From Bacillota bacterium (GTDB lineage Bacteria > Bacillota > Clostridia > Lachnospirales > Lachnospiraceae): a stretch of 64,000 nucleotides of DNA. The notes under the pieces are model-generated. The model saw only the letters and a program-made list of their open reading frames with translations. It was not told where the DNA came from and did no database searches. The stretch spans positions 186,001 to 250,000 of the forward strand of contig JAEWYQ010000051.1 of NCBI GenBank assembly GCA_023395555.1, written 5' to 3'. Below are positions 1-64,000 of this stretch, piece after piece (position 1 is the stretch's first letter; every line of letters starts with the position of its first letter). Made by a program: the position numbers and the translations under genes.

Positions 1-483
1 CTCCTTAATGTCATCCAATACTCTTTCGAACTTGGATTTGCTGATTTCCATAACTACGTCAGAGAACATCTGGATGAATCTTCTGTAGGAATCGTATGCA
101 AATCTGGGATTGCCAGTCTTCTTGGCAAAGCCTTCTACTGCTGCATCCGTTAAGCCCAGGTTCAGAATCGTATCCATCATTCCAGGCATGGAAGCTCTCG
201 CACCGGAACGCACGGAAACCAACAGGGGATTCTCGGTATCACCGAATTTCTTGCCCTGCTGCTCTTCAAGAAGCGCTAAGGATGCGAAAATCTGATCTTT
301 AATCTCATCCCTGATCTTCTTTCCGCTATTGTAGTAGTCTGTACATGCCTCTGTTGTCACTGTAAAACCTTGAGGAATCGGGAGGCCTAAGTTAGTCATC
401 TCTGCCAAGTTAGCGCCTTTACCGCCAAGAAGGTTCTTCATGTCTGCCTTACCTTCTTTGAACAAATAAACCCATTTCGTCAT
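1..483 (-). CDS. ppdK: Pyruvate, phosphate dikinase, N-terminal part (runs off the window)
   Basis: The minus strand from 483 reads [20 protein letters not shown] followed by [20 protein letters not shown], the start of the nucleotide-binding domain of pyruvate, phosphate dikinase. The enzyme interconverts pyruvate, ATP and phosphate with PEP, AMP and pyrophosphate. Only the first 161 codons are present; the family is usually about 870-880 residues, so the phosphohistidine and PEP/pyruvate domains lie beyond position 1. The visible [20 protein letters not shown] stretch is typical. The ATG at 481-483 has AGGAGGGC just upstream (minus strand, 492-499). With pyk, fba and a pyrophosphatase in the same window, it fits a PPi-linked glycolysis of an anaerobe; this link is inference. 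Confidence 0.95.
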
Positions 484-528
484 TTTGTAAGTGCCCTCCT
501 ATAATATATTTACATTATGTTGTAGCGT

Positions 529-599
529 TGTCACGGACAATGATGCCAAAAGCACAATATCAGAATGCTTTTGACATCATTATCGTCAGTCCGTCGACA
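529..599. repeat. Long imperfect inverted repeat between glyS and ppdK
   Basis: Positions 539-554 and 566-581 are complementary over about 16 bases with one mismatch, and complementarity continues outward (529-538 with 589-599) after a short asymmetric bulge. It lies downstream of the glyS stop and upstream of ppdK. No T-run follows on the minus strand, so a simple glyS terminator is not well supported. It could be part of the ppdK leader or a control site. Confidence 0.55.
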
Positions 600-638
600 T
601 TATATCACAGAACCTCTGATTAAGGAAAGAGTTTTTTT

Positions 639-2027
639 CTAAAATTTTAATTTATTCTCAAAATATTCTTTTAAATCCTCTATTTTGATTCTTTCCTGCT
701 CCATTGTATCCCTGTCACGGACAGTAACTGCCCCGTCCGTCTCGGATTCAAAATCATAGGTAATGCAGAAAGGAGTTCCGATCTCATCCTGTCTGCGGTA
801 TCTCTTGCCGATATTGCCCCTGTCATCAAACTCACAGTTATAGAGCTTGCAAAGCTCCATATAAATCTTCTCGGCAGGCTCGGACAGCTTCTTCGACAGG
901 GGAAGCACACCGATCTTCACCGGAGCCAGAGCCGGATGGAAATGAAGCACCGTACGCACATCTCCCTCCGCAATCTCCTCTTCATCATATGCGGCACAGA
1001 GGAAGGCAAGCACTACCCGGTCTGCTCCAAGGGACGGCTCAACAACATAGGGAATGTATCTGCGTCCCTTCTCATCATCAAAATAGCTCATATCCTCCTT
1101 GGATACATTCTGATGCTGGGTTAAATCGTAATCCGTACGGTCAGCGATACCCCAGAGCTCACCCCAGCCGAAGGGGAATAAGAACTCAATATCCGTAGTT
1201 GCTTTGCTGTAGAAAGAAAGCTCCGCAGCATCATGATCCCTGACTCTCATTTCCTCGTCCTTCATTCCGAGGCTCTTCAGCCAGTCGATACAGAACTGCC
1301 TCCAGTAACTGAACCATTCCAGATCCGTGTCAGGCTCGCAGAAGAACTCCAGCTCCATCTGCTCGAACTCCCTGGTACGGAAGGTAAAGTTACCCGGTGT
1401 AATCTCATTCCGGAAGGACTTGCCGATCTGCCCGATGCCGAAGGGAATCTTTTTCCGGGAGGTTCTCTGCACATTTTTAAAATTAACGAAGATGCCCTGT
1501 GCGGTCTCAGGTCTTAAGTATACCACATTCTTAGCGTCCTCCGTTACCCCCTGGAAGGTCTTAAACATCAGGTTGAACTGACGGATATCGGTAAAATTAT
1601 GCTTTCCGCAGGTAGGACAATTTATACTATGTTCATCGATATATTTCTTCATATCTTCCTGGGACCAGGCATCTACGGAACCCTCCACTGTAATTCCATG
1701 CTCCGTATGATAGTCCTCAATCAGCTTATCCGCGCGGAAACGCTCATGGCATTCCTTGCAATCCATCAGGGGATCGGAAAAACCGCCCAGATGTCCGGAA
1801 GCCACCCAAGTCTGGGGGTTCATAAGGATCGCGCAGTCAACACCTACATTATAGGGATTCTCCTGGATGAATTTGGCCCACCAGGCCTTTTTCACATTAT
1901 TCTTCAGCTCCACACCCAGATTACCGTAATCCCAGGTGTTGGCAAGCCCGCCGTAGATCTCGGAGCCCGGATATACAAAGCCCCTTGCCTTAGCCAGTGC
2001 CACAATCTTTTCCATTGTCTTTTCCAT
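639..2027 (-). CDS. glyS: Glycine--tRNA ligase (single-chain, dimeric type)
   Basis: A 462-residue class II aminoacyl-tRNA synthetase that charges tRNA-Gly. Visible features are the N-terminal [20 protein letters not shown], a catalytic core with FRNEITP (motif 2 region) and EFFCEP, a motif 3 region [12 protein letters not shown], and a C-terminal anticodon-binding domain from about residue 365 ([11 protein letters not shown]). It includes zinc-type cysteines near residues 88-91 and 138-141. Length and architecture match the alpha2 bacterial/eukaryotic-type enzyme rather than the GlyQ/GlyS heterotetramer. AGAGG precedes the ATG at 2027. The spacing to the upstream lipoprotein gene is only 31 nt, so they may be cotranscribed. 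I saw no T-box in that gap. Confidence 0.96.
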
Positions 2028-2058
2028 ATTATTTATCCTCTCATTTTAAATTATTTCC

Positions 2059-2658
2059 TTAGGGCTTATATACTACAACTGTCATTCCCTCCTGGGCCCC
2101 CCGTACCGTATGACTGTCCACATAGGCGGCATTCTCGGAATAATACCTGACGGTTCCATCCACCATGATATCATAGGGCTCGTTCATCACCAGTATCTTC
2201 AATTTACTGTCTCCGAGAACCTCCTGGGTGCTTGCAAGAGTTCCGTTCTTGGCAGTAACCAGAGTGGTTGGCAGATTCAAGGGCACATCCGTTACTCCTC
2301 CATTAAAATATGCTGCAGAAGCCTCATTAAAAGCGGCATACTGATCCATACCGGAATAAGTAAGCAGCATGATGGCATTCCCGTTGTGAATCTCCACCGC
2401 ATCCACCGTAATCTTCCCTGCGCCGGCTTTCTGATTATATCCATCTATCTTATTCTCAATGAAGCTCTTCAGTTCATTCAAATCATAATAGGACTTTTCA
2501 AAATCCTCCACCGTGGCCACCTGGAGCACACCGTTTGACTTTGCCAGTATGGTATCTGCAGTAATATTATCGATGGAAATGAATGCCTCTTCCTTCTTGC
2601 AGCCAGCTGCTCCCACTATAAGCAACAGGGCAATTGTGCAAAGAAACAACTTTTTCAT
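2059..2658 (-). CDS. Putative lipoprotein of unknown function
   Basis: A 199-residue protein with a clear lipoprotein signal peptide: MKKLFLCTIALLLIVGAAGC, with the lipidated Cys at residue 20. The mature part is probably attached to the outer face of the membrane. I do not recognise the rest; it is mixed alpha/beta without evident catalytic motifs, and ends GMTVVVYKP. A strong site, GGAGGGAAGG, precedes the ATG at 2658. It sits between recO and glyS on the same strand, 31 nt upstream of glyS, so it may be in the glyS transcription unit. Function cannot be inferred from neighbours, which are housekeeping genes. Confidence 0.8.
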   Translation of the reverse strand: MKKLFLCTIALLLIVGAAGCKKEEAFISIDNITADTILAKSNGVLQVATVEDFEKSYYDLNELKSFIENKIDGYNQKAGAGKITVDAVEIHNGNAIMLLTYSGMDQYAAFNEASAAYFNGGVTDVPLNLPTTLVTAKNGTLASTQEVLGDSKLKILVMNEPYDIMVDGTVRYYSENAAYVDSHTVRGAQEGMTVVVYKP

Positions 2659-2757
2659 AACCTTCCCTCCATTTCAAGTTTTGGGTTCATATAATTTTAA
2701 CCTTAAAGTATAATAATTTCAACAGAAATTTAAAAATCAAGGACGGGCTGAACTTTG

Positions 2758-3531
2758 TCACAAGCCTTTCAGCATCTCCAAGGACTTGAATTCATGTTCG
2801 ACGTAACGGCCCAGGTAATGTTTCATGCAAAGGCTAAGTTCCTCTTGTACTTCCGCCGTAACCCGAAAGGTATATAGCTTCTCTATCTCTTTCGATACTA
2901 TGTACTGCATAGCATACAGGGTTGAGGTATTAATACGGATCGCCCCCTTGTCATAGCCTCTGCAATCTTCACATAGAATCCCGCCGCAATTAGGGCTGAA
3001 ATAATACTGTCCCCCATAAGACTGCCCGTCCGTTTCCGCAGAAGATGAGTTTTTATCGCATTTGACACAGCCGAACACCTGCGGAGCCTCACCGTTCACT
3101 GCCATAATCTTTAGCTCGAAGATAGAGCGGATCAGGGCCGTGTCGATAGTTTTTTTGGAGAGTGCCCGGAGTGTCTGGTACAGCAGCTTCAGGACCTCCT
3201 TCTCGTCGTTATTCTCCTTTGTCAGGTACTCGGCAAATTCACAGAAATAAAACCCGTGGCAAAGTCCCGGGAAGTCCGTCCTCAGCTCTCCAAAATAATT
3301 AGAAATCTCTGCGGACAACAGATTATAGGAGGTTCTCCCCCCATAAAGAGCAAATTCACCGAAGGCAAAAGGCTGACTGCATGCCAATAAGGCGCTGTTC
3401 GGTCTTCTGGCGCCTTTGGCAAATGCTGATATTTTTCCGTTTTCCTTAGTCAAAATCACCAGCCGCTTATCGCATTCCCCAATCGGCATGGTCGACAGAA
3501 CCATTCCTGTCACCGTGTTGGACCCCGGCAA
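2758..3531 (-). CDS. recO: DNA repair protein RecO
   Basis: A 257-residue RecO: an N-terminal OB-fold (VTGMVLSTMPIGECDKRLVI, then FAKGARRPNSALLACSQPFA, typical of the family), a helical middle, and a Cys4 zinc site (C-VKC near residue 155 and C-EDC near 190). RecO loads RecA on SSB-coated single-stranded DNA with RecR. The start is a TTG at 3529-3531, preceded at a good distance by GGAAGGTGG; no ATG in frame gives a full OB-fold with such a site. The gene overlaps the 3' end of the yqzL-like gene by 65 nt, and era lies further upstream, an arrangement well known in Firmicutes. Confidence 0.95.
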   Translation of the reverse strand: MPGSNTVTGMVLSTMPIGECDKRLVILTKENGKISAFAKGARRPNSALLACSQPFAFGEFALYGGRTSYNLLSAEISNYFGELRTDFPGLCHGFYFCEFAEYLTKENNDEKEVLKLLYQTLRALSKKTIDTALIRSIFELKIMAVNGEAPQVFGCVKCDKNSSSAETDGQSYGGQYYFSPNCGGILCEDCRGYDKGAIRINTSTLYAMQYIVSKEIEKLYTFRVTAEVQEELSLCMKHYLGRYVEHEFKSLEMLKGL

Positions 3532-3664
3532 TCAATCCACCTTCCTTTTCAAAATCCATATGTGGTTCCTCCGCTATTTCTTCTTTCGTACATGCGATAT
3601 AATGTAAGTAATCGTCAATCCTTCCTGTTTTAATAAAGTTCTTCCAATAATCATAATTCTTCAT
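3467..3664 (-). CDS. yqzL: YqzL-like small protein
   Basis: A small frame whose first part, MKNYDYWKNFIKTGRIDDYL, matches the YqzL pattern (aromatic-W..F..TG.I..YL) known from the era-recO region of Bacilli and Clostridia. The function of YqzL is unknown. I chose the ATG at 3664 because AGGGGGCTC lies just upstream; a start at 3703 would have no such site. The product is 65 residues. The C-terminal 20 or so codons overlap the beginning of recO in another frame, suggesting translational coupling. The C-terminal extension beyond the YqzL-like core is not something I recognise. Confidence 0.75.
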   Translation of the reverse strand: MKNYDYWKNFIKTGRIDDYLHYIACTKEEIAEEPHMDFEKEGGLIAGVQHGDRNGSVDHADWGMR

Positions 3665-3674
3665 AAATGAGCCC

Positions 3675-3785
3675 CCTAACCATGATATATAATCACTTGT
3701 CACTTGTGACGATTATGCGCACTCCGTTCGGCGCAGAAGAAGATTCAGTGCCCGATCTCCTCATCTCCTATATCATTAGGTTTCC
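3675..3785. repeat. Degenerate intergenic repeat remnant upstream of yqzL/recO
   Basis: The gap between era and yqzL holds a perfect small hairpin (GTCACTTGTGAC) followed by a GATTATGCGCA block also found in the repeat at about 26281-26299 (minus strand orientation). It ends in ATATCATTA. It appears to belong to a loose family of intergenic repeats (see 8078-8154, 20660-20806, 26228-26358, 33378-33412). No gene is seen here. Confidence 0.35.
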
Positions 3786-3853
3786 CATTTTATGCTCTAT
3801 TAAACTGGTCAGAATATACCAGCTAAAATGTAAATTTTATACTTGACAATAGA

Positions 3854-4804
3854 CTATTCGTCTTTATTATAGCCATAATTTCTTATAAGGAAATCGCTGT
3901 CACGCCAATCCTTCTTCACCTTCACCCAGAGCTGCAGGTTGACCCTGCAATCCAGAAGATTTTCTATCTCTCTCCGGGCATCGGTTCCGATCTGCTTCAG
4001 CATGCTTCCCTTCTTGCCAATGACAATTCCCTTATGGGAATCACGCTCGCAGACGATAGTGGCCTCGATATCCATCATACCGTCCTCCCCGTCTCTTCCC
4101 TGGGGGCGTTCCTTCATACGGTCAATACAGACGGCAATTCCATGAGGTATCTCATCATCCAGCCGGCGCAGCGCCTTCTCCCGAATCAGCTCCGCCACAA
4201 TCTGGCGCTCCGGCTGGTCTGTTACGGTATCCTCATCATAATACATGGGGCCCTCCGGCATATACCGATAGATTGATTCCATCAGCACCGGCGTATTCTC
4301 CCCCTTTAATGCGGAAACCGGAATAATCTCTGCAAAGTCACAGATATCCTTATAGGCGGCGATAAAGGCAAGAATCTCCTCCTTCTTCACCGTATCAATT
4401 TTATTAATTACCAGAATCACCGGAGTCTTCACCTTCCTCAGCTGCTCCGCAATATGCTGCTCTCCGGCTCCGATAAAGGTAGAAGGCTCCACCAGCCACA
4501 GAATCAAATCCACCTCATTCATGGTCCGCTGAGCAACATTTACCATATATTGTCCCAGCTTATTCTTCGCCTTGTGAATTCCCGGCGTATCGAGAAAGAT
4601 CACTTGCCCCCTCTCATCCGTATAGACCGTCTGTATCCGGTTCCGGGTGGTCTGGGGCTTATCAGAGGTTATGGCAATCTTCTGCCCGATCAGCCGGTTC
4701 ATCAGGGTCGATTTTCCCACATTGGGCCTCCCGATCAGAGTGACAAATCCTGATTTATACTGATGTGAGCGGTTTGGTGTCTGCCGTTGTTTCGTATCCT
4801 TCAT
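3854..4804 (-). CDS. era: GTPase Era
   Basis: A 316-residue Era, the essential GTPase that binds the 3' end of 16S rRNA during small-subunit assembly. G1 is GRPNVGKS (about residues 25-32), G3 DTPG (about 72-75), G4 NKID (about 134), and the C-terminal KH domain carries VIGKKGSML. The first 17 residues (MKDTKQRQTPNRSHQYK) are a polar extension before the G domain. The ATG at 4804 follows an AAGGAGA...GGA stretch. It lies upstream of yqzL and recO on the same strand. A long hairpin element occupies the gap between era and the upstream peptidase gene. Confidence 0.96.
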   Translation of the reverse strand: MKDTKQRQTPNRSHQYKSGFVTLIGRPNVGKSTLMNRLIGQKIAITSDKPQTTRNRIQTVYTDERGQVIFLDTPGIHKAKNKLGQYMVNVAQRTMNEVDLILWLVEPSTFIGAGEQHIAEQLRKVKTPVILVINKIDTVKKEEILAFIAAYKDICDFAEIIPVSALKGENTPVLMESIYRYMPEGPMYYDEDTVTDQPERQIVAELIREKALRRLDDEIPHGIAVCIDRMKERPQGRDGEDGMMDIEATIVCERDSHKGIVIGKKGSMLKQIGTDARREIENLLDCRVNLQLWVKVKKDWRDSDFLIRNYGYNKDE

Positions 4805-4830
4805 TCTTTCCTATCCCTTTCTCCTTTAGG

Positions 4831-5021
4831 AACAATTCAGACTGTGGCAGGGAGGAGGGCAGGGTACTCCCATAATGCACTGTATGGAAGAGATGTGATT
4901 GGATTTGTATGGCACAGACGAACACAATTGTACGGCAGTGACATGCAAATCCAGTCATATGTCTTCCATCCTGTGTGTGAGGGAGTACCCTGCCCTCCTC
5001 TCTGTCACAGTCTGAACTGTT
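4831..5021. repeat. Long hairpin element, copy A
   Basis: Positions 4831-4871 pair with 4981-5021 over 41 positions with one A-C mismatch and two G-T pairs. An internal loop follows (4872-4884 opposite 4969-4980). An inner stem (4885-4920 with 4933-4968, a few mismatches) is closed by an apical region containing ACAATTGT. The whole element is a nearly perfect 190-bp palindrome between the M16 peptidase stop and era. Copy B at 44448-44622 shares the inner core and both internal-loop sequences but has unrelated, still self-complementary outer arms. Open frames through it are by-products of the palindrome. Confidence 0.9.
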
Positions 5022-5036
5022 ATCCATTTCCATTTC

Positions 5037-8009
5037 TTATTTCATTAAATTCTTCACTTCCCGGAACATATCCTGATTCTCATTAATCTTGTTTTCATTG
5101 CCGATAACACAGATATTTCCTGCTTCCAGCATTGCTGTGATATATTTGTGGCAGGCCCGGATGTCCTCCAGGGTTACATTCAGCACCTCGTTACGCTCCC
5201 GGCGGAGTTCTTCCTCCGTAATATTCCCAAGATACATGCTCAGGGAACGCCTTCCCTTCGTCTGCGGGGTCAGCGGAGTATCCAGGGTACTGAAGGTGCC
5301 GATGATATATTTGGTAATATCCCGTTCATCCGCAGTAAAGTTGCTGATATATTCTGCTGCCTTTTCATAAATATTGTTGGTTTCCCTCAGATTCGGGTCC
5401 CGGTAGGAGGTAAAATATGCGTCGCCGTCCACACCGGAGAAACCGCACATGCACCCATAGGCCCCGCCCTTGACACGGATATTATTCCAGAGGTAATCAT
5501 AGCTTAAAATCGTCTTTAACACTCTCAGCGCCCCGTGATATTCATATCCGGCCTTAATAAAATTACCGGCCCTGGCCACATACTGCACCTGCATCGCCGT
5601 CTTAAAGCCCTCATTCAGACATACCGGCTGGAGGCTGGAGGTATCATAGGCTTCAAACATGGAGTGGTCTGCCTGCTCCGGCAGCGTCTTACAGAAAGCC
5701 TCCAGCTTATCGTCGAATCTCTCATAGCCTTCCTCATCCGCGGTAATGCTCACAAATAAATTCTCACGGGTAAAGATCATTTTGATTAATTCCTTCAAAT
5801 GCTTTACGATCTCATCCGCACGTTCCTGATAATTCTCCGCCAGCTCTTCAATGAACTGGTAGAAGGTAATTCCCGTCGTCACTTCCTTAAATAAACCATG
5901 AACGGAATAATAGCTCATGGCCCGGTTCACCGCCACGGAATGCCCGGCAGAATTAAAATGCATCTGAAGCTTGGACTTCATCTCACCGATGATTTCTTTC
6001 AAACGTTTCTTATCCTCCAGATTGCTCCGGTGCAGCATCTCGCCCACCAGACGGAAGGCTTCCGCCAGCTTATCATATAACACCTTTACGGAGATATCAA
6101 AGACCGGAACATACTCCATTCCGCTGTAAATATTGGCGGCATTGCCTGCAGCGGCTCCTCCTTTCACAGAAAAGCTCACCACATTCGATGCGATTCCTCC
6201 GGTATGGATATTGATTTCATTGGAAAGATTGAGATAACTATAATTCTCCGTATCCACATAGCCCAATACATAGGATAGCAGGGACGCATAGGGAAGCAGC
6301 TCCTTGGGAACCTCCTTCACGTTGAACAGCAGCCTAAGATACGCGATCTTATTGGTATGCACATTATGATGAATCACCTTCACCTGGCCCACCGTACGTT
6401 CCTCATTAAATAACGGCTCAATCTCCCTGCTGATGTCCGCTCTGGAAAGCAGCGGGATTGCTTCCAGCTCCTCTTTGGTGGAGGGGCGTTCCTGGAACTC
6501 GGCCAGTTCCTTTGTCTCACGCACCAGACGCTGCAGCTCCTCCCTTGACAGGGTTGCCTTATACTGGCCCAGCCGTTTCTTAAGCTCCTCCTCCTTCTCC
6601 GCATTCAGGCCGGACTTCGGCTTTAAAATCACTACGGAGGTGTGGGTGTTCTCTAACAGATATTCCTTGATTATCTTCTCATAGTAGCCTGTTCCAATCT
6701 TCTCTTTCAAAAAGGCATAGCCATAAGAATCCTTCAGGTGGAGGAAAGGTTTCTGATCATCATGCAGCCAGCTGCTCATAGCCCTGAGCCCATATAAGAG
6801 CCCCTTGGGGAACTGTCCGAAATCCGCCTCCCTGTACTTGAATTCATAGTAGTTAATTGCCGCACGCAGGGATTTTTCCTCCAGCCCTTCCGCTACTGCC
6901 TTTGCCAGAACATCGCGGATGATGGCAATGAGCTGGTCCTTCCTGTCTTCTTCGGAATTCTTGGCAATGACGCTAAAGGAAGGCTGTAAAATCTCATCCT
7001 CATAGCCGCCCAGAATGTCCTTTCCGATACCGGCATCCAGCAGAGCCTGCTTCACCGGCGCTCCCGGTGCCTGAAGCAGTACATAGTCCAGTACCTGGAA
7101 GGTCAGCCCCAGCTCCTTATCCAGAGAATTGCCGATTACAGCATTCCAGCTGACATAGGTGCTGTCCTTTGCCTCTTCCCCTTCACTGAGAGGATAGAAG
7201 GCTTCCACCTGGCGGCAGGAAGCGAAGGGCTTCTGCAGTTCAACCCTGGATGCCACATCCAGATGCTCATACTGATTCAAATATTCTTTGTCCAGCCAGT
7301 TCAGCCGCTCTGCAAAGTCCATATCCCCATACAGATAAATATAGCTGTTGGAAGGGTGATAATAGGTTCTGTGAAATTCCAGAAATTCTTCATAGGACAA
7401 ATCCGGAATATAATCCGGATCACCGCCGGATTCCACACCGTAGGGGGTATCCGGGAAGAGGGAGTTCTGTATCATACGGTACAGCATCGACTCCGGCGAA
7501 GAAAAGGCTCCCTTCATCTCATTATACACAACCCCGTTGTACTTCAGCGGTGCATCCTCCGTTTCCAGGTCGTAGTGCCAGCCCTCCTGGTAGAAGATCT
7601 CCTTTTTCTGATAAATATTCGGATATAATACCGCATCCATATATACATGCATCAGATTCTTAAAATCCTGATCGTTCATGCTTGCAACCGGGTATACGGT
7701 TTTATCCGGATAGGTCATTGCGTTCAAAAAGGTATTCAGCGAACCCTTCGCCAGTTCAACAAAAGGGTCCTTCGCAGGAAAACGCCTGGAACCGCATAAT
7801 ACCGAATGCTCAATGATATGAGCCACCCCGGTGCTATTGGCCGGCGGAGTCCGAAAGCCAATGGAAAATACTTTATTACTATCATCATTTGCAACGATGG
7901 CCACCCGCGCTCCGGTTTTCTTGTGCAGCAGCAGGGTTCCGACGCCGTTCATATCCTCCAGTTTTTCCTCTAATATAAAATCATATGAGGCAGGAATCTT
8001 AAATTTCAT
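5037..8009 (-). CDS. M16C zinc metallopeptidase (PreP-like presequence protease family)
   Basis: A 990-residue insulinase-family peptidase. The inverted zinc motif HxxEH is seen as VAHIIEHSVLCGS (His64, Glu67, His68), with a downstream YNEMKGAFSSPESMLY region providing the further Glu ligand. The length and the four repeated alpha/beta domains match the single-chain M16C peptidases, which enclose and cut short unfolded peptides. There is no signal peptide, so it probably acts in the cytoplasm. An RGGAYG-type motif (VKGGAYGCMCGFSG) is present in the C-terminal half. GGAGG precedes the ATG at 8009. A candidate promoter lies at 8147-8175, giving a leader of about 130 nt. The physiological substrate in bacteria is unknown. 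Confidence 0.92.
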   Translation of the reverse strand: MKFKIPASYDFILEEKLEDMNGVGTLLLHKKTGARVAIVANDDSNKVFSIGFRTPPANSTGVAHIIEHSVLCGSRRFPAKDPFVELAKGSLNTFLNAMTYPDKTVYPVASMNDQDFKNLMHVYMDAVLYPNIYQKKEIFYQEGWHYDLETEDAPLKYNGVVYNEMKGAFSSPESMLYRMIQNSLFPDTPYGVESGGDPDYIPDLSYEEFLEFHRTYYHPSNSYIYLYGDMDFAERLNWLDKEYLNQYEHLDVASRVELQKPFASCRQVEAFYPLSEGEEAKDSTYVSWNAVIGNSLDKELGLTFQVLDYVLLQAPGAPVKQALLDAGIGKDILGGYEDEILQPSFSVIAKNSEEDRKDQLIAIIRDVLAKAVAEGLEEKSLRAAINYYEFKYREADFGQFPKGLLYGLRAMSSWLHDDQKPFLHLKDSYGYAFLKEKIGTGYYEKIIKEYLLENTHTSVVILKPKSGLNAEKEEELKKRLGQYKATLSREELQRLVRETKELAEFQERPSTKEELEAIPLLSRADISREIEPLFNEERTVGQVKVIHHNVHTNKIAYLRLLFNVKEVPKELLPYASLLSYVLGYVDTENYSYLNLSNEINIHTGGIASNVVSFSVKGGAAAGNAANIYSGMEYVPVFDISVKVLYDKLAEAFRLVGEMLHRSNLEDKKRLKEIIGEMKSKLQMHFNSAGHSVAVNRAMSYYSVHGLFKEVTTGITFYQFIEELAENYQERADEIVKHLKELIKMIFTRENLFVSITADEEGYERFDDKLEAFCKTLPEQADHSMFEAYDTSSLQPVCLNEGFKTAMQVQYVARAGNFIKAGYEYHGALRVLKTILSYDYLWNNIRVKGGAYGCMCGFSGVDGDAYFTSYRDPNLRETNNIYEKAAEYISNFTADERDITKYIIGTFSTLDTPLTPQTKGRRSLSMYLGNITEEELRRERNEVLNVTLEDIRACHKYITAMLEAGNICVIGNENKINENQDMFREVKNLMK

Positions 8010-8077
8010 AGGTTAACCTCCATAATCTGTTTTCTCTTCCTGAATTCATTTCCAATCACTAACATGTGTTTATTCAT

Positions 8078-8154
8078 GATATCATGTCCGCAAGCTCCTA
8101 TGGTATGGCACTGTGAGAGCCATGGACTAATCTGTTCATCGTGGATATTATACC
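8078..8154. repeat. Intergenic repeat, copy upstream of the M16 peptidase gene
   Basis: Positions 8120-8154 match 20772-20806 at 32 of 35 bases. Positions 8078-8112 match 33378-33412 at about 27 of 35. The ends are imperfect inverted repeats (CATGATATCATGTCC against CATGGTATAATATCC). The right end contains the -10 element of the candidate peptidase promoter. Nothing else is seen between 8010 and 8412. Confidence 0.7.
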
Positions 8155-8175
8155 ATGAAAATCTAGATTTGTCAT
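8147..8175 (-). promoter_or_regulatory. Candidate promoter of the M16 peptidase gene
   Basis: On the minus strand ATGACA (8170-8175) is separated by 17 nt from TATAAT (8147-8152), a near-consensus sigma-70 type promoter. The -10 element and the start of the leader fall in the block shared with the thyA leader. Confidence 0.65.
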
Positions 8176-8412
8176 TTCCAACCGGGACCATTTCTTCAAA
8201 ATATATTATTCCTTTGAGTATATTGTTCCCTTGGTGTCTTAAATATATCATTCTCATTTCATTTCCTTCTTATAGAATATTTGTTATGTCGAGAAAATGC
8301 AATTAATCACTATATATCTGAATAACACCCTGTTTTTTTCATATCTTAATGAAATATGCCGAAAAAGATACTAAAAAGTTTTATAATTATTACAGAATTC
8401 AACAAAACTCAT

Positions 8413-8441
8413 TTGACATTTTTTTTATTTTATGCTAAATT
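8413..8441 (+). promoter_or_regulatory. Candidate promoter of the cold-shock gene
   Basis: TTGACA (8413-8418), a 17-nt T-rich spacer and TAAATT (8436-8441) precede the cold-shock gene by about 60 nt. The surroundings are strongly A/T-rich. Confidence 0.5.
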
Positions 8442-8499
8442 TATGCTATCCTTACTAATTTATAGCAAGGAGAAATCAATCATGTTTTAGGAGGCATTT

Positions 8500-8700
8500 A
8501 TGAAGACAGGGACAGTTAAGTGGTTTAATGCAAAAAAGGGATTTGGATTTATTTCCGACGATGAGGGTAACGATGTATTTGTTCATTTCTCAGCACTTCA
8601 GATGGACGGCTTCAAGGTTCTCGAAGAGGGCGAGAAGGTTAATTTTGAGGTAGTCCAGGGTGAAAAAGGACCCCAGGCAGCAAACGTAACCAGATTATAA
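8500..8700 (+). CDS. Cold-shock protein (CspA family)
   Basis: A 66-residue single OB-fold protein, the usual length of bacterial Csp RNA chaperones. RNP1 is KGFGFI and RNP2 is VFVHFSAL, both intact. The family binds single-stranded RNA/DNA and prevents or melts secondary structure, at low temperature or constitutively. AGGAGG lies 6 nt before the ATG at 8500. The gene is monocistronic, with its own candidate promoter upstream and a hairpin terminator at 8775-8807. The number of paralogues elsewhere is unknown, so no specific csp letter is given. Confidence 0.96.
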
Positions 8701-8774
8701 TCGGCGACCAAAGTAATTTTTATATATATGGATACATATTTTAAAAGTTATAATAGGATGGGCAAAGATTACTT

Positions 8775-8807
8775 ATGGGCAAGACCGTGTTCAACGGCCT
8801 TGCCCAT
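8775..8807. terminator. Hairpin terminator between csp and purH
   Basis: ATGGGCAAG...CTTGCCCAT stem with an additional ACCGT/ACGG pairing inside, followed by ATTTTCAGTTT on the plus strand. It most likely ends the cold-shock transcript and may also serve purH from the other side. Confidence 0.65.
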
Positions 8808-8867
8808 ATTTTCAGTTTATCAAATCTCAGATCGGCCGGCTGTGCCGCGGGATGATCTGTAATTTGA

Positions 8868-10421
8868 CTAGTGTTTAAAATGCCTCATCCCGGTAAAGAC
8901 CATTGCAATTCCATATTCATTGCATTTATTGATGGAGTCCTGGTCCCTGCCGGCTCCGCCGGGCTGGATGATGGCGGTAATTCCTGCCTGATGCGCCGCT
9001 TCAACACAATCATCATAGGGGAAGAAGGCATCGGAGGCAAGCACAGCCCCTTTGGTGACCTCCCCACCGATTAATTCTCCGGCATGCTCAATGGACTGCT
9101 TCGTGGCCCAGATGCGATTCACCTGTCCCGGGCCAATGCCGATGGACTGCTTATCCTTCGCCAGCGCAATTCCATTGGACTTTACAAACTTAACCACTCT
9201 CCAGGCGAACTTCAAATCCTCCATTTCCTTCTCGGAAGGTGCCCGATCGGTTACCACCTGAAGCTTCTCCTCCTCATATATCTTACTGTCAATGGTCTGG
9301 ACAATCAGCCCTCCATTTACCTTTTTCATATCATAGGCTCCCTCCTCCTGGGGAACCTGGATATCCGCCAGTTGGAGGATACGGATATTCTTCTTGATGG
9401 TCAAAACCTTCAAGGCTTCCTTCTCATAGGAGGGTGCAACCACGATCTCCAGAAAGATATTCTTCATTTCCTGTGCCACTGCCAACGTCACCTCGCGGTT
9501 CAGAACCACAATCCCGCCGTAGATGGAAGTCTTGTCCGCCTGATACGCCTTGCTCCAGGCACCGTAAATATCTTCGGCGCTACCCACACCGCAGGGATTG
9601 CCATGCTTGCAGGCAACAACCGTAGGCTCGGTAAACTCCTTCAGCAATTCCAGCGCCCCATTGGTGTCATTAATATTGTTAAAGGAAAGCTCCTTGCCAT
9701 TCAGCTGAACCGCGTCTGCGATAGAACCCTTCCTCTTCCCGATCTCACGGTAGAAGGCAGCGCTCTGATGAGGGTTCTCCCCATACCTCATATCCTGCAC
9801 CTTCTCAAAGGTCATGGTCAGCGTCTCCGGGAAGGAGGTATCCATTCTCTGCTTCTTCAGATAATCTGCGATCATGGTATCATAGGAGGAGGTATGCATA
9901 AATACCTTCTGCATCAGATAGAACTTGGTATCCAGAGATACCTCAGCCTTTTCCCTGAGCTCACCCAGAACCTTTTCATAATCCCTGGGATCCACCACCA
10001 CCGCCACATCCTGGTAGTTCTTAGCGGCTGACCGGAGCATCGTAGGCCCCCCGATATCAATATTCTCCACGGCTTCCGCCCTGGTTACCCCATCCTTCAG
10101 AATCGTGGCCTTAAAAGGATAAAGATTCACCACAACGATATCAATCGTCTCTATATTCAAATCAGTCAATTGCTGCATATGGGAAGGATTGCTTCTCATG
10201 GCCAGCAGCCCCGCATGCACCGCCGGATGAAGGGTCTTAACACGGCCGTCCAGGCATTCCGGAAATCCCGTAATCTCGGAAATCTCAACCGCCGGTATCC
10301 CCGCCTCCTTCAATTTCCCGTAGGTTCCTCCGGTAGAAATGATTTCAATCCCCATATCCGCAAATTCCTTCGCAAGCTCAACAATTCCTGTCTTGTCCGA
10401 TACACTGATCAACGCTCTCAT
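8868..10421 (-). CDS. purH: Bifunctional AICAR formyltransferase / IMP cyclohydrolase
   Basis: A 517-residue PurH performing the last two steps of IMP synthesis. The N-terminal MGS-like cyclohydrolase domain (about residues 1-145) contains STGGTYGKL and ECLDGRVKTLHP. The C-terminal formyltransferase domain contains RYGENPHQ (212-219) and the catalytic K272-H273 pair in CKHGNPCGVG, and the protein ends GMRHFKH as usual. GGAGAG precedes the ATG at 10421. It stands alone rather than in a pur operon. No purine riboswitch was recognised upstream. guaB, the next IMP-consuming step, lies a few kilobases away. Confidence 0.97.
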   Translation of the reverse strand: MRALISVSDKTGIVELAKEFADMGIEIISTGGTYGKLKEAGIPAVEISEITGFPECLDGRVKTLHPAVHAGLLAMRSNPSHMQQLTDLNIETIDIVVVNLYPFKATILKDGVTRAEAVENIDIGGPTMLRSAAKNYQDVAVVVDPRDYEKVLGELREKAEVSLDTKFYLMQKVFMHTSSYDTMIADYLKKQRMDTSFPETLTMTFEKVQDMRYGENPHQSAAFYREIGKRKGSIADAVQLNGKELSFNNINDTNGALELLKEFTEPTVVACKHGNPCGVGSAEDIYGAWSKAYQADKTSIYGGIVVLNREVTLAVAQEMKNIFLEIVVAPSYEKEALKVLTIKKNIRILQLADIQVPQEEGAYDMKKVNGGLIVQTIDSKIYEEEKLQVVTDRAPSEKEMEDLKFAWRVVKFVKSNGIALAKDKQSIGIGPGQVNRIWATKQSIEHAGELIGGEVTKGAVLASDAFFPYDDCVEAAHQAGITAIIQPGGAGRDQDSINKCNEYGIAMVFTGMRHFKH

Positions 10422-10642
10422 ATTCTCTCTCCTTTTCCTTATTTCATCCTACAAGCCAATCTTACACCATGATAATCACGAATACAATTCATAAATACTA
10501 ATGTATCTTATTGTAATTACTAATAATAGATGTAGGGTGTCCCGGAGAGAGAACTTTAGTTTTTAAGTTGCATTCCCAATTAAATTATACTATAATTCGT
10601 TTGGGACAAAATGTACTGATATACATCACCATGGAGGCCAGT

Positions 10643-11314
10643 ATGAAACGGTTTAAAATCACCGATCTGCTGATCGGAGTTCTATTCACCCTATTATTTA
10701 TCAGCATGGCAGTTGTGGTTACAATCAACTTCCGCCCCTTGTATTATCTGGACATTTCTCTTCTTCATATAGAGGAGACCTCCGGAATAAGCAGGGACGA
10801 GATCAAAGAGAATTATGATGCACTGATCGATTATTCTTCTCCCTTCTATCAAGGGGAGCTTCATTTTCCCACATTGCCCGCATCCGAGCACGGCCTGGTC
10901 CATTTTGAAGAGGTTAAGAATATCTTCACCGCTTTTTATCTGATGGCTGCGGCTGCCCTGGCTCTGGGAGTTCTGGTCATAATCCGCAAAACACGGCGTA
11001 ATGAGTACGGCTATCTCCTTACCTCTTCCATTATGGCTATTGCACTGCCTTCCCTTCTGGCCCTGCTGCTCTCAATTGATTTTGACCGTGCTTTTGTGGT
11101 ATTTCATGAGCTGTTCTTTGAAAATGATTACTGGCTCTTTGATCCTGCGACCGACCCGGTTATCCTTATCTTACCGGACACTTTTTTTCTGCACTGTGCC
11201 CTGATGATCATTGCACTGGTAATACTTATGAGTCTGCTGTCTCTGGGGGCATTTCTCTGGAAAAGAAAGCATTCCGGTATTAAATACCGCAGAAATAAAG
11301 GGTTAAAGCTATAA
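10643..11314 (+). CDS. Integral membrane protein, DUF1461/TIGR01906-type
   Basis: A protein of 223 residues when started at the ATG 10643, which has ATGGAGGCC immediately upstream; the earlier in-frame ATG lacks a site. There are about four membrane segments: near residues 9-29, 97-115, 128-146 and 190-210. A conserved-looking loop between the first two carries HFPTLPASEHGLVHFEEVKN, the pattern I associate with the DUF1461 (TIGR01906) family, whose function is unknown. The C-terminus is basic and cytoplasmic (WKRKHSGIKYRRNKG). It lies upstream of pyk on the same strand, separated by tandem hairpin repeats. Confidence 0.75.
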   Translation: MKRFKITDLLIGVLFTLLFISMAVVVTINFRPLYYLDISLLHIEETSGISRDEIKENYDALIDYSSPFYQGELHFPTLPASEHGLVHFEEVKNIFTAFYLMAAAALALGVLVIIRKTRRNEYGYLLTSSIMAIALPSLLALLLSIDFDRAFVVFHELFFENDYWLFDPATDPVILILPDTFFLHCALMIIALVILMSLLSLGAFLWKRKHSGIKYRRNKGLKL

Positions 11315-11416
11315 AACAACGACAAGTTAAAACTGCTTGTCTTATGTTCAAACAACGACAAGCGAAAACCGCTTATCTTATGTTCACAACGACAATGCCG
11401 TAAACCGGCAGTATGG
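11315..11416 (+). repeat. Tandem 36-bp hairpin repeats in the pyk leader
   Basis: Two directly adjacent 36-bp units (11315-11350 and 11351-11386) share the flanks AACAACGACAAG and TTATGTTCA. Each folds into a small hairpin whose stem bases differ between units. A third, partial unit (from 11387) starts CAACGACA, carries the hairpin TGCCG-TAAAC-CGGCA and runs into the pyk ribosome site. A related AACGACAAGCGG hairpin forms the guaB terminator at 15679-15709. These are not CRISPR repeats, as there are no spacers. Confidence 0.8.
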
Positions 11417-11425
11417 AGGCAATGT

Positions 11426-12853
11426 ATGAGAAAAACAAAAATCATCTGTACCCTGGGACCGTCCACCGACCATGATAATGTAATACGAGAATTGATTCAC
11501 TGCGGCATGGACGTCGCCCGGTTCAATTTCTCCCACGGCACTCACGAGGAACATCTCGCAAGACTGAAGAAGCTGGAAAAGCTCCGCAAGGAAATGAATG
11601 TTCCGATTGCCGCCCTAATGGATACCAAGGGCCCCGAAATCCGTCTCGGCACCTTCAAGGATGATCAGAAAATCCAGTTAAAAGAGGGACAGACCTTTAC
11701 CCTCACCGCCCGACAGGTGGAGGGAGATGAAGCTATCGTATCCATCTCCTATCCTAATCTCATCTATGATATTGAAATCGGCTCCACCATCCTGGTGGAT
11801 GACGGCCTGGTGGAGATGACCGTAAAGGATGTAACTGCAACGGATATCGTCTGCAAGGTGATGAACAGCGGAATGGTCTCCAGTAAGAAGGGGGTCAATG
11901 TGCCCGGCGTTCATTTATCCATGCCTTTCATCAGCGACAGGGACCGGGAGGACATCCTCTTTGCCATTAAAAATAATTTTGACTTTATTGCCGCTTCCTT
12001 CGTCCGCACCGCCGACGACGTGAAAGAAATCCGCAAGATGCTGAATAAGCACAATTCTCTGACCAAGATCATTGCTAAAATCGAGAATTTCCAGGGTGTG
12101 GAGCATATTGACGAGATTATTGAAGCTTCTGACGGTATTATGATCGCACGGGGTGACATGGGCGTGGAAATTCCCTATGAGGAGGTGCCGATTCTTCAGA
12201 AGATGATTATCAAGAAAGTATACAATGCCGGCAAGCAGGTAATTACCGCCACGCAGATGCTGGATTCTATGATGAAGAATCCCAGGCCCACCCGTGCCGA
12301 GACGACGGATGTAGCCAATGCCATCTATGACGGAACCAGCGCTATCATGCTTTCCGGTGAGACTGCCGCAGGAGCATATCCCGTTGAGTCCCTGAAGACC
12401 ATGGTTAAGATCGCCATACGCGCCGAAGCGGATATTGACTACAAGAAACGCTTCCGCATGCTGGAGCCCTGCGACAATCCAAGCATCACGGATGCCATCT
12501 CCCGTGCCACCGTAACCACGGCTCATGACCTGAATGCTAAAATGATTATTACCGTAACCACCTCCGGCCAGACAGCCCGGATGATCTCCCGGTACCGTCC
12601 GGCATGCCAGATTCTAGGCTGCACAATGAATCCTGTGGTATGCCGGCAGATGAATATGTCCTGGGGTGTTACTCCCCTGTTGATGGACGTGGAACATGAT
12701 ACCTTCGAATTGATCAATCACGCCATCCAGACAGTGGAGCGTGCCGGTTATCTCGAAGATGGGGATCTGACCGTATTAACCGCAGGTGTTCCTCTGGAGA
12801 CCTCCGGCACCACCAACCTGATTAAGGTGCAGATCGCAGGAAGCCAATATTAA
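11426..12853 (+). CDS. pyk: Pyruvate kinase
   Basis: A 475-residue pyruvate kinase converting PEP and ADP to pyruvate and ATP. It starts MRKTKIICTLGPSTD. The beta-barrel has MDTKGPEIR and the catalytic region KIENFQGVEHIDEI, followed by IMIARGDMGVEIP and the signature TRAETTDVANAI. The length corresponds to the classical form without the extra C-terminal PEP-utiliser domain found in many Bacilli. TATGGAGGC lies 7 nt before the ATG. Three tandem hairpins occupy the leader, which suggests control of expression, but the mechanism is unknown. ppdK in the same window could run the same PEP/pyruvate step using PPi. Confidence 0.97.
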   Translation: MRKTKIICTLGPSTDHDNVIRELIHCGMDVARFNFSHGTHEEHLARLKKLEKLRKEMNVPIAALMDTKGPEIRLGTFKDDQKIQLKEGQTFTLTARQVEGDEAIVSISYPNLIYDIEIGSTILVDDGLVEMTVKDVTATDIVCKVMNSGMVSSKKGVNVPGVHLSMPFISDRDREDILFAIKNNFDFIAASFVRTADDVKEIRKMLNKHNSLTKIIAKIENFQGVEHIDEIIEASDGIMIARGDMGVEIPYEEVPILQKMIIKKVYNAGKQVITATQMLDSMMKNPRPTRAETTDVANAIYDGTSAIMLSGETAAGAYPVESLKTMVKIAIRAEADIDYKKRFRMLEPCDNPSITDAISRATVTTAHDLNAKMIITVTTSGQTARMISRYRPACQILGCTMNPVVCRQMNMSWGVTPLLMDVEHDTFELINHAIQTVERAGYLEDGDLTVLTAGVPLETSGTTNLIKVQIAGSQY

Positions 12854-12863
12854 TTAATCAAAA

Positions 12864-12913
12864 AACTGACCTCCAATCGTTAGAGTTTTAAGTCCAACTT
12901 TTGGGGGTCAGTT
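12864..12913. terminator. Terminator after pyk
   Basis: AACTGACC pairs with GGTCAGTT across an imperfect longer stem-loop just after the pyk stop and just before the stop of the convergent Rpn-type gene. It is probably bidirectional. Confidence 0.55.
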
Positions 12914-12918
12914 CAAAA

Positions 12919-13920
12919 TTATTCCTTTACATTAAGATAGTCCTGTGCTTCCTCCGTACTCAGGTTGAATTTCTTCCGCAGCTTCTCTAATATCTCCAAA
13001 TCTTCCAGTCCAAATTCCCGATAAGCATTAATCACCCCAAGAATTTTCCCTTCCTTCTTCCCTTCCCGTTTTCCTTCCTGTAATCCCTCCTGTAATCCTT
13101 CCATCTTTCCTTCTTCTATAAGATTTCTTAAGGCTGTACACATATGAAGCGAACCTCCTTTCCTATTCTCCTCAGCATAGTCTACGAGCTCCCTTATTCC
13201 GGTGATTGCACCGATAGCCGCCATTGTCTCCCAATACACGGTCTTATCAGAATATTTCGTCCCGAATTCTTCCATGTCAATGAAACCGTGACTATAAAAC
13301 TCTTCCAGCATGGTAAATAAATCCCGGTTATCCCTATGATCAAAGCTATATTTCCCCGCATCCCTTACCTGCAACAAATGGATCGCATAGTTATTGAAAT
13401 ACGGTTGAAACGCAGCCGGTATCTCCATCATATCACTTAAACGAGTGGGGCCGTCCCACGGCTTCTCACCATAGTAAAACACAAGGGTAATAACCACCTT
13501 AATACAATCGTTCCCCGCCATACCAGACAAAAATTCATCGGCATCATGTAAATCCTTCATCCTGCGATGCTCCTGTTCCAATATTTTGCATTGCCTGGCA
13601 TATCTTAATGCATCGTACAGCATGTTGCGAACCGGCATGGCATAATGAATTTTTTGCTGATTTTCCAATCCAATGAGAACAAATTCCGCCTCATTTTCAT
13701 ACAGCTTTATGATATCCCTGCTTCTGGAAAGAGCGGCAAGCTGTCCGTCCTCCGGCAATATCATAGACTCATCAGTATCCTTATCCGCCAGTTTTCGGGG
13801 CTCTATAATATGATTCCCATCGAAAAACACCTGGTTAAACAGATCAGCAAACCTGCTGTTATCACTCCAATAATCTTTCATAACGGAATCCGGCTTTAAC
13901 TTTTGTCTCTTACTTTTCAT
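12919..13920 (-). CDS. Rpn/YhgA-type PD-(D/E)XK nuclease family protein
   Basis: A 333-residue member of the recombination-promoting nuclease (Rpn, PDDEXK_2) family, often labelled putative transposase. Family hallmarks are FADLFNQVFFDG, the SRSRDIIK stretch, LIGLENQ (the E-x-Q active-site region) and AMPVRNMLYDALRYARQ. The C-terminal third ends in a charged repeat of the type EG(K/L)xEG (about residues 275-300), typical of these proteins, then a helical tail. Such genes are numerous in Lachnospiraceae and have no clear physiological role there; the E. coli relatives stimulate recombination. AGGAGGG precedes the ATG at 13920. It is convergent with pyk. No terminal inverted repeats were found, so it is not an insertion sequence here. 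Confidence 0.85.
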   Translation of the reverse strand: MKSKRQKLKPDSVMKDYWSDNSRFADLFNQVFFDGNHIIEPRKLADKDTDESMILPEDGQLAALSRSRDIIKLYENEAEFVLIGLENQQKIHYAMPVRNMLYDALRYARQCKILEQEHRRMKDLHDADEFLSGMAGNDCIKVVITLVFYYGEKPWDGPTRLSDMMEIPAAFQPYFNNYAIHLLQVRDAGKYSFDHRDNRDLFTMLEEFYSHGFIDMEEFGTKYSDKTVYWETMAAIGAITGIRELVDYAEENRKGGSLHMCTALRNLIEEGKMEGLQEGLQEGKREGKKEGKILGVINAYREFGLEDLEILEKLRKKFNLSTEEAQDYLNVKE

Positions 13921-14224
13921 AATCCCTCCTCATAGGCGATGGCCGCATCTATGAGGATTGGGTAAATTAATTATATCTCTTCCCTCTCACTTCGTCAATC
14001 ATCGCCTCTTTTTCATTGTCAAATCACTTCTTCTTATCACAAAATCTTTGATGGGAAATCCGTGGCAGAATTGCCGAAATATCAGAATAAATGAATGTAT
14101 CTCAAAAAACGATACCTTTTAACTATAACAGCCCTTACATAATTATCGTTTAACAGTTGCACCGCATGGAAAACCTGTGATAAAATAGATGAAACATTAT
14201 TTTATTTCAGAAAGGAAGCCACCG
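13921..14224 (+). promoter_or_regulatory. Gap with candidate promoter of the dCMP deaminase gene
   Basis: This 304-nt divergent gap holds no gene. TTGCAC (14157-14162), an 18-nt spacer and TAAAAT (14181-14186) form a plausible promoter for the deaminase gene. An ATCGTTT/AAACGAT pair (14107 and 14145 regions) flanks an A/T-rich stretch. I see nothing else. Confidence 0.45.
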
Positions 14225-14704
14225 ATGAAAAAGCAGGATTATTTAAAATGGGACGAGTATTTTATGGGCATTGCGCTTCTCTCCTCAGAACGCAGCAAGG
14301 ACCCCAGCACCAGCGTAGGGGCCTGTATTGTCAGTGAGGATAATAAGATTCTCTCCGTGGGATACAACGGAATGCCCATTGGCTGCTCCGATGATGATTT
14401 TCCCTGGGAGCGGGAAGGCTCGAACCTTGACACCAAATACTTCTATGTCTGCCATGCTGAATTAAACGCAATTCTTAACTATACCGGAACCCATATGAAG
14501 GGGGCAAAGATATATACAACCCTCTTCCCCTGCAACGAATGTACCAAGGCTATTATTCAGAAAGGCATTATCGAAATCATCTACCGAAGCGATAAATATG
14601 CCGCAACCGACTCCGTAATTGCCTCCAAGCGCATGATGGACGCAGCCGGGGTATCCTACCGCCAGTATGCGCCCATTGGAAAAGATATTATTGTTTCTTT
14701 GTAG
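14225..14704 (+). CDS. Deoxycytidylate (dCMP) deaminase
   Basis: A protein of 159 residues when started at ATG 14225, with AAGGAAG upstream. It is a zinc-dependent cytidine-deaminase-fold enzyme converting dCMP to dUMP, the substrate of thymidylate synthase. The zinc/catalytic motif is seen as CHAELNAI (HAE) and PCNEC (PCxxC). The long insertion between strands (SVGYNGMPIGCSDDDFPWER) is characteristic of the dCMP deaminase (ComEB/DCTD) branch rather than tRNA or riboflavin deaminases. With thyA and folA nearby it supports dTMP synthesis. It is monocistronic, with a terminator at 14716-14754. Confidence 0.93.
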   Translation: MKKQDYLKWDEYFMGIALLSSERSKDPSTSVGACIVSEDNKILSVGYNGMPIGCSDDDFPWEREGSNLDTKYFYVCHAELNAILNYTGTHMKGAKIYTTLFPCNECTKAIIQKGIIEIIYRSDKYAATDSVIASKRMMDAAGVSYRQYAPIGKDIIVSL

Positions 14705-14715
14705 AGGTTTCCTCC

Positions 14716-14754
14716 CTGTGCCCAGGCCGTTCCGACCTGCGGCACAGTTTTTTT
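14716..14754 (+). terminator. Rho-independent terminator of the dCMP deaminase gene
   Basis: CTGTGCC-CAGG pairs with CCTG-C-GGCACAG and is followed by a run of seven T on the plus strand, directly after the stop codon. It is a strong canonical terminator. Confidence 0.9.
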
Positions 14755-14767
14755 CCGGAAATCTCTT

Positions 14768-15514
14768 TTATTTTCTCTCCTCTTTTATTTTATCCGCTTC
14801 GTCCATAACCTCTTTGCGAAATTGCAGCCAGGCCTCTTCATTTTCAACAAAATAAAGAGGACAGAGCTTTCCTGTGACATCATAATGCCTTATGATATCT
14901 TCTTCCTTCAGATCAAATTCCACACAGAGCGCTGCCGTCAGGGACACCATGGACTGGTATGTTGCCTCGTTGAATTTTCCTGTCTCATCCTCATGACAGC
15001 ACTCGATTGACACCGTATCCGCGTTCCGGTCATTGGACGCAAAGGCAATTTCATTCAGCGGTATGCATTGAATCACCTCGCCCTTCAATCCAATAATATA
15101 ATGACTGCTGGCAGAGGTTGTCCTTCTGCTGGCCAGCCCCTCAAAATAATTCCGGTTGTTGGCTGCCGTAGTTCCCGGATTCGCCGTATAATGAATGACA
15201 ACGGCATTAATCTCCTTCAACGGGGTCTGCGGCCTGGAATACTCATTCGGTGTGAGATAGTCCTCCTGAATCCCTACACCATTGGACAGCGTCTGCTCCA
15301 ACGCTTCTTCGCCTTCCTTGCCGGTTCCCTGAAAGCTATTCTGCTGCCCTCCAAACATCCCTTCAACATTCTCCCGATTCCTTACTGCCTCTATTATTAA
15401 CATTACTGCAAATACAATAATAAGAAAGAATAAAGTCAAAACCAGCGCTATCAAGGCTATCCGCTTTCTGCGCCTTCTCTTCCTCCACTCTTCTCTGGTA
15501 AGTATTCTTCCCAT
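14768..15514 (-). CDS. N-acetylmuramoyl-L-alanine amidase (Amidase_2), membrane-anchored
   Basis: A protein of 248 residues from ATG 15514. A basic cytoplasmic N-terminus (EEWRKRRRRKRI) precedes one membrane segment (about residues 20-42). A short linker and an Amidase_2/PGRP-type domain follow: VVIHYTANPG with the first zinc His, SSHYIIG, and a second zinc site in IIRHYDVTGKLCP (His and Cys). It should cleave the amide bond between MurNAc and L-Ala, outside the cell. The orientation is N-in, catalytic domain out. The start is not certain: GGGTGAC is near 15514, while an ATG 11 codons earlier lacks a clear site. It is convergent with the dCMP deaminase gene. Confidence 0.88.
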   Translation of the reverse strand: MGRILTREEWRKRRRRKRIALIALVLTLFFLIIVFAVMLIIEAVRNRENVEGMFGGQQNSFQGTGKEGEEALEQTLSNGVGIQEDYLTPNEYSRPQTPLKEINAVVIHYTANPGTTAANNRNYFEGLASRRTTSASSHYIIGLKGEVIQCIPLNEIAFASNDRNADTVSIECCHEDETGKFNEATYQSMVSLTAALCVEFDLKEEDIIRHYDVTGKLCPLYFVENEEAWLQFRKEVMDEADKIKEERK

Positions 15515-15673
15515 CGTGTCACCCAATTCCCTTCTCTGCCCTAACACCCTTTTGCTATTTATAAACGTTTCAGCCCCGGAAATATCTTCAGCTTCTTCCC
15601 CAATTCAACAATTCAACAAAATTCATATAAAAGAATAAAAAGCTGCCGTATAAGACGAGCTTCCTATACGATG

Positions 15674-15709
15674 AAAAACAACGACAAGCGGCAAAACCGC
15701 CCGTCGTTG
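15674..15709 (-). terminator. Terminator of guaB
   Basis: On the minus strand CAACGAC-GGGCGG pairs with CCGCTTGTCGTTG and is followed by five T. The sequence is closely related to the tandem hairpin units upstream of pyk. Confidence 0.8.
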
Positions 15710-15750
15710 CTTTACAATTTCCATCCGCTGTATCTCCGCTTTATAATTGA

Positions 15751-17235
<1,485 letters not shown>

Positions 17236-17261
17236 TTAATGTTATTTGGTACCTGTCATTT

Positions 17262-17274
17262 GGTGTCAGGCACC
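17262..17274. repeat. GGTGTCAGGCACC motif, copy 1
   Basis: A 13-bp near-palindrome in the guaB upstream region. The same motif, on the opposite strand, is at 23681-23693; 14 bp are identical when the following T is included. Its role is unknown. Confidence 0.5.
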
Positions 17275-17442
17275 TTTCCTTGGATTTTTAAAAGTATAAC
17301 GAATAATACCTGCAATGTCAACCACAAAAATCTGTCCCATTGCTCCTCCCTGCTATTGTCTGATTTGTTACAAACTGTAACATCCGGGGGTAACAAAAGA
17401 ACACGGTCAGCCTCTTTAAATGCGTTCCCGTGTTCCTTATTC

Positions 17443-17940
17443 TTAATACTGTGCTACCTTCCTGGGGCTCTTCTGCTTCATCATGGCAAGCATTTTCTCG
17501 CTGGGCTCGAAAGCAATGCGGTATTTCTTATCCTCAACACTGGCAATAATAATATACGGCTTTATTGATTTATCACCGGAAGTAAAATCCTTATTGGTCA
17601 GCTGCATCTGATTGTAGCTGTCCAGTGAATGGGAGCCTTGGGGAGCAACTATCTCCATCTGCTCCATATCAACCCGGAGCAGAGTCTTACGTCTCGCCCC
17701 TCCGGTAATACGGTCAAAGTCCAGCTGTCCGTCGACAAACACATACTCATATTCCACATTCAGCTTCGGAAACAGAAAGATCATGACAACAATAAGCACC
17801 ATTCCGCCTATTCCGAAAAATCCTCCCAACAGCAGGAGCAGCACTCCTATGATAATTCCCAGAACCAGAAGAGCACGAAGTCCCATGGACTTACCGGTAT
17901 TTTTTCTCTTCACTCCCGCTTCCGCGTATAACTGATTCAT
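17443..17940 (-). CDS. Membrane protein of unknown function (possibly DUF6106-like)
   Basis: A protein of 165 residues from ATG 17940, which is preceded by ATGGAGG; an earlier in-frame ATG lacks a site. The N-terminus MNQLYAEAGVKRKNT is followed by two adjacent hydrophobic segments (about residues 18-55) forming a hairpin with a glycine-rich turn. A predicted beta-rich cytoplasmic domain of about 110 residues follows (EYEYVFVDGQLDFDRITGGA). It resembles small Lachnospiraceae membrane proteins that I believe are grouped as DUF6106, but this is from memory. There is no functional clue from the neighbours guaB and ilvE. Confidence 0.65.
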   Translation of the reverse strand: MNQLYAEAGVKRKNTGKSMGLRALLVLGIIIGVLLLLLGGFFGIGGMVLIVVMIFLFPKLNVEYEYVFVDGQLDFDRITGGARRKTLLRVDMEQMEIVAPQGSHSLDSYNQMQLTNKDFTSGDKSIKPYIIIASVEDKKYRIAFEPSEKMLAMMKQKSPRKVAQY

Positions 17941-18011
17941 CTCAATCCTCCATTCTGCTGCCTTGGAATTTGGGCAGCGCACAAGCTTACTGATTGTAAA
18001 ATGTCAATTTT

Positions 18012-19082
18012 TCAATCTACTTCCACGGTCCAGCCATATTCATCCTTTATTCTTCCCAGCTGAATTCCGGTGATGGTATCATACAATCTCTGGCTGACGG
18101 GTCCAATGCTTCCGTCCTTCACCATCATAATATTATCTCCCCAGCGAAGCTGCCCTACCGGTGAAATTACCGCAGCCGTCCCGGTTCCCCATACCTCTTC
18201 CAGAGTATTGTTCTGATATGCATCATAGATTTCATCAATGGAAATTCTGCGTTCCGTAACAGGGAATCCCCATTCTCTGCACAGGGCAAGCACGGAGTTC
18301 CTGGTCACGCCAGGCAGAATGCTCCCGTTTAATTCAGGCGTGATCACCTCTCCGTTGATCTTGAAGAAGATATTCATAGCCCCTACCTCTTCAATATACC
18401 TGCGCTGAACTCCGTCCAGCCACAGCACCTGGGAATATCCTTCCTCGTGGGCCTTCACCTGAGCCTTCATAGAAGCCACATAATTGGCACCTGTCTTGGC
18501 TTCTCCGATTCCGCCCTTCACAGCTCTGACATATTCGTCTTCAATCCATATCTTTACTGGATTTAATCCTTCAGGATAATATGCACCCACAGGGGAGAGA
18601 ATGATAATAAAGAGATACCGGTCAGAGGGTTTTACGCCCAGATGCGGTTCTGTTGCAATGATAAACGGTCTGACATAAAGGGAGGTTCCTTCCTTTGTGG
18701 GAATCCAGGCCTCATCCACCTTAACCACTGTTTTAATAGCCTGCAGGAAATCCTCCTCGGGAATCTCCGGAATGCAGATTCTGCGGTTCGTGTCATTGGC
18801 CCTCTCAACGTTTTTCTCAGGGCGGAAAAGCAAGGTCCTCCCATCATCGGCCTTATACGCCTTTAATCCTTCAAACATTTCCTGCCCATAGTGAAATACC
18901 ATGGCAGAGGGTTCGAGATTAAGCGGCTGATAAGGTATTACTCGAGGGTCATACCATCCTTTCCCTGTCTCATAGTTCATGATAAACATATGATCCGTAA
19001 AGATAGTTCCAAATTTCAGCGGATTATCTGCTCCCGGCAACACCTTGGGATCCTTCGTCATCTCAATTCTAATATTCAGCAT
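18012..19082 (-). CDS. ilvE: Branched-chain amino acid aminotransferase
   Basis: A protein of 356 residues from ATG 19082, chosen because AGGAAGG lies about 9 nt upstream; ATGs at 19091 and 19103 are less well placed. It is a fold-type IV PLP enzyme interconverting Leu/Ile/Val and their 2-oxo acids with 2-oxoglutarate. The PLP lysine lies in EAKTGANYVASM, followed by QVLWLDGVQRRYIEEVGAMN, the BCAT signature. Its length and sequence are of the eukaryotic-like BCAT form common in Firmicutes (about 340-360 residues). No T-box or other leader was recognised. It lies downstream of thyA-folA with a 160-nt gap. Confidence 0.95.
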   Translation of the reverse strand: MLNIRIEMTKDPKVLPGADNPLKFGTIFTDHMFIMNYETGKGWYDPRVIPYQPLNLEPSAMVFHYGQEMFEGLKAYKADDGRTLLFRPEKNVERANDTNRRICIPEIPEEDFLQAIKTVVKVDEAWIPTKEGTSLYVRPFIIATEPHLGVKPSDRYLFIIILSPVGAYYPEGLNPVKIWIEDEYVRAVKGGIGEAKTGANYVASMKAQVKAHEEGYSQVLWLDGVQRRYIEEVGAMNIFFKINGEVITPELNGSILPGVTRNSVLALCREWGFPVTERRISIDEIYDAYQNNTLEEVWGTGTAAVISPVGQLRWGDNIMMVKDGSIGPVSQRLYDTITGIQLGRIKDEYGWTVEVD

Positions 19083-19244
19083 CCTTATCATCCTTCCTGT
19101 CATAGGGTGTACAGCACCGCAGACCTACAGCCAGTCCCTCATATATTGGCGTTCATGCTGACACTCCCTATTTTCCGCACTGATCACTGCCGCGGATTAA
19201 TTTATATCTTTTATAGTAGTATTACTTTGAAAATTTTTCAAGTA

Positions 19245-19751
19245 TTATTTTACTGCAATTGAAGGTTTGCGTTCATAACGGCAAAAGGTGTAGGTCAGAT
19301 CATAATAGGTCTGCTCCTCTGTTTCCTCCGCCAGTACCCAATCCTCCATCTGGTCCAGGTTCGGAAAATAGGTATCCGCGTGGTACCCATAATCTATCTT
19401 TGTAATATGGGCTGTTTCGCAGTATTGGAGCATCTGCCGGTAGATACTGGCTCCTCCGATGACATAGATATTCTCCCTCGGACAGTCCTTTACCAGCTCC
19501 AAAGCCTCCTCGATGCTGTTCACCACATCGGCATCCTTCACCTTATAATCCTTTTTCCGGGAAATTACAATATTCCTCCGGTTTTTCAAAGGCTGTCCTC
19601 CCGGAAAGCTCTCCAATGTGTTTCTGCCCATAATTACCACCTTGCCCATGGTCTCATCGCGGAAGAACCGCATATCCGCCGGAATACTGACCAGCAGCTG
19701 GTTCCGGTATCCTATGGCCCAGTTTTTATCCACTGCAGCAATAACGTTCAT
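19245..19751 (-). CDS. folA: Dihydrofolate reductase
   Basis: A 168-residue DHFR reducing dihydrofolate to tetrahydrofolate with NADPH. The N-terminal MNVIAAVDKNWAIGYRNQLL carries the Met20-loop region; GKVVIMGRNTLESFPGGQPL is the cofactor-binding signature and VIGGASIYRQML the glycine-rich motif. It follows thyA by 32 nt on the same strand, so the two form an operon. This suits the chemistry, since ThyA produces dihydrofolate that FolA recycles. GGCGGG lies upstream of the ATG. Confidence 0.96.
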   Translation of the reverse strand: MNVIAAVDKNWAIGYRNQLLVSIPADMRFFRDETMGKVVIMGRNTLESFPGGQPLKNRRNIVISRKKDYKVKDADVVNSIEEALELVKDCPRENIYVIGGASIYRQMLQYCETAHITKIDYGYHADTYFPNLDQMEDWVLAEETEEQTYYDLTYTFCRYERKPSIAVK

Positions 19752-19783
19752 TCGTATACCCGCCTTTCTTCTGATGCAAAGCC

Positions 19784-20629
19784 TTATACCGCCACAGGAA
19801 TCTCCACCTTGGGCCCGAATTGATAATTCCTCAGCTCAAAATCCTCCACCTTGAACTGATAGAAATCCTTAACCTCCGGATTTATCCAAAATTCTGGGGC
19901 ATCATAGGTCGGACGCTGAATCAGCTCCTTTATGATGGGAATATGCCTGTCATAGATATGCGCGTCCGCAATGACATGCACCAGCTCTCCGGCCTCATAG
20001 CCGCACACCTGTGCCAGCATATGAACCAGTACGGCATACTGGCACACATTCATGCTGTTGGCAGCAAGAATATCATTGGATCGCTGATTTAAAACAGCAT
20101 TAAGGATGAGCCTGTCCCTGTCCGGCTTTTTGGTAACATTAAAGGTCATGCTGTATGCACAGGGATAGAGCCGCATCTCATGAAGATCCTGGTGAACATA
20201 CAGATTGGTCATAATTCTCCTGCTGTAGGGATTATTCTTCAGATCAAAGATAACACGGTCAACCTGATCCATCTCACCTTCTTTGTACCGGTGCTTTACC
20301 CCCAGCTGATATCCGTAGGCCTTTCCGATGGAACCGTTCTCATCTGCCCAGGCATCCCAGATATGACTGTTTAAGTCATGGACATTGTTGGATTTCTTCT
20401 GCCATATCCACAGCAGCTCATCAATGCAGGTCTTAATTGCCGTCTTACGCAAGGTAAGTGCCGGGAATTCCTTGGATAGATCGTACCGGTTCACCACACC
20501 GAATTTCTTTATGGTGTATGCATAGGAGCCGTCCTCCCACTTGGGTCTTACCTTCTCTCCCTCGGTGCTTACCCCGTTCTCCAGTATATCCTTGCACATA
20601 TTAATAAAAATATGATCCGCTAAACTCAT
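19784..20629 (-). CDS. thyA: Thymidylate synthase
   Basis: A protein of 281 residues from ATG 20629, which has GGGAGG upstream. It methylates dUMP to dTMP using methylene-tetrahydrofolate. The catalytic Cys lies in RLYPCAYSM, rather than the canonical LPPCH context of E. coli ThyA. The LLWIWQKKSNNVHDLN insertion and the C-terminal NPEVKDFYQFKVEDFELRNY match the Bacillus phage-phi3T/B. subtilis ThyA branch as I recall it. RSNDILAANSMN and the final VAV are family features. It is the first gene of a thyA-folA operon, with a candidate promoter at 20799-20827 and a leader containing a large palindrome. Confidence 0.95.
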   Translation of the reverse strand: MSLADHIFINMCKDILENGVSTEGEKVRPKWEDGSYAYTIKKFGVVNRYDLSKEFPALTLRKTAIKTCIDELLWIWQKKSNNVHDLNSHIWDAWADENGSIGKAYGYQLGVKHRYKEGEMDQVDRVIFDLKNNPYSRRIMTNLYVHQDLHEMRLYPCAYSMTFNVTKKPDRDRLILNAVLNQRSNDILAANSMNVCQYAVLVHMLAQVCGYEAGELVHVIADAHIYDRHIPIIKELIQRPTYDAPEFWINPEVKDFYQFKVEDFELRNYQFGPKVEIPVAV

Positions 20630-20719
20630 ATTCCATTCCTCCCAATGCTTACTCAATATATCATGCCACGCCCGCAGATTAGGAGCTCAGTCCTTCGGCC
20701 TTCGCTCACGTTGCACTTA

Positions 20720-20778
20720 TCCATGGGGCTTAGGGCATTGATTCAAGCGAGCTTGATCAATGCCCTAAGCCCCATGGA
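20720..20778. repeat. Large palindrome in the thyA leader
   Basis: Arms of 23 bp (20720-20742 and 20756-20778) are perfectly complementary, and the complementarity continues inward (TCAAGC-GA-GCTTGA) with one bulged base. On the minus strand it lies in the leader between the candidate promoter and thyA. No T-run follows. Confidence 0.85.
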
Positions 20779-20806
20779 CTAATCTGCTCATCTTGGACAT
20801 TATACC
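20772..20806. repeat. Intergenic promoter-leader repeat, thyA copy
   Basis: Identical at 32 of 35 positions to 8120-8154 upstream of the M16 peptidase gene. In both places it spans from the -10 TATAAT into the start of the transcript. Confidence 0.75.
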
Positions 20807-20827
20807 GTATATAGTTGGTCAAGGCAA
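20799..20827 (-). promoter_or_regulatory. Candidate promoter of thyA-folA
   Basis: On the minus strand TTGCCT (20822-20827), a 17-nt spacer and TATAAT (20799-20804). The leader to the thyA ATG would be about 160 nt and contain the large palindrome. Confidence 0.6.
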
Positions 20828-20856
20828 TGCATAATTTTACGCGATACAGAGACAGA

Positions 20857-20897
20857 ATCACAGAGTGCCCGCATCCAAAATACGGGCACTCTGTGAT
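20857..20897. terminator. Hairpin downstream of nrdD
   Basis: ATCACAGAGTGCCCG pairs perfectly with CGGGCACTCTGTGAT around an 11-nt loop, about 90 nt after the nrdD stop. Only a weak T-rich tail follows on the minus strand. It probably terminates nrdD transcription before the thyA promoter. Confidence 0.65.
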
Positions 20898-20984
20898 CTT
20901 TCTGCTGTCGACGATATACACATTATTGGAAGTTGCATTACAAACTTCCGATAAAAAGCACACATGGGAACTCTGCAATATATT

Positions 20985-23360
20985 CTACGATAAACGAACC
21001 ATCTGTTCTTCTACAAACCCCTTAATATTAGAGGCATTTACAAATTTTCTAAACGTACCGTCCTTTACCTCAACCAGGGTGGGGGCCTGCATAATGCCGT
21101 ATTCCTGGGCCAGCTCCGTATTCTCCTGAGCATCCACAACCGCAAAGTTCATATCCTTCAGGTACTCTTTGGCGATATGGCAATTGGGGCAGGTTCGGGT
21201 CGTAAACAGATAGAGACCATCCTCCATCGATCCGCTGTCCCTGGCTGCTGTCACAGGAGAAGCACTCCGCAGCAGATTCATCTTTCTGGAATGCTGAACA
21301 TCATAGATCTTACGGTTCTTATACTCCTGGGCCTTACCCTCGTTCCAGTTCTGTACGGGACGGTAATAGCCGGTGATCCGGCTGTAGACCTCCGCTCTTT
21401 CTCCGCAATGGGGACAGGTGAACTGCTCCCCCGGGAGATAACCGTGTGTCTTACATACAGAATAAGTAGGGGACATGGTATAATAAGGTAATTTATAGTT
21501 ATTCGCAATGGTTCTCACCAGCTTGGCTGCCGCTTCCCAATCCGGAAGCTTCTCACCCAGAAATGCGTGGAAAACTGTTCCGGAGGTATACAGGGTCTGC
21601 AATTCATCCTGAATATCCAGAGCCTCAAAAACGTCCTGGGTATATCCTACCGGAAGATGGGAGCTGTTGGTATAATAAGGGGTATCTCCCGGATTCCCGG
21701 CCGTTATGATATCGGACCAACGCTTCCTGTCGTTCTTCGCCAGACGATAGGTCGTGGATTCCGCAGGCGTCGCTTCCAGATTATAGAGATCGCCGTATTT
21801 CTCCTGGTAATCGGACAGACGCTCCCTCATATGATTCAAAGTCCTGATGGTAAACTGCTTCGTTTTATCATGGGTCATATCTTCCCCAAGCCATTTTGCA
21901 TTGAGGCCTACTTCATTCATGCCGATCAGGCCGATGGTTGAGAAATGGTTATCAAAGCTGCCCAGATACCTCTTGGTATAGGGGTACAGTCCCTCGTCCA
22001 GAAGCTTGGTGATGATATTTCTCTTCACCTTCAGGGAACGTGCCGACAGATCCATCATGCGGTCAAGGCGTGCGAAGAAATCCTTCTCATCGGCAGCCAG
22101 ATATGCAATTCGCGGCATATTGATGGTCACGACTCCCACGGATCCCGTGCTCTCTCCCGAGCCGAAGAAGCCGCCGGTCTTCTTGCGCAGCTCTCTCAGA
22201 TCCAGACGCAAACGGCAGCACATGGATCGAACATCACTGGGCTCCATGTCACTGTTGATATAATTCGAGAAATAAGGCGTTCCGTATTTGGCGGTCATTT
22301 CAAATAACAGACGGTTATTCCCCGTATCAGACCAGTCAAAATCCTTTGTGATGGAATAGGTGGGAATCGGATACTGGAAGCCTCTGCCGTTGGCATCCCC
22401 TTCAATCATAATTTCAATGAAGGCCTTGTTCACCATATCCATTTCCTTCTTACAGTCCTTGAACTTGAAATCCACTTCCTTACCGCCCACAATACAGGGC
22501 AGCTCCGCAAGGTCAGCCGGAACGGTCCAGTCCAGGGTAATGTTAGAGAAGGGAGCCTGGGTTCCCCAGCGGCTCGGTGTGTTTACCCCGTAGACAAAGG
22601 ATTGGATGCATTGCTTTACTTCTTTATAGGTCAGATTGTCAATCTTAACAAAGGGAGCCAGGTAGGTGTCAAAGGAGGAAAATGCCTGGGCTCCTGCCCA
22701 TTCATTCTGCATGATTCCCAGGAAATTCACCATCTGGTTGCACAGGGTAGAAAGATGGCTGGCCGGGGAGGAGGTAATCTTACCGGGGATTCCGCCAAGT
22801 CCTTCTTTAATCAGCTGCTTCAGGGACCAGCCGGCACAATAGCCGGTCAGCATGGATAAGTCATGCAAATGGATATCCCCGTTGCGGTGGGCATTGGCAA
22901 TCTCCTCGTCATAAACTTCCGATAACCAGTAATTTGCCGTGATGGCGCCGGAGTTATGCAATATAAGACCGCCGACGGAATAGGTAACAGTGGAGTTCTC
23001 CTTAACACGCCAGTCCTCTTCGTTCACATAATTGTTCACTATCTCCTTATAGTCCAGAATCGTGGACTTCATATTACGGATCTTTTCTCTATTTTTACGG
23101 TATAGGATGTAAGCCTTGGCAACATCGGTATAGCCGGTCTGCTCTAGTACATGTTCCACACTGTCCTGAATATCTTCCACATGTATGGTTTCCTCTTTTA
23201 TCTTTCTCTGAAAATCAGAGGTTACACGAAGCGCAAGCAAGCTGATAATCTCATCATTATATACCTTCTCCGTAGCTTTAAAAGCCTTGGTGATCGCTTC
23301 ACTGATTTTCTTCAGATCAAATTCTACAACCTGCCCATCTCTCTTAATTACATTAATCAT
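20985..23360 (-). CDS. nrdD: Anaerobic ribonucleoside-triphosphate reductase with fused thioredoxin/glutaredoxin-like domain
   Basis: A class III (glycyl radical) ribonucleotide reductase of 791 residues from ATG 23360 (GGAAGGAG upstream); an ATG seven codons earlier is less typical. An ATP-cone comes first (MINVIKRDGQVVEFDLKKIS). The barrel follows, then a zinc site (CKTHGYLPGEQF-TCPHCGE) and the glycyl radical loop RITGYYRPVQNWN, with the radical Gly in ITGYY. The last 75 or so residues are an extra redox domain (DGLYLFTTRTCPNCHIAKEY, with a CPNC pair, and a cis-Pro in MQAPTL). The fusion suggests an in-built dithiol reductant instead of formate. The activase nrdG is not adjacent. Two NrdR boxes lie upstream. 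Confidence 0.95.
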   Translation of the reverse strand: MINVIKRDGQVVEFDLKKISEAITKAFKATEKVYNDEIISLLALRVTSDFQRKIKEETIHVEDIQDSVEHVLEQTGYTDVAKAYILYRKNREKIRNMKSTILDYKEIVNNYVNEEDWRVKENSTVTYSVGGLILHNSGAITANYWLSEVYDEEIANAHRNGDIHLHDLSMLTGYCAGWSLKQLIKEGLGGIPGKITSSPASHLSTLCNQMVNFLGIMQNEWAGAQAFSSFDTYLAPFVKIDNLTYKEVKQCIQSFVYGVNTPSRWGTQAPFSNITLDWTVPADLAELPCIVGGKEVDFKFKDCKKEMDMVNKAFIEIMIEGDANGRGFQYPIPTYSITKDFDWSDTGNNRLLFEMTAKYGTPYFSNYINSDMEPSDVRSMCCRLRLDLRELRKKTGGFFGSGESTGSVGVVTINMPRIAYLAADEKDFFARLDRMMDLSARSLKVKRNIITKLLDEGLYPYTKRYLGSFDNHFSTIGLIGMNEVGLNAKWLGEDMTHDKTKQFTIRTLNHMRERLSDYQEKYGDLYNLEATPAESTTYRLAKNDRKRWSDIITAGNPGDTPYYTNSSHLPVGYTQDVFEALDIQDELQTLYTSGTVFHAFLGEKLPDWEAAAKLVRTIANNYKLPYYTMSPTYSVCKTHGYLPGEQFTCPHCGERAEVYSRITGYYRPVQNWNEGKAQEYKNRKIYDVQHSRKMNLLRSASPVTAARDSGSMEDGLYLFTTRTCPNCHIAKEYLKDMNFAVVDAQENTELAQEYGIMQAPTLVEVKDGTFRKFVNASNIKGFVEEQMVRLS

Positions 23361-23461
23361 CTGTGACCTTCTCCTTCCCATTTTCCCTCTTACTTATCGC
23401 AAGAACACGCCCGGCTGTAATCCGGCCGACGGCGCAAGCATTGCCGCTTTTTGCCGTAAGC

Positions 23462-23586
23462 TGTAATCGCGGTGTACCACACAGGTGCCGTTGTTATCAT
23501 ATCTTATATTACAGGAACAAAGTGCATGTTCCTGTAATCGGGGTGTACAATACAGATACGCTTGTTCTTATATCTTATATTACCAG
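23462..23586. repeat. Two 54-bp direct repeats in the nrdD leader
   Basis: Positions 23462-23515 and 23533-23586 share a TGTAATCG.GGTGTAC start and a TATCTTATATTAC.(A)G end, with a diverged middle. Between them ACAGGAACA and TGTTCCTGT can pair. They lie between the NrdR boxes and nrdD, so within the nrdD leader if transcription starts near the boxes. Function is unknown. Confidence 0.65.
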
Positions 23587-23612
23587 AAAGAGCCATGTTC
23601 GTCAACAATAAA

Positions 23613-23628
23613 ATACTAGATATATGCG
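23613..23628. promoter_or_regulatory. NrdR box 1
   Basis: ATACTAGATATATGCG resembles the 16-bp NrdR consensus (ACACWATATMTWGTGT-like) read on either strand. It is paired with a second box centred 31 bp away, the usual arrangement for NrdR control of ribonucleotide reductase genes. Confidence 0.75.
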
Positions 23629-23643
23629 ACTTTTTTCTCCATC

Positions 23644-23659
23644 ACACTATATCTAGTAT
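23644..23659. promoter_or_regulatory. NrdR box 2
   Basis: ACACTATATCTAGTAT is an excellent match to the NrdR box. The centre-to-centre distance to box 1 is 31 bp, about three helical turns. The flanks AATAAAATACTAG and CTAGTATTTTATT also make the pair an inverted repeat. Confidence 0.82.
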
Positions 23660-23680
23660 TTTATTAGTAATTTATACCCA

Positions 23681-23693
23681 GGTGCCTGACACC
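23681..23693. repeat. GGTGTCAGGCACC motif, copy 2 (minus orientation)
   Basis: The reverse complement of the motif at 17262-17274, located just after the hflX stop codon. Confidence 0.5.
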
Positions 23694-23708
23694 GTTTTAT
23701 GACGCCCT

Positions 23709-24956
23709 TTATACCAGGCTTTGATGAATGTCCTTCGGGACATATGCCTTTATATAGATCCCGTCCTGCTGGTACTCCTCCTCCAATAGCTGCCCGTATT
23801 TTCTGACCGTCTGGATCTTACCTGCGTCCTGGTAGGAGAACACCTTCTCCAGCAATACCTTGCGCTCATTTAATACCCTTTCCAGCAGCTGCAGCAGCTG
23901 TTCCAGCCCCTCGCCGGTCTTTGCTGAGATTCTGACCGTATGATCCGCCTTAAAATCCTTGATCACCGCCTCGGCCTCCGGCTTATCCTGCTTGTTAAAG
24001 GCCGTAATGATAACCTTATCCTGAATTCCCAACCGGTTCAGGGTATCATATACGATATGCATCTGCCGGTCCGCATCCGGGTTGGAGCTGTCCACCACAT
24101 GAATTAAAATATCCGCATATCGGGATTCCTCCAGGGTACTTCGGAACGCCTCAATCAGGTGATGAGGAAGCTTGCGGATAAAACCGACGGTATCTGTAAG
24201 CAGAAGCTGCTGCCCGCTTTCCAGGGCAAGGGTTCTTGTAGTCGGATCCAGAGTGGCAAAGAGCTTATCCTCTTCCAGAACTCCGGCATTGGTGAGATGA
24301 TTCAGCAGGGTGGATTTGCCTGCGTTGGTATAGCCCACAATGGCCGCAACGGGAATCCGGTTCTTACTGCGAAGCCCTCTCAGGGTCTCCCTGCTCTGCT
24401 TCACATCCTCCAGCTCCCGCTTCAGCAGCGTTATTCTCTCCTTGATAATACGGCGGTCCATCTCCAGCTTCTTCTCGCCGGGTCCTCTGGTGCCGATGCC
24501 TCCTCCCAGTCTGGACAGGGAATTCCGAAGGCCGATCAGCCTGGTGGACCGGTACCGCAGCTGGGCCAGCTCCACCTGGATCTTACCTTCCTTCGTAGAC
24601 GCCCGCTTTGCAAAAATATCCAATATAATTACCGTCCGGTCCAACACCTTCATCTGAAGGGCATCCTCCAGATTCTTAAACTGGACCGGCGTGAGTTCGT
24701 CATCGCAGACCACTCCGGTGGCTCCGGTCTCCATCGCCAGCTCCCGGACCTCCTCTATCTTGCCTTTTCCAATATAGGTGCCCGGGTGAATGCTTTCCCG
24801 GTTCTGTATGATTCTTCCCGCGGCAGCCGCCCCCGCCGTAGCGATCAGCTCCTCCAGCTCGTCCAGGGACTGGACAATATCATCCCGCTCCGAGGAGGAT
24901 ACTCCCACCAATATCAGGCGCTCCTCCTGCTCCTTTATCTCATATAGTTCTGCCAC
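23709..24956 (-). CDS. hflX: GTPase HflX
   Basis: A 415-residue HflX, a ribosome-associated GTPase that splits stalled or hibernating 70S ribosomes under stress. The N-terminal HflX domain contains PGTYIGKGKIEEV, the GTRGPGEKKLE signature (about 155-165) and a coiled region before the G domain. G1 is GYTNAGKST (about 208-216), with DTVGFIRKLPHHL as G3. The start is a GTG at 24954-24956 with an AGGGTG-like site upstream. A 64-nt gap separates it from the upstream TPR lipoprotein gene on the same strand. Confidence 0.95.
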   Translation of the reverse strand: MAELYEIKEQEERLILVGVSSSERDDIVQSLDELEELIATAGAAAAGRIIQNRESIHPGTYIGKGKIEEVRELAMETGATGVVCDDELTPVQFKNLEDALQMKVLDRTVIILDIFAKRASTKEGKIQVELAQLRYRSTRLIGLRNSLSRLGGGIGTRGPGEKKLEMDRRIIKERITLLKRELEDVKQSRETLRGLRSKNRIPVAAIVGYTNAGKSTLLNHLTNAGVLEEDKLFATLDPTTRTLALESGQQLLLTDTVGFIRKLPHHLIEAFRSTLEESRYADILIHVVDSSNPDADRQMHIVYDTLNRLGIQDKVIITAFNKQDKPEAEAVIKDFKADHTVRISAKTGEGLEQLLQLLERVLNERKVLLEKVFSYQDAGKIQTVRKYGQLLEEEYQQDGIYIKAYVPKDIHQSLV

Positions 24957-25020
24957 TATAACACCCTAACCTTTCTCACGGCCAGCAAACCACGCGCCCC
25001 AGTCTCAATATTTGCAGAGC

Positions 25021-26214
25021 CTATTCTGCTCCGTTTTCGATCACCGCTTCCATCCGCCTTGTCTCCAGGAACCGCGCTTCCCTTGCAGCCTCTTCATCCC
25101 CCGGATACAGGCTGAGATACCAGTTCAGATTCTTTCCGGCATCCTCAAATCTGCCCAGGTACTCATAGGCAACAATCAGATTCTTCATTAAAATCTGCAT
25201 CGATCCCGCCTGGTTAAGGGCAATTCCCTGCTCCAAGCACTGAAGGGCACTGGCATACTCACCCGTTTTAATATAGCAGGCGGCGATCTGATTATAAGCG
25301 CCCGGTACTGCGGCCCCGCCGTCCTTTATAAAAATATCATAGTAATAAATGGCCTTCGGATAATCCTTTTGGATACGGTAAATCTCTCCGATATAATAAT
25401 ATGCTTCCTTAAAGCCATTTTTGAAGCCCTCACTGAACTCCGACAGCGACAGCTCGTAATCCCCCTGGTAGAAATGAATCTTTGCCAGATTATACCCGTC
25501 GGCGCTGGTCTTCACTTCAATTGCAGAGGCCGTCTTCAGCACCTCTGCCGCAGCTTGCTCCTCACCGTTCTCCATAAGAAGATAATACTTCCCAAGGTAA
25601 TGGGCATAATTGCCCGGCTCCAGCCGGATTGCCTCATCATAATCCGCCCTGCTCTTATCGGCATCCCCTAAAAAACCATAGCATAAAGCCCGGCTGCTGT
25701 AAGCATTGGCACTCTTCGCGTCCAGCTTGATCAAATCCGTATAGTTCTGTATCGCTTCCTCATAGGAGCCAAGGGCCATGAGAGAGCTTCCGACATAATA
25801 CAATATATCCATATCCAGCTTCGATAATTCATTGATCTCAAGAGCCTTTCGAAACTCCTCCATTGCCTTGCCGTATTCCAGCATAAAATAATAGGCAATC
25901 CCTTTTCCCCGGTGTATTCTCTTGTTATTCCGGTTCACGATAATGATATCCTTATTAACATATGCCTTATCAAATTCAGCCAAAGCCTCTTCATACCGTC
26001 CCAGCTTGATCAAAGCCATACCGCCGTCTATGTAATAATCAGCCCTGCCGGGCTTCTTCTCCTTTGCTGCGGTAAAATAGGAGAGCGCATCCTCATAATT
26101 CCCGCTTTCAAAGCTCTTCTTTCCATTCCGATAAAGGTCCCCGGATGAACCGCATCCGGAAAATATAAGCACCAATATAAGAGATAATCCTATAGAAAGA
26201 AGCTTCCTCTTCAT
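25021..26214 (-). CDS. TPR-repeat lipoprotein
   Basis: A protein of 397 residues from ATG 26214, which follows GGAGGTGGAGG; the frame stays open upstream but lacks a start with a site. The signal peptide ends in the lipobox FSGC, so the protein is anchored on the outer membrane face. The mature part is almost entirely tetratricopeptide repeats, about nine or ten, for example GNYEDALSYFTAAKEKKPGR and GRYEEALAEFDKAYVN. TPR solenoids mediate protein contacts; the partner is unknown. It has a candidate promoter at 26349-26377. hflX follows 64 nt downstream. Confidence 0.88.
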   Translation of the reverse strand: MKRKLLSIGLSLILVLIFSGCGSSGDLYRNGKKSFESGNYEDALSYFTAAKEKKPGRADYYIDGGMALIKLGRYEEALAEFDKAYVNKDIIIVNRNNKRIHRGKGIAYYFMLEYGKAMEEFRKALEINELSKLDMDILYYVGSSLMALGSYEEAIQNYTDLIKLDAKSANAYSSRALCYGFLGDADKSRADYDEAIRLEPGNYAHYLGKYYLLMENGEEQAAAEVLKTASAIEVKTSADGYNLAKIHFYQGDYELSLSEFSEGFKNGFKEAYYYIGEIYRIQKDYPKAIYYYDIFIKDGGAAVPGAYNQIAACYIKTGEYASALQCLEQGIALNQAGSMQILMKNLIVAYEYLGRFEDAGKNLNWYLSLYPGDEEAAREARFLETRRMEAVIENGAE

Positions 26215-26227
26215 CCTCCACCTCCGT

Positions 26228-26358
26228 GGTTCGCATATCATGTAATCCTTTGTGCTGACTAAGCGACGAGGCGTAGCATAATGCGCATAATCATCACGAA
26301 ATGACGCATACCATAGGAGCATACAACTAAGGTATAATGTCTATCGACATTATACCTT
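26228..26358. repeat. Intergenic repeat upstream of the TPR lipoprotein gene
   Basis: This gap carries a perfect hairpin (AGGTATAATGTC-TATC-GACATTATACCT, about 26330-26358). It also has a CATACCATAGGAGC block that, inverted, matches GCTCCTATGGTATG in the repeat at 8094-8107, and a GATTATGCGCA block shared with 3711-3721. It looks like a degenerate member of the same family. Confidence 0.5.
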
Positions 26359-26377
26359 ACTATTCCCAAAAAAACAA
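26349..26377 (-). promoter_or_regulatory. Candidate promoter of the TPR lipoprotein gene
   Basis: On the minus strand TTGTTT (26372-26377), a 17-nt spacer and TATAAT (26349-26354). The -10 element lies within a small perfect palindrome that contains TATAAT on both strands. Confidence 0.55.
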
Positions 26378-26392
26378 TAAAGAATCACAGAC

Positions 26393-28327
26393 TTATCTGC
26401 AATCTGCACGGCAGATTCCCGCATCAAGGAGTACCCGCATGAAAAGCCCGCCCTGTACGGTACGGTTCTGGAATCCGATCATCCGGGCTGTCTTGGTATC
26501 ATACCAGTCCGTCATCGGAACCCGGGAAGGAGAGTTATCATAAGCAGCATAGAGAGGGGCTACCATTTTCTCAAAATCCTCCTTTGTGTCCATTAGGGTC
26601 GCACACCATACCAGCCAATCGGATTTGGTATAGTCTGAACGGTTATCCAGAGGCATTCCGAACTGGTTGGACCGCTTAAGATAGGAGGAAAGCTCCTGGT
26701 CAAAGTCCGCCATATCAAACATTTGCGTTCCCCACACCTTATCCCAAACCAGATTATACTTCATACTAAAGCTGTCTTCCCGGTCGAAGGCCAGCCGATA
26801 GGTGCCATCCTCCCGGGCAGCCATTGTGATCCAGCGCTTTGCCATCGCCTTGGCTGTTTCATGATATACCCTTGCCTCCTCCTCATCGCCTTTCAGGTGA
26901 CAGAGGATGGAAAAGCCTGCAATTCCCATGATCGCCTTTATGGAAAGGTTACAGTTATGGGCCAGGTGACCGGCAAAATCGTCGGTGCAGAGCTGGTTCT
27001 CCGGATCCATACCGGTTTCCCTGAGATATTCAGACCATTTCTTAAGCAGCTCCCAATTTTCCGCCGCATAGCTGATATCCTTCTGCGCCAGGCACAGGGC
27101 AGTTGTCATAATCAGCATATTCCCGCACTCTTCCACAGGCATCTGGTATTCTATCTTATTATCTCCGTACACCTGTCCGTTAACCAGCGGATACTGGCCT
27201 GCATCATGAGGCGCAAAGGCAAAAGGCCACTTGGGTGAGGAAGCATATTGGAAGATCGGCCGAAGCATTCCCTTAACAAACTCTGCATTATAAAGGAGAT
27301 ACAGAGGAACGGAGGGATAGCTCACATCAACGGTGGCCGCGCATCCGTTACTGAAGCACTCCTTGGAGATAAAAAGCATATTTCCTTCCGTATCCCTGCA
27401 GATTTTATGAGCCGCTACAGACTGGCGGTATGCCAGGGCGAGCAGCTTCGCATACTCCTCACCGCCGCCGGCACAGGCCCGGGCATCAAGATCCCTGGAA
27501 AATTCCCTGCAACGGGCGGACAGCTGAGGATACTCCCGGAAGGCCAGGGTAATTGCCGTCAGAATGTCCGGGGTCTTCCCGTTCTTCCAATAAGCATCCA
27601 GGGCCTGCCCAAAATACTCCATGGATTTAACATCATCATACGCAATTGCAATCAGAGCCCGGGCCTTTGCGGCTTCTTCAAATTCCATCACAAGCTGCAG
27701 CCTTCCGCTCACGGCGCTGACCTCCTCTAAAGACGGCTGCCGGTCAATAACCGCCCGGACGGCAGGGTCCTTCTGTGCGGCCAGGTAGAGATAGCCCCAA
27801 TCAATACGAAGATCATCCCCCGATTTGTTCAGGAGCTTCTGCGGCACGCTTCCGACTCTTCCCCAAGTAAATTCTCCTTCCTCCCCATAGGAAAATTCCG
27901 TATCCCACTGGCCTTTTTCATCCAGGCAGATCTCATCATCGGCGAGAATCCGGATCTTATAACGGTGTTTCTTTTCCTCCTTAGAATGAAGCTCCATTGA
28001 CAGATAAGTGACCGGACGGGCGCAGACGGACGGTTCCTCCAGCAGCAGCGGTGTCATAAAACGAACCTTCAGAGTTACCTCCTTTGCCGTGAATACATAT
28101 TCCGTAGAAACAGCCTCTACCTTGACACTCTCCTGCTTCATGGATATCGCCTCGGAAAGTCCCATAAAGCAGTACGGGATATCATCAATTTCCAGGATAC
28201 CCGTAAGCCGGTGCTGCTTTCCTGTCCAATGCCTGGTTACATCAGCATTCAGCTGATTGCTCATTGACCATATACTAAAATACGGATCAACTGTGATTAA
28301 TGGAATTGCTGGATAACGTAAGCTCAT
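26393..28327 (-). CDS. DUF4965 (glutaminase A-like) family protein
   Basis: A 644-residue protein beginning MSLRYPAIPLITVDPYFSIW, the typical opening of the DUF5127/DUF4965/DUF1793 family that includes fungal glutaminase A. A beta-rich N-terminal domain (to about residue 250) is followed by an alpha/alpha-toroid like those of glycoside hydrolase clans (YRQSVAAHKI, NGCAATVDVSYPSVPLYLL, HDAGQYPLVNGQVYG). No signal peptide, so cytosolic. True substrate is unknown; in Clostridia these genes often sit with sugar regulators, and here a divergent AraC-type gene begins 129 nt away. AAGGAG precedes the ATG at 28327. Confidence 0.85.
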   Translation of the reverse strand: MSLRYPAIPLITVDPYFSIWSMSNQLNADVTRHWTGKQHRLTGILEIDDIPYCFMGLSEAISMKQESVKVEAVSTEYVFTAKEVTLKVRFMTPLLLEEPSVCARPVTYLSMELHSKEEKKHRYKIRILADDEICLDEKGQWDTEFSYGEEGEFTWGRVGSVPQKLLNKSGDDLRIDWGYLYLAAQKDPAVRAVIDRQPSLEEVSAVSGRLQLVMEFEEAAKARALIAIAYDDVKSMEYFGQALDAYWKNGKTPDILTAITLAFREYPQLSARCREFSRDLDARACAGGGEEYAKLLALAYRQSVAAHKICRDTEGNMLFISKECFSNGCAATVDVSYPSVPLYLLYNAEFVKGMLRPIFQYASSPKWPFAFAPHDAGQYPLVNGQVYGDNKIEYQMPVEECGNMLIMTTALCLAQKDISYAAENWELLKKWSEYLRETGMDPENQLCTDDFAGHLAHNCNLSIKAIMGIAGFSILCHLKGDEEEARVYHETAKAMAKRWITMAAREDGTYRLAFDREDSFSMKYNLVWDKVWGTQMFDMADFDQELSSYLKRSNQFGMPLDNRSDYTKSDWLVWCATLMDTKEDFEKMVAPLYAAYDNSPSRVPMTDWYDTKTARMIGFQNRTVQGGLFMRVLLDAGICRADCR

Positions 28328-28455
28328 CTTATTCTTCTCCTTGTTTTCTCATATTAAAATAATTGCGCTGCTTCTTCCTAATCCATGGACATATTTATAT
28401 TATAATGTTATAATCTATAAAATCCATGCATAAAATCAATTCAAAAGTGAGGATT

Positions 28456-29280
28456 ATGAGCATGAAGGAAGAGATCATAAGCTTTTTGAATGAAACCCGC
28501 CGGGAGGAACTTCCCTTCTTCATAGAAATGGCAGGTATCTCCTATTGTGATGAAAGCTATCGCATTTCCAGAAAGAACAGCCCTATCTATGTATTTGAAT
28601 ATGTGCTGGAAGGGGAAGGCACCGTAATCACGGACGGAAGAAGGTTTACGGCCAGAAAGGGCGATGCCTATATCCTCCACCGCGGATCGGAGCATCTCTA
28701 TTACTCGGACAAATCAAACCCTTGGACAAAGATATGGTTTAATGCAAGCGGTCCTCTCATCGACAGCCTGATCCATCTCTATCGCCTTACTCATATCAAC
28801 CATATGGAGAATGTACCTGTATCCGCCCTGTTTCATGATCTGCTCCATGCCGCCAGACAAGCGGGAAATTACAATCCCGCCTTTTCCGATGAGGCCTCCC
28901 GGCTCTTTTTCCAATTAATACTGACTCTTTATCCCCATGTGCACAGGGAGCCCTTTGCCTATTCCGGGGATGCCAGGGTTCTGAAGGAATATTTGGATAA
29001 AAACATTTGTACCCGGGTGGAATTAAAGGATCTGTGCGGCCAGATCTATCACTCCCCTTCCCAGACGATTCGCATATTTAAGAAGGCTTTCGGTGTCACC
29101 CCATATCAATACCTGATCAGCCAGAGGATGGAGCTGGCCAAGCTGCTGCTCCTTAATTCCAACAAAAGCATCCGGGAGATATCCGCAGATCTGAATTTTT
29201 ATGACGAACACTATTTCTCCAACCTTTTCAAGGATAAAAACGGAATCTCCCCGCTGAAATACCGGAAGCAGAACCAATAG
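28456..29280 (+). CDS. AraC family transcriptional regulator
   Basis: A protein of about 274 residues from ATG 28456 (TGAGGA upstream; ATG 28462 is also possible). The N-terminal cupin domain (SPIYVFEYVLEGEGTVITDG; YILHRGSEHLYYSD) resembles sugar-sensing AraC regulators. The C-terminal double helix-turn-helix (from about residue 185) has the family signature IREISADLNFYDEHYFSNLF and KDKNGISPLKYRK. It is divergent from the DUF4965 gene and probably activates it in response to a carbohydrate; both points are inference. It ends at a strong terminator shared with hppA. Confidence 0.92.
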   Translation: MSMKEEIISFLNETRREELPFFIEMAGISYCDESYRISRKNSPIYVFEYVLEGEGTVITDGRRFTARKGDAYILHRGSEHLYYSDKSNPWTKIWFNASGPLIDSLIHLYRLTHINHMENVPVSALFHDLLHAARQAGNYNPAFSDEASRLFFQLILTLYPHVHREPFAYSGDARVLKEYLDKNICTRVELKDLCGQIYHSPSQTIRIFKKAFGVTPYQYLISQRMELAKLLLLNSNKSIREISADLNFYDEHYFSNLFKDKNGISPLKYRKQNQ

Positions 29281-29301
29281 AACGGTTTATTCCATAAAAA
29301 G

Positions 29302-29353
29302 ACGGCCCTCCTTCGGCAGATATCCGGTATTCCGGCTGCCAAAGAAGGGCCGT
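29302..29353. terminator. Bidirectional terminator between the AraC-type gene and hppA
   Basis: ACGGCCCTCCTTCGGCAG pairs with CTGCC...GAAGGGCCGT over a long imperfect stem, with A-rich sequence before and T-containing sequence after. It sits between two convergent stop codons. Confidence 0.8.
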
Positions 29354-29368
29354 ATTGATTCCTAATTA

Positions 29369-31483
29369 TTAACCAAAGAGTGAAAAGGTAAGGAAAATCG
29401 TGGCTGTCAAAGAGGCCACCAGCGATACTACCGTAATCTGTGTATTGATAGAAGGACCGGCCGTATCCTTGAAAGGATCACCTACCGTGTCGCCAACAAC
29501 ACCGGCCTTATGAGCCTCTGAGTTCTTACCGCCGTTATTCCCTGCTTCAATGTACTTCTTGGTATTATCCCACAGACCGCCGGCATTGGACATAAACAAT
29601 GCAAAGAGCAGGCCGCTGATAATATTTCCTGTAATAAATCCGCCGATCGCCTGCACACCGCCGATAAACCCTACCAGCAGAGTAGAAATAATGGTCATCA
29701 GTCCTGCCGGAATCAGCTCCTTAATTGCTCCAGTGGTGGCAATTTCAATACATTTATCGTATTCCGGAACAACGCCTTCCTTGCCTTCCTTCAGGCCGAT
29801 AATCTCTTTGAACTGACGATGGATCTCGGCAACCATACGCTGTGCGTTACGGTCAACACCCAGCATGAGCATCGCTGAGAATACTGCAGGGATTGCTGCT
29901 CCGAACAATAAACCAAAGAATACAACGGGGTCAATAATATCAAAGCCTTGAAGATACTGGATACCCTCTTTCACAATCCCCAGATCTACCGCCGCCGTAT
30001 TAACCTCACTCATAAACGCTCCCAATAAGGAGATAACGGTAAGACCGGCAGCGCCGATTGCAAAGCCCTTGGTAACCGCCTTCACCGTATTGCCGGCACT
30101 GTCCAGGGAATCAGTGATCTCAAGAGCCTTTTCTCCCAGATTACCCATTTCCACCAGACCGCGGGCATTATCAACAATAGGACCATAGGCATCATTGGAG
30201 ATAATCATGCCGACGATGGACAACATACCAACTGCCGCCATGGAAATACCGAACATCGGATAGCCCTCGCCAAGAGGTTCACAGATCTTATATGCCGCCA
30301 GGGCGGATACACCGATACCTACCATGGAAGGCAGGGCGCTCATTAAACCATAGGAAACACCGGACAGGATTGTGAAGGCCGGGCCGGACTCACAGGCCTT
30401 CGCCACTTCATGAACCGGTTTCTTCTTATCATCGGTAAAGTAATCGCTGGCCAGACCAATAACCACGCCTACCACCAGGCCGATGGCACTGGCTCCCCAG
30501 ATGCGCCACTCAAAATCAAACGCCCAGGTGGCAAGAGCCGTCAGCAGGCCAAAAATCACTGTAGTAACATATGTATTAGAATTCAACGCTCTGGTCGGGT
30601 CCCCGTCCTCTTTCATTTTGGCCGTCAGAACACCGATCATGGAAGCAAACAAACCAATCGCCGCATAACAGAACACCATTGCTGCATTGCCTGTGCCGCC
30701 GGCTGTTTTATCAAGAGCAACTGCCATAACCAGCGCTGCTGCCATGGAGGCCACATTGGAGTCGAAGAGGTCGGCACCCATACCGGCCACGTCGCCTACA
30801 TTATCGCCTACATTGTCCGCAATTACCGCGGGATTTCTCGGATCGTCCTCAGGAATACCCAATTCCACCTTACCGCAGAGATCGGCACTGATATCAGCCG
30901 TCTTCGTGAAGATGCCGCCGCCTGCCTTTGCAAACAGAGCCATGGAGCTGGCACCGAAGCTGAAGCCTAAGAGCGCCGTAGTATCACCGGTCAGAAGAAG
31001 CACCAGGGTAACTCCCAGCAAGCTGGAACCAACCACTGCCATACCCATAACAGCACCGCCGCGGAAGCCAGACATAAAAGAGGGCTTAATTCCCTTGGTT
31101 GCCGTCTCGGCTGCCTTCACATTGGCTATGGTTGCAATGCTGATGCCGATTACACCTGCAATTCCTGAGAATACCGTGCCGAAGATATAGGAAACCGCCA
31201 TAAGCAGGTTACCGATAATATCTCCTTTCCAGATGGGATGCGGCAGGAAAACAAAGAGAATCACTGCTGCAGCACCGCAAAACTTTGCCAGAGTCCTGTA
31301 CTCCTTATTCAGGAATGTGTAAGCTCCATTGCGGATCAGTTTACTGACCTCTGCAATACGCTTATTGGAGGAAGGCTGCTTTTCTACCCATTTATAAAGC
31401 CACCATGCGGCGCCAAATGAGAGAATTGCAATAACAATTGAAACAATTTGGAAAAACGTAAGACCTAACTTCAAAATGTTCAT
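29369..31483 (-). CDS. hppA: Membrane-bound ion-pumping pyrophosphatase (H+ or Na+), K+-independent signature
   Basis: A 704-residue, about 16-segment integral membrane pyrophosphatase that couples PPi hydrolysis to cation export. The substrate site is seen as DNVGDNVGDVAGMGADLFDS and a later DNARG...; the C-terminal DTVGDPFKDTAGPS motif is intact. In GNTVKAVTKGFAIG a Lys stands where K+-dependent enzymes have Ala (GNTTAAIGKG), the known marker of K+-independent pumps. Known Na+-PPases are K+-dependent, so a plain Na+-pump label is doubtful. The start is taken as ATG 31483, but GGGAG touches it; a TTG three codons later (31474) would be better spaced. It is divergent from oadB. Confidence 0.94.
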   Translation of the reverse strand: MNILKLGLTFFQIVSIVIAILSFGAAWWLYKWVEKQPSSNKRIAEVSKLIRNGAYTFLNKEYRTLAKFCGAAAVILFVFLPHPIWKGDIIGNLLMAVSYIFGTVFSGIAGVIGISIATIANVKAAETATKGIKPSFMSGFRGGAVMGMAVVGSSLLGVTLVLLLTGDTTALLGFSFGASSMALFAKAGGGIFTKTADISADLCGKVELGIPEDDPRNPAVIADNVGDNVGDVAGMGADLFDSNVASMAAALVMAVALDKTAGGTGNAAMVFCYAAIGLFASMIGVLTAKMKEDGDPTRALNSNTYVTTVIFGLLTALATWAFDFEWRIWGASAIGLVVGVVIGLASDYFTDDKKKPVHEVAKACESGPAFTILSGVSYGLMSALPSMVGIGVSALAAYKICEPLGEGYPMFGISMAAVGMLSIVGMIISNDAYGPIVDNARGLVEMGNLGEKALEITDSLDSAGNTVKAVTKGFAIGAAGLTVISLLGAFMSEVNTAAVDLGIVKEGIQYLQGFDIIDPVVFFGLLFGAAIPAVFSAMLMLGVDRNAQRMVAEIHRQFKEIIGLKEGKEGVVPEYDKCIEIATTGAIKELIPAGLMTIISTLLVGFIGGVQAIGGFITGNIISGLLFALFMSNAGGLWDNTKKYIEAGNNGGKNSEAHKAGVVGDTVGDPFKDTAGPSINTQITVVSLVASLTATIFLTFSLFG

Positions 31484-31804
31484 CTCCCTTTCTTTATTGC
31501 CGGAGCGTCCGAGCAGCCCGCTCCCGGCTGGCCAGCGAAAAAGATTCGCTTTGCTTCAAATACTATCACGTTTATACATCCTGTGCAATAGAAAAGTATT
31601 CAATTGCCTATTTACGTCATAATGTATAATCCTTAATTATTTTTTACATAAAATGCCCATTTATTTGTTGATATTGCACATTGGCCCTTCGCATTTTTTA
31701 TTTATACTGACAGCGCCATTTTAATTACTTCCGTTAATATTACTTTATAGGAAGATACCATACAGAGGAACGGATAAAATCAACCATAATCTTTCGAAAT
31801 TGCA
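31484..31804. other. hppA-oadB divergent gap, upstream part
   Basis: No gene is seen. The stretch is A/T-rich from about 31620. The hppA promoter must lie here, but no single candidate stands out. Confidence 0.4.
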
Positions 31805-31834
31805 TTGACATGCATGGCAGAAATGAGCTACAAT
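31805..31834 (+). promoter_or_regulatory. Candidate promoter of the oadB operon
   Basis: TTGACA (31805-31810), an 18-nt spacer and TACAAT (31829-31834). The leader to the oadB ATG would be about 125 nt. It contains a nested hairpin (ATGGCGGCAAA...TTTTTGCCAT around TGCGGTTATCGCA, about 31873-31921). Confidence 0.6.
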
Positions 31835-31964
31835 AAAACCAATTTCGTAAACTCGTCATTTCCCGTAAATCAGATGGCGGCAAATAAATTGTATGCGGTT
31901 ATCGCATCTGTTTTTGCCATGATATACGCCGGAGAGATGACAATTATGCTAAGGAGGATTTTTT

Positions 31965-33119
31965 ATGGAGTTCTTATTGTCAGGTATTATGGCAATTACT
32001 TGGCAGCAGTGTGTAATGTATCTGGTTGGCGCTATTTTGATCTATCTGGCCATCGAGAAGGGTTTTGAGCCTTCACTGCTTCTGCCAATGGGATTTGGTG
32101 CAATTTTAGTAAACCTTCCCCTTTCCGGAGTTCTGAACCAGACCATGGACGTTGTCGGCGAGGTTCCCGGTATTATCGAGTGGCTGTTTCACACTGGAAT
32201 CGAAGCATCAGAGGCTCTGCCCATCTTGCTGTTTATCGGTATCGGTGCTATGATCGACTTTGGTCCGCTGCTTTCCAACCCTAAGATGTTCCTGTTTGGT
32301 GCGGCAGCCCAGTTCGGTATCTTCTTTACCATATCTCTGGCAGTCCTGCTTGGATTTAGTCTGCCGGACGCAGCTTCCATCGGCATCATCGGTGCGGCTG
32401 ACGGCCCTACCTCGATTCTGGTATCCCAGATTCTCCAGTCCCAGTACATGGGGGCTATCGCGGTAGCTGCCTATTCCTATATGGCACTGGTTCCCATTGT
32501 CCAGCCTCTTGCCATTAAGCTGGTAACCACTAAAAAGGAACGTATGATCCGCATGGATTACAATCCCAAGTCAGTCACCAAGCTGACCAGAATTGTCTTC
32601 CCCATTATTGTAACTGTAATTGCCGGCCTGATTGCACCCCAGTCAGTGGCTTTGGTAGGCTTCCTGATGTTCGGTAACTTAATCCGGGAATGCGGTGTCC
32701 TGGGAACCATGTCCGAAACTGCCCAGGATAATTTGGCCAATCTGATCACCCTGCTTCTCGGTATTACTATTTCCTTCAGTATGAAAGCAGATGCTTTTGT
32801 TAATAAGAATACTTTATTAATCATGTGCCTCGGATTGGTTGCCTTTGTAATGGATACCATCGGCGGTGTATTATTTGCCAAGTTCTTGAACCTGTTCCTT
32901 CGCAAGAACAAGATTAATCCTATGGTAGGTGCCGCAGGTATCTCTGCCTTCCCCATGTCCGCACGCGTTGTTCAGAAGATGGGTCTCAAAGAAGATCCTT
33001 CAAATCACCTCTTGATGCATGCCATCAGCGCTAATGTATCCGGTCAGATCGGCTCCGTTGTGGCTGGCGGTGTTGTTATTAAGATTGTTCTTGAGATCCT
33101 GAAGAATATGGCTAAATAG
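31965..33119 (+). CDS. oadB: Sodium ion-translocating decarboxylase, beta subunit
   Basis: A 384-residue polytopic protein of the OadB/GcdB/MmdB family, the membrane carboxybiotin decarboxylase that couples decarboxylation to Na+ export. The functional Asp motif is seen in GIIGAADGPTSILVSQ. EKGFEPSLLLPMGFGAILVN, ISFSMKADAFVNK and GAAGISAFPMSARVVQ are conserved family stretches. AAGGAGG lies before the ATG at 31965. The only partner gene here is a 45-residue gamma-like peptide downstream; the carboxyltransferase and biotin-carrier subunits are absent, so the acid used (oxaloacetate, glutaconyl-CoA or methylmalonyl-CoA) cannot be decided. Confidence 0.93.
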   Translation: MEFLLSGIMAITWQQCVMYLVGAILIYLAIEKGFEPSLLLPMGFGAILVNLPLSGVLNQTMDVVGEVPGIIEWLFHTGIEASEALPILLFIGIGAMIDFGPLLSNPKMFLFGAAAQFGIFFTISLAVLLGFSLPDAASIGIIGAADGPTSILVSQILQSQYMGAIAVAAYSYMALVPIVQPLAIKLVTTKKERMIRMDYNPKSVTKLTRIVFPIIVTVIAGLIAPQSVALVGFLMFGNLIRECGVLGTMSETAQDNLANLITLLLGITISFSMKADAFVNKNTLLIMCLGLVAFVMDTIGGVLFAKFLNLFLRKNKINPMVGAAGISAFPMSARVVQKMGLKEDPSNHLLMHAISANVSGQIGSVVAGGVVIKIVLEILKNMAK

Positions 33120-33132
33120 AAAGGAGATTACC

Positions 33133-33270
33133 ATGCAGGAAAACTTAATGTATTCATTAGAAATCATGGGAAAAGGAATGCTTTCCATATTTGCTGTAAT
33201 CCTCTTATTGACCCTGATCGTATATTTAATGGGTAGGTTCGCTTCCCGTTCTAAGAAATCAGAGAAATAA
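33133..33270 (+). CDS. Small gamma-like subunit (OadG-type) of the decarboxylase
   Basis: A 45-residue frame, MQENLMYSLEIMGKGMLSIF onward, 13 nt after oadB with AAGGAG before its ATG. It has one membrane segment (about residues 17-33) with a short periplasmic start and a basic C-terminal tail RFASRSKKSEK. The pattern (MGKGMLSIFAVI...) is that of the N-terminal part of OadG-type gamma subunits, which anchor the complex. It is shorter than usual, lacking the long Pro/Ala linker and the zinc-binding tail. It is likely translated with oadB and ends before a strong terminator. Confidence 0.75.
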   Translation: MQENLMYSLEIMGKGMLSIFAVILLLTLIVYLMGRFASRSKKSEK

Positions 33271-33307
33271 CGGAATAAGAATTAGCTGATTTCAGCTGAC
33301 AAAAAGA

Positions 33308-33362
33308 GGCTGCCGTCCGGGACATACGTTATTACAACGTTATAACGTCCTGGACTGCAGCC
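33308..33362 (+). terminator. Terminator of the oadB operon
   Basis: GGCTGC-GTCC-ACGTTAT pairs with ATAACGT-GGAC-GCAGCC in a long stem, followed by CTTTTAT. It lies 38 nt after the small gamma-like gene. Confidence 0.8.
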
Positions 33363-33377
33363 CTTTTATCATCCTAT

Positions 33378-33412
33378 AATACCATATCCGCAAGCGTCCA
33401 TGATACGGCACT
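33378..33412. repeat. Intergenic repeat remnant between the oadB operon and the ZIP gene
   Basis: Aligns with 8078-8112 at about 27 of 35 positions (shared core TCCGCAAGC and GGCACT). An ACGGCACTCCGTGCC hairpin follows. It is part of the loose repeat family. Confidence 0.45.
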
Positions 33413-33464
33413 CCGTGCCAGGATGCTTACTGCGCTTCGCTCCGGCGCGGTATCATGTTTCTAT

Positions 33465-34274
33465 CTATCCCAACGCTACGTCCAACAGCATCATCACGGC
33501 AAATCCCAGCATAGCTCCTATGGTTCCCACATTGGAATGATGCTTCTCCTGCTGCGCTTCCGGGATCAGCTCCTCTACCACAACATAGATCATTGCTCCG
33601 GCGGCAAAGGACAATGCATAGGGAAGAATCGGCTTCATGACAACCACCGCTACCGCTCCCAGTACGCCTGCCATGGGCTCCACAATTCCTGAAGCCTGCC
33701 CGTAAACAAAGCTTTTCCAACGGCTTAATCCCTCTCTTCGCAGGGGCACGGATACCGCGGCTCCCTCCGGAAAGTTCTGCAGCCCGATACCCAGGGCAAG
33801 GGCCACCGCTCCTGCCAGGGATGCAGCAGGAAAATTAGAAGCAACCGCTCCGAAAGCTACACCCACAGCCAACCCTTCCGGAATATTATGCAATGTAATT
33901 GCCAGAACAAGAAGAACACTTCTCTTCCAGCTGGTCTTTACCCCTTCCGGCTCCTCATTTTCACCGATATGCAGATGAGGCATCAGCACGTCCACCAGCC
34001 ACAGGAATCCCCCTCCTGCCAGAAAACCTGCCACAGCCGGCACCCATGCAATCATCCCCGCTTCTTCCGCCATGTCGATGGCGGGAGCTAACAGTGACCA
34101 GAAGCTGGCAGCGATCATAACTCCGGCGGCAAATCCCAGCATACCGTTCAATACCTTTTTATTAATGCTCTTAAATACAAATACTGTTGCTGCTCCTAAT
34201 GCCGTTACAAACCAGGTGAACAGAGTCGCTAGCAATGCCTGCAGCACCGGATCTAAATTTGTAAACCAATCCAT
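33465..34274 (-). CDS. ZIP family metal transporter
   Basis: A 269-residue protein with about eight membrane segments, of the ZIP/ZupT family that imports divalent metals such as zinc. The conserved metal-site helices are [17 protein letters not shown] (HNxPEG, first site) and [17 protein letters not shown] (second, with N-PEG). A short His-containing loop ([15 protein letters not shown]) lies between segments 3 and 4. AAGGAGG precedes the ATG at 34274. It is monocistronic. No metal-responsive operator was recognised upstream, so metal specificity stays open. Confidence 0.92.
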
Positions 34275-34460
34275 ATCGTATCCTCCTTCGGTATAAAATG
34301 ACCGGAAGCAATCTTCTTCATTTTATTCCGATATTATAATCAATGTGTCAAAGACATCTCTTTTATAATACTATAATTCAAATACACCGTTTTTGTCTAG
34401 TAGCGAAACATAATTTTATCCTGCTTTCCGTGGCCGCTTCGCCTGCGGTCCCGCTAAAAT

Positions 34461-34503
34461 AAGGAGCCCGCCGTTTCCTCACCGGATACGGCAGACTCCC
34501 CTT
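34461..34503 (-). terminator. Terminator of the NlpC/P60 gene
   Basis: AAGGAG-CCGCCGT...ACGGC-CTCCCCTT stem, followed by TTATTTTA on the minus strand, 40 nt after the NlpC/P60 stop codon. Confidence 0.6.
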
Positions 34504-34542
34504 TATGTAATGGGTCCCGACAACTTTCATCGGCATCATTTT

Positions 34543-35712
34543 TTAATTATTAACATATCTTACTGCCTTGTAAGGCGTTCTGTAATTATAACGGGTAATC
34601 CGGATACCTTCTCCGGAGCTTTTCGCACCAATAACCTTACCATTGCCAATATACAGCGCAACATGGTTAATGACGCCGTTTTTCCTATAGAAAATCAGAT
34701 CTCCCGGCCTGATATCGCTCATGCTGATTCTTTTTCCGCTGGATGCCTGCGCTCTTGAGGTCCTCGGAACATAAATACCGAAGTCTTCAAACACCGACTG
34801 AATGAAACCGGAACAATCCGCTCCTCTGGTCAGGCTGGTTCCTCCCCATACATAGGGGTTCCCTTCAAACTTGAGGGCATAATTTACGATTTTCTGACGA
34901 AGAGAGGTGGTATTTCCTGCACTGCTGCCGGAGTTGCTGTTCCCCGACGAGATGCTGCCGGAGGATCCGCCGGACTGGCCCCCGCTGCTGCCATTCCCCT
35001 GTCCGGAAGCCGTCCGGGAGTTATATGCCTGCTGCCTGGCCAACTCAGCCTGCTCCTCCTCAATTGAAATCGCTTCATCATATACCTTGGATAATTCAAC
35101 GTACTCTCTGGAGACATAACCTGTCACGGTCTCGTCAATTACAATTTTAACCCACTCCTCTGCTTCCTCGAGAACTTTATATTCCCCTTCGATGGGAATC
35201 AGGGTAAGCGTTGCCGATTCGATACTGGCATTCTCCCTCACACGCAGGGTTGTGGTTGTTACTGCCGCAATTGTCTCTCCCGTCTTTTCAGAAAATTCTT
35301 CCGCCTCTTTCCCGGTTATCAGATAATCCCCTTTGATATAGCCTGTGACGCTGCCCGACTTAACCCGGTACCAGCCGTCCTCCTCATCAAGAATGGTTGC
35401 CGCACTGTCCTTGTACAGCTTGCCCAGTATCTTACCCTTTTCATTTGCTTCGCTTCTTATATTGACATAGTTGTTTACATTGGCAAATGCAAGTTTCATA
35501 TCCTGTTCTTCCGGGATATTCTGGCTCGCTGAAACTGCAGCCAACAGGGCCGGCATCGCCAGCTTGTAATCCTCGGATCCGGCATAATAATCCTGCAATA
35601 TCAAATTAATCCCCGCAACCGGGGTCTCTGTTGCTTTTGCGGTTTCATTCTGTGCTGCAAAGGTCAGGGCTCCTACTAGTATGCATGTTGCCATCTTACG
35701 TACTGATACCAT
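34543..35712 (-). CDS. Secreted SH3b-NlpC/P60 peptidoglycan endopeptidase
   Basis: A 389-residue secreted protein: signal peptide (about 1-27), two bacterial SH3 domains (about 75-130, NNYVNIRSEANEKGKILGKL; about 150-210, TTLRVRENASIESATL), and a Gly/Ser-rich linker (about 238-275). The C-terminal NlpC/P60 domain has the catalytic Cys in GADCSGFIQSVF and the His in INHVALYIG. It should cut D-Glu-diaminopimelate or similar stem-peptide bonds during cell-wall growth or separation. AAGGAGGAACC precedes the ATG at 35712. Confidence 0.93.
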   Translation of the reverse strand: MVSVRKMATCILVGALTFAAQNETAKATETPVAGINLILQDYYAGSEDYKLAMPALLAAVSASQNIPEEQDMKLAFANVNNYVNIRSEANEKGKILGKLYKDSAATILDEEDGWYRVKSGSVTGYIKGDYLITGKEAEEFSEKTGETIAAVTTTTLRVRENASIESATLTLIPIEGEYKVLEEAEEWVKIVIDETVTGYVSREYVELSKVYDEAISIEEEQAELARQQAYNSRTASGQGNGSSGGQSGGSSGSISSGNSNSGSSAGNTTSLRQKIVNYALKFEGNPYVWGGTSLTRGADCSGFIQSVFEDFGIYVPRTSRAQASSGKRISMSDIRPGDLIFYRKNGVINHVALYIGNGKVIGAKSSGEGIRITRYNYRTPYKAVRYVNN

Positions 35713-36027
35713 GGTTCCTCCTTATGTAGGTTCAATTGTTACATAATTGTTAAATATGTTACGTACTTATTATATAACATATTTCTGAGGAATTCATGTG
35801 GTATCTGCTGGAAACTCAGTTGGTTCCTTCCATATATCAAATTCTATTAAATCTATTCATCAGGGCAGACACCATAGACCGGAAAAGGCATGTCACACCG
35901 GAAAATTTGTCTATTATCTGCCCATCCGGCAGAGAACAAGCCATATTCCCATGTAACATGCCCTATTTATATCCCATTTTCTTTATGCAGCTATTTTAAG
36001 TATGCACGTATTTCAATGATACACCTA
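35713..36027. other. Gap between the NlpC/P60 gene and fba
   Basis: This 315-nt gap is A/T-rich near 35735-35790 (GTTACATAATTGTTAAATATGTTACG), which may hold the NlpC/P60 promoter. A 67-codon open frame at 35796-35999 (+) has a GAGGA before its ATG, but its product looks like nothing known and I do not call it. No terminator was recognised for fba. Confidence 0.4.
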
Positions 36028-36894
36028 TTATGCCTTGCCAACAGAACCGAATAATTCCATCTTAGCCTTAACCGTGGCCTTAATTGCATCTGTTCCGGGT
36101 GCCAACAGCTTACGGGGATCAAATCCCTTGCCCGTCAGATCCTTTCCTTCTTCAATATATTTACGGGTGGCTTCCTGGAAGGAGAGCTGACATTCCGTAT
36201 TTACATTGATCTTAGCCACACCCAGAGAGATCGCCTTCTTAATCATATCCTCTGGAATTCCGGTTCCTCCGTGAAGAACCAGAGGCATATCCCCGGTTCT
36301 CTGCTGGATTGCATCCAGGGTGTCGAAGCTTAAGCCAGCCCAGTTAGCAGGATATTTTCCATGGATATTACCAATTCCTGCTGCCAGCATGGTTACGCCA
36401 AGATCAGCAATTGCCTTGCACTCATCGGGATCGGCACATTCTCCCGCTCCCACTACGCCGTCTTCCTCACCGCCGATGGAACCTACTTCGGCCTCAATGG
36501 AGATGCCCTTGCTGTCACAGAGTGCCACCAGCTCTTTTGTCTTTGCTATATTTTCGGCAATCGGATAATGGGAACCATCAAACATTACGGAAGAGAAGCC
36601 CGCATTGATACATGCCAGAGCGCCGTCATAGCTGCCATGATCCAGGTGAAGAGCTACCGGAACAGTAATCTTTAACTCCTCCAGCATTCCGTTTACCATG
36701 CCTACCACAGTCTTATAGCCGCACATATATTTGCCGGCGCCTTCCGATACACCGAGAATTACCGGTGACTGCAGCTCCTGGGCAGTTACCAGAACCGCCT
36801 TGGTCCATTCCAGATTGTTGATATTAAATTGACCTACCGCATATTTTCCCTGCTTTGCTTTTACAAGCATTTCTTTTGCTGATACTAATGCCAT
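36028..36894 (-). CDS. fba: Fructose-bisphosphate aldolase, class II
   Basis: A protein of 288 residues from ATG 36894, which has GGAGGACATGAC before it; an ATG 12 codons earlier is not typical of the family. It is the zinc-dependent aldolase of glycolysis. Zinc ligands are seen in VALHLDHGS (His, near residue 83), the EAEVGSIGGEEDG loop, GNIHGKY and VLHGGTGIP. The C-terminal KINVNTECQLSFQEATRKYI motif binds the phosphates. It appears to be transcribed alone. With pyk and ppdK it places three lower/upper glycolytic genes in the window, though not in one operon. Confidence 0.96.
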   Translation of the reverse strand: MALVSAKEMLVKAKQGKYAVGQFNINNLEWTKAVLVTAQELQSPVILGVSEGAGKYMCGYKTVVGMVNGMLEELKITVPVALHLDHGSYDGALACINAGFSSVMFDGSHYPIAENIAKTKELVALCDSKGISIEAEVGSIGGEEDGVVGAGECADPDECKAIADLGVTMLAAGIGNIHGKYPANWAGLSFDTLDAIQQRTGDMPLVLHGGTGIPEDMIKKAISLGVAKINVNTECQLSFQEATRKYIEEGKDLTGKGFDPRKLLAPGTDAIKATVKAKMELFGSVGKA

Positions 36895-37044
36895 GTCATG
36901 TCCTCCGTTAAGTATATTTTTAATTGCCATTGCTTATTCTTTCGCTGCTCCATTATAACAATAATCCAGTTTAATGTAAAGTTTTTGTTACCTTCAACGA
37001 TAGCACAGCATGGCATCAGTCCAGTCTTTGGTTCCACACTATGC

Positions 37045-37085
37045 CGCAAAACAAAAGCCTCCTGTCTTCCGTTTTAATACGGCGG
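37045..37085. repeat. Hairpin upstream of fba
   Basis: CCTCCTGTC pairs with GACAGGAGG around a smaller CCGTTTTAATACGG hairpin. It lies more than 150 nt upstream of fba on the minus strand and 330 nt upstream of the XRE gene. It could be a terminator or part of a small RNA. Confidence 0.5.
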
Positions 37086-37174
37086 ACAGGAGGTGAGGGC
37101 TTTGGCGGCATTCAGCGGGGATTGGGGAAGCTCCGCCGCTTGTATGCCGCAATTTCTGCAGATACAGCATCTGC

Positions 37175-37262
37175 TTTCAATAAAGCATAAGATATAATAG
37201 GGCATCGACGGTCATTCTTTCTCTTGCAGGAGAACACACAAACCTCTTATGCTTTATTGAAA
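37175..37262. repeat. 18-bp perfect inverted repeat flanking a TATAAT
   Basis: Positions 37175-37192 and 37245-37262 are perfect reverse complements (TTTCAATAAAGCATAAGA). The 52-nt interior begins with TATAAT directly after the left arm. It sits in a 524-nt gap without genes between fba and the XRE regulator. It might encode a small structured RNA or be an invertible promoter; neither is shown. Confidence 0.7.
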
Positions 37263-37418
37263 ATGGATATTCTGCAATGAAACAAATACGATGTTTTTCC
37301 TCTTTATATAGATAATATTCCATATAGCAGAAATTGTCAAGTTAAAATTGTATATTTTATGGATTTTATAGATTTGAAGATAAAATATATTATAATATTG
37401 GGACAGAGGAGGCTATAT

Positions 37419-37781
37419 ATGAAAAGCATGGGGCAGCAGTTACGAGAAATAAGAGAAGATATGGGGCTAATGCAGATCGTTGTTGCAAAAAGAATTGGCA
37501 TCAGCAACAAGGTCCTGTCCAATTTTGAAAATGATGTTCGTCTCCCGGATTTGCAGACTTTTAAACTGCTTTGTGAGTTTTATAATGTGTCGGCGGATGC
37601 ATTATTGGAGATCAGCGCAAAGCACCGCCCTCAAACTCCGGCTTATACCGAGGATGAACGCAGGATTTTATCCTATTACCATAAACTGAACGAAGTAAAC
37701 AAGGATATCGCCAAGGGTTATCTGGCTAATCTCTGTAAGGATCAGCAAATGAATGAAACCTCCGGCACAACGGACCGCTGA
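37419..37781 (+). CDS. XRE family helix-turn-helix regulator
   Basis: A 120-residue protein from ATG 37419, preceded by GAGGAGG; TATAAT at 37391-37396 may be its -10 element. The N-terminal HTH_XRE domain (about residues 8-65) reads LREIREDMGLMQIVVAKRIG, SNKVLSNFENDVRLPDL, typical of phage Cro/CI-like repressors and metabolic regulators. The C-terminal helical tail (RILSYYHKLNEVNKDIAKGY) resembles the dimerisation/effector tail of many short XRE proteins. The target is unknown; an inverted repeat lies upstream. It ends at a strong terminator. Confidence 0.88.
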   Translation: MKSMGQQLREIREDMGLMQIVVAKRIGISNKVLSNFENDVRLPDLQTFKLLCEFYNVSADALLEISAKHRPQTPAYTEDERRILSYYHKLNEVNKDIAKGYLANLCKDQQMNETSGTTDR

Positions 37782-37824
37782 AGCTTACTTCTGAATAAAT
37801 AAACGAGATCAGAAGATATGGATC

Positions 37825-37894
37825 ATTGCAAAAAGAATGCCGCGGGAGAATCGGGTTATATGACTCGGTTCTTCTGCGGCATTCTTTTTGCAAT
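37825..37894. terminator. Terminator after the XRE regulator
   Basis: ATTGCAAAAAGAATGCCGC pairs perfectly with GCGGCATTCTTTTTGCAAT, with further pairing (AGAA/TTCT) inside. A-run and T-run are part of the stem, so it can work in both directions. Confidence 0.85.
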
Positions 37895-37921
37895 GCGCCT
37901 TAACTAATTAAATTTCATTTG

Positions 37922-37937
37922 TTAGACTTACATCTAA
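37922..37937. promoter_or_regulatory. Palindromic operator 1 of the MFS-ArsR operon
   Basis: TTAGACTTACATCTAA: half-sites TTAGA and TCTAA separated by 6 nt. It lies directly upstream of the -35 element and has the same half-sites and spacing as operator 2. Confidence 0.65.
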
Positions 37938-37944
37938 TTATACA

Positions 37945-37973
37945 TTGACATATATTTAATCTGATGATATCAT
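37945..37973 (+). promoter_or_regulatory. Promoter of the MFS-ArsR operon
   Basis: TTGACA (37945-37950), exactly 17 nt, TATCAT (37968-37973). It is flanked by the two palindromes at 37922-37937 and 37990-38005, so the transcription start would fall just before operator 2. Confidence 0.75.
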
Positions 37974-37989
37974 TCACTTGATACATATA

Positions 37990-38005
37990 TTAGACGTACT
38001 TCTAA
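37990..38005. promoter_or_regulatory. Palindromic operator 2 of the MFS-ArsR operon
   Basis: TTAGACGTACTTCTAA: identical half-sites to operator 1, located around +10 to +25 relative to the predicted start. The two centres are 68 bp apart, about six and a half helical turns. The ArsR-type protein encoded downstream is the natural candidate to bind both; that is inference. Confidence 0.65.
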
Positions 38006-38084
38006 TGCTATCACAAATTATTTCAGGGTGGGAGTCATGATTCGACAGCCCATTCCTGCGAAGGAAATAAGAAAGAGGTGCAGA

Positions 38085-39347
38085 ATGGAACATGTAGAAA
38101 ACCAAACAGAAGAACGCATTAGTTACAAGGATATTTTCCGCCAGAAGGAATATTGCAAGGTGATTATCTCCAATATTATCAGCCGCTTTGGAGATTCTAT
38201 CGATGCCATTGCATTTACTTGGCTGGTATATGCAATTACAGGAAGTGCTTCCTGGTCAGCAGTTGTATTTGCGGCAAACCAGCTTCCCTCCGTACTGGTG
38301 CAGCCATTTGCAGGAGCTTTGGTAGAGGGGCTGAGTAAAAAGAAAATCATGGTACTTACAGACGCCATAAGAGGAATTGTAATTGCAGGGCTTGCAGTTC
38401 TTTATATGGCAGATCTGCTGAACCCATGGATATTAATGCTTTTTACTCTGTTCATCTCCACGGCGGAGGCCTTCCGCATACCGGCAAGCATGGCCGCTAT
38501 TCCGAAGCTGCTGGAAAAAAAGTATTATACTCACGGAACCTCACTCAATTCCACGATCAGCAATGTGGTACAACTGGCCGGCCTTGGAGCGGCGGGCTTC
38601 ATCATCGGAAGCTTCGGCATTCACACCGCAATTCTCATTGATGCCGTTACCTTTTTGGGTTCCGCCTTTATCTTAAGCTTCCTGAGGCTGGAGGAAACGA
38701 ACCTGCGCAAGGGAAAGCTTCCGGCAAGAGAATATTTCGAGACACTGAAGGGAGGCGTTATCTACTTGAAGAACAGCTCCGTTATCTGCAACTTCTGCAT
38801 GATGGCGGTAATCATCAATGCCCTTATTATACCGATCAGTTCCCTGCAGACACCTCTAATTGTGGAGATTATGGGACAGGGAAGTACCTTATTAAGCATC
38901 TTCAGCATCGCTCTCACCCTGGGTATGGGACTTGGCTCCTTTACCTATCCCATCATAAGGAAGTATTTTCAGGTAAGAGGAATCATTGTTGGAAGCGGCG
39001 TTATAGTGGGCATCAGCTTGTATCTCTATACCTGGGGAACCGCCCTCCAAAAGAATACCGCGGCCGCCTACGGACTGACGATTACTGTCAGTATTGTAAT
39101 CGGTCTAAGTCTGAGCCTTATGATGTCCGTCCTGTCGGTAGAATTTATGAAAGCTGTGGAACCGGAGTATCTGGCCAGAGTCGGCTCCATCTTCAATGCC
39201 GGAGCCACTGCCGCCGCACCGCTGGCCTCTCTGGCCGTAGGCAGTCTTGCCGTTGTTTTTTCAACCGCTCAAATTTTTATAGCCAGCGCCGTCGGATGTG
39301 TGCTATTATTTAGTTATATCGCAATCCGAAGGGTCAGGTTTGAATAA
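38085..39347 (+). CDS. MFS transporter (probable drug/metabolite exporter)
   Basis: A protein of 420 residues from ATG 38085 (AGAGGTG upstream); ATG 38037 and GTG 38028 in frame, near GGGTGGGAG, are alternatives. About ten to twelve membrane segments are visible. ISNIISRFGDSIDAIAFTWL at the first helix and VLTDAIRGIVIAGLAVLYMA are typical of the macrolide-efflux/enterobactin-exporter-like MFS group common in Clostridia. The substrate is unknown. It is followed after 61 nt by an ArsR-type regulator, and its promoter is bracketed by two palindromes, so expression is probably repressed until a ligand appears. Confidence 0.9.
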   Translation: MEHVENQTEERISYKDIFRQKEYCKVIISNIISRFGDSIDAIAFTWLVYAITGSASWSAVVFAANQLPSVLVQPFAGALVEGLSKKKIMVLTDAIRGIVIAGLAVLYMADLLNPWILMLFTLFISTAEAFRIPASMAAIPKLLEKKYYTHGTSLNSTISNVVQLAGLGAAGFIIGSFGIHTAILIDAVTFLGSAFILSFLRLEETNLRKGKLPAREYFETLKGGVIYLKNSSVICNFCMMAVIINALIIPISSLQTPLIVEIMGQGSTLLSIFSIALTLGMGLGSFTYPIIRKYFQVRGIIVGSGVIVGISLYLYTWGTALQKNTAAAYGLTITVSIVIGLSLSLMMSVLSVEFMKAVEPEYLARVGSIFNAGATAAAPLASLAVGSLAVVFSTAQIFIASAVGCVLLFSYIAIRRVRFE

Positions 39348-39408
39348 CCGCTGCCGTGCGGCAGGAAGACAGGCTCGAGGCAAAGGGAAGTAAAAGGACG
39401 GTGGTAAG

Positions 39409-40575
39409 ATGAAGTGTGTTGTAACGAAGGAAGTAGAATATATACCAGAAGCATTCTCCCTGCTGATGCATCTGGCAGAGGAGCAGGACTATGCGCAGAA
39501 AAGGGATTTATTAATCAAAAAATATGCCATAAAGGATAGGCAGAGAAATCGTTTTGATCTGCTGATCCGAATTGAAAAGAAGGCTAAAAAGCTTTTTATC
39601 AAGGACGAAGCGCAAATAATTACTTATTTTGGCCATACGGAGGAGACAGATTATCTTGCAAAGTACGTTCTGCTTACCGATACTTACAGCACCCCCCTTC
39701 CCGTCCCCGAACTTCCTTCCGGGGATGCCATAAACCACTATTTACAGCATGAGATCAGGGATGTGCTGCTTTCCCTCCCGGAAAAGGAATATTGTGAAAA
39801 GTTTGGTGATCTGCTAAAAGAATACAATAATCCCATCGTTTTTGACACGGAGGAAAAGCTTTCTTCCCCCATCGAGGTAATCCGTTATCTGATGAATTCA
39901 GATATTCCCAAAGAAGAAAAATGGCGCCTGCAGGACATATTTCTCAATAGGGAGGAGCATATAGGAGAAGTTGTCCGCCTTGTATCCAAGGCTGCAGCTC
40001 TACTGGAAAGTTACCGCCAGGAGCTGGAGCAGGAAGCAGAGGAGTTCTACTGCTACTGGAATGCGCCGGAGCAGAGGGAAGACTTTCAAAGGTTTATGAA
40101 AAGCTGCCTCCCTGTCAATCTTGATGAGAATCCCTTGGGACTTCTCATCAAGCCACGCATTTTCCTTCCAAATACCATCTCTCTCCGCTTAAAGGAGGAA
40201 ACAAACGGTGCCTACTGCCAGCCGGATATTTACTGGATCGGGATTCTTTTCGGGAACGATTTTACCCTGGAGATGACACGTCAGCTAAAAGACCGGGAAT
40301 GCGACTTAAATGCACTGGAGATCCTCAAGCTTTTGAGTGATAAGAGTAAGTTCGAGATTCTTTCCTATATCAGGGACAAGCGGGCTTACGGAAGTGAGCT
40401 TGCCAAGCACCTTAATCTGACGGCAGCTACCATTTCCCATCATATGAATTCCCTGATAACCAAGGGGTTGGTAATCATGGAAAAAGAAGAGATGCGGATC
40501 TACTACCGGGGCAATAAACAAGCGATTGAGAATATATTATCTTATTGTAGATCGGTACTGATCGGAGAAGAATGA
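39409..40575 (+). CDS. ArsR-type transcriptional regulator with long N-terminal domain
   Basis: A 388-residue protein. The last 85-90 residues form an ArsR-type winged helix: ALEILKLLSDKSKFEILSYI, then GSELAKHLNLTAATISHHMN (recognition helix) and LVIMEKEEMRIYYRGNK (wing). Classical ArsR proteins are about 100 residues; here about 300 residues precede the DNA-binding domain. They are acidic and mostly helical, with no metal-binding CxC motif that I can see. The N-terminal part is probably a ligand or dimerisation domain. AGGACGGTGG precedes the ATG at 39409. It is cotranscribed with the MFS gene and likely controls it through the paired palindromes. Confidence 0.87.
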   Translation: MKCVVTKEVEYIPEAFSLLMHLAEEQDYAQKRDLLIKKYAIKDRQRNRFDLLIRIEKKAKKLFIKDEAQIITYFGHTEETDYLAKYVLLTDTYSTPLPVPELPSGDAINHYLQHEIRDVLLSLPEKEYCEKFGDLLKEYNNPIVFDTEEKLSSPIEVIRYLMNSDIPKEEKWRLQDIFLNREEHIGEVVRLVSKAAALLESYRQELEQEAEEFYCYWNAPEQREDFQRFMKSCLPVNLDENPLGLLIKPRIFLPNTISLRLKEETNGAYCQPDIYWIGILFGNDFTLEMTRQLKDRECDLNALEILKLLSDKSKFEILSYIRDKRAYGSELAKHLNLTAATISHHMNSLITKGLVIMEKEEMRIYYRGNKQAIENILSYCRSVLIGEE

Positions 40576-40606
40576 AACGATCCTGCCGTCAGGACATTCC
40601 TTCCTA

Positions 40607-42343
40607 TCAGCTCATATACCGAAAGGTATTCTCCAGACACAACGCCCCATATCCCAATGTCCGGTTGGGGTAAACATTTTCAATTCTCAATGCCCTTGCT
40701 CCGTTAATCAGATAGGCTCTCACCTTCTCTGCATACAGATAGGGATCATTGCCGTTCACAATTCCCCACTGCATGAGCAGGGCCGCACTTCCTGCAACAA
40801 AGGGCGTTGCCATGGAAGTGCCGGAACGGACGGCATAACCGCCCCCCGGTGCGCAGGAGTTGATATTCACCCCAGGAGCAACCAGATCCGGCTTAGTCCT
40901 CTGATTCCGGGTAAATCCCCTGCCGGAAAAAGGCGCATAGCTGTCCGTATATGCATTATAAGCACCGACAGAGACTGCCAGCTCTGCCGTAGAGGGAATG
41001 GTCAGAGTGGTGAATTCCGAAGGCATCAGAAAGCGGGTCGCCGGGTTCTTCACTCCGCCGGCAGGCAGCCACATATCATAATCACCCGTAATGATACGGC
41101 GGGGAACCAGCTCGATACGCCATACACCGGAATTAATATATCTTGTAGTCGGAATCAGCTCCAGATAAATCTCCTGCTGAGGATTATAAGGAGTCGGCTC
41201 TCCATAGAACAGGAACACTTCCGTCTGTCCGATCCGAAATTGCTGCGTCCCGAGAATCTCCGGAATGGGTCCCACCCTGGTTCCATTGGGAGCGGTGATA
41301 ACTACCTCAAAATGATCATAATAATTCTTCCATATCTGTACATTCAAAGAAAACTCAAATTCGCTGACTGCCAGCTCCACTACCTGGCTGGCTCCCATGG
41401 TGAGCATTCCCTGGGCATGGTTTCCGGAGGCCCCTTCATTGCCTGTACCAATGACAATGCTGCTCCTCCACTGTATGGCAATATCGTTAATAAAGCTTTC
41501 CAGCAGAGTCCTTCCCGTGTGAGAACCATAGTTGTTGCCAAAGCTGATATTGACCGCGACCGGCTTTCCCGCCGCCGTGGCATATTTGATCACATAGTCG
41601 ATAGCCTCCATCAGCTGTGAGGTCCGGGGAAAGGAGGCTCCCACCGAGGCTCCCAGCTTCACAATAACCAGATCGCTTCTGGAAGCCACACCGCGGTACA
41701 GGCCGTTGCTGGCTCTGCCATTGCCTGCCGCAATTCCTGCCACATGGGTTCCATGCCCGGAAAGATCCGTACTGGGTACGATCTCCATTCTCTGGGGCAT
41801 GGGTACGAGAAGGGCTTCATTAATCTGTTCCCTGGTGTACACCGTGCCGGTATCATAGCCCGGAGGCGGATTCCCGGATATCGTCTGATCCCATAATGCG
41901 GCAATCCGCGTCGTTCCGTCCTCATTGCGAAAATCGGGATGGGAATAGTCTATGCCGGAATCAATGACCGCCACCAGCACCCCTTCTCCGAAAAGTCCCC
42001 TGCTGGCGGTTTGAACAGGATTGATGCAGGAGGCTGTCCGCCCCTCGTTGACCTCATAGAAGAGCCGTTTCGGCTTTTCTATATATTCGATCTCGCTATA
42101 CTCCGATAACCGGCTGATGAGATACTGAGGAATGGTAATGATGGCATATTGATTGGACAGCTCCACCGCGGATATTTGAAGCTCTTGCCTTACTCTCTCC
42201 AGAGTGCCGGTATATTTTACAATCAACTCCCACTGATTCGTATCCGGAGTATATCCTACGTTAAGATTTACCGCCTTCTCCCTCTCTGCTTCCGGGACGT
42301 CCAGCGCCAGATTTAACTCATTATCAATCTTCGCGTCATCCAC
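40607..42343 (-). CDS. Subtilisin-like serine peptidase (S8 family, Csp-like)
   Basis: A 578-residue S8 peptidase with an intact triad: Asp in VAVIDSGIDYSHPDF, His in GHGTHVAGIAAGNG, Ser in GTSMATPFVAGSAALL. About 95 N-terminal residues (LERVRQELQISAVELSNQYA and so on) look like an in-built propeptide. An inserted beta-rich domain lies between the His and Ser regions (about residues 315-440). No signal peptide is visible. Length, prodomain and insertion recall the clostridial Csp/CspB group, which process spore cortex-lytic enzymes, but many Lachnospiraceae carry several such genes of unknown role. The start is a GTG at 42341-42343 with GAGGAG upstream. It is convergent with the ArsR gene. 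Confidence 0.88.
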   Translation of the reverse strand: MDDAKIDNELNLALDVPEAEREKAVNLNVGYTPDTNQWELIVKYTGTLERVRQELQISAVELSNQYAIITIPQYLISRLSEYSEIEYIEKPKRLFYEVNEGRTASCINPVQTASRGLFGEGVLVAVIDSGIDYSHPDFRNEDGTTRIAALWDQTISGNPPPGYDTGTVYTREQINEALLVPMPQRMEIVPSTDLSGHGTHVAGIAAGNGRASNGLYRGVASRSDLVIVKLGASVGASFPRTSQLMEAIDYVIKYATAAGKPVAVNISFGNNYGSHTGRTLLESFINDIAIQWRSSIVIGTGNEGASGNHAQGMLTMGASQVVELAVSEFEFSLNVQIWKNYYDHFEVVITAPNGTRVGPIPEILGTQQFRIGQTEVFLFYGEPTPYNPQQEIYLELIPTTRYINSGVWRIELVPRRIITGDYDMWLPAGGVKNPATRFLMPSEFTTLTIPSTAELAVSVGAYNAYTDSYAPFSGRGFTRNQRTKPDLVAPGVNINSCAPGGGYAVRSGTSMATPFVAGSAALLMQWGIVNGNDPYLYAEKVRAYLINGARALRIENVYPNRTLGYGALCLENTFRYMS

Positions 42344-42436
42344 TATAATTCCACTCCTCTCCCTGTCTTCCTATTGAAATCAGAAAGCCTAACTCATATA
42401 ATAGAATTATATGTATCCAGCACGCCACTAGGACAA

Positions 42437-42485
42437 TAAAATAAGGATATCAAAGAATTTATTTTCTTCTGATATCCTTATTTTA
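42437..42485. terminator. Hairpin between sulP and the S8 peptidase gene
   Basis: TAAAATAAGGATATCA (42437-42452) pairs perfectly with TGATATCCTTATTTTA (42470-42485) around a 17-nt loop. A- and T-runs at both ends make it a bidirectional terminator. It is probably the end of the sulP transcript, although 180 nt beyond its stop. The rest of the 324-nt gap shows nothing else. Confidence 0.7.
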
Positions 42486-42667
42486 TAAACTGATATTCTA
42501 TTCTTACACTGTATGCCAATATAATCACTGCGATATTAGCAATAGTAGCGCAGCTCTCCATAAAAATGCCGGATGGCACTCCCTCCATGATATGCACATG
42601 AACAGGCTCCAAAGGCTCCCTATATAACAAACATAAAAGTATTCTCCCGTTATTATTTTACATGTAT

Positions 42668-44323
42668 TCACTGGCCCGACAGAATCTCCGCCCGCTCCAA
42701 GGCCGCATCAATATTTTCGCAGAAATTCTCTGTTCCCACAAATTGATCAAAGCCGGCCTTCTGCATCATTTTCATCGGCTGTTCCTGAACATGGGACAGG
42801 AGCAGGGTGATGTGCTTCTTCTCGCAGGATTTCATCACCTTATTCAAGGCATGGAGGGCATTCACATCCATGGCCGGCACACTCCGCATCCGCAGAATGA
42901 CCACCTTCACATGGGCATCCAGGGATATTTTCATGATCTTATCCGCCGCACCAAAGAACATGGGTCCGTTAATCTCATAGACCAGGGTATTCTTCGGCAC
43001 CTTTTTCAGGCGGATGTTCTCAGAATCATTCTCCTCCTCGCCGCCTTCCTTATCCGGATAGACCCAGCTCTGCACATCCGCCACATCTGCCATCCGTTTC
43101 ATGAACAGCATAGCCGCCAGCAGAAGCCCTACCTCAATTGCGACCACCAGGTCAAAAATCACCGTAAGGGAGAAGGTTGCTACTAATACCAGAATATCGC
43201 TCTTGGGAGACTTCTTCACCAAACTCACGAATTCTCTCCACTCACTCATATTATAGGCTACCACAAACAGGATCGCCGCAATGGTAGGCATGGGAATCAA
43301 CGCCGCATAAGGCATGAGCACCGCCAGAATCAGAAGCAGGACAACGGAATGAACCATTCCTGCGATAGGAGTCCGGCCTCCGTTCTTCACATTGGCTGCC
43401 GTCCTGGCAATGGCTCCCGTTGCGGGAATGCCGCCAAATAAGCTGGAACAGATATTGCCTGCTCCCTGGGCGATCAGTTCCATATTGGAACGGTGCCTGC
43501 TGCCGGTCATGCCGTCAGCCACAACGCAGGACAGCAGGGATTCCACTCCGGCCAGCACTGCAATGGTAACCGCATCGGGAAACATGGTGTTGATCATGGT
43601 TATATTCATCTTAGGCAGCTGAAAGACCGGCGGTCTGGAAGAAATCTCATACAGGCTCCCGATGGTATTGACCTCCAGATCCAAGAGCTTCACCATAGCG
43701 GAAGCTACAAGAACCGCAATGAGGGATGCCGGAATCCTGCCATTGATTTTCGGCCAGAGAGTCAAAATAGCCAGGGACACCGCACCCACCAGCAGGGCCC
43801 ATCCGTTGACCGTCCCTATACTTTCAACGCAGACAACCAATTTCTCCAGTGTTTCCACCGGACTGCTATGTAAAGTCAATCCGAAAAAATCCCGGATCTG
43901 ACCGATAAAAATTGTAACCGCAATTCCCAGCGTAAAGCCGGTGGTAATGGTGTAGGGAATAAACCGCAGCAGCCGTCCAAACCGCAGCAGCCCCATGATA
44001 ATCAGCAGAATTCCCGCCATAATAGTGGCTGCGGCTAACCCTTCCATCCCATTCTTCGCCACAATACCCGCGACAATAGTTGCAAATGCCGCCGTGGGAC
44101 CGGAGATCTGCACCCGGCTGCCTCCCAAAAAGGATATCACAAACCCTGCCACAATGGCTGTGTAAAGTCCCTTCTCCGGTGTCACTCCCGATGCCAGCGC
44201 AAGAGCAATCGACAGCGGCAGCGCAATGATTGCTACAATCACACCGGCCACTACATCCTTCATAAACTGTTCCTTCGTATACGTCTTCATCACTGAAAAC
44301 AACTTAGGCTTTAACTTATCCAT
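42668..44323 (-). CDS. SulP family anion transporter with STAS domain
   Basis: A 551-residue SLC26/SulP protein. A transmembrane part of about 11-14 segments (residues 25-420) contains ALPLSIALALASGVTPEKGL and SFLGGSRVQISGPTAAFATI, the family signature near the substrate site. A cytoplasmic STAS domain follows (about 440-545), starting NTLVYEINGPMFFGAADKIM, with the MRSVPAMDVNALHAL loop. Members move sulfate, bicarbonate or dicarboxylates, so sulfate should not be assumed. ATGGAGG precedes the ATG at 44323. It is divergent from the FtsH-like gene, with hairpin element B in the gap. Confidence 0.92.
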   Translation of the reverse strand: MDKLKPKLFSVMKTYTKEQFMKDVVAGVIVAIIALPLSIALALASGVTPEKGLYTAIVAGFVISFLGGSRVQISGPTAAFATIVAGIVAKNGMEGLAAATIMAGILLIIMGLLRFGRLLRFIPYTITTGFTLGIAVTIFIGQIRDFFGLTLHSSPVETLEKLVVCVESIGTVNGWALLVGAVSLAILTLWPKINGRIPASLIAVLVASAMVKLLDLEVNTIGSLYEISSRPPVFQLPKMNITMINTMFPDAVTIAVLAGVESLLSCVVADGMTGSRHRSNMELIAQGAGNICSSLFGGIPATGAIARTAANVKNGGRTPIAGMVHSVVLLLILAVLMPYAALIPMPTIAAILFVVAYNMSEWREFVSLVKKSPKSDILVLVATFSLTVIFDLVVAIEVGLLLAAMLFMKRMADVADVQSWVYPDKEGGEEENDSENIRLKKVPKNTLVYEINGPMFFGAADKIMKISLDAHVKVVILRMRSVPAMDVNALHALNKVMKSCEKKHITLLLSHVQEQPMKMMQKAGFDQFVGTENFCENIDAALERAEILSGQ

Positions 44324-44447
44324 CTTCGTGCCTCCATATAGTTCGCCTTAGCGGCTGTTTCACTTCACTATCATATTCCGACTATCTCATTTTTTCAAGT
44401 AAATATTAAATATTTCTAAAATTTTAGACAGCAAGCGATTACAGTTC

Positions 44448-44622
44448 ACAGGGTAGCCGAGTGGAGGACATGATGCTCCCTCACACACAGGACGGAAGAC
44501 ACATAATCGGATTTGTATGCCATAGACGAACATATTTGTACGGCTATGGCATACAAATCCAATCATATGTCTTCCATACAGTGCATTACGGGAGCATCAT
44601 GTCCTCCACCCGGCTACCCTGT
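44448..44622. repeat. Long hairpin element, copy B
   Basis: Outer arms 44448-44480 and 44590-44622 pair at 32 of 33 positions. They are unrelated in sequence to the outer arms of copy A apart from the innermost CTCCC/GGGAG. The inner stem-loop (about 44494-44576) matches copy A in the same orientation. The two internal-loop segments (TCACACACAGGA left, TACAGTGCATTA right) are exchanged relative to copy A, as if the core had flipped inside the palindrome. It lies in the divergent sulP/ftsH gap; no other gene is seen in 44324-44812. Confidence 0.9.
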
Positions 44623-44812
44623 AAACCAATGTCAGTAAGTTAGGCCAGGAGCACTCCGGAACAGTGCCAGAGAGGGCTGGCAGGGGTTCCCCCCAAGGCA
44701 CAGACAGGAAAGCCTTCCATATTTTAAACATGGATATTTAATCGATTTATGTTAGAATAGAAGACGTGATTGTAAATAATTTACTCACTCTGAGAAAGGC
44801 ATGGTTACCACA

Positions 44813-46546
44813 ATGAAAAAACTATTTCTGATGCTTTGTGCAGGCATCCTGATTGTCGCCGCCCTGTTTCTGGGCAGCCAATATACCAAAAAAGACCCGG
44901 TCAGAATGTCCTATCCCGACTTTCTTTCCTCCCTGGAACAACAGCAGGTGGAAGAGGTAATCTTCGGCACGGATGAAAACACCTTCCAGGCGAAGCTTCA
45001 TGCCTCCGATGATACCCTTTACATCATTCCCAATCCAAAAACAGAGCATTTCACCGAACAGCTCCTGCTCCACGGAGCGGAGATCCGCTACGGCCAGGAA
45101 AATGTCCTTTTCACTCTGCTGAAGATCCTTGGAACCGTTCTGGTCATCGGCGGTGTGATCTGGTATGCACGAAGCGGGGGGAATGCCAGCAGCCTGATAC
45201 AAAATGCCAATAAGAAAAAATTATCCGCAAAAACTCCTTCTTCCTCCATTACCCTGGAGAATGTGGCAGGCAACCAGGAAGCCAAATCCATGGTAGAGGA
45301 TATTATTGAATTCATTAAGGACCCCGGCAAATACACCTGTGTCGGAGCCCGGATGCCCAAAGGACTGCTGTTCTACGGCCCGCCCGGCACCGGCAAGACT
45401 CTGATGGCAAAGGCAATCGCAGGGGAAGCTAATGTCCCCTTCTATGCCATGAGCGGCTCTGATTTCGTTCAGATGTATGTGGGTGTGGGCGCCAGCAGAA
45501 TCCGCAGCCTCTTCAGCAAAGCCAAGAAAAATGAGAGAGCGGTAATATTTATCGACGAAATTGATGCCATCGGCAAGAAAAGAGCCCGGAATTCCACCGC
45601 CAGCAATGATGAAAGGGATCAGACACTCAATGCCCTGCTGACAGAGATGTCCGGCTTTCATGATAATCAGGGAATCGTTGTAATCGGAGCCACCAACCGT
45701 CTGGATACCCTGGACGAAGCCCTGCTCCGGCCGGGCCGCTTTGACCGCCATATAGAAATCGGCCTTCCCGACGTCAACGCAAGGGAACGCATCCTGGCTC
45801 TGTATGCCGCTAAGATGCCCCTGGCAGAGGATGTGGATCTCCGGGATCTTGCCCGTTCCACCGTCGGCTTCAGCGGTGCCATGCTGGAGAATCTGCTGAA
45901 TGAATCGGCGATCCATGCCGCCAACCAGAAGGAACAGGTGATCCGCAGGGATCATATCGATACCGCCTTTTATACCGTGCTGGCCGGAGCTCCGAAGACG
46001 GACCGCAGCTATATCACGGAGCTGGACCGCCGGATTACCGCATATCACGAAGCCGGCCACGCTCTGGCCACCTCCCTCCTGCTGCCGGAGCACTTTATAT
46101 CCAAGGTGACCATCATTCCCAGTGTCCGCGGTGCCGGAGGCTTTAATCTCTCTATTCCGAAGGACTCTCTCTTCCAGAACAAGCGCCAGCTGAGAGCGAA
46201 CCTCCAGGTTCTGCTGGCGGGCCGCATTGCGGAGGAGCTGGTTTTCGGCCCTCAGGAGATCACCACCGGAGCCGGCAATGATATTCAGAAGGCCTCCCAG
46301 CTGATCCTTGATTACATCAACAAATTCGGCATGGATGAAGAGCTGGGATTATTCAGCACAGAGGTTCTGGGCGACAGCTGCGACAGCAGGCTGGTTGCAA
46401 AATGCCGGGATCAGATGAACCTTCTCTATGATGAGACCAAAGAGCTGCTGATCCGGCACCGCCCTCTCCTGGAATCCATCACGGCAGAGCTCCTGGAAAA
46501 GGAATCTCTTGGCCATGAGGACATCAACCGGATCTGTGCCGCATAA
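44813..46546 (+). CDS. FtsH-like AAA+ zinc metalloprotease
   Basis: A protein of 577 residues from ATG 44813; an in-frame ATG four codons earlier is possible, and the ribosome site AAAGG is weakly placed for both. The order is membrane segment (5-22), short extracytoplasmic domain, second membrane segment (about 101-119), AAA+ domain and M41 protease domain. The AAA+ domain has Walker A GPPGTGKT, pore loop MYVGVGASR, Walker B VIFIDEIDAIG and SRH TNRLDTLDEALLRPGRFDRH. The protease domain has HEAGH zinc motif and a third ligand Asp in GAGNDIQKAS. It is shorter than typical FtsH and lacks the usual C-terminal tail, so it may be a specialised paralogue. It is monocistronic. Confidence 0.92.
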   Translation: MKKLFLMLCAGILIVAALFLGSQYTKKDPVRMSYPDFLSSLEQQQVEEVIFGTDENTFQAKLHASDDTLYIIPNPKTEHFTEQLLLHGAEIRYGQENVLFTLLKILGTVLVIGGVIWYARSGGNASSLIQNANKKKLSAKTPSSSITLENVAGNQEAKSMVEDIIEFIKDPGKYTCVGARMPKGLLFYGPPGTGKTLMAKAIAGEANVPFYAMSGSDFVQMYVGVGASRIRSLFSKAKKNERAVIFIDEIDAIGKKRARNSTASNDERDQTLNALLTEMSGFHDNQGIVVIGATNRLDTLDEALLRPGRFDRHIEIGLPDVNARERILALYAAKMPLAEDVDLRDLARSTVGFSGAMLENLLNESAIHAANQKEQVIRRDHIDTAFYTVLAGAPKTDRSYITELDRRITAYHEAGHALATSLLLPEHFISKVTIIPSVRGAGGFNLSIPKDSLFQNKRQLRANLQVLLAGRIAEELVFGPQEITTGAGNDIQKASQLILDYINKFGMDEELGLFSTEVLGDSCDSRLVAKCRDQMNLLYDETKELLIRHRPLLESITAELLEKESLGHEDINRICAA

Positions 46547-46670
46547 AATGCCGGATTGCCGGCGGATATAAATCACAGACAACGAGCGGTACGGCCTGCA
46601 AACCCCTCTTATATTCAAAGAAATGACAAGGGGCTTCTCTTCTATTAATAACATGAAAATGAATAACATG

Positions 46671-46718
46671 AAAATGGTGCGGCAGGAAGATCACAAGTCT
46701 TCTTGCCGCACCATTTTT
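46671..46718. terminator. Terminator between the FtsH-like gene and the cupin gene
   Basis: AAAATGGTGCGGCA-GAAGA pairs with TCTTCTTGCCGCACCATTTT, followed by T. It is between convergent stop codons and probably serves both genes. Confidence 0.85.
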
Positions 46719-46738
46719 AATATTTCGTTGCTCTATGT

Positions 46739-47164
46739 CTACCCTTTTCTGCCGGCCTCTTCAAAGCTTCTCCTGATCTCTCTCACCTGTTCCGCAGTCA
46801 TCTCCTGCTCCGGAGAATTATCATCACAGGTATCCCGGTTCTCAACAATCAGAACGGTGGTATCCCTCTCCAGGGTATGAGTATGCCAGGTTCCCTGCTT
46901 TACATTATAGAGCTGCAGAGGCTCCATGGCAACGGCGTCAATCTCTCCGATCTCCTCTCCCTGGCCGCCGGTGAACAGCGTGCAGTTTCCTTCCAGCAGT
47001 ACAAATACTTCATCCGTCTCGCTGTGTTTTTGCATCTTTCCGAGATTCTGGATCTCCAGCTCATCGATGTACCTTAATATGGCCACCCGCCAGGCTCCGA
47101 AATCGATCATGGGTAGATAACCCTCTCCCTGGTAGGAAGTCACCTCAATATATTCCTTTTTCAT
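46739..47164 (-). CDS. Small cupin-fold protein
   Basis: A protein of 141 residues from ATG 47164 (GCAGGG upstream; an ATG eight codons earlier is possible). A single cupin barrel is recognisable: MQKHSETDEVFVLLEGNCTL is the first cupin motif (HxxxDExxxxLxG), and QGTWHTHTLERDTTVLIVEN is the second with a His. The metal ligands are thus H, E and H. Such proteins are often sugar isomerases or sensor-like proteins; no substrate can be assigned. It lies downstream of GH94 by 57 nt on the same strand, so it may be the last gene of the beta-glucan unit, perhaps sugar-related. Confidence 0.8.
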   Translation of the reverse strand: MKKEYIEVTSYQGEGYLPMIDFGAWRVAILRYIDELEIQNLGKMQKHSETDEVFVLLEGNCTLFTGGQGEEIGEIDAVAMEPLQLYNVKQGTWHTHTLERDTTVLIVENRDTCDDNSPEQEMTAEQVREIRRSFEEAGRKG

Positions 47165-47221
47165 CGTATAACCCTGCATTGCTGTCAATGCAATCCCTTT
47201 CTTATGACATGGATCCGTGCA

Positions 47222-49939
47222 CTAGATCAATTCCACCATAATCAGATGCTCCCGGTCCTCAGCCAGAGCCTCCAGCCTTGTGCGGTCAATGAGCTTCCTT
47301 CCCTCTCCGGCACTGCATTTCTCTTCCGCGCCGTACTCCTCTCCGTCAATGAGAAGCCTTCCGATCCGGTATGCTCCATATTCCTTCCCTGCTGAATTCT
47401 CATAACATATCCTCAGTCTGCGCCCGGCAAAGGTCAGTGCCGCTTCCGCTCTGCAGGAAGCATCAAACTGCTCCGGCACCAGCTTAGGCTCCAGAAGCAG
47501 ATTCCCCATGTCTCCCTTAATGCCGAACATTTCCGTCAGCACCGTGAGAAGCAGCCAGCTTGCGGAGCCTGTCAGATAATGATACAGTCCCCTTCCGTTA
47601 TCGCCAATGTACTCCGGGATTCCGGGATAGATTCTGCTCTTCTCAAAATCAATGCAATGGCGGTACAGGGAACGGATTACCTTATAGCCTTCCGGGACAG
47701 AGCCCCTCTGATAGAGGGCATTGGCATACATAACCGCCATATGGGAGAACACCGCACCGTTCTCCTTGTGCCCGTAAGCGAAGCCGAACATCCTTCCCAG
47801 GTCATCCTTCACCTCTTTAAAATCCGTATTCAGCTTATAGCCGCCGATTTCTTCCTGATAAAGGTATGCATCCGCCGCCGCGGTAATTGCCCTTACCTGC
47901 TCCTCATCCGCCGTGTTGGACATAATGGCAAATACCTGTCCCGTCAGCATCATGCGCACACCCAGGGGATGATCTCCTTCCACCCTTCTGCCATGGTCAT
48001 CATAATATCCATTGTACCAGGAATAGCCGCTTTCACTGGTAATCCATTCCGTGGCTCTGATATGGCTGCGAATCCAGGCCGCTTTTCTCTTCAGATTCGC
48101 CGCCAGCTCCTCACAGTCAATCTCAAACCGGCCTCCGGAGAGAGTACTCCTGCAGCTGTCACAATAGCTCCTTAACAGCGCCTGCTTTCCTTCCACATCC
48201 TCATAGAGGGAGGAATCCTCCTCCAGCAGGGTCTTCAGCTCTTCAAAAAAGGATAACCTGGGTATACCGGCCTTTTTAAGCTCCAGAATAAGATCCGCCA
48301 TCTGCTCCAGATTGCTGCCGTAAATCGAGGTAAAGGCGACGCTCTCCCCCCGTTCCTTCGCCATATCCAGAGCATCATTCCAGTCTGCTCCCCGAAGACG
48401 GATGTGATTGTGCTCACCCACATCGTAGAAAGCCGCAAGATGTTCAATCAGCATATGCTCCAGAATACTTCCCCGGTATTCCTGTCCATTCCTTAACCGT
48501 GCACGGTTTCCGTCCTCCGGCTTCCACAGGAGATCCTTTTCCTCTCCCCGCACAGCCTGAGGATCTTTAAAGTAATAATTTTCTTCCAGCAGAATATTCA
48601 CATCACCGCTCTGCATAATGTAGAGTCTGGTGGTCAAAAACGGCCATACCCCATGATCCATCCACACTCTGGTGATATTATTGCGGTCTGCAATAAATTC
48701 CCCCTGCTTCGTACCGATAATGGTGGCATTGGTTCCATCCGTGCGGACACCGCCAAAATTGCTGACCAGCATTTCCCGCACACCCGAAGGATTCATAATC
48801 AGCAGCGCAAGACAATCCTGCCACAGATCCCGCCATCCGCGGCCTCCCCTTCCGTAATCATGATGGGGCAGGAAGGAACAGCCGTAGATTCTTCGAAGCA
48901 TCGGCTGGAAATTCACCCAATGCATCCAGGCATCAAAATCCCTGGAACCCGTATGATATGCTACATTAATCTTCTCCTCCCAGTAGCTCCTGGCGGCCTC
49001 CCATGCCTTTAGACAGGTCTTCCGGGTTCTGAACTTCCCGGCGGTGCGCTCCAGCTCCTCGGGAGAGTCCCCGTATCCCAGGACAATAATATAGGTCTTC
49101 GCTGCCCCCGGTTCCAGAAGAACCTCCGGAAAGCAGATGCCGCCCATGGCCTCATAGCCGTTGCGCCGGTACCCGGCCTTCACCGGCTCCTTCTCCTGTA
49201 TAATCGACCGGGGTGCTTCCAGGGAACCTCCCTCGCCGATAAAATCCTCAACCACAGGATAAAATCCATCCGGAGCCTCACCCTCTCCGGTACTTCCGAA
49301 TACGCCGTATACCACCGTATTCTTTTGATGCCCCCGTTCGTCAAAGGTCAGGGTGGGATTCAGCAATACGCCGAAGTCCGAGGTCTCCACCCTGTGAAGC
49401 ATGGAGGTTACATTGCGGTGATCCCTGATATTATCCGCCGACCTTCCGTAGAGGGGAATTGCCGCTGTCGGAAGAACTCTGCAGGGCTTTTCCCCGCAGT
49501 TGGTCAGCGTTACCATCATAAGCTCCGCCTGATCCGGGGTATGGGGTACAAAGGACAGCGCCTCCGATTGAAGGCCCAATTCCTTCGAGGTTCTGGACAG
49601 CTTATGCCACATCACCCCTGCTTCCAGCACCGTTTCCTCCTTCTCCCCCAGAAAGCTCTTCGCCTCCTGTAAGGCTGATTTTCCCACGGCAGACCAGATC
49701 TCCCGGTCATTGATTCTGCACCAGAAATTTCTGGAGGATTTATTATTATGAAGATCCTCACTGCTGACCGGCGCCAGCAGAAAGGTATTCTGTCCCATCT
49801 TGCTGTCTCCGCCCAGGGTAGGCGTAACACAGCTCATTACACCGCATTCATTGGCAATCGGGAAGTAAAGATAGCTGGTCGATTCCGGGTTCTCCAGCCG
49901 GAACCTGCCCTTTTCATCTAAAAACTCATACCCCTTCAT
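47222..49939 (-). CDS. GH94 glycoside phosphorylase, probably laminaribiose/beta-1,3-oligoglucan type
   Basis: A protein of 905 residues from ATG 49939, which follows AAGGAGAG; an upstream in-frame ATG is not supported. The N-terminal beta-sandwich opens GYEFLDEKGRFRLENPESTS and contains GDSKMGQNTFLLAPVSSEDL. The (alpha/alpha)6 barrel has GRGWRDLWQDCLALLIMNP and the catalytic Asp in RGADWNDALDM; RTDGTNATIIGTK is also typical. Phosphate attacks the glycosidic bond and alpha-glucose-1-phosphate is released, saving ATP. The size, near 910, and the opening fit the laminaribiose-phosphorylase group as I recall it. The adjacent GH16 supports beta-1,3 specificity. Cellobiose or other beta-linkages remain possible. 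Confidence 0.88.
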   Translation of the reverse strand: MKGYEFLDEKGRFRLENPESTSYLYFPIANECGVMSCVTPTLGGDSKMGQNTFLLAPVSSEDLHNNKSSRNFWCRINDREIWSAVGKSALQEAKSFLGEKEETVLEAGVMWHKLSRTSKELGLQSEALSFVPHTPDQAELMMVTLTNCGEKPCRVLPTAAIPLYGRSADNIRDHRNVTSMLHRVETSDFGVLLNPTLTFDERGHQKNTVVYGVFGSTGEGEAPDGFYPVVEDFIGEGGSLEAPRSIIQEKEPVKAGYRRNGYEAMGGICFPEVLLEPGAAKTYIIVLGYGDSPEELERTAGKFRTRKTCLKAWEAARSYWEEKINVAYHTGSRDFDAWMHWVNFQPMLRRIYGCSFLPHHDYGRGGRGWRDLWQDCLALLIMNPSGVREMLVSNFGGVRTDGTNATIIGTKQGEFIADRNNITRVWMDHGVWPFLTTRLYIMQSGDVNILLEENYYFKDPQAVRGEEKDLLWKPEDGNRARLRNGQEYRGSILEHMLIEHLAAFYDVGEHNHIRLRGADWNDALDMAKERGESVAFTSIYGSNLEQMADLILELKKAGIPRLSFFEELKTLLEEDSSLYEDVEGKQALLRSYCDSCRSTLSGGRFEIDCEELAANLKRKAAWIRSHIRATEWITSESGYSWYNGYYDDHGRRVEGDHPLGVRMMLTGQVFAIMSNTADEEQVRAITAAADAYLYQEEIGGYKLNTDFKEVKDDLGRMFGFAYGHKENGAVFSHMAVMYANALYQRGSVPEGYKVIRSLYRHCIDFEKSRIYPGIPEYIGDNGRGLYHYLTGSASWLLLTVLTEMFGIKGDMGNLLLEPKLVPEQFDASCRAEAALTFAGRRLRICYENSAGKEYGAYRIGRLLIDGEEYGAEEKCSAGEGRKLIDRTRLEALAEDREHLIMVELI

Positions 49940-50022
49940 ATTTCTCTCCTTCGTTGTCCCTTGTTCGTTTTTGTTGGTCTTCATTGCTTCTCGTTGCTTC
50001 TCGTTGGTTCTTACCCTTTCTC

Positions 50023-50784
50023 TTAGTCCCGGCTGTCCTTCTGATACACTCTGACATGCTCGACTTCCATCACAAAGGGCAGCGCTGCTTCGTCCACCTC
50101 TCCGCCCAGTCCGCCTCCTACCGCAATATTCAAAATAAGATAGAAGGGCTGATCAAAGGGCCAGGCAGAAGCGGTCTGATCCTCCGGGTCATCGCTTTTT
50201 TCAAAACGGCAGGCACTGATTCCGTCCACATAGAACTCAAAGAAATCCGGTGTCCACTCCATATGATAATCATGAAAACCATCGCTGATTCCCGGAAAAT
50301 CCCGGAATACGGTATATTGCTTCGTATCCTTCCTGGTATGATTATGCTTTTCACTGTGAATACTGAAAAACAACTGATCCAGTCTCCTTCCGATATGCTC
50401 CAGGATATCGATCTCACCGCAGCGCGGCCATGGCGTGCCGGTTCGGATGGAATCCGGCAGCATCCAGATTGCCGGCCAGGAGCCTTTCCCCTTGGGCAGC
50501 CTGGCACGGAACTCAAACAGACCATACTGCCAGGACTGTCTTTCATAAGTAGTCAGTCTGGTTGAAGTATAAGCTCTCTCTCCGTCCTGTTCCTTTAACG
50601 CCCGTATCACCAGCCTGCCGTCCTTAACCGACACATTCCCCGGTCTGTCCGTGTAAGCCTGCAATTCCTGGTTGGCCCACTGGTGGTTGCCCAGATCATA
50701 GTTCCATCTCAACGGATCCGGAGCCCCTTCATACTCAAATTCATCGCTCCATACCAAACGATACCCCTTCTTCCTCTCTTCCAT
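50023..50784 (-). CDS. GH16 beta-glucanase without signal peptide
   Basis: A 253-residue GH16 enzyme. It begins directly with the catalytic domain (GYRLVWSDEFEYEGAPDPLR). The active site is CGEIDILEHIG, the ExDxxE pattern of beta-1,3- and beta-1,3/1,4-glucanases, and WPAIWMLP, FHDYHMEWTP and PFYLILNIAVGG are further family stretches. No signal peptide, lipobox or anchor is seen, so it should act in the cytoplasm on imported oligosaccharides. That is unusual for GH16 and fits the neighbouring phosphorylase, 83 nt downstream on the same strand. ATGGAGG precedes the ATG at 50784. Confidence 0.93.
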   Translation of the reverse strand: MEERKKGYRLVWSDEFEYEGAPDPLRWNYDLGNHQWANQELQAYTDRPGNVSVKDGRLVIRALKEQDGERAYTSTRLTTYERQSWQYGLFEFRARLPKGKGSWPAIWMLPDSIRTGTPWPRCGEIDILEHIGRRLDQLFFSIHSEKHNHTRKDTKQYTVFRDFPGISDGFHDYHMEWTPDFFEFYVDGISACRFEKSDDPEDQTASAWPFDQPFYLILNIAVGGGLGGEVDEAALPFVMEVEHVRVYQKDSRD

Positions 50785-50863
50785 CTCAATTCCTCCATTC
50801 TGTCCCTAAACTGTGAAGTTGTGCCGTTGCACAAATCTGTCTTTATTCTGCACATAACAGGCT

Positions 50864-53074
50864 TCATGCTTCCTCTTTATTTATCATAAATACCGAAGCA
50901 GTGGCCTCCAGATCCTTCACGGCTTCATTTAACCGAAGCGCCGTGGAATTCAGCTCCTCCACCGACCTCATCTGGTCCGTCGCGGTGGCCCCCAGCTCAC
51001 CGGTGGCCGCGGCCGTCTGCTGTGTTGTGGAAGTAATACTGTCCATGGCCCTCAGCGCATCCTCCTTGGCTCTCTCAATCTCCGAGATCTCCCCGGTAAT
51101 CAGCACCAGATTATCTGACAACCGCTCCACATGATCATTGATACTGTGGAACGCTTCCACCGTACTCTTCAATATCACTTCCTGGGTCGCCACAATATCC
51201 TCCGCCTTATGGGCAGTAGTTACGGTCTCCCTGGTCTGCTCCGTAATCTGGGCGATAATTCTTCCTATCTGGTTCGCCGCCTCCTGAGTCTGGGCCGAAA
51301 GCTTGCGGATCTCCTCCGCCACAACCGCAAAGCCCTTGCCGTATTCACCGGCTCTGGCCGCCTCAATGGTAGCATTCAGCGAAAGCAGACTCGTCTGTTC
51401 CGATATCTCATTGATGGTATGAAGAATTTGATTTACAGCCAGGGATTTCTCCTCCAGCTTCTCAATATCTTCAATTACAATATTGGTAATATCAACCGTA
51501 TTCTTCGCCTTCCGTGAAAGCTCGTCCACAATCTCCGCCGCTTCCTTCACAATGTTCCTGGTCTTACAGGTAATCATGCCAATATCTTCGGACTTCTCAT
51601 TTACGGTACCAATCCGGTCCGACAGGATCGACATCTGGTGAAGGCATTCCTCCGCATCACTGGCCTGCTGGCTTGCGCCCTGTTCGATCTCCTCCACCGC
51701 CCTCGTGATCTCCTGGGTGGCTTGAAGAAGGAGGGAAGAATTTCTGCTGACATACCCTGCATTCTCGGTGACCGTACGGATTACCACCACCGTCCGCAGC
51801 AGCAGATCCTTCATACCCGCAATCATGCGGTTAATTCCAACGGCCAGATGATTGAACTCATCCTTTCTTTTCAGATGAGCCGTAACCGTGAGATCTCCCT
51901 TGCCTGCCCGTTCCAGCACCGCATTGGTCTTATTGATGGTCTTGGCAATGCCAAGAGCAAGAAGCCCTCCTACCACAATGGCTATTATGCTGGAAATGAC
52001 TACGATGGTAGCCGTCAGCGTCAGCATCTCATCCGACTGCCTGGTGATCCTGTCCTTGGGAATCATAGCGCAGAGAACCACCTGCTCTGTTCCGAGAGAG
52101 GTGCTGAGATACAGATATTCCTGGCCTCCATACTGCTCATAGCTCTTTCTTATCTGCTCCTTTGCGGCATCTCCCTTCAAAGGAAGCTCCTTCTCACTCT
52201 CCTGTGAGGCCATCTGTTCCTGATAAAACTCTGTACCGGCAAAGCTGAAATTCTCCGGATAATCTCCCAACAGGATCTCCTTCCCATCCCCGGTGATAAA
52301 GCCCAGAATACTGCCTTCTTCCAGTCCGGCCTCCTCCATGGCTCTTGTGAGAAAATCCCTCTTAATATCAATTACAATAAAGCCGATCTTCTTGTTATTG
52401 GTATTATACAGATAATAGGTGAGAGCAAGACCAAAGTCATTGCTGGTGGACGCCAGAGCCTGATCCAGATAGTCATGGTATCCCCTCCATTGAAAGCGGC
52501 TTTTGGATTCAATAAAACTCTTTCCCTCCTCTGATTCCTGGAACTTGGAATACAGATCTGCCGGAAGTGTTCCGCGGGCGGATGCTCCCATGCCATACCC
52601 GGCAAAAATATAGATATCCTTAACCACTCTATCCTCCATGGAATTGGAGGACAGGAGATTCTGGATCAGCTTATACTGCTCCATCTCTGCCAAAGAATCC
52701 CCTTCATAAACCCCCGAATAATATTTCTTAATGCTTTCATTGGTGAGAAACTGATTGATTTTCGCTGTTACAGACTCAAACCCCAGCTGGTAATAGCTCT
52801 TCATCATCTCCAGTGCCGTCGCGCTGGAGGTCTCATAATTCTCAATCATAGCCTGGGAGGATTTCTGATAAGAAAGAAATCCAAGAAGTATAATCAGTGC
52901 CACAGGGATCAGAAACACCCCTGTCAGCTTCATCCGTATGCTATGTATAAAAAGCCGGCCTTCCCTTCTATTTTCAAAACCAACCGGCTGCTCCATCTTC
53001 TTTTGCTTCGTCTTCACCGCTTTTGCCCTCCGATTACGGCTAGCTCGTCTCTTTTCGGCTTTGCCGCTTCCCAT
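50864..53074 (-). CDS. Methyl-accepting chemotaxis protein
   Basis: A 736-residue chemoreceptor. An unusual, very basic N-terminal stretch of about 47 residues ([20 protein letters not shown]) comes first, then TM1 (about 49-67) and an extracellular Cache-like sensor domain of nearly 280 residues. TM2 ([20 protein letters not shown]), HAMP and the coiled-coil signalling domain follow, with the hairpin tip [20 protein letters not shown]. The ATG at 53072-53074 lies two bases after the stop of the response-regulator gene, so it is cotranscribed and probably translationally coupled. Its place between a sugar two-component system and the glucanase genes suggests it senses the same glucan ligand. 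Confidence 0.93.
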
Positions 53075-53076
53075 TC

Positions 53077-54534
53077 TTATGTTTCATCCTTCGTCCTGCC
53101 TACCTGAGTATTCTTCCGATATTCCGTCGGAGACACCCCGCAGACGCTCCGAAACAACTTCATAAAATGCTTCTCATTGCTATAGCCGACGGTGCTGCTG
53201 ATCTCGATGACTTTTTTATCTGTTTCTTCCAACAGACGTTTTGCTTCATTTATTCTGATGGTTTTCAAGTAGCTCACAAAATTTGTCCCTGTATATTGTT
53301 TAAAGGCATAGGAGAACAGGGAATAATTCATGGAGATATAGTTGGAGACCACCGCCATATTCAGATCCTTATCATAATTCTCCCGGATATAGCGGATTGC
53401 CTTCTGAATCTTCTGTTTATTCTTATAGTCGTCAAATTCAGTGAGAATCTTGGCATTCACTCCTTCCACCCAGCGGGAAAATTCCTCATAATAAGCAACG
53501 GCATTATCAAAATGAAAGACTCTGGTAAAGGGCACACTCTCTTCCCCGTCCAGATTGATCACATTCTTATAGTTGGCAACGATCTTATCCACAATGGACT
53601 TCATGGCTTCACTGAACCGGTCCGCGCTGATCATTCCCTGCTTCGTCTTATACAGGATATGAACCAGCAGCTTGTTGGCCGCCTCCAGTTTGTCCGTTCC
53701 GACCAGCTGCACATATTGCTCCAGGGTCTCCTCGGGAATGCCCGCATCGCTGTACTCTGCCGGACTGTACCTTACTATAAAGCTTCCTGTTACAAAGGCG
53801 TTCTTCCTGGCCTCCAGAGCCTCCTGCCAGGCTTCAATCAGCTCCCTCAGCTTATTATGCTCCCGGCTGACGCCCACATAATGCCGGTTTAACTGATCAC
53901 ACAGGAACTCATCCAGATCGGAAGCCTTTAGAATGAATACGCTCTGCTCTTCTACCTCCTCCAGCACAATAACATTCTCCTGCTCTTCCCTTCCCTCCGG
54001 CTTATAATTCGTACAGCATACCACATAATTTCCCTCTACAAAGTAATCCCGGAATTTGCTCTCTATCTCCTGTATCTCCGCATCCTCAATATCAGAGTTT
54101 AAAAGCATATATTTAAACTGTTGATAGCTTATTTTGGTAATATCCTTCTTTCGGCTTCGCTCCTCCTCAATTTCCTTCTCCAGCTTTACCAGAATCGCTG
54201 AAAGCTTATCCCGGTCAACAGGCTTTAATATATATTCCCTCGCTCCGGCCCGCATCAGCTCCACCGCATAGGAAAAATCCTCATAACCGCTGACTACAAT
54301 TACCCTTGGAGTATTCGGCAGCAGCTGTACTTCCTTCACCAGAGTAATTCCGTCCATTTTAGGCATACGGATGTCCGTAATCATGATATCAATCTTACGG
54401 TTCTTGATGACCTCGTAAGCTTCCTCCCCGTTTTTGCATTGGATAATCTCATCAAAGCTTACGGAAGAACGCATCGCCATGGCATGGATTCCCTGCCGTA
54501 TCAACTTCTCATCCTCAACAATCAACAGCTTCAT
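53077..54534 (-). CDS. YesN-type response regulator (REC + AraC HTH)
   Basis: A 485-residue regulator. The receiver domain is residues 1-120 with Asp54 in [11 protein letters not shown] as phosphoacceptor. A middle region of unknown fold (about 150-370) and a C-terminal AraC-type double HTH follow ([52 protein letters not shown]). It pairs with the YesM-type kinase gene 18 nt upstream. By analogy with such pairs it should activate the neighbouring permease, binding-protein and hydrolase genes when the sugar is present. GGAGGTGGGG precedes the ATG at 54534. Confidence 0.94.
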
Positions 54535-54552
54535 TGCCCCACCTCCAAGTCC

Positions 54553-56334
54553 CTATTTAAATGGTATTTTCACAATTACCTTCGTATAGCAGTCCTTCTT
54601 TGATGCAACACTGATGCCGTAATTTGTTCCAAACGTAATTTTTATCCTGTCCTGCACATTCTTCAGCCCGATTCCGTTTCCTGAGCTTCCGCTGGTCTTG
54701 ATCTCCCCGTCGATCTTCTTCTGCAGCTCCACCAATTCCTCCTCGGTCATACCGCTGCCCGAATCCGTGATCTCAATGGTACAGTAGTCTCCGTAAACAA
54801 TTCCCTTCATATAGATGCTGGTATCCTCCGCCAAGCCTTCAATGCCGTGATAAATTGCATTTTCAATGATGGGCTGCAGGGACATCTTCGGTATCTCCTG
54901 GGAATAGATCCGCTCCGGGATATTCTGACTCAGATAGATCTCGTAATCAAACCGAAGATTCATCAACGCCAGATAATTTTTAATATAGTCTATCTCTTCT
55001 TCCACCGTTACATTCTTGGACACCCATCTCATGCTGTAGCGCAGCAGCTTGCCCAGGGAGGTGACCGCATCGGAGATCTCGAATTTGCCGTCAATCTCCG
55101 CCATCATCTTGATGGACTCCAGAACATTATAAATAAAATGGGCATTAATCTGGTTTTGCAGTGCCCGGATTTCCGAATCCTTAAAGAGGAGCTCCCTCTG
55201 AATGCTATCCTCCATCAACTGGGTGATATAATCCAACAGCTTATTAATCTGCAATCCCAGCTCCCCCATCTCATCCGATCCGAGATTCACCACCCGTATC
55301 CCCAGATCCCCCTTCCGGATCTGGTGAACCGTATCAATAATCTCATAGAAGCGCTTCAGAATCAGATCAATAATAAGCTTTGTAAAAAAGATTAATACCG
55401 CCGTAATCAGCAGTGCAATGACCAGGAATACATTCCTTGTCCGGTTTACCTCGTTGATGGTCTGATCCAGGGAGACTATTTTGATCAGATATCCCCCCAG
55501 CTGCTGAATTGGCTGGAAGCAGACAATGACATGGCTGCCGTCAAGCATCTTTTCCTCTGTGTAGCCGGCACTGTGCTCCTCTATATTGGTATAGAACTTC
55601 TTCGCATCCTCCAGCCAGGGGCTCTCACGGTCCATATCGTAATACATGGCTCCCTCGGCATCCACGAAGCAGACCCATTCATCCTTATCAGAAGCATACA
55701 TATCCGGAAACAGGGTTTCCATCCTGGTGGAAACCTCAATGGTCGCGTCCAGACCGGCCTCCAGACCGGTCATCTTCGTTACAAATCCTGCAATATGAGA
55801 AACCGGCCTCAAAACATAAGACGGAAAGATCTGATCTGTGTAATCAAACTGCCAGGAGCCGGATTTAAAGTCAGACTGTGCCCAGCTTAATTTCATCATC
55901 CGGTACTTTTTGTACAGAATGGGCATCATCTCTTTTACATCCGCATCCACATAGATCCGGATCTGATACAGATAGGGATTGGAATTCACCAGCTTCTCCA
56001 GGCTGGCTATATCATTGTTATAGAAATGGAGAAGCTCCTGGGTAGCGACCCCGTCCCCCTGGGTGAAGGCCGTAATACCGCTCCAGATATTCTGGCTGTG
56101 GATGACCACCTGGGTAGACATGGTACACATCTCCACCTTCTTCTGGATTTCCGCATAATGCTGGATAAAGCTCATCTCCACCGATTTAATTTTCTTGTGT
56201 ATCTCCGTCTTCCTGACGTTCTGGAAATAGAGCGTGGATAGGATGAAAATCGGAATGATAACGGTTATAACAATCGCTAAGGATATTTTCCGGTCCAGCT
56301 TTAAAGCCGCAAAGCGTGCCCTTATCTTCTTCAT
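54553..56334 (-). CDS. YesM-type sensor histidine kinase
   Basis: A protein of 593 residues from ATG 56334 (AAAGG upstream; earlier in-frame ATGs to 56400 have no better site). TM1 (about 19-40), an extracellular dCache-like sensor of about 260 residues, TM2 (VFLVIALLITAVLIFFTKLI), HAMP, a His_kinase domain and an HATPase domain are visible. The phosphoacceptor His lies in QINAHFIYNVLESIK; QPIIENAIYHGIE is the N box and GNGIGLKNVQDRI the G box. It detects a sugar or the loaded binding protein outside the cell and phosphorylates the regulator encoded directly downstream. Confidence 0.94.
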   Translation of the reverse strand: MKKIRARFAALKLDRKISLAIVITVIIPIFILSTLYFQNVRKTEIHKKIKSVEMSFIQHYAEIQKKVEMCTMSTQVVIHSQNIWSGITAFTQGDGVATQELLHFYNNDIASLEKLVNSNPYLYQIRIYVDADVKEMMPILYKKYRMMKLSWAQSDFKSGSWQFDYTDQIFPSYVLRPVSHIAGFVTKMTGLEAGLDATIEVSTRMETLFPDMYASDKDEWVCFVDAEGAMYYDMDRESPWLEDAKKFYTNIEEHSAGYTEEKMLDGSHVIVCFQPIQQLGGYLIKIVSLDQTINEVNRTRNVFLVIALLITAVLIFFTKLIIDLILKRFYEIIDTVHQIRKGDLGIRVVNLGSDEMGELGLQINKLLDYITQLMEDSIQRELLFKDSEIRALQNQINAHFIYNVLESIKMMAEIDGKFEISDAVTSLGKLLRYSMRWVSKNVTVEEEIDYIKNYLALMNLRFDYEIYLSQNIPERIYSQEIPKMSLQPIIENAIYHGIEGLAEDTSIYMKGIVYGDYCTIEITDSGSGMTEEELVELQKKIDGEIKTSGSSGNGIGLKNVQDRIKITFGTNYGISVASKKDCYTKVIVKIPFK

Positions 56335-56523
56335 TATACCAAGCCTTTCTGCCTGCAGCACCATGTTCGCCTGTATACACCGGTACCCGTAATACAGCAC
56401 CTGCCAGTCTATGTATTACCTTATACTTCCATCTTAGACAGAATTACCTCTGCTGTCAACCCCGGCTTCCTACTTCCTTAACAAAAACCAGTAACAGTTC
56501 AGCCTGCGGCTGTTACGAAAACC

Positions 56524-56567
56524 GGGATTACTGCAAAAGCATAGTCCTAGCATTTTGCAATAATCCC
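56524..56567 (-). terminator. Terminator of the permease/binding-protein operon
   Basis: GGGATTATTGCAAAATGC pairs with GCTTTTGCAGTAATCCC on the minus strand with one mismatch, followed by GGTTTTCG. It lies 30 nt after the solute-binding protein stop and separates that operon from the kinase gene. Confidence 0.75.
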
Positions 56568-56598
56568 AGTTTGTAGTAGCCGCTATTTATTCAGACTA

Positions 56599-58308
56599 TT
56601 ATTTTACACCCAGCTTATCTTTTGCTGCATTCATTAGCTCAGTTCTCTTAGCCAATACCTTATCATGGCCCCACTCCTGACGCTTTGCAGTGAAATCAGC
56701 CAATATCTTATCGAATTCCGCCTCGGTAGGAGCCAGAAGCAGCTTGGGAAGTACGGCACCCCACTCATTATCAATCTTGGACTGAATCTCCTGTTCTTCT
56801 GAACCGGCTTCCAAGGTGATATCATACTGAGAGGTTGTAATGGTGTAAGGATAGGTCCAGCGCTCCATCTGTCCCAGAGGCTCTGCGGTAGGAACAGCCC
56901 ATGACAGCGCCATAGCGTTATCCTGGAACATCCAGTAGCAGGAGTCAGCTCCATACTGCTTATCGTATGCTGCTCTGTCATCAGTCAGAAGATCACGAAC
57001 TTCCTGCTTCATTGTGGGAACACCGTCAACATAATCCCAAGTCACGCCTTCCACACCAAGCCAGGTCATATGCTGTCCATACTCGCTCATTAAATAGGAG
57101 CACAGCTGGATTGCACGATCCGGACGCTTACACTTCTTGGAAATCATAGTAACGGTCCAGCCGTTGATACCAGTGCCGGGCAGGGTATAAGCATCGCCCT
57201 TGGAGTTCTTCGGTCCGTCTACTGCAATATAGATGCTGTTGGGATCATTGGCGTATAATATCTTCTGCTGGTCAGCAAAGTCGGTGCGCTGATACAGCAT
57301 ACAGAAATAACGTCCCTGAGCAATCTTTTCTTCCATCTGAGCTCTCTTGTCGATGAAAATATCATCTGCAAGGTAGCCTTCCGCTCCTAACTCTCTGTAT
57401 ACCTTCAGCCAACGGATTAATTCCGGATCATCGTATCTGTAGTAGTTCTGTCCGTCCTTCTCATAAGGAATTGCCAGGAAGTTGCTTAAAAACAGATCGA
57501 AGGAATTGTTGCCGGTAGCACCGAATTCATGAGCACCAATGGGAATCAGGCTCTGTCCGTTAACCTCAGGGAACATCTCCTTTGCCTTCTTAACAGCGGC
57601 AACAAAGCCTTCCGGTGTGGTCATATCCGGGCTTCCGATTGCTTCATACATATCCTTGCGTACCAGGAATGTCTGATTGGAAGGAATTTTATCATATTTC
57701 TCATAGTCCTGCGGGGAGAAGGAGGAGTTGGGATATCCGTAGATATGCCCGTCAGACTGTGTATACCAGCCAACACGACCGGGATCAGCAACTTCAAACC
57801 AATAGGGATCGTATTCGGTTGCCAGCTCATCCAGAGCATAAACCATCTCATCCTCGATCATCTGTCCAACCTGACCTTCCCACCAGCCAAGGGTGATAAG
57901 ATCCGGAAGGGAATCGGAAGCAATCAGAGAGTTCAGCTTCTCTGCCTCATTGCCGGCAGGAACAACAAACTGAATGTTAACACCTGTATCCTCGGTAATA
58001 GTCTTGGATACCAGATTCTCTCCCCAAGGTGTTGTAAACCAGGAGAAATGGATGTACCAGGTCAGAGTAACCTTATCATCCGCATGAGTCTGCCATCCGG
58101 GAACGGTTCCTTCTGCTGCGGGAGTATCCTCACCTGATGTATCCTCCGGTGCGGGAGTATCCTTGTTGGTGTCTGTGGCAGGTGCCTTTGTAGGTGCTGT
58201 CGTAGGTTTTACGTCACCAGTTCCGTCCTTCTTGCCGCAGCCGGCGAGGGAGATTGCCATCACCAGTACAAGAAGAACTGCAAGCATTTGCTTGAAGCTT
58301 TTTTTCAT
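56599..58308 (-). CDS. ABC transporter solute-binding lipoprotein (LplA-type, family 1)
   Basis: A 569-residue extracellular sugar-binding lipoprotein. The signal peptide ends in the lipobox SLAGC (Cys about 24), followed by a Thr/Pro/Glu-rich linker to about residue 68. The two-lobed binding domain contains EDTGVNIQFVVPAGNEAEKL and NSLIASDSLPDLITLGWWEG. Large aromatic content is consistent with stacking on sugar rings. Family members near 520-570 residues work with LplB/YtcP permeases, whose genes are immediately upstream, 35 nt away. AGGAGGAAAG precedes the ATG at 58308. The ATP-binding subunit is not encoded here, as is usual for this group. Confidence 0.94.
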   Translation of the reverse strand: MKKSFKQMLAVLLVLVMAISLAGCGKKDGTGDVKPTTAPTKAPATDTNKDTPAPEDTSGEDTPAAEGTVPGWQTHADDKVTLTWYIHFSWFTTPWGENLVSKTITEDTGVNIQFVVPAGNEAEKLNSLIASDSLPDLITLGWWEGQVGQMIEDEMVYALDELATEYDPYWFEVADPGRVGWYTQSDGHIYGYPNSSFSPQDYEKYDKIPSNQTFLVRKDMYEAIGSPDMTTPEGFVAAVKKAKEMFPEVNGQSLIPIGAHEFGATGNNSFDLFLSNFLAIPYEKDGQNYYRYDDPELIRWLKVYRELGAEGYLADDIFIDKRAQMEEKIAQGRYFCMLYQRTDFADQQKILYANDPNSIYIAVDGPKNSKGDAYTLPGTGINGWTVTMISKKCKRPDRAIQLCSYLMSEYGQHMTWLGVEGVTWDYVDGVPTMKQEVRDLLTDDRAAYDKQYGADSCYWMFQDNAMALSWAVPTAEPLGQMERWTYPYTITTSQYDITLEAGSEEQEIQSKIDNEWGAVLPKLLLAPTEAEFDKILADFTAKRQEWGHDKVLAKRTELMNAAKDKLGVK

Positions 58309-58342
58309 TGTTCTTTCCTCCTCATTATAAATAATTTTGCAT

Positions 58343-59266
58343 TTATTCCTTAACTGCGCCTATCATCATTCCCTTGATAAAATACTTCTGAAGGAATGGA
58401 TATACACAGCATATAGGCAGGGTTGTGATCACCATGGTCGCCAGCTTGATGGCGGTCGAGGTTGTGTCAGAGGCGGTGACATTGGAAGCAGAGAAGGCAC
58501 TTGCCACCTGGCTGGACTGAACCTGTGCCACCATCCGGTACAGATAGGTCTGAATCGGCTCCAGATCCACTCTGGTGGTCATATACATTACCCCTCCGAA
58601 CCAGTCGTTCCATTGACCTACACCGTTAAACAGCGCGATGGTCGCCAGCACCGGTTTAGACAGCGGAAGCACCATCTGCAGGAAGATTCTCCACTCTCCC
58701 GCACCGTCGATCCGGGCAGCCTCCTCAAGGGAAGCCGGTATCTCCCGGAAAAAGTTGATAAAAATCAAAAGGTTAAAAAAGTTAAAAGCTGCCGGTATAA
58801 TATATACCAGGAAGTTATTTAATAAAGACAGGTTCTTAAACAGGAGGAAGGTAGGAATCAAGCCTCCCGAGAAAAACATGGTTATGGTTCCGATTGCCAT
58901 ATACCATTTGCGGCCCACCAGGTGACTCTTGGACAAGGGATAGGCCACCATTGCCGTGAAAAACACATTTGTAATGGTTCCAATCACCGTTTTTGCGATA
59001 GTAACCCTAAAGGATTGTACCACTCCGCTGTCCTCAAATACCACCTTGTAATTCCCAAGGGAGAATTTCCTCGGCCACCAGTAAATTCCTCCCATCATCG
59101 CATCCTTCGCATCGTTAAAGGAATTGACCACTACATACCAGATGGGGTAGATACAAAGAAAGCAGATAACCAGCATAAAAATCGTATTCAGGGTATCGAA
59201 GATCAGGGTTCCCTTAGAACGCTTGATTGCCGTTGCATGCATTGTTTTCAAAATAGTTCCCTCCAT
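58343..59266 (-). CDS. Carbohydrate ABC transporter permease (YtcP/LplC-type)
   Basis: A 307-residue permease with six membrane segments and the EAA loop EEAARIDGAGEWRIFLQMVL facing the ATPase. It ends FLQKYFIKGMMIGAVKE, the usual end of this subfamily. It pairs with the LplB-type subunit, whose stop lies 5 nt upstream. The start is uncertain: ATG 59266 has only AAGGAA close by, whereas a TTG five codons later (59251) has GGAGGG at 7 nt, and an ATG at 59242 is also in frame. Confidence 0.93.
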   Translation of the reverse strand: MEGTILKTMHATAIKRSKGTLIFDTLNTIFMLVICFLCIYPIWYVVVNSFNDAKDAMMGGIYWWPRKFSLGNYKVVFEDSGVVQSFRVTIAKTVIGTITNVFFTAMVAYPLSKSHLVGRKWYMAIGTITMFFSGGLIPTFLLFKNLSLLNNFLVYIIPAAFNFFNLLIFINFFREIPASLEEAARIDGAGEWRIFLQMVLPLSKPVLATIALFNGVGQWNDWFGGVMYMTTRVDLEPIQTYLYRMVAQVQSSQVASAFSASNVTASDTTSTAIKLATMVITTLPICCVYPFLQKYFIKGMMIGAVKE

Positions 59267-59271
59267 TTTCC

Positions 59272-60234
59272 TTAATACAGCGATCTGCCAAGAAGCTTCT
59301 TACAGGTCGAATTGGTTATCAACAGAAGGGCCAGGGCGACAATTGCCTTGAAGAGCCCTACGGCAGTCGCATAGGAATAGTTGCCCATCTGCATTCCCAA
59401 TTGGTAGACATAGGTGTCAATTACCTGGCTGCGCGAAATATTGATCTGGTTTTTCAGTATCATAATCTGATCAAAATTGGAGTTAAGCAGGGAGGATACC
59501 TGCAGTATCAGCATAATGGCAATTGTTCCCGTAATGGACGGAAGGGTAATAAAACGTATTTTCTGAAGCTTGGAAGCCCCATCTACCGTAGCGGCTTCAT
59601 ACATCTCCTGATCCACTGCGGCAATTGCCGCCAGATAAAGAATTGCTCCCCATCCCAGCTCCTTCCAGCTGTCGGTGATCAGGGCAATCCACCAGAAATA
59701 CTTCGGTGCGCCAAGGAAGGAAATCGGTTCCTTCAACAAATGAATCGAGGTAAAGAAATCATTCAGCAGGCCGTCCTTCGACATCCAGGTTGTTAGGATA
59801 CCTCCCAGCACTACCCAGGATAAGAAGTGGGGCAGATACGAAATGGTCTGGGATATCTTCTTAAATCTGTTTCCCCTGATCTCATTCACCAGCAAAGCAA
59901 AGATGATCGGCAGGGGAAAGCCGATGAGTAATTTCAGCAGGCTGATTCCCACCGTATTCGTCATGATATCGGTAAAATTACTATCCGAAAAGAAGTCTTT
60001 GAAATATTTCAGGCCCACCCAGGGAGCTTCAGAGATCGCTTTGGTAATTTTGAATTTCTTAAAAGCAATCACAATACCGCCCATGGGTATGTAGTTAAAT
60101 ACCAGCATCCAGAGAATTCCGGGAAGCACCATCATCTGCAGTTTTCTCTGGCGCCACCACTTCCGCAGTGTCTCTTTGGCACCACCCCTGCCAATTACCG
60201 GCACACTCCCTGCCCTTACAGTTGCTTTCGCCAT
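59272..60234 (-). CDS. Sugar ABC transporter permease (LplB-type)
   Basis: A 320-residue permease, first gene of the transport operon. Basic N-terminus (KETLRKWWRQRKLQMM), then six membrane segments and the EAA loop YEAATVDGASKLQKIRFITL. FNYIPMGGIVIAFKKFK in the first periplasmic region is typical of LplB proteins. ATGGAGG precedes the ATG at 60234. Upstream, a weak minus-strand promoter candidate (TTGAGC, 17 nt, TATTGT at 60351-60379) is present, but it is not strong. It forms the membrane channel with the downstream permease, imports an oligosaccharide, and depends on an ATPase encoded elsewhere. Confidence 0.94.
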   Translation of the reverse strand: MAKATVRAGSVPVIGRGGAKETLRKWWRQRKLQMMVLPGILWMLVFNYIPMGGIVIAFKKFKITKAISEAPWVGLKYFKDFFSDSNFTDIMTNTVGISLLKLLIGFPLPIIFALLVNEIRGNRFKKISQTISYLPHFLSWVVLGGILTTWMSKDGLLNDFFTSIHLLKEPISFLGAPKYFWWIALITDSWKELGWGAILYLAAIAAVDQEMYEAATVDGASKLQKIRFITLPSITGTIAIMLILQVSSLLNSNFDQIMILKNQINISRSQVIDTYVYQLGMQMGNYSYATAVGLFKAIVALALLLITNSTCKKLLGRSLY

Positions 60235-60389
60235 AATCTATTCCTCCATCCTAATCCTCACATTCCCTAAAGCAATTTTAAAAAATAAAATCGTTTTTAT
60301 TTTTATACAGGAAATTTTGTCTTGTGAACATTGTCTTAAATACATAATAAACAATATTGTTTCCCAGCATAATGCTCAATTTTTCTATA

Positions 60390-60423
60390 AAGGTGTCATT
60401 TTTTTATTTTCAACACCATCTTT
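60390..60423. repeat. Post-stop inverted repeat after the foldase gene
   Basis: AAGGTGTCATTTTTTTA is identical to 61515-61531 after the GH2 gene. In both places a GGTGT/ACACC pair flanks an A/T-rich loop at or just after the stop codon. Confidence 0.5.
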
Positions 60424-61387
60424 ACTTTCCCAGGGTAACCTTGTCCCATATTTTATGATTCACTGATATTTTATGATCTTTTTTCAATGCCTCATAAGCT
60501 TTTTCCACCGCAATCTGCTTCGCTTCCGTGAGAGCCTGCTCCAGTGCCTCCTGATAAAGGCTGTCGGAGGTATTGCTGACCAGCTTAAGAATATAAAATC
60601 CCTTTACTGTCTCCACAATGCCGCTCACCTCTCCCTGCTGCATTGTAGGAATGGTCTCTTCCAGATTTTTTTCTTCACCAAAGGTATCCTTCCCTTCAAG
60701 AAAGGACAGCTTCCCTGAATTCAGAGACTCGCTCTGATCCAGCTCTGTGATATCTTCTGCCGTCTCCGCCTCTGAAAGATGCTTCTCCATCTCCTCCCGG
60801 TCCTTCCCATAGAGATACTGAATGTCATATTGCTGATAGTCCTCTTTCTTTATTGTCTCCTTAACCTTGTCCTCCTCCGTCTTAACGCCCTTCTCGAAGG
60901 CGGAGTAACTGATCGCAGCCAATGCAATCTTGTCCTGCAGCTTTATCAGCTTCTCTTCGGTTAATCCCAGTTTGCTCAGTCTTTCCCGGGTGAAATTCTT
61001 AGTGAAGCTCTCCACCTTGGAACGGTTATTTTCCTTATCGCTTTCGGTCAGAGCATCACCTGCCTCCAGGGCCTTCTGATAAAACAATTCGTATTTAATC
61101 GCATTCTCCAGGGCCATATCCTTCAATGCTTCCCCCAGAGTTACTCCCTCTTCATATTCCACATCCCAGTAGTTCTCCCCGCTGTTCATATAAGAAGCAT
61201 AGAGCTGCCCCTGCATCTCCGCAAGAAGGAGATGGTACTGCATCTCATCCATGCTGATTTCTGTCTTGTCCACTGTCACTGCCGTTTCCTGCCCCCCGGC
61301 TTTTCCTGCGTTCCCGCATCCCGTAAAGGAAGCCGCAAGAAGGGTGACTGCTAGAAATCCGGCTAATATTTTTGATTTTTTCTTCAT
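60422..61387 (-). CDS. PrsA/SurA-like peptidyl-prolyl isomerase lipoprotein
   Basis: A protein of 321 residues from ATG 61387, preceded by AAGGTGG at 5 nt. The signal peptide carries the lipobox FTGC (Cys near 24). A SurA_N-like helical domain (about 35-180) and a C-terminal parvulin-like domain follow (SLNSGKLSFLEGKDTFGEEK; IPTMQQGEVSGIVETVKGFY). Such lipoproteins help exported proteins fold after crossing the membrane. Some parvulin catalytic residues are not obvious, so it might be a chaperone only. It lies between GH2 and the sugar permeases on the same strand, with gaps of about 150-190 nt, so it may be expressed on its own. Confidence 0.8.
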   Translation of the reverse strand: MKKKSKILAGFLAVTLLAASFTGCGNAGKAGGQETAVTVDKTEISMDEMQYHLLLAEMQGQLYASYMNSGENYWDVEYEEGVTLGEALKDMALENAIKYELFYQKALEAGDALTESDKENNRSKVESFTKNFTRERLSKLGLTEEKLIKLQDKIALAAISYSAFEKGVKTEEDKVKETIKKEDYQQYDIQYLYGKDREEMEKHLSEAETAEDITELDQSESLNSGKLSFLEGKDTFGEEKNLEETIPTMQQGEVSGIVETVKGFYILKLVSNTSDSLYQEALEQALTEAKQIAVEKAYEALKKDHKISVNHKIWDKVTLGK

Positions 61388-61513
61388 CATTACCACCTTA
61401 GTTTGAATTTTATATTTGTGAAATATGCTATAATTCAGATGCCAAAAACACCTTTTAACACCTAAATCCAGTATATCAAAACATTTTTTTATCTTAAGGA
61501 GAGTATTTTTTTA

Positions 61514-61551
61514 GAAGGTGTCATTTTTTTAGTTCGACTTTTCACACCTTC
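61514..61551. repeat. Post-stop inverted repeat at the end of GH2
   Basis: GAAGGTGT (61514-61521) pairs with ACACCTTC (61544-61551), overlapping the GH2 stop codon. The loop is A-rich on the coding strand and no T-run follows, so it is not a canonical terminator. A 17-bp stretch is identical to 60390-60406. Confidence 0.55.
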
Positions 61552-63356
61552 TCTTCATCCTGAAGATTGACCTCCAGAGGAGTGACCTTGCAACGCTTTC
61601 TGTCATAGGTCAACAGACCATTTACTTCATCCTCCACATCACTGAGCTGGGTGTACACTACCGCTGACAGCCCTTGCTCCTTCAGCTTTGCCAGTTCCTC
61701 GCGGTAAAGCTGCTGATAAGCCCGGTCAAACTCCTCCCCAGTCAGATATATTTTATATCCGTACACCCTCCAGGAAAAGGAGTGACCCGGGATATAGCAG
61801 GCATAGCCCCCGATTTCCGAGAAGATCACCGCCCTTTTGCGATACCGCACCTTCAGAGGATGAAAATAATTATGAACACTTTCAAAGTCCCCGATCCCCT
61901 GGTCATACCAACCGCTGGCGTGGTCAATCAGCCTGGTGGCATCCAGCTCCCGGATCAATCGATAGGCTTCCTTTGCATCAAACTGTCCCCACCCCTCATT
62001 AAAGGGCACCCATACAACTACCGAGGGACAAGAATAAAGGAGTTCCACCGTCCGGCGGCATTCCATGCTCCACTCCCGCCGGCCCTCCCGGTTCCCTCTT
62101 CCAAACAGCCGGTAATGCCTGTCACTGATCCGTCCGGCGATCCAGGGAAGAAGCGTGGGCAGGTATCCTACCAGAAGCTGGTTATATTCTTCTCCTCCGT
62201 TCACCATATCCTGCCACACCAGCATTCCCAGCCGGTCACAGTGGTAATACCAGCGCAGAGGCTCTATTTTAATATGCTTGCGAAGCATATTAAAGCCCAG
62301 GGCCTTCGCCTTCTCAATATCATAAATCATCGCCCCGTCACTGGGCGCGGTATATAATCCGTCCGGCCAGTATCCCTGGTCTAAAAGTCCGTTCTGAAAA
62401 TATGGCTTTCCATTCAAATGAATTCGGATATGCCCATTGCCATCCTCTTTCAGCTCAACGCTTCTCATGGCAAAATATCCTTCCACTCTGTCCTCTCCGG
62501 CGGTCAGTGTAAAATCATACAGGAAGGGCCTCTCCGGACTCCAGAATATAAAATCCTCCAGTCTGACAACAATCCTCGGCTCATAAAAGGAAGCGGTGTA
62601 TCTGACCTTCTCCCCCTCCCGAACAGTGATCTGATACTGCAGCTGCGGCTCCGGCCGTCCATAAGAGGTGTTGCAGCTGATCAGCAGCTCAACCTCCCCC
62701 TGCTCCGTTCGGGGCGTAATCTTGATTCCTTCAATATAATTCTCCGGCACCCACTCATACCAGACCGTCTGCCAGATTCCGCTCTGGGCCGTATAGAACA
62801 TTCCTCCCCGGAGCAGCTTCTGTTTTCCCCGGCTGTGAAAGGAGGTGTCAGATTGGTCCTCCACCTTCAGCACCAGAAAATTCGTCCCCTCTCTCAGCTC
62901 CTCCGTAATATCCACGGAGAACGGAAGATAGCCTCCCTGATGGACGGCGGCCTTATGATCATTAAAATATACCTCACAGCTTTGATCCACCGCTCCAAAA
63001 TGAAGAATGAGACGCCTGCCGGAAGGAAGCCTTTCTATATATAATTCCCTTCGATACCAGAGATATTCGCCCGGCTTGAGCTGGCGGCCGACTCCGGACA
63101 ACACGCTCTCCGGAGAGAAGGGAACCAGAATCCTGCCGTCATAATCCCTGGGTTTTACCCCTCCGTCATTGCGGATGGCGTAATCCCAGTATCCGTTTAA
63201 AATCGTGTAATTCTCCCTCCGCAGCTGGGGTCTTGGATATTCCTGCAACACTTTTCCGGTATCCAGACTCTCTCCCCAAACCGTATACAGCTGGTTATTC
63301 ATACCCAGCTTCTTATCTTTAAACAGCAAAGTTCTGACCGCATCCTTTATATTCAT
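61542..63356 (-). CDS. Glycoside hydrolase family 2 enzyme
   Basis: A protein of 604 residues from ATG 63356 (GGGGGGTG upstream). A sugar-binding jelly roll (about 35-200; GEYLWYRRELYIERLPSGRR, HFGAVDQSCEVYFND), an Ig-like domain (about 200-300) and a catalytic TIM barrel are visible. The acid/base Glu lies in VPFNEGWGQF and the nucleophile Glu in IFSEIGGYA. Length near 600 and absence of extra C-terminal domains resemble beta-glucuronidase/beta-galactosidase-like GH2 proteins; the actual glycoside is unknown. No signal peptide. It lies downstream of the GH30 gene, with a terminator between. Confidence 0.93.
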   Translation of the reverse strand: MNIKDAVRTLLFKDKKLGMNNQLYTVWGESLDTGKVLQEYPRPQLRRENYTILNGYWDYAIRNDGGVKPRDYDGRILVPFSPESVLSGVGRQLKPGEYLWYRRELYIERLPSGRRLILHFGAVDQSCEVYFNDHKAAVHQGGYLPFSVDITEELREGTNFLVLKVEDQSDTSFHSRGKQKLLRGGMFYTAQSGIWQTVWYEWVPENYIEGIKITPRTEQGEVELLISCNTSYGRPEPQLQYQITVREGEKVRYTASFYEPRIVVRLEDFIFWSPERPFLYDFTLTAGEDRVEGYFAMRSVELKEDGNGHIRIHLNGKPYFQNGLLDQGYWPDGLYTAPSDGAMIYDIEKAKALGFNMLRKHIKIEPLRWYYHCDRLGMLVWQDMVNGGEEYNQLLVGYLPTLLPWIAGRISDRHYRLFGRGNREGRREWSMECRRTVELLYSCPSVVVWVPFNEGWGQFDAKEAYRLIRELDATRLIDHASGWYDQGIGDFESVHNYFHPLKVRYRKRAVIFSEIGGYACYIPGHSFSWRVYGYKIYLTGEEFDRAYQQLYREELAKLKEQGLSAVVYTQLSDVEDEVNGLLTYDRKRCKVTPLEVNLQDEEKV

Positions 63357-63456
63357 CACGGCACCCCCCAAGGAATTCTATTGCAATAATGCGAGTTATA
63401 AGAACAACTGTAATATAACCAGTTTATTACAGCAACCCATACTATGTTCCTGAAAA

Positions 63457-63502
63457 AGGGCTGCAATTTTGCAGACTTTAAGTCCGCCGAAACTGCAGCC
63501 CT
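63457..63502 (-). terminator. Terminator of the GH30 gene
   Basis: AGGGCTGCA pairs with TGCAGCCCT, with an inner AGTTTCGGCGGACTT/AAGTC region, followed by TTTTTC on the minus strand. It is 54 nt after the stop codon. Confidence 0.75.
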
Positions 63503-63555
63503 CCTATATATAATTATTTCTGCTATGTCTGAGATGATCTCTTACGTGGGAGCTG

Positions 63556-64000
63556 CTACAGAAGAGCCGTTGCAATGGCATTGCCGGGCAGCTCAAACTC
63601 AATCAGCTTACCCTCCACACGAATTACCACCGGAAGCTTCTTCTCCGTCCGGTTCAATACTACCAGCGCCAGGGAACCATCCGGATTCTTAAAGGCTGTT
63701 GCCTCCAGATCACTGGTATACTTTGATAATCCGATCCGCTTTGCTCCGGGCCGGATATATTTGCTGAAATGTCCGATATAATCAAAGGACAGCTTGATAT
63801 CCAGTTCTCCCGTCCGGATATCAACCATAACAGGCGCATCGCAATAATTCCCCACATGGTTTGGACCGCCTTTTTCATCCAGAAAGATATTCCAGTCGAT
63901 GAAACCGGTCATTCCCGCATTGAGATTCCCCATGATATCATGAGCATACATCTGGGCATTCTTCAGCTGATCCGTGCTAAAACGGCTGTATTCCACACAG
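63556..64000 (-). CDS. Glycoside hydrolase family 30 enzyme, C-terminal part (runs off the window)
   Basis: Only the last 147 or so codons are present; the start lies beyond 64000. GMTGFIDWNIFLDEKGGPNH is a typical end-of-barrel stretch of GH30 (glucosylceramidase/beta-1,6-glucanase family). The closing beta-sandwich (HFSKYIRPGAKRIGLSKYTS, ALVVLNRTEKKLPVVIRVEG, ELPGNAIATALL) is likewise family-like. GH30 includes beta-1,6-glucanases and beta-glucosidases. Together with the GH16 it would suit a beta-1,3/1,6-glucan such as laminarin or fungal wall glucan, which is inference. The catalytic residues are outside the visible part, and a signal peptide cannot be judged. Confidence 0.85.
   Translation of the reverse strand, partial: CVEYSRFSTDQLKNAQMYAHDIMGNLNAGMTGFIDWNIFLDEKGGPNHVGNYCDAPVMVDIRTGELDIKLSFDYIGHFSKYIRPGAKRIGLSKYTSDLEATAFKNPDGSLALVVLNRTEKKLPVVIRVEGKLIEFELPGNAIATALL

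What the first reader, a model, noticed from the sequence alone, without database searches (positions are those of the whole stretch)
4831..5021. Two long hairpin elements with a conserved core but different, compensated outer stems
Copy A (4831-5021) and copy B (44448-44622) are each nearly perfect palindromes. Their inner stem-loops and both internal-loop segments are clearly homologous. Their outer arms (about 33-41 bp) are almost unrelated in sequence, yet each pairs within itself. Such preserved pairing despite sequence change implies either selection on a folded nucleic acid or a copying mechanism that rewrites one arm from the other. I do not recognise the element as a described RNA or MITE family. 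It could be a structured RNA, a transposable hairpin or a protein-binding site.
Basis: seen in the sequence. Interest (0 to 1): 0.78.

Follow-up and report, generated by a model that had tools for sequence, protein, structure and literature searches.

The report
Mobile hairpin element near gene ends
The two hairpins belong to a dispersed family of small, apparently mobile DNA palindromes in one group of Lachnospiraceae bacteria, whose sequence drifts freely while one strand keeps its ability to fold, so a folded single strand seems to matter to the element even though no enzyme that moves it was found.

Summary
Both hairpins are real (z -16.4 and -15.5). They are members of a dispersed family without an Rfam match. 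A covariance model finds it in 24 of 31 genomes of the Herbinix/Mobilitalea genus but hardly outside (2 of 299 family, 2 of 391 class genomes). Anatomy: GGGGCTG...CAGCCCC-type ends in many copies, variable but self-complementary arms, two conserved internal-loop boxes, an apical hairpin.

Pairing is preserved through 749 double-changed cells (shuffled mean 274). Mismatches are strand-specific: G.U far exceeds A.C near the core (123:19) but not near the ends (53:70). A second genome repeats this for the whole hairpin (137:40), not significantly for its outer arms alone (44:28). So one strand folds, as RNA or single-stranded DNA.

Copies favour sites between convergent genes, show no target duplication, and include 97-98% identical copies with unrelated flanks. 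No transposase could be assigned. Most likely it is a non-autonomous MITE/REP-like element with a functional folded strand; RNA versus ssDNA and the way it moves stay open.

The parts
4831..5021 (+). Copy A, whole hairpin; + is the strand with the AATGCACTG box on the left, the strand that shows the wobble excess in the family
4831..4871 (+). Copy A, left outer arm; 4838-4850 CAGACTGTGGCAG is a weak match to the family's end sequence GGGGCTGTTKCA
4981..5021 (+). Copy A, right outer arm, complementary to the left one
4872..4887 (+). Copy A, 5' internal-loop box ATAATGCACTGTATGG
4967..4982 (+). Copy A, 3' internal-loop box CATCCTGTGTGTGAGG
4917..4936 (+). Copy A, apical stem-loop GACGAACACAATTGTACGGC
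44444..44626 (-). Copy B, whole hairpin, inverted relative to A by its boxes
44444..44480 (-). Copy B, outer arm (right arm on the - strand); no family end sequence recognised
44590..44626 (-). Copy B, outer arm (left arm on the - strand)
44574..44589 (-). Copy B, 5' internal-loop box (GTAATGCACTGTATGG on the - strand)
44479..44494 (-). Copy B, 3' internal-loop box (CGTCCTGTGTGTGAGG on the - strand)
44525..44544 (-). Copy B, apical stem-loop

Best explanation
A and B are copies of a genus-limited, non-autonomous mobile palindrome of about 170-230 bp (MITE/REP-like). SHOWN by comparison: it is dispersed at unrelated sites; many copies have short GGGGCTGTT(T/G)CA-type ends; its body is a hairpin with two conserved internal-loop boxes; its arms change sequence but stay complementary; and one defined strand tolerates G.U much better than A.C in the inner ~26 bp of the arms and in the inner stem. 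INFERRED: the folded strand is most likely an RNA (a single-stranded DNA substrate is the main alternative), and the fold is needed by the spreading lineage more than by the host at each site. A trans-acting enzyme, not identified, recognises the ends and/or the boxes and places new copies, without target duplication, at 3' gene ends, sometimes apparently in the middle of terminator-like hairpins. Arms drift because their pairing matters and their sequence does not.
For: Covariation on 81 copies: 52 of 60 pairs with double changes (shuffled mean 36.9), 749 double-changed cells (274), score 0.408 (0.165), 0 of 500 shuffles for each. Wobble: GU:AC 123:19 within 26 nt of the core, 53:70 beyond 32 nt; 144:50 in 34 disjoint closest pairs; 137:40 and, in 20 disjoint pairs, 61:20 in the independent genome G690. 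Conserved U.G wobble in 73 of 81 copies next to the box. Dispersal: 97-98% identical G690 copies with unrelated flanks; only one pair of loci syntenic on both sides between genomes; 0 of 80 relatives' loci around site A hold a copy; an orthologous site without the element in G687. Placement: 43 of 78 convergent against 68 of 493 background gaps, 20 of 39 in G690. No target duplication. No lagging-strand bias, 30 of 52. Youngest M. sibirica cluster decays evenly.
Against: No transcript or promoter was seen; RNA is inferred only. G.T is also tolerated in folded ssDNA (established knowledge), so wobble does not tell RNA from ssDNA. In G690 the outer arms alone show only 44:28 (p 0.08); with only 8 very dissimilar copies the excess is 9:4, not significant. 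No transposase was assigned. In G690 a 9-copy cluster has fewer private changes in the boxes (1 of 232 against 48 of 1319, p 0.007), and a loose 24-copy cluster 5 of 862 against 74 of 3264 with 10 compensated changes, which points to some selection in place.
Confidence: 0.6

Rival explanations
1. The folded strand is single-stranded DNA: a REP/IS200-IS605-like hairpin moved by an HUH (Y1) transposase that recognises one folded strand and its irregular internal loop.
For: No target duplication; one strand only; conserved mismatched internal loop, as TnpA-REP needs a mismatch in the E. coli REP stem and binds one strand only (passages of PMC8266576); extragenic 3' placement.
Against: Y1_Tnp found in 1 of 6 genomes (G005) and no copy near those genes; no leading/lagging bias (30 of 52 by GC skew, 31 of 49 by gene strand); the wobble excess stops before the ends. 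The MAGs may be incomplete, and G690 was not searched for Y1.
Confidence: 0.2
2. The hairpin is a host regulatory or 3'-end RNA element (terminator, RNase III site) selected in place at each gene.
For: Strong 3'-end placement; G687, without copies, has a terminator-like hairpin at the matching place; fewer private box changes in some G690 clusters.
Against: The wobble excess is present whatever the direction of neighbouring genes, and sense and antisense placements are about equal (27:20). Sites are rarely shared between species. Young copies decay evenly in one cluster. Convergent placement is also found for pneumococcal repeats and IS elements (passages of PMC3049150).
Confidence: 0.08
3. 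Arms stay complementary mainly because DNA template switching or conversion inside the palindrome copies one arm onto the other.
For: Matched private changes at both ends (106 against permutation mean 58, maximum 76; rare ones 11 against 2.8, maximum 7); palindromic flanks beyond the ends (6 of 43 at score >=6, expected 0.3; 5 of 34, expected 1.1); 52 of 110 double changes are transversion-type.
Against: Copying has no strand preference, yet GU exceeds A.C and non-wobble mismatches are depleted near the core. Single changes dominate between close copies (220 single, 52 double at >=75% identity). Up to 3 mismatches were allowed, so some of its 62 'ends' are chance picks.
Confidence: 0.1
4. The hairpin moves through an RNA copied by a reverse transcriptase.
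For: RNA-like wobble; no target duplication; RT genes in G690, the genome with the most recent copies seen.
Against: No RVT_1 match in G001, G002, G003, G005, G006, G697 or G698, which all carry copies; RTs are also common in genomes without listed copies (5 of 8 others).
Confidence: 0.05

Closest known systems
MITEs with hairpin transcripts (Correia/NEMIS elements of Neisseria; BOX and RUP of pneumococcus)
   Same: Short, dispersed, intergenic, palindromic, with inverted ends and a conserved core; pneumococcal repeats also favour convergent genes (passages)
   Different: No target duplication and no parent IS found here; stems are sequence-variable but compensated, with strand-specific wobble
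REP / REPIN elements with TnpA-REP (RAYT)
   Same: Extragenic hairpins; strand-specific fold with an irregular stem (passages of PMC8266576)
   Different: Several times longer; no GTAG tag noticed in the boxes; no linked Y1 transposase
SPRITE (terminator-like repeat of pneumococcus)
   Same: Terminator-like hairpins concentrated between convergent genes
   Different: The element here is a much longer hairpin with conserved internal boxes and GGGGCTG ends
Group IIC introns (recalled)
   Same: Insertion next to terminator hairpins without target duplication
   Different: No intron core in Rfam searches of the window and 20 loci; RT absent from several carrying genomes

Membership tests
MITE | Short non-coding dispersed element with terminal inverted repeats | tested here: met
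   Ends recognised in 43 of 90 and 34 of 42 copies; ends fixed by near-identical copies with unrelated flanks
MITE | Target site duplication | tested here: not met
   0 of 43 at the assumed ends; offset scans show no convincing signal (best z 3.7 and 4.0 among many hundred tests, the latter a 2-base match inside the ends)
MITE | Parent IS or transposase with the same ends | tested here: inconclusive
   33 end-pattern matches in G005, none in a pair at IS-like spacing; PF13751 0 of 4, PF01609 over cut-off 0 of 5; other transposase families not searched
REP / REPIN | Linked Y1 (HUH) transposase | tested here: not met
   Y1_Tnp in 1 of 6 genomes, no copy near; G690 not searched
REP / REPIN | One folded strand recognised | tested here: inconclusive
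   Strand-specific wobble excess shows a folded strand, not recognition or whether it is DNA
Known structured RNA family (Rfam) | Match above gathering score | tested here: not met
   0 in the window, 0 in 20 loci; only sub-threshold microRNA-like matches for A
Retroelement | RVT_1 protein in genomes with copies | tested here: inconclusive
   Absent from G001-G003, G005, G006, G697, G698; present in G004, G007, G106, G690, G689, G694, G696
Conserved structured nucleic acid | Covariation beyond chance and strand asymmetry | tested here: met
Transcribed RNA | A discrete transcript | not testable with these tools
   no expression data

The most novel reading that the evidence does not exclude
The element spreads through, or is guided by, its own folded RNA: a small selfish hairpin RNA that directs new DNA copies into terminator hairpins without target duplication, using an unrecognised or borrowed enzyme.
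Probability: 0.12. Interest if true: 0.88.

Novelty: new variant of a known kind. Interest (0 to 1): 0.52.

Why it matters
Bacterial MITE/REP-type palindromes are often treated as double-stranded DNA whose hairpin is a by-product of inverted ends. Here the mismatch spectrum (G.U tolerated, A.C avoided) says that one specific strand has been folding during the element's evolution, and it marks roughly where that fold stops. If the strand is RNA, this is a mobile element whose spread or tolerance depends on a structured RNA; if ssDNA, it points to an unseen single-strand recombinase. The same test can be applied to other dispersed palindrome families. The genus has genomes with dozens of copies, some recent, so the question is testable.

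Tried and rejected
Exact core pattern in IMG/VR and in genome contigs: no match; related copies found later differ from it. Three box patterns in IMG/VR and blastn in phages and plasmids: none. Autonomous IS with the same ends: not found with one end pattern and two transposase families. L153, which first looked like a transposase next to a half element, is a half copy behind what I read as a regulator-like reading frame (no family search was run on it). Lagging-strand bias: none. Rfam relationship: none. Gene-direction dependence of the wobble excess: none seen in the four classes; 4 unclassified copies gave 10:8. A claim that inserted copies decay neutrally was weakened by the G690 clusters. 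Arm copying is kept only as a possible contributor. The 90 copies come from the best 150 of 188 model matches (both strands counted), so a few weak places were left out. Nine of the 90 were left out of alignment A3 because of length, genome G106 or short flanks, and one of 42 G690 copies for a short flank. The A3 structure was predicted from A3 itself, which favours it in the slid-partner control. Gene names (M16C peptidase, era, SulP, FtsH) are from memory, not from calls. Papers: PMC3049150, PMC10969869, PMC8266576 and PMC2649163 were seen as passages only; all others only as search listings. No paper describing this family appeared in the searches.

Full report
OBSERVATION. Copy A (4831-5021) and copy B (44443-44627) are single long hairpins (z -16.4 and -15.5, 0 of 200 shuffles as stable). 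By their internal-loop boxes B is inverted relative to A.

FAMILY. The window's genome is not held. The peptidase gene beside A (M16C-like, a name from memory) placed the window next to a Herbinix MAG (82% identity), and further off Mobilitalea sibirica (67%). blastn of A gave matches at E<=1 in 6 of 7 of those genomes, best 2.4e-12. An alignment of 22 copies gave covariance model R1. R1 matches at E<=0.01: G001 15, G002 25, G003 32, G004 11, G005 (M. sibirica) 105, G006 5, G007 2, counting both strands of each palindrome. Wider: 24 of 31 genomes of the genus, 2 of 299 of the family (G005, G106), 2 of 391 of the class (G005 and one weak match); the last two used stricter filters. No Rfam match in the window or in 20 loci, and nothing in the phage, plasmid and IMG/VR searches.

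ANATOMY. Ninety distinct copies from the window and eight genomes show, from outside in: ends of the type GGGGCTGTT(T/G)CA (recognised in 43 of 90; 34 of 42 in G690); variable arms that pair with each other (76 of 90 with arm score >=30); boxes of the type TAATGCACTGTTTG and CAACCTGTGTGTGAG; a long inner stem; and an apical CGAACAnnnnTGTTCG stem-loop. M. sibirica also has copies with a second box type and core-deleted remnants with only ends and arms.

COVARIATION. On 81 of the 90 copies (A3) 86.3% of cells pair (shuffled 71.2%), 52 of 60 pairs have a double change (36.9), 749 cells are double-changed (274), and the score is 0.408 (0.165); 0 of 500 shuffles reach any of these, and slid controls give 38-46% paired. 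The structure was predicted from A3 itself and relatedness can inflate shuffle tests, so the mismatch spectrum was used as a second test.

STRAND. Without a folded strand, G.U and A.C should arise about equally. In the first 26 nt of the arms GU:AC:other is 123:19:70; beyond 32 nt it is 53:70:211 (76 copies). Thinning to 61, 43 and 24 dissimilar copies keeps the inner excess significant (p 3.5e-13, 2.1e-8, 7e-4); with 8 copies it is not (9:4). Thirty-four disjoint closest pairs give GU 144, AC 50 (p 1e-11). In the independent complete chromosome G690 (41 of 42 copies aligned) the hairpin gives 137:40, and 20 disjoint pairs 61:20; its outer arms alone give 44:28, p 0.08. A U.G pair (73 of 81 copies) and a neighbouring G.U pair (45, with A-U in 29) beside the box are conserved. 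The excess is present in all four classes of gene direction; 4 unclassified copies gave 10:8.

WHERE COPIES LIE. Of 90 copies, 43 lie between convergent genes, 19 (++) and 10 (--) in codirectional pairs, 6 between divergent genes, and 8 inside an ORF call; for 4 a neighbour is missing (simple ORF calls). Background in M. sibirica regions: 68 of 493 gaps convergent (p 1.5e-14 against 43 of 78; the copies counted come from all genomes). G690: 20 of 39 convergent, 8 ++, 10 --, 1 divergent. Sense against antisense totals 27:20. Orientation does not follow replication strand (30 of 52 by GC skew, 31 of 49 by gene strand).

MOBILITY. Between genomes only one pair of fetched loci was syntenic on both sides, and there the elements are in opposite orientation. 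None of 80 relatives' loci around the peptidase gene contains a copy. In G690, copies 97-98% identical have unrelated flanks starting at GGGG/CCCC. G687, without a match, has the L333 locus with a 172-bp instead of a 375-bp space between the aligned parts of the two genes. Its space holds a terminator-like hairpin of other sequence, and the L333 flanks with the element cut out also form one. Flanks are palindromic beyond the ends more often than chance (6 of 43 at score >=6, expected 0.3; 5 of 34, expected 1.1). Insertion into a terminator hairpin is the simpler reading, but arm copying into the flanks is not excluded. No target duplication was found.

ENZYME. PF13751 in 0 of 4 genomes, PF01609 over cut-off in 0 of 5, Y1_Tnp in 1 of 6 with no copy near. 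Reverse transcriptases are patchy: none in G001-G003, G005, G006, G697 and G698, but present in G690, which has the most recent copies seen, and in G004, G007, G106, G689, G694 and G696. No enzyme is assigned.

WHAT IS SELECTED. In the youngest M. sibirica cluster (13 copies) private changes are even (arms 4.0%, boxes 3.8%, stem 4.4%), with GU 12, AC 8, other 25 and no compensation, as for decaying copies of a selected source lineage. G690 is less clear. A loose 24-copy cluster has fewer box changes (5 of 862 against 74 of 3264), GU 13, AC 11, other 20 and 10 compensated changes. A 9-copy cluster has 1 of 232 against 48 of 1319 (p 0.007), while tighter clusters show no significant difference. 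The source-lineage model is likely, not shown.

CONCLUSION. A dispersed, mobile, MITE/REP-like palindrome whose one strand has been selected to fold. As a MITE it fails on target duplication, and a parent transposase was not found; as a REP it lacks the linked transposase in the genomes tested. It works like these, but is filed under neither.

Noticed in passing
37814-37905: Another inverted repeat, 46-nt arms 80% complementary with no spacer; not a match of model R1 in the window.
   Followed up: no
11314-11385: Two head-to-tail copies of a 36-nt unit, 89% identical.
   Followed up: no
23461-23588: Two 57-nt direct repeats 71 nt apart, 81% identical.
   Followed up: no
L358 (G690), 1464-1592: Apparent chimera: its left arm resembles the right arm of one G690 subfamily and its right arm belongs to another.
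   Followed up: no
L352 (G690), 1542-1834: Two copies lie head to tail, 164 nt from start to start.
   Followed up: no
L233-L238 (G005): Short remnants that keep ends and arms but have lost most or all of the core; L235 is a short palindrome around the end sequence.
   Followed up: partly
L366 (G705): Beside the same right-hand gene as in L333 lies a hairpin with the family boxes and a very short core.
   Followed up: no
L221-L224 (G106): Four loci without a long outer stem; in L222 and L224 only the inner hairpin is recognisable.
   Followed up: partly
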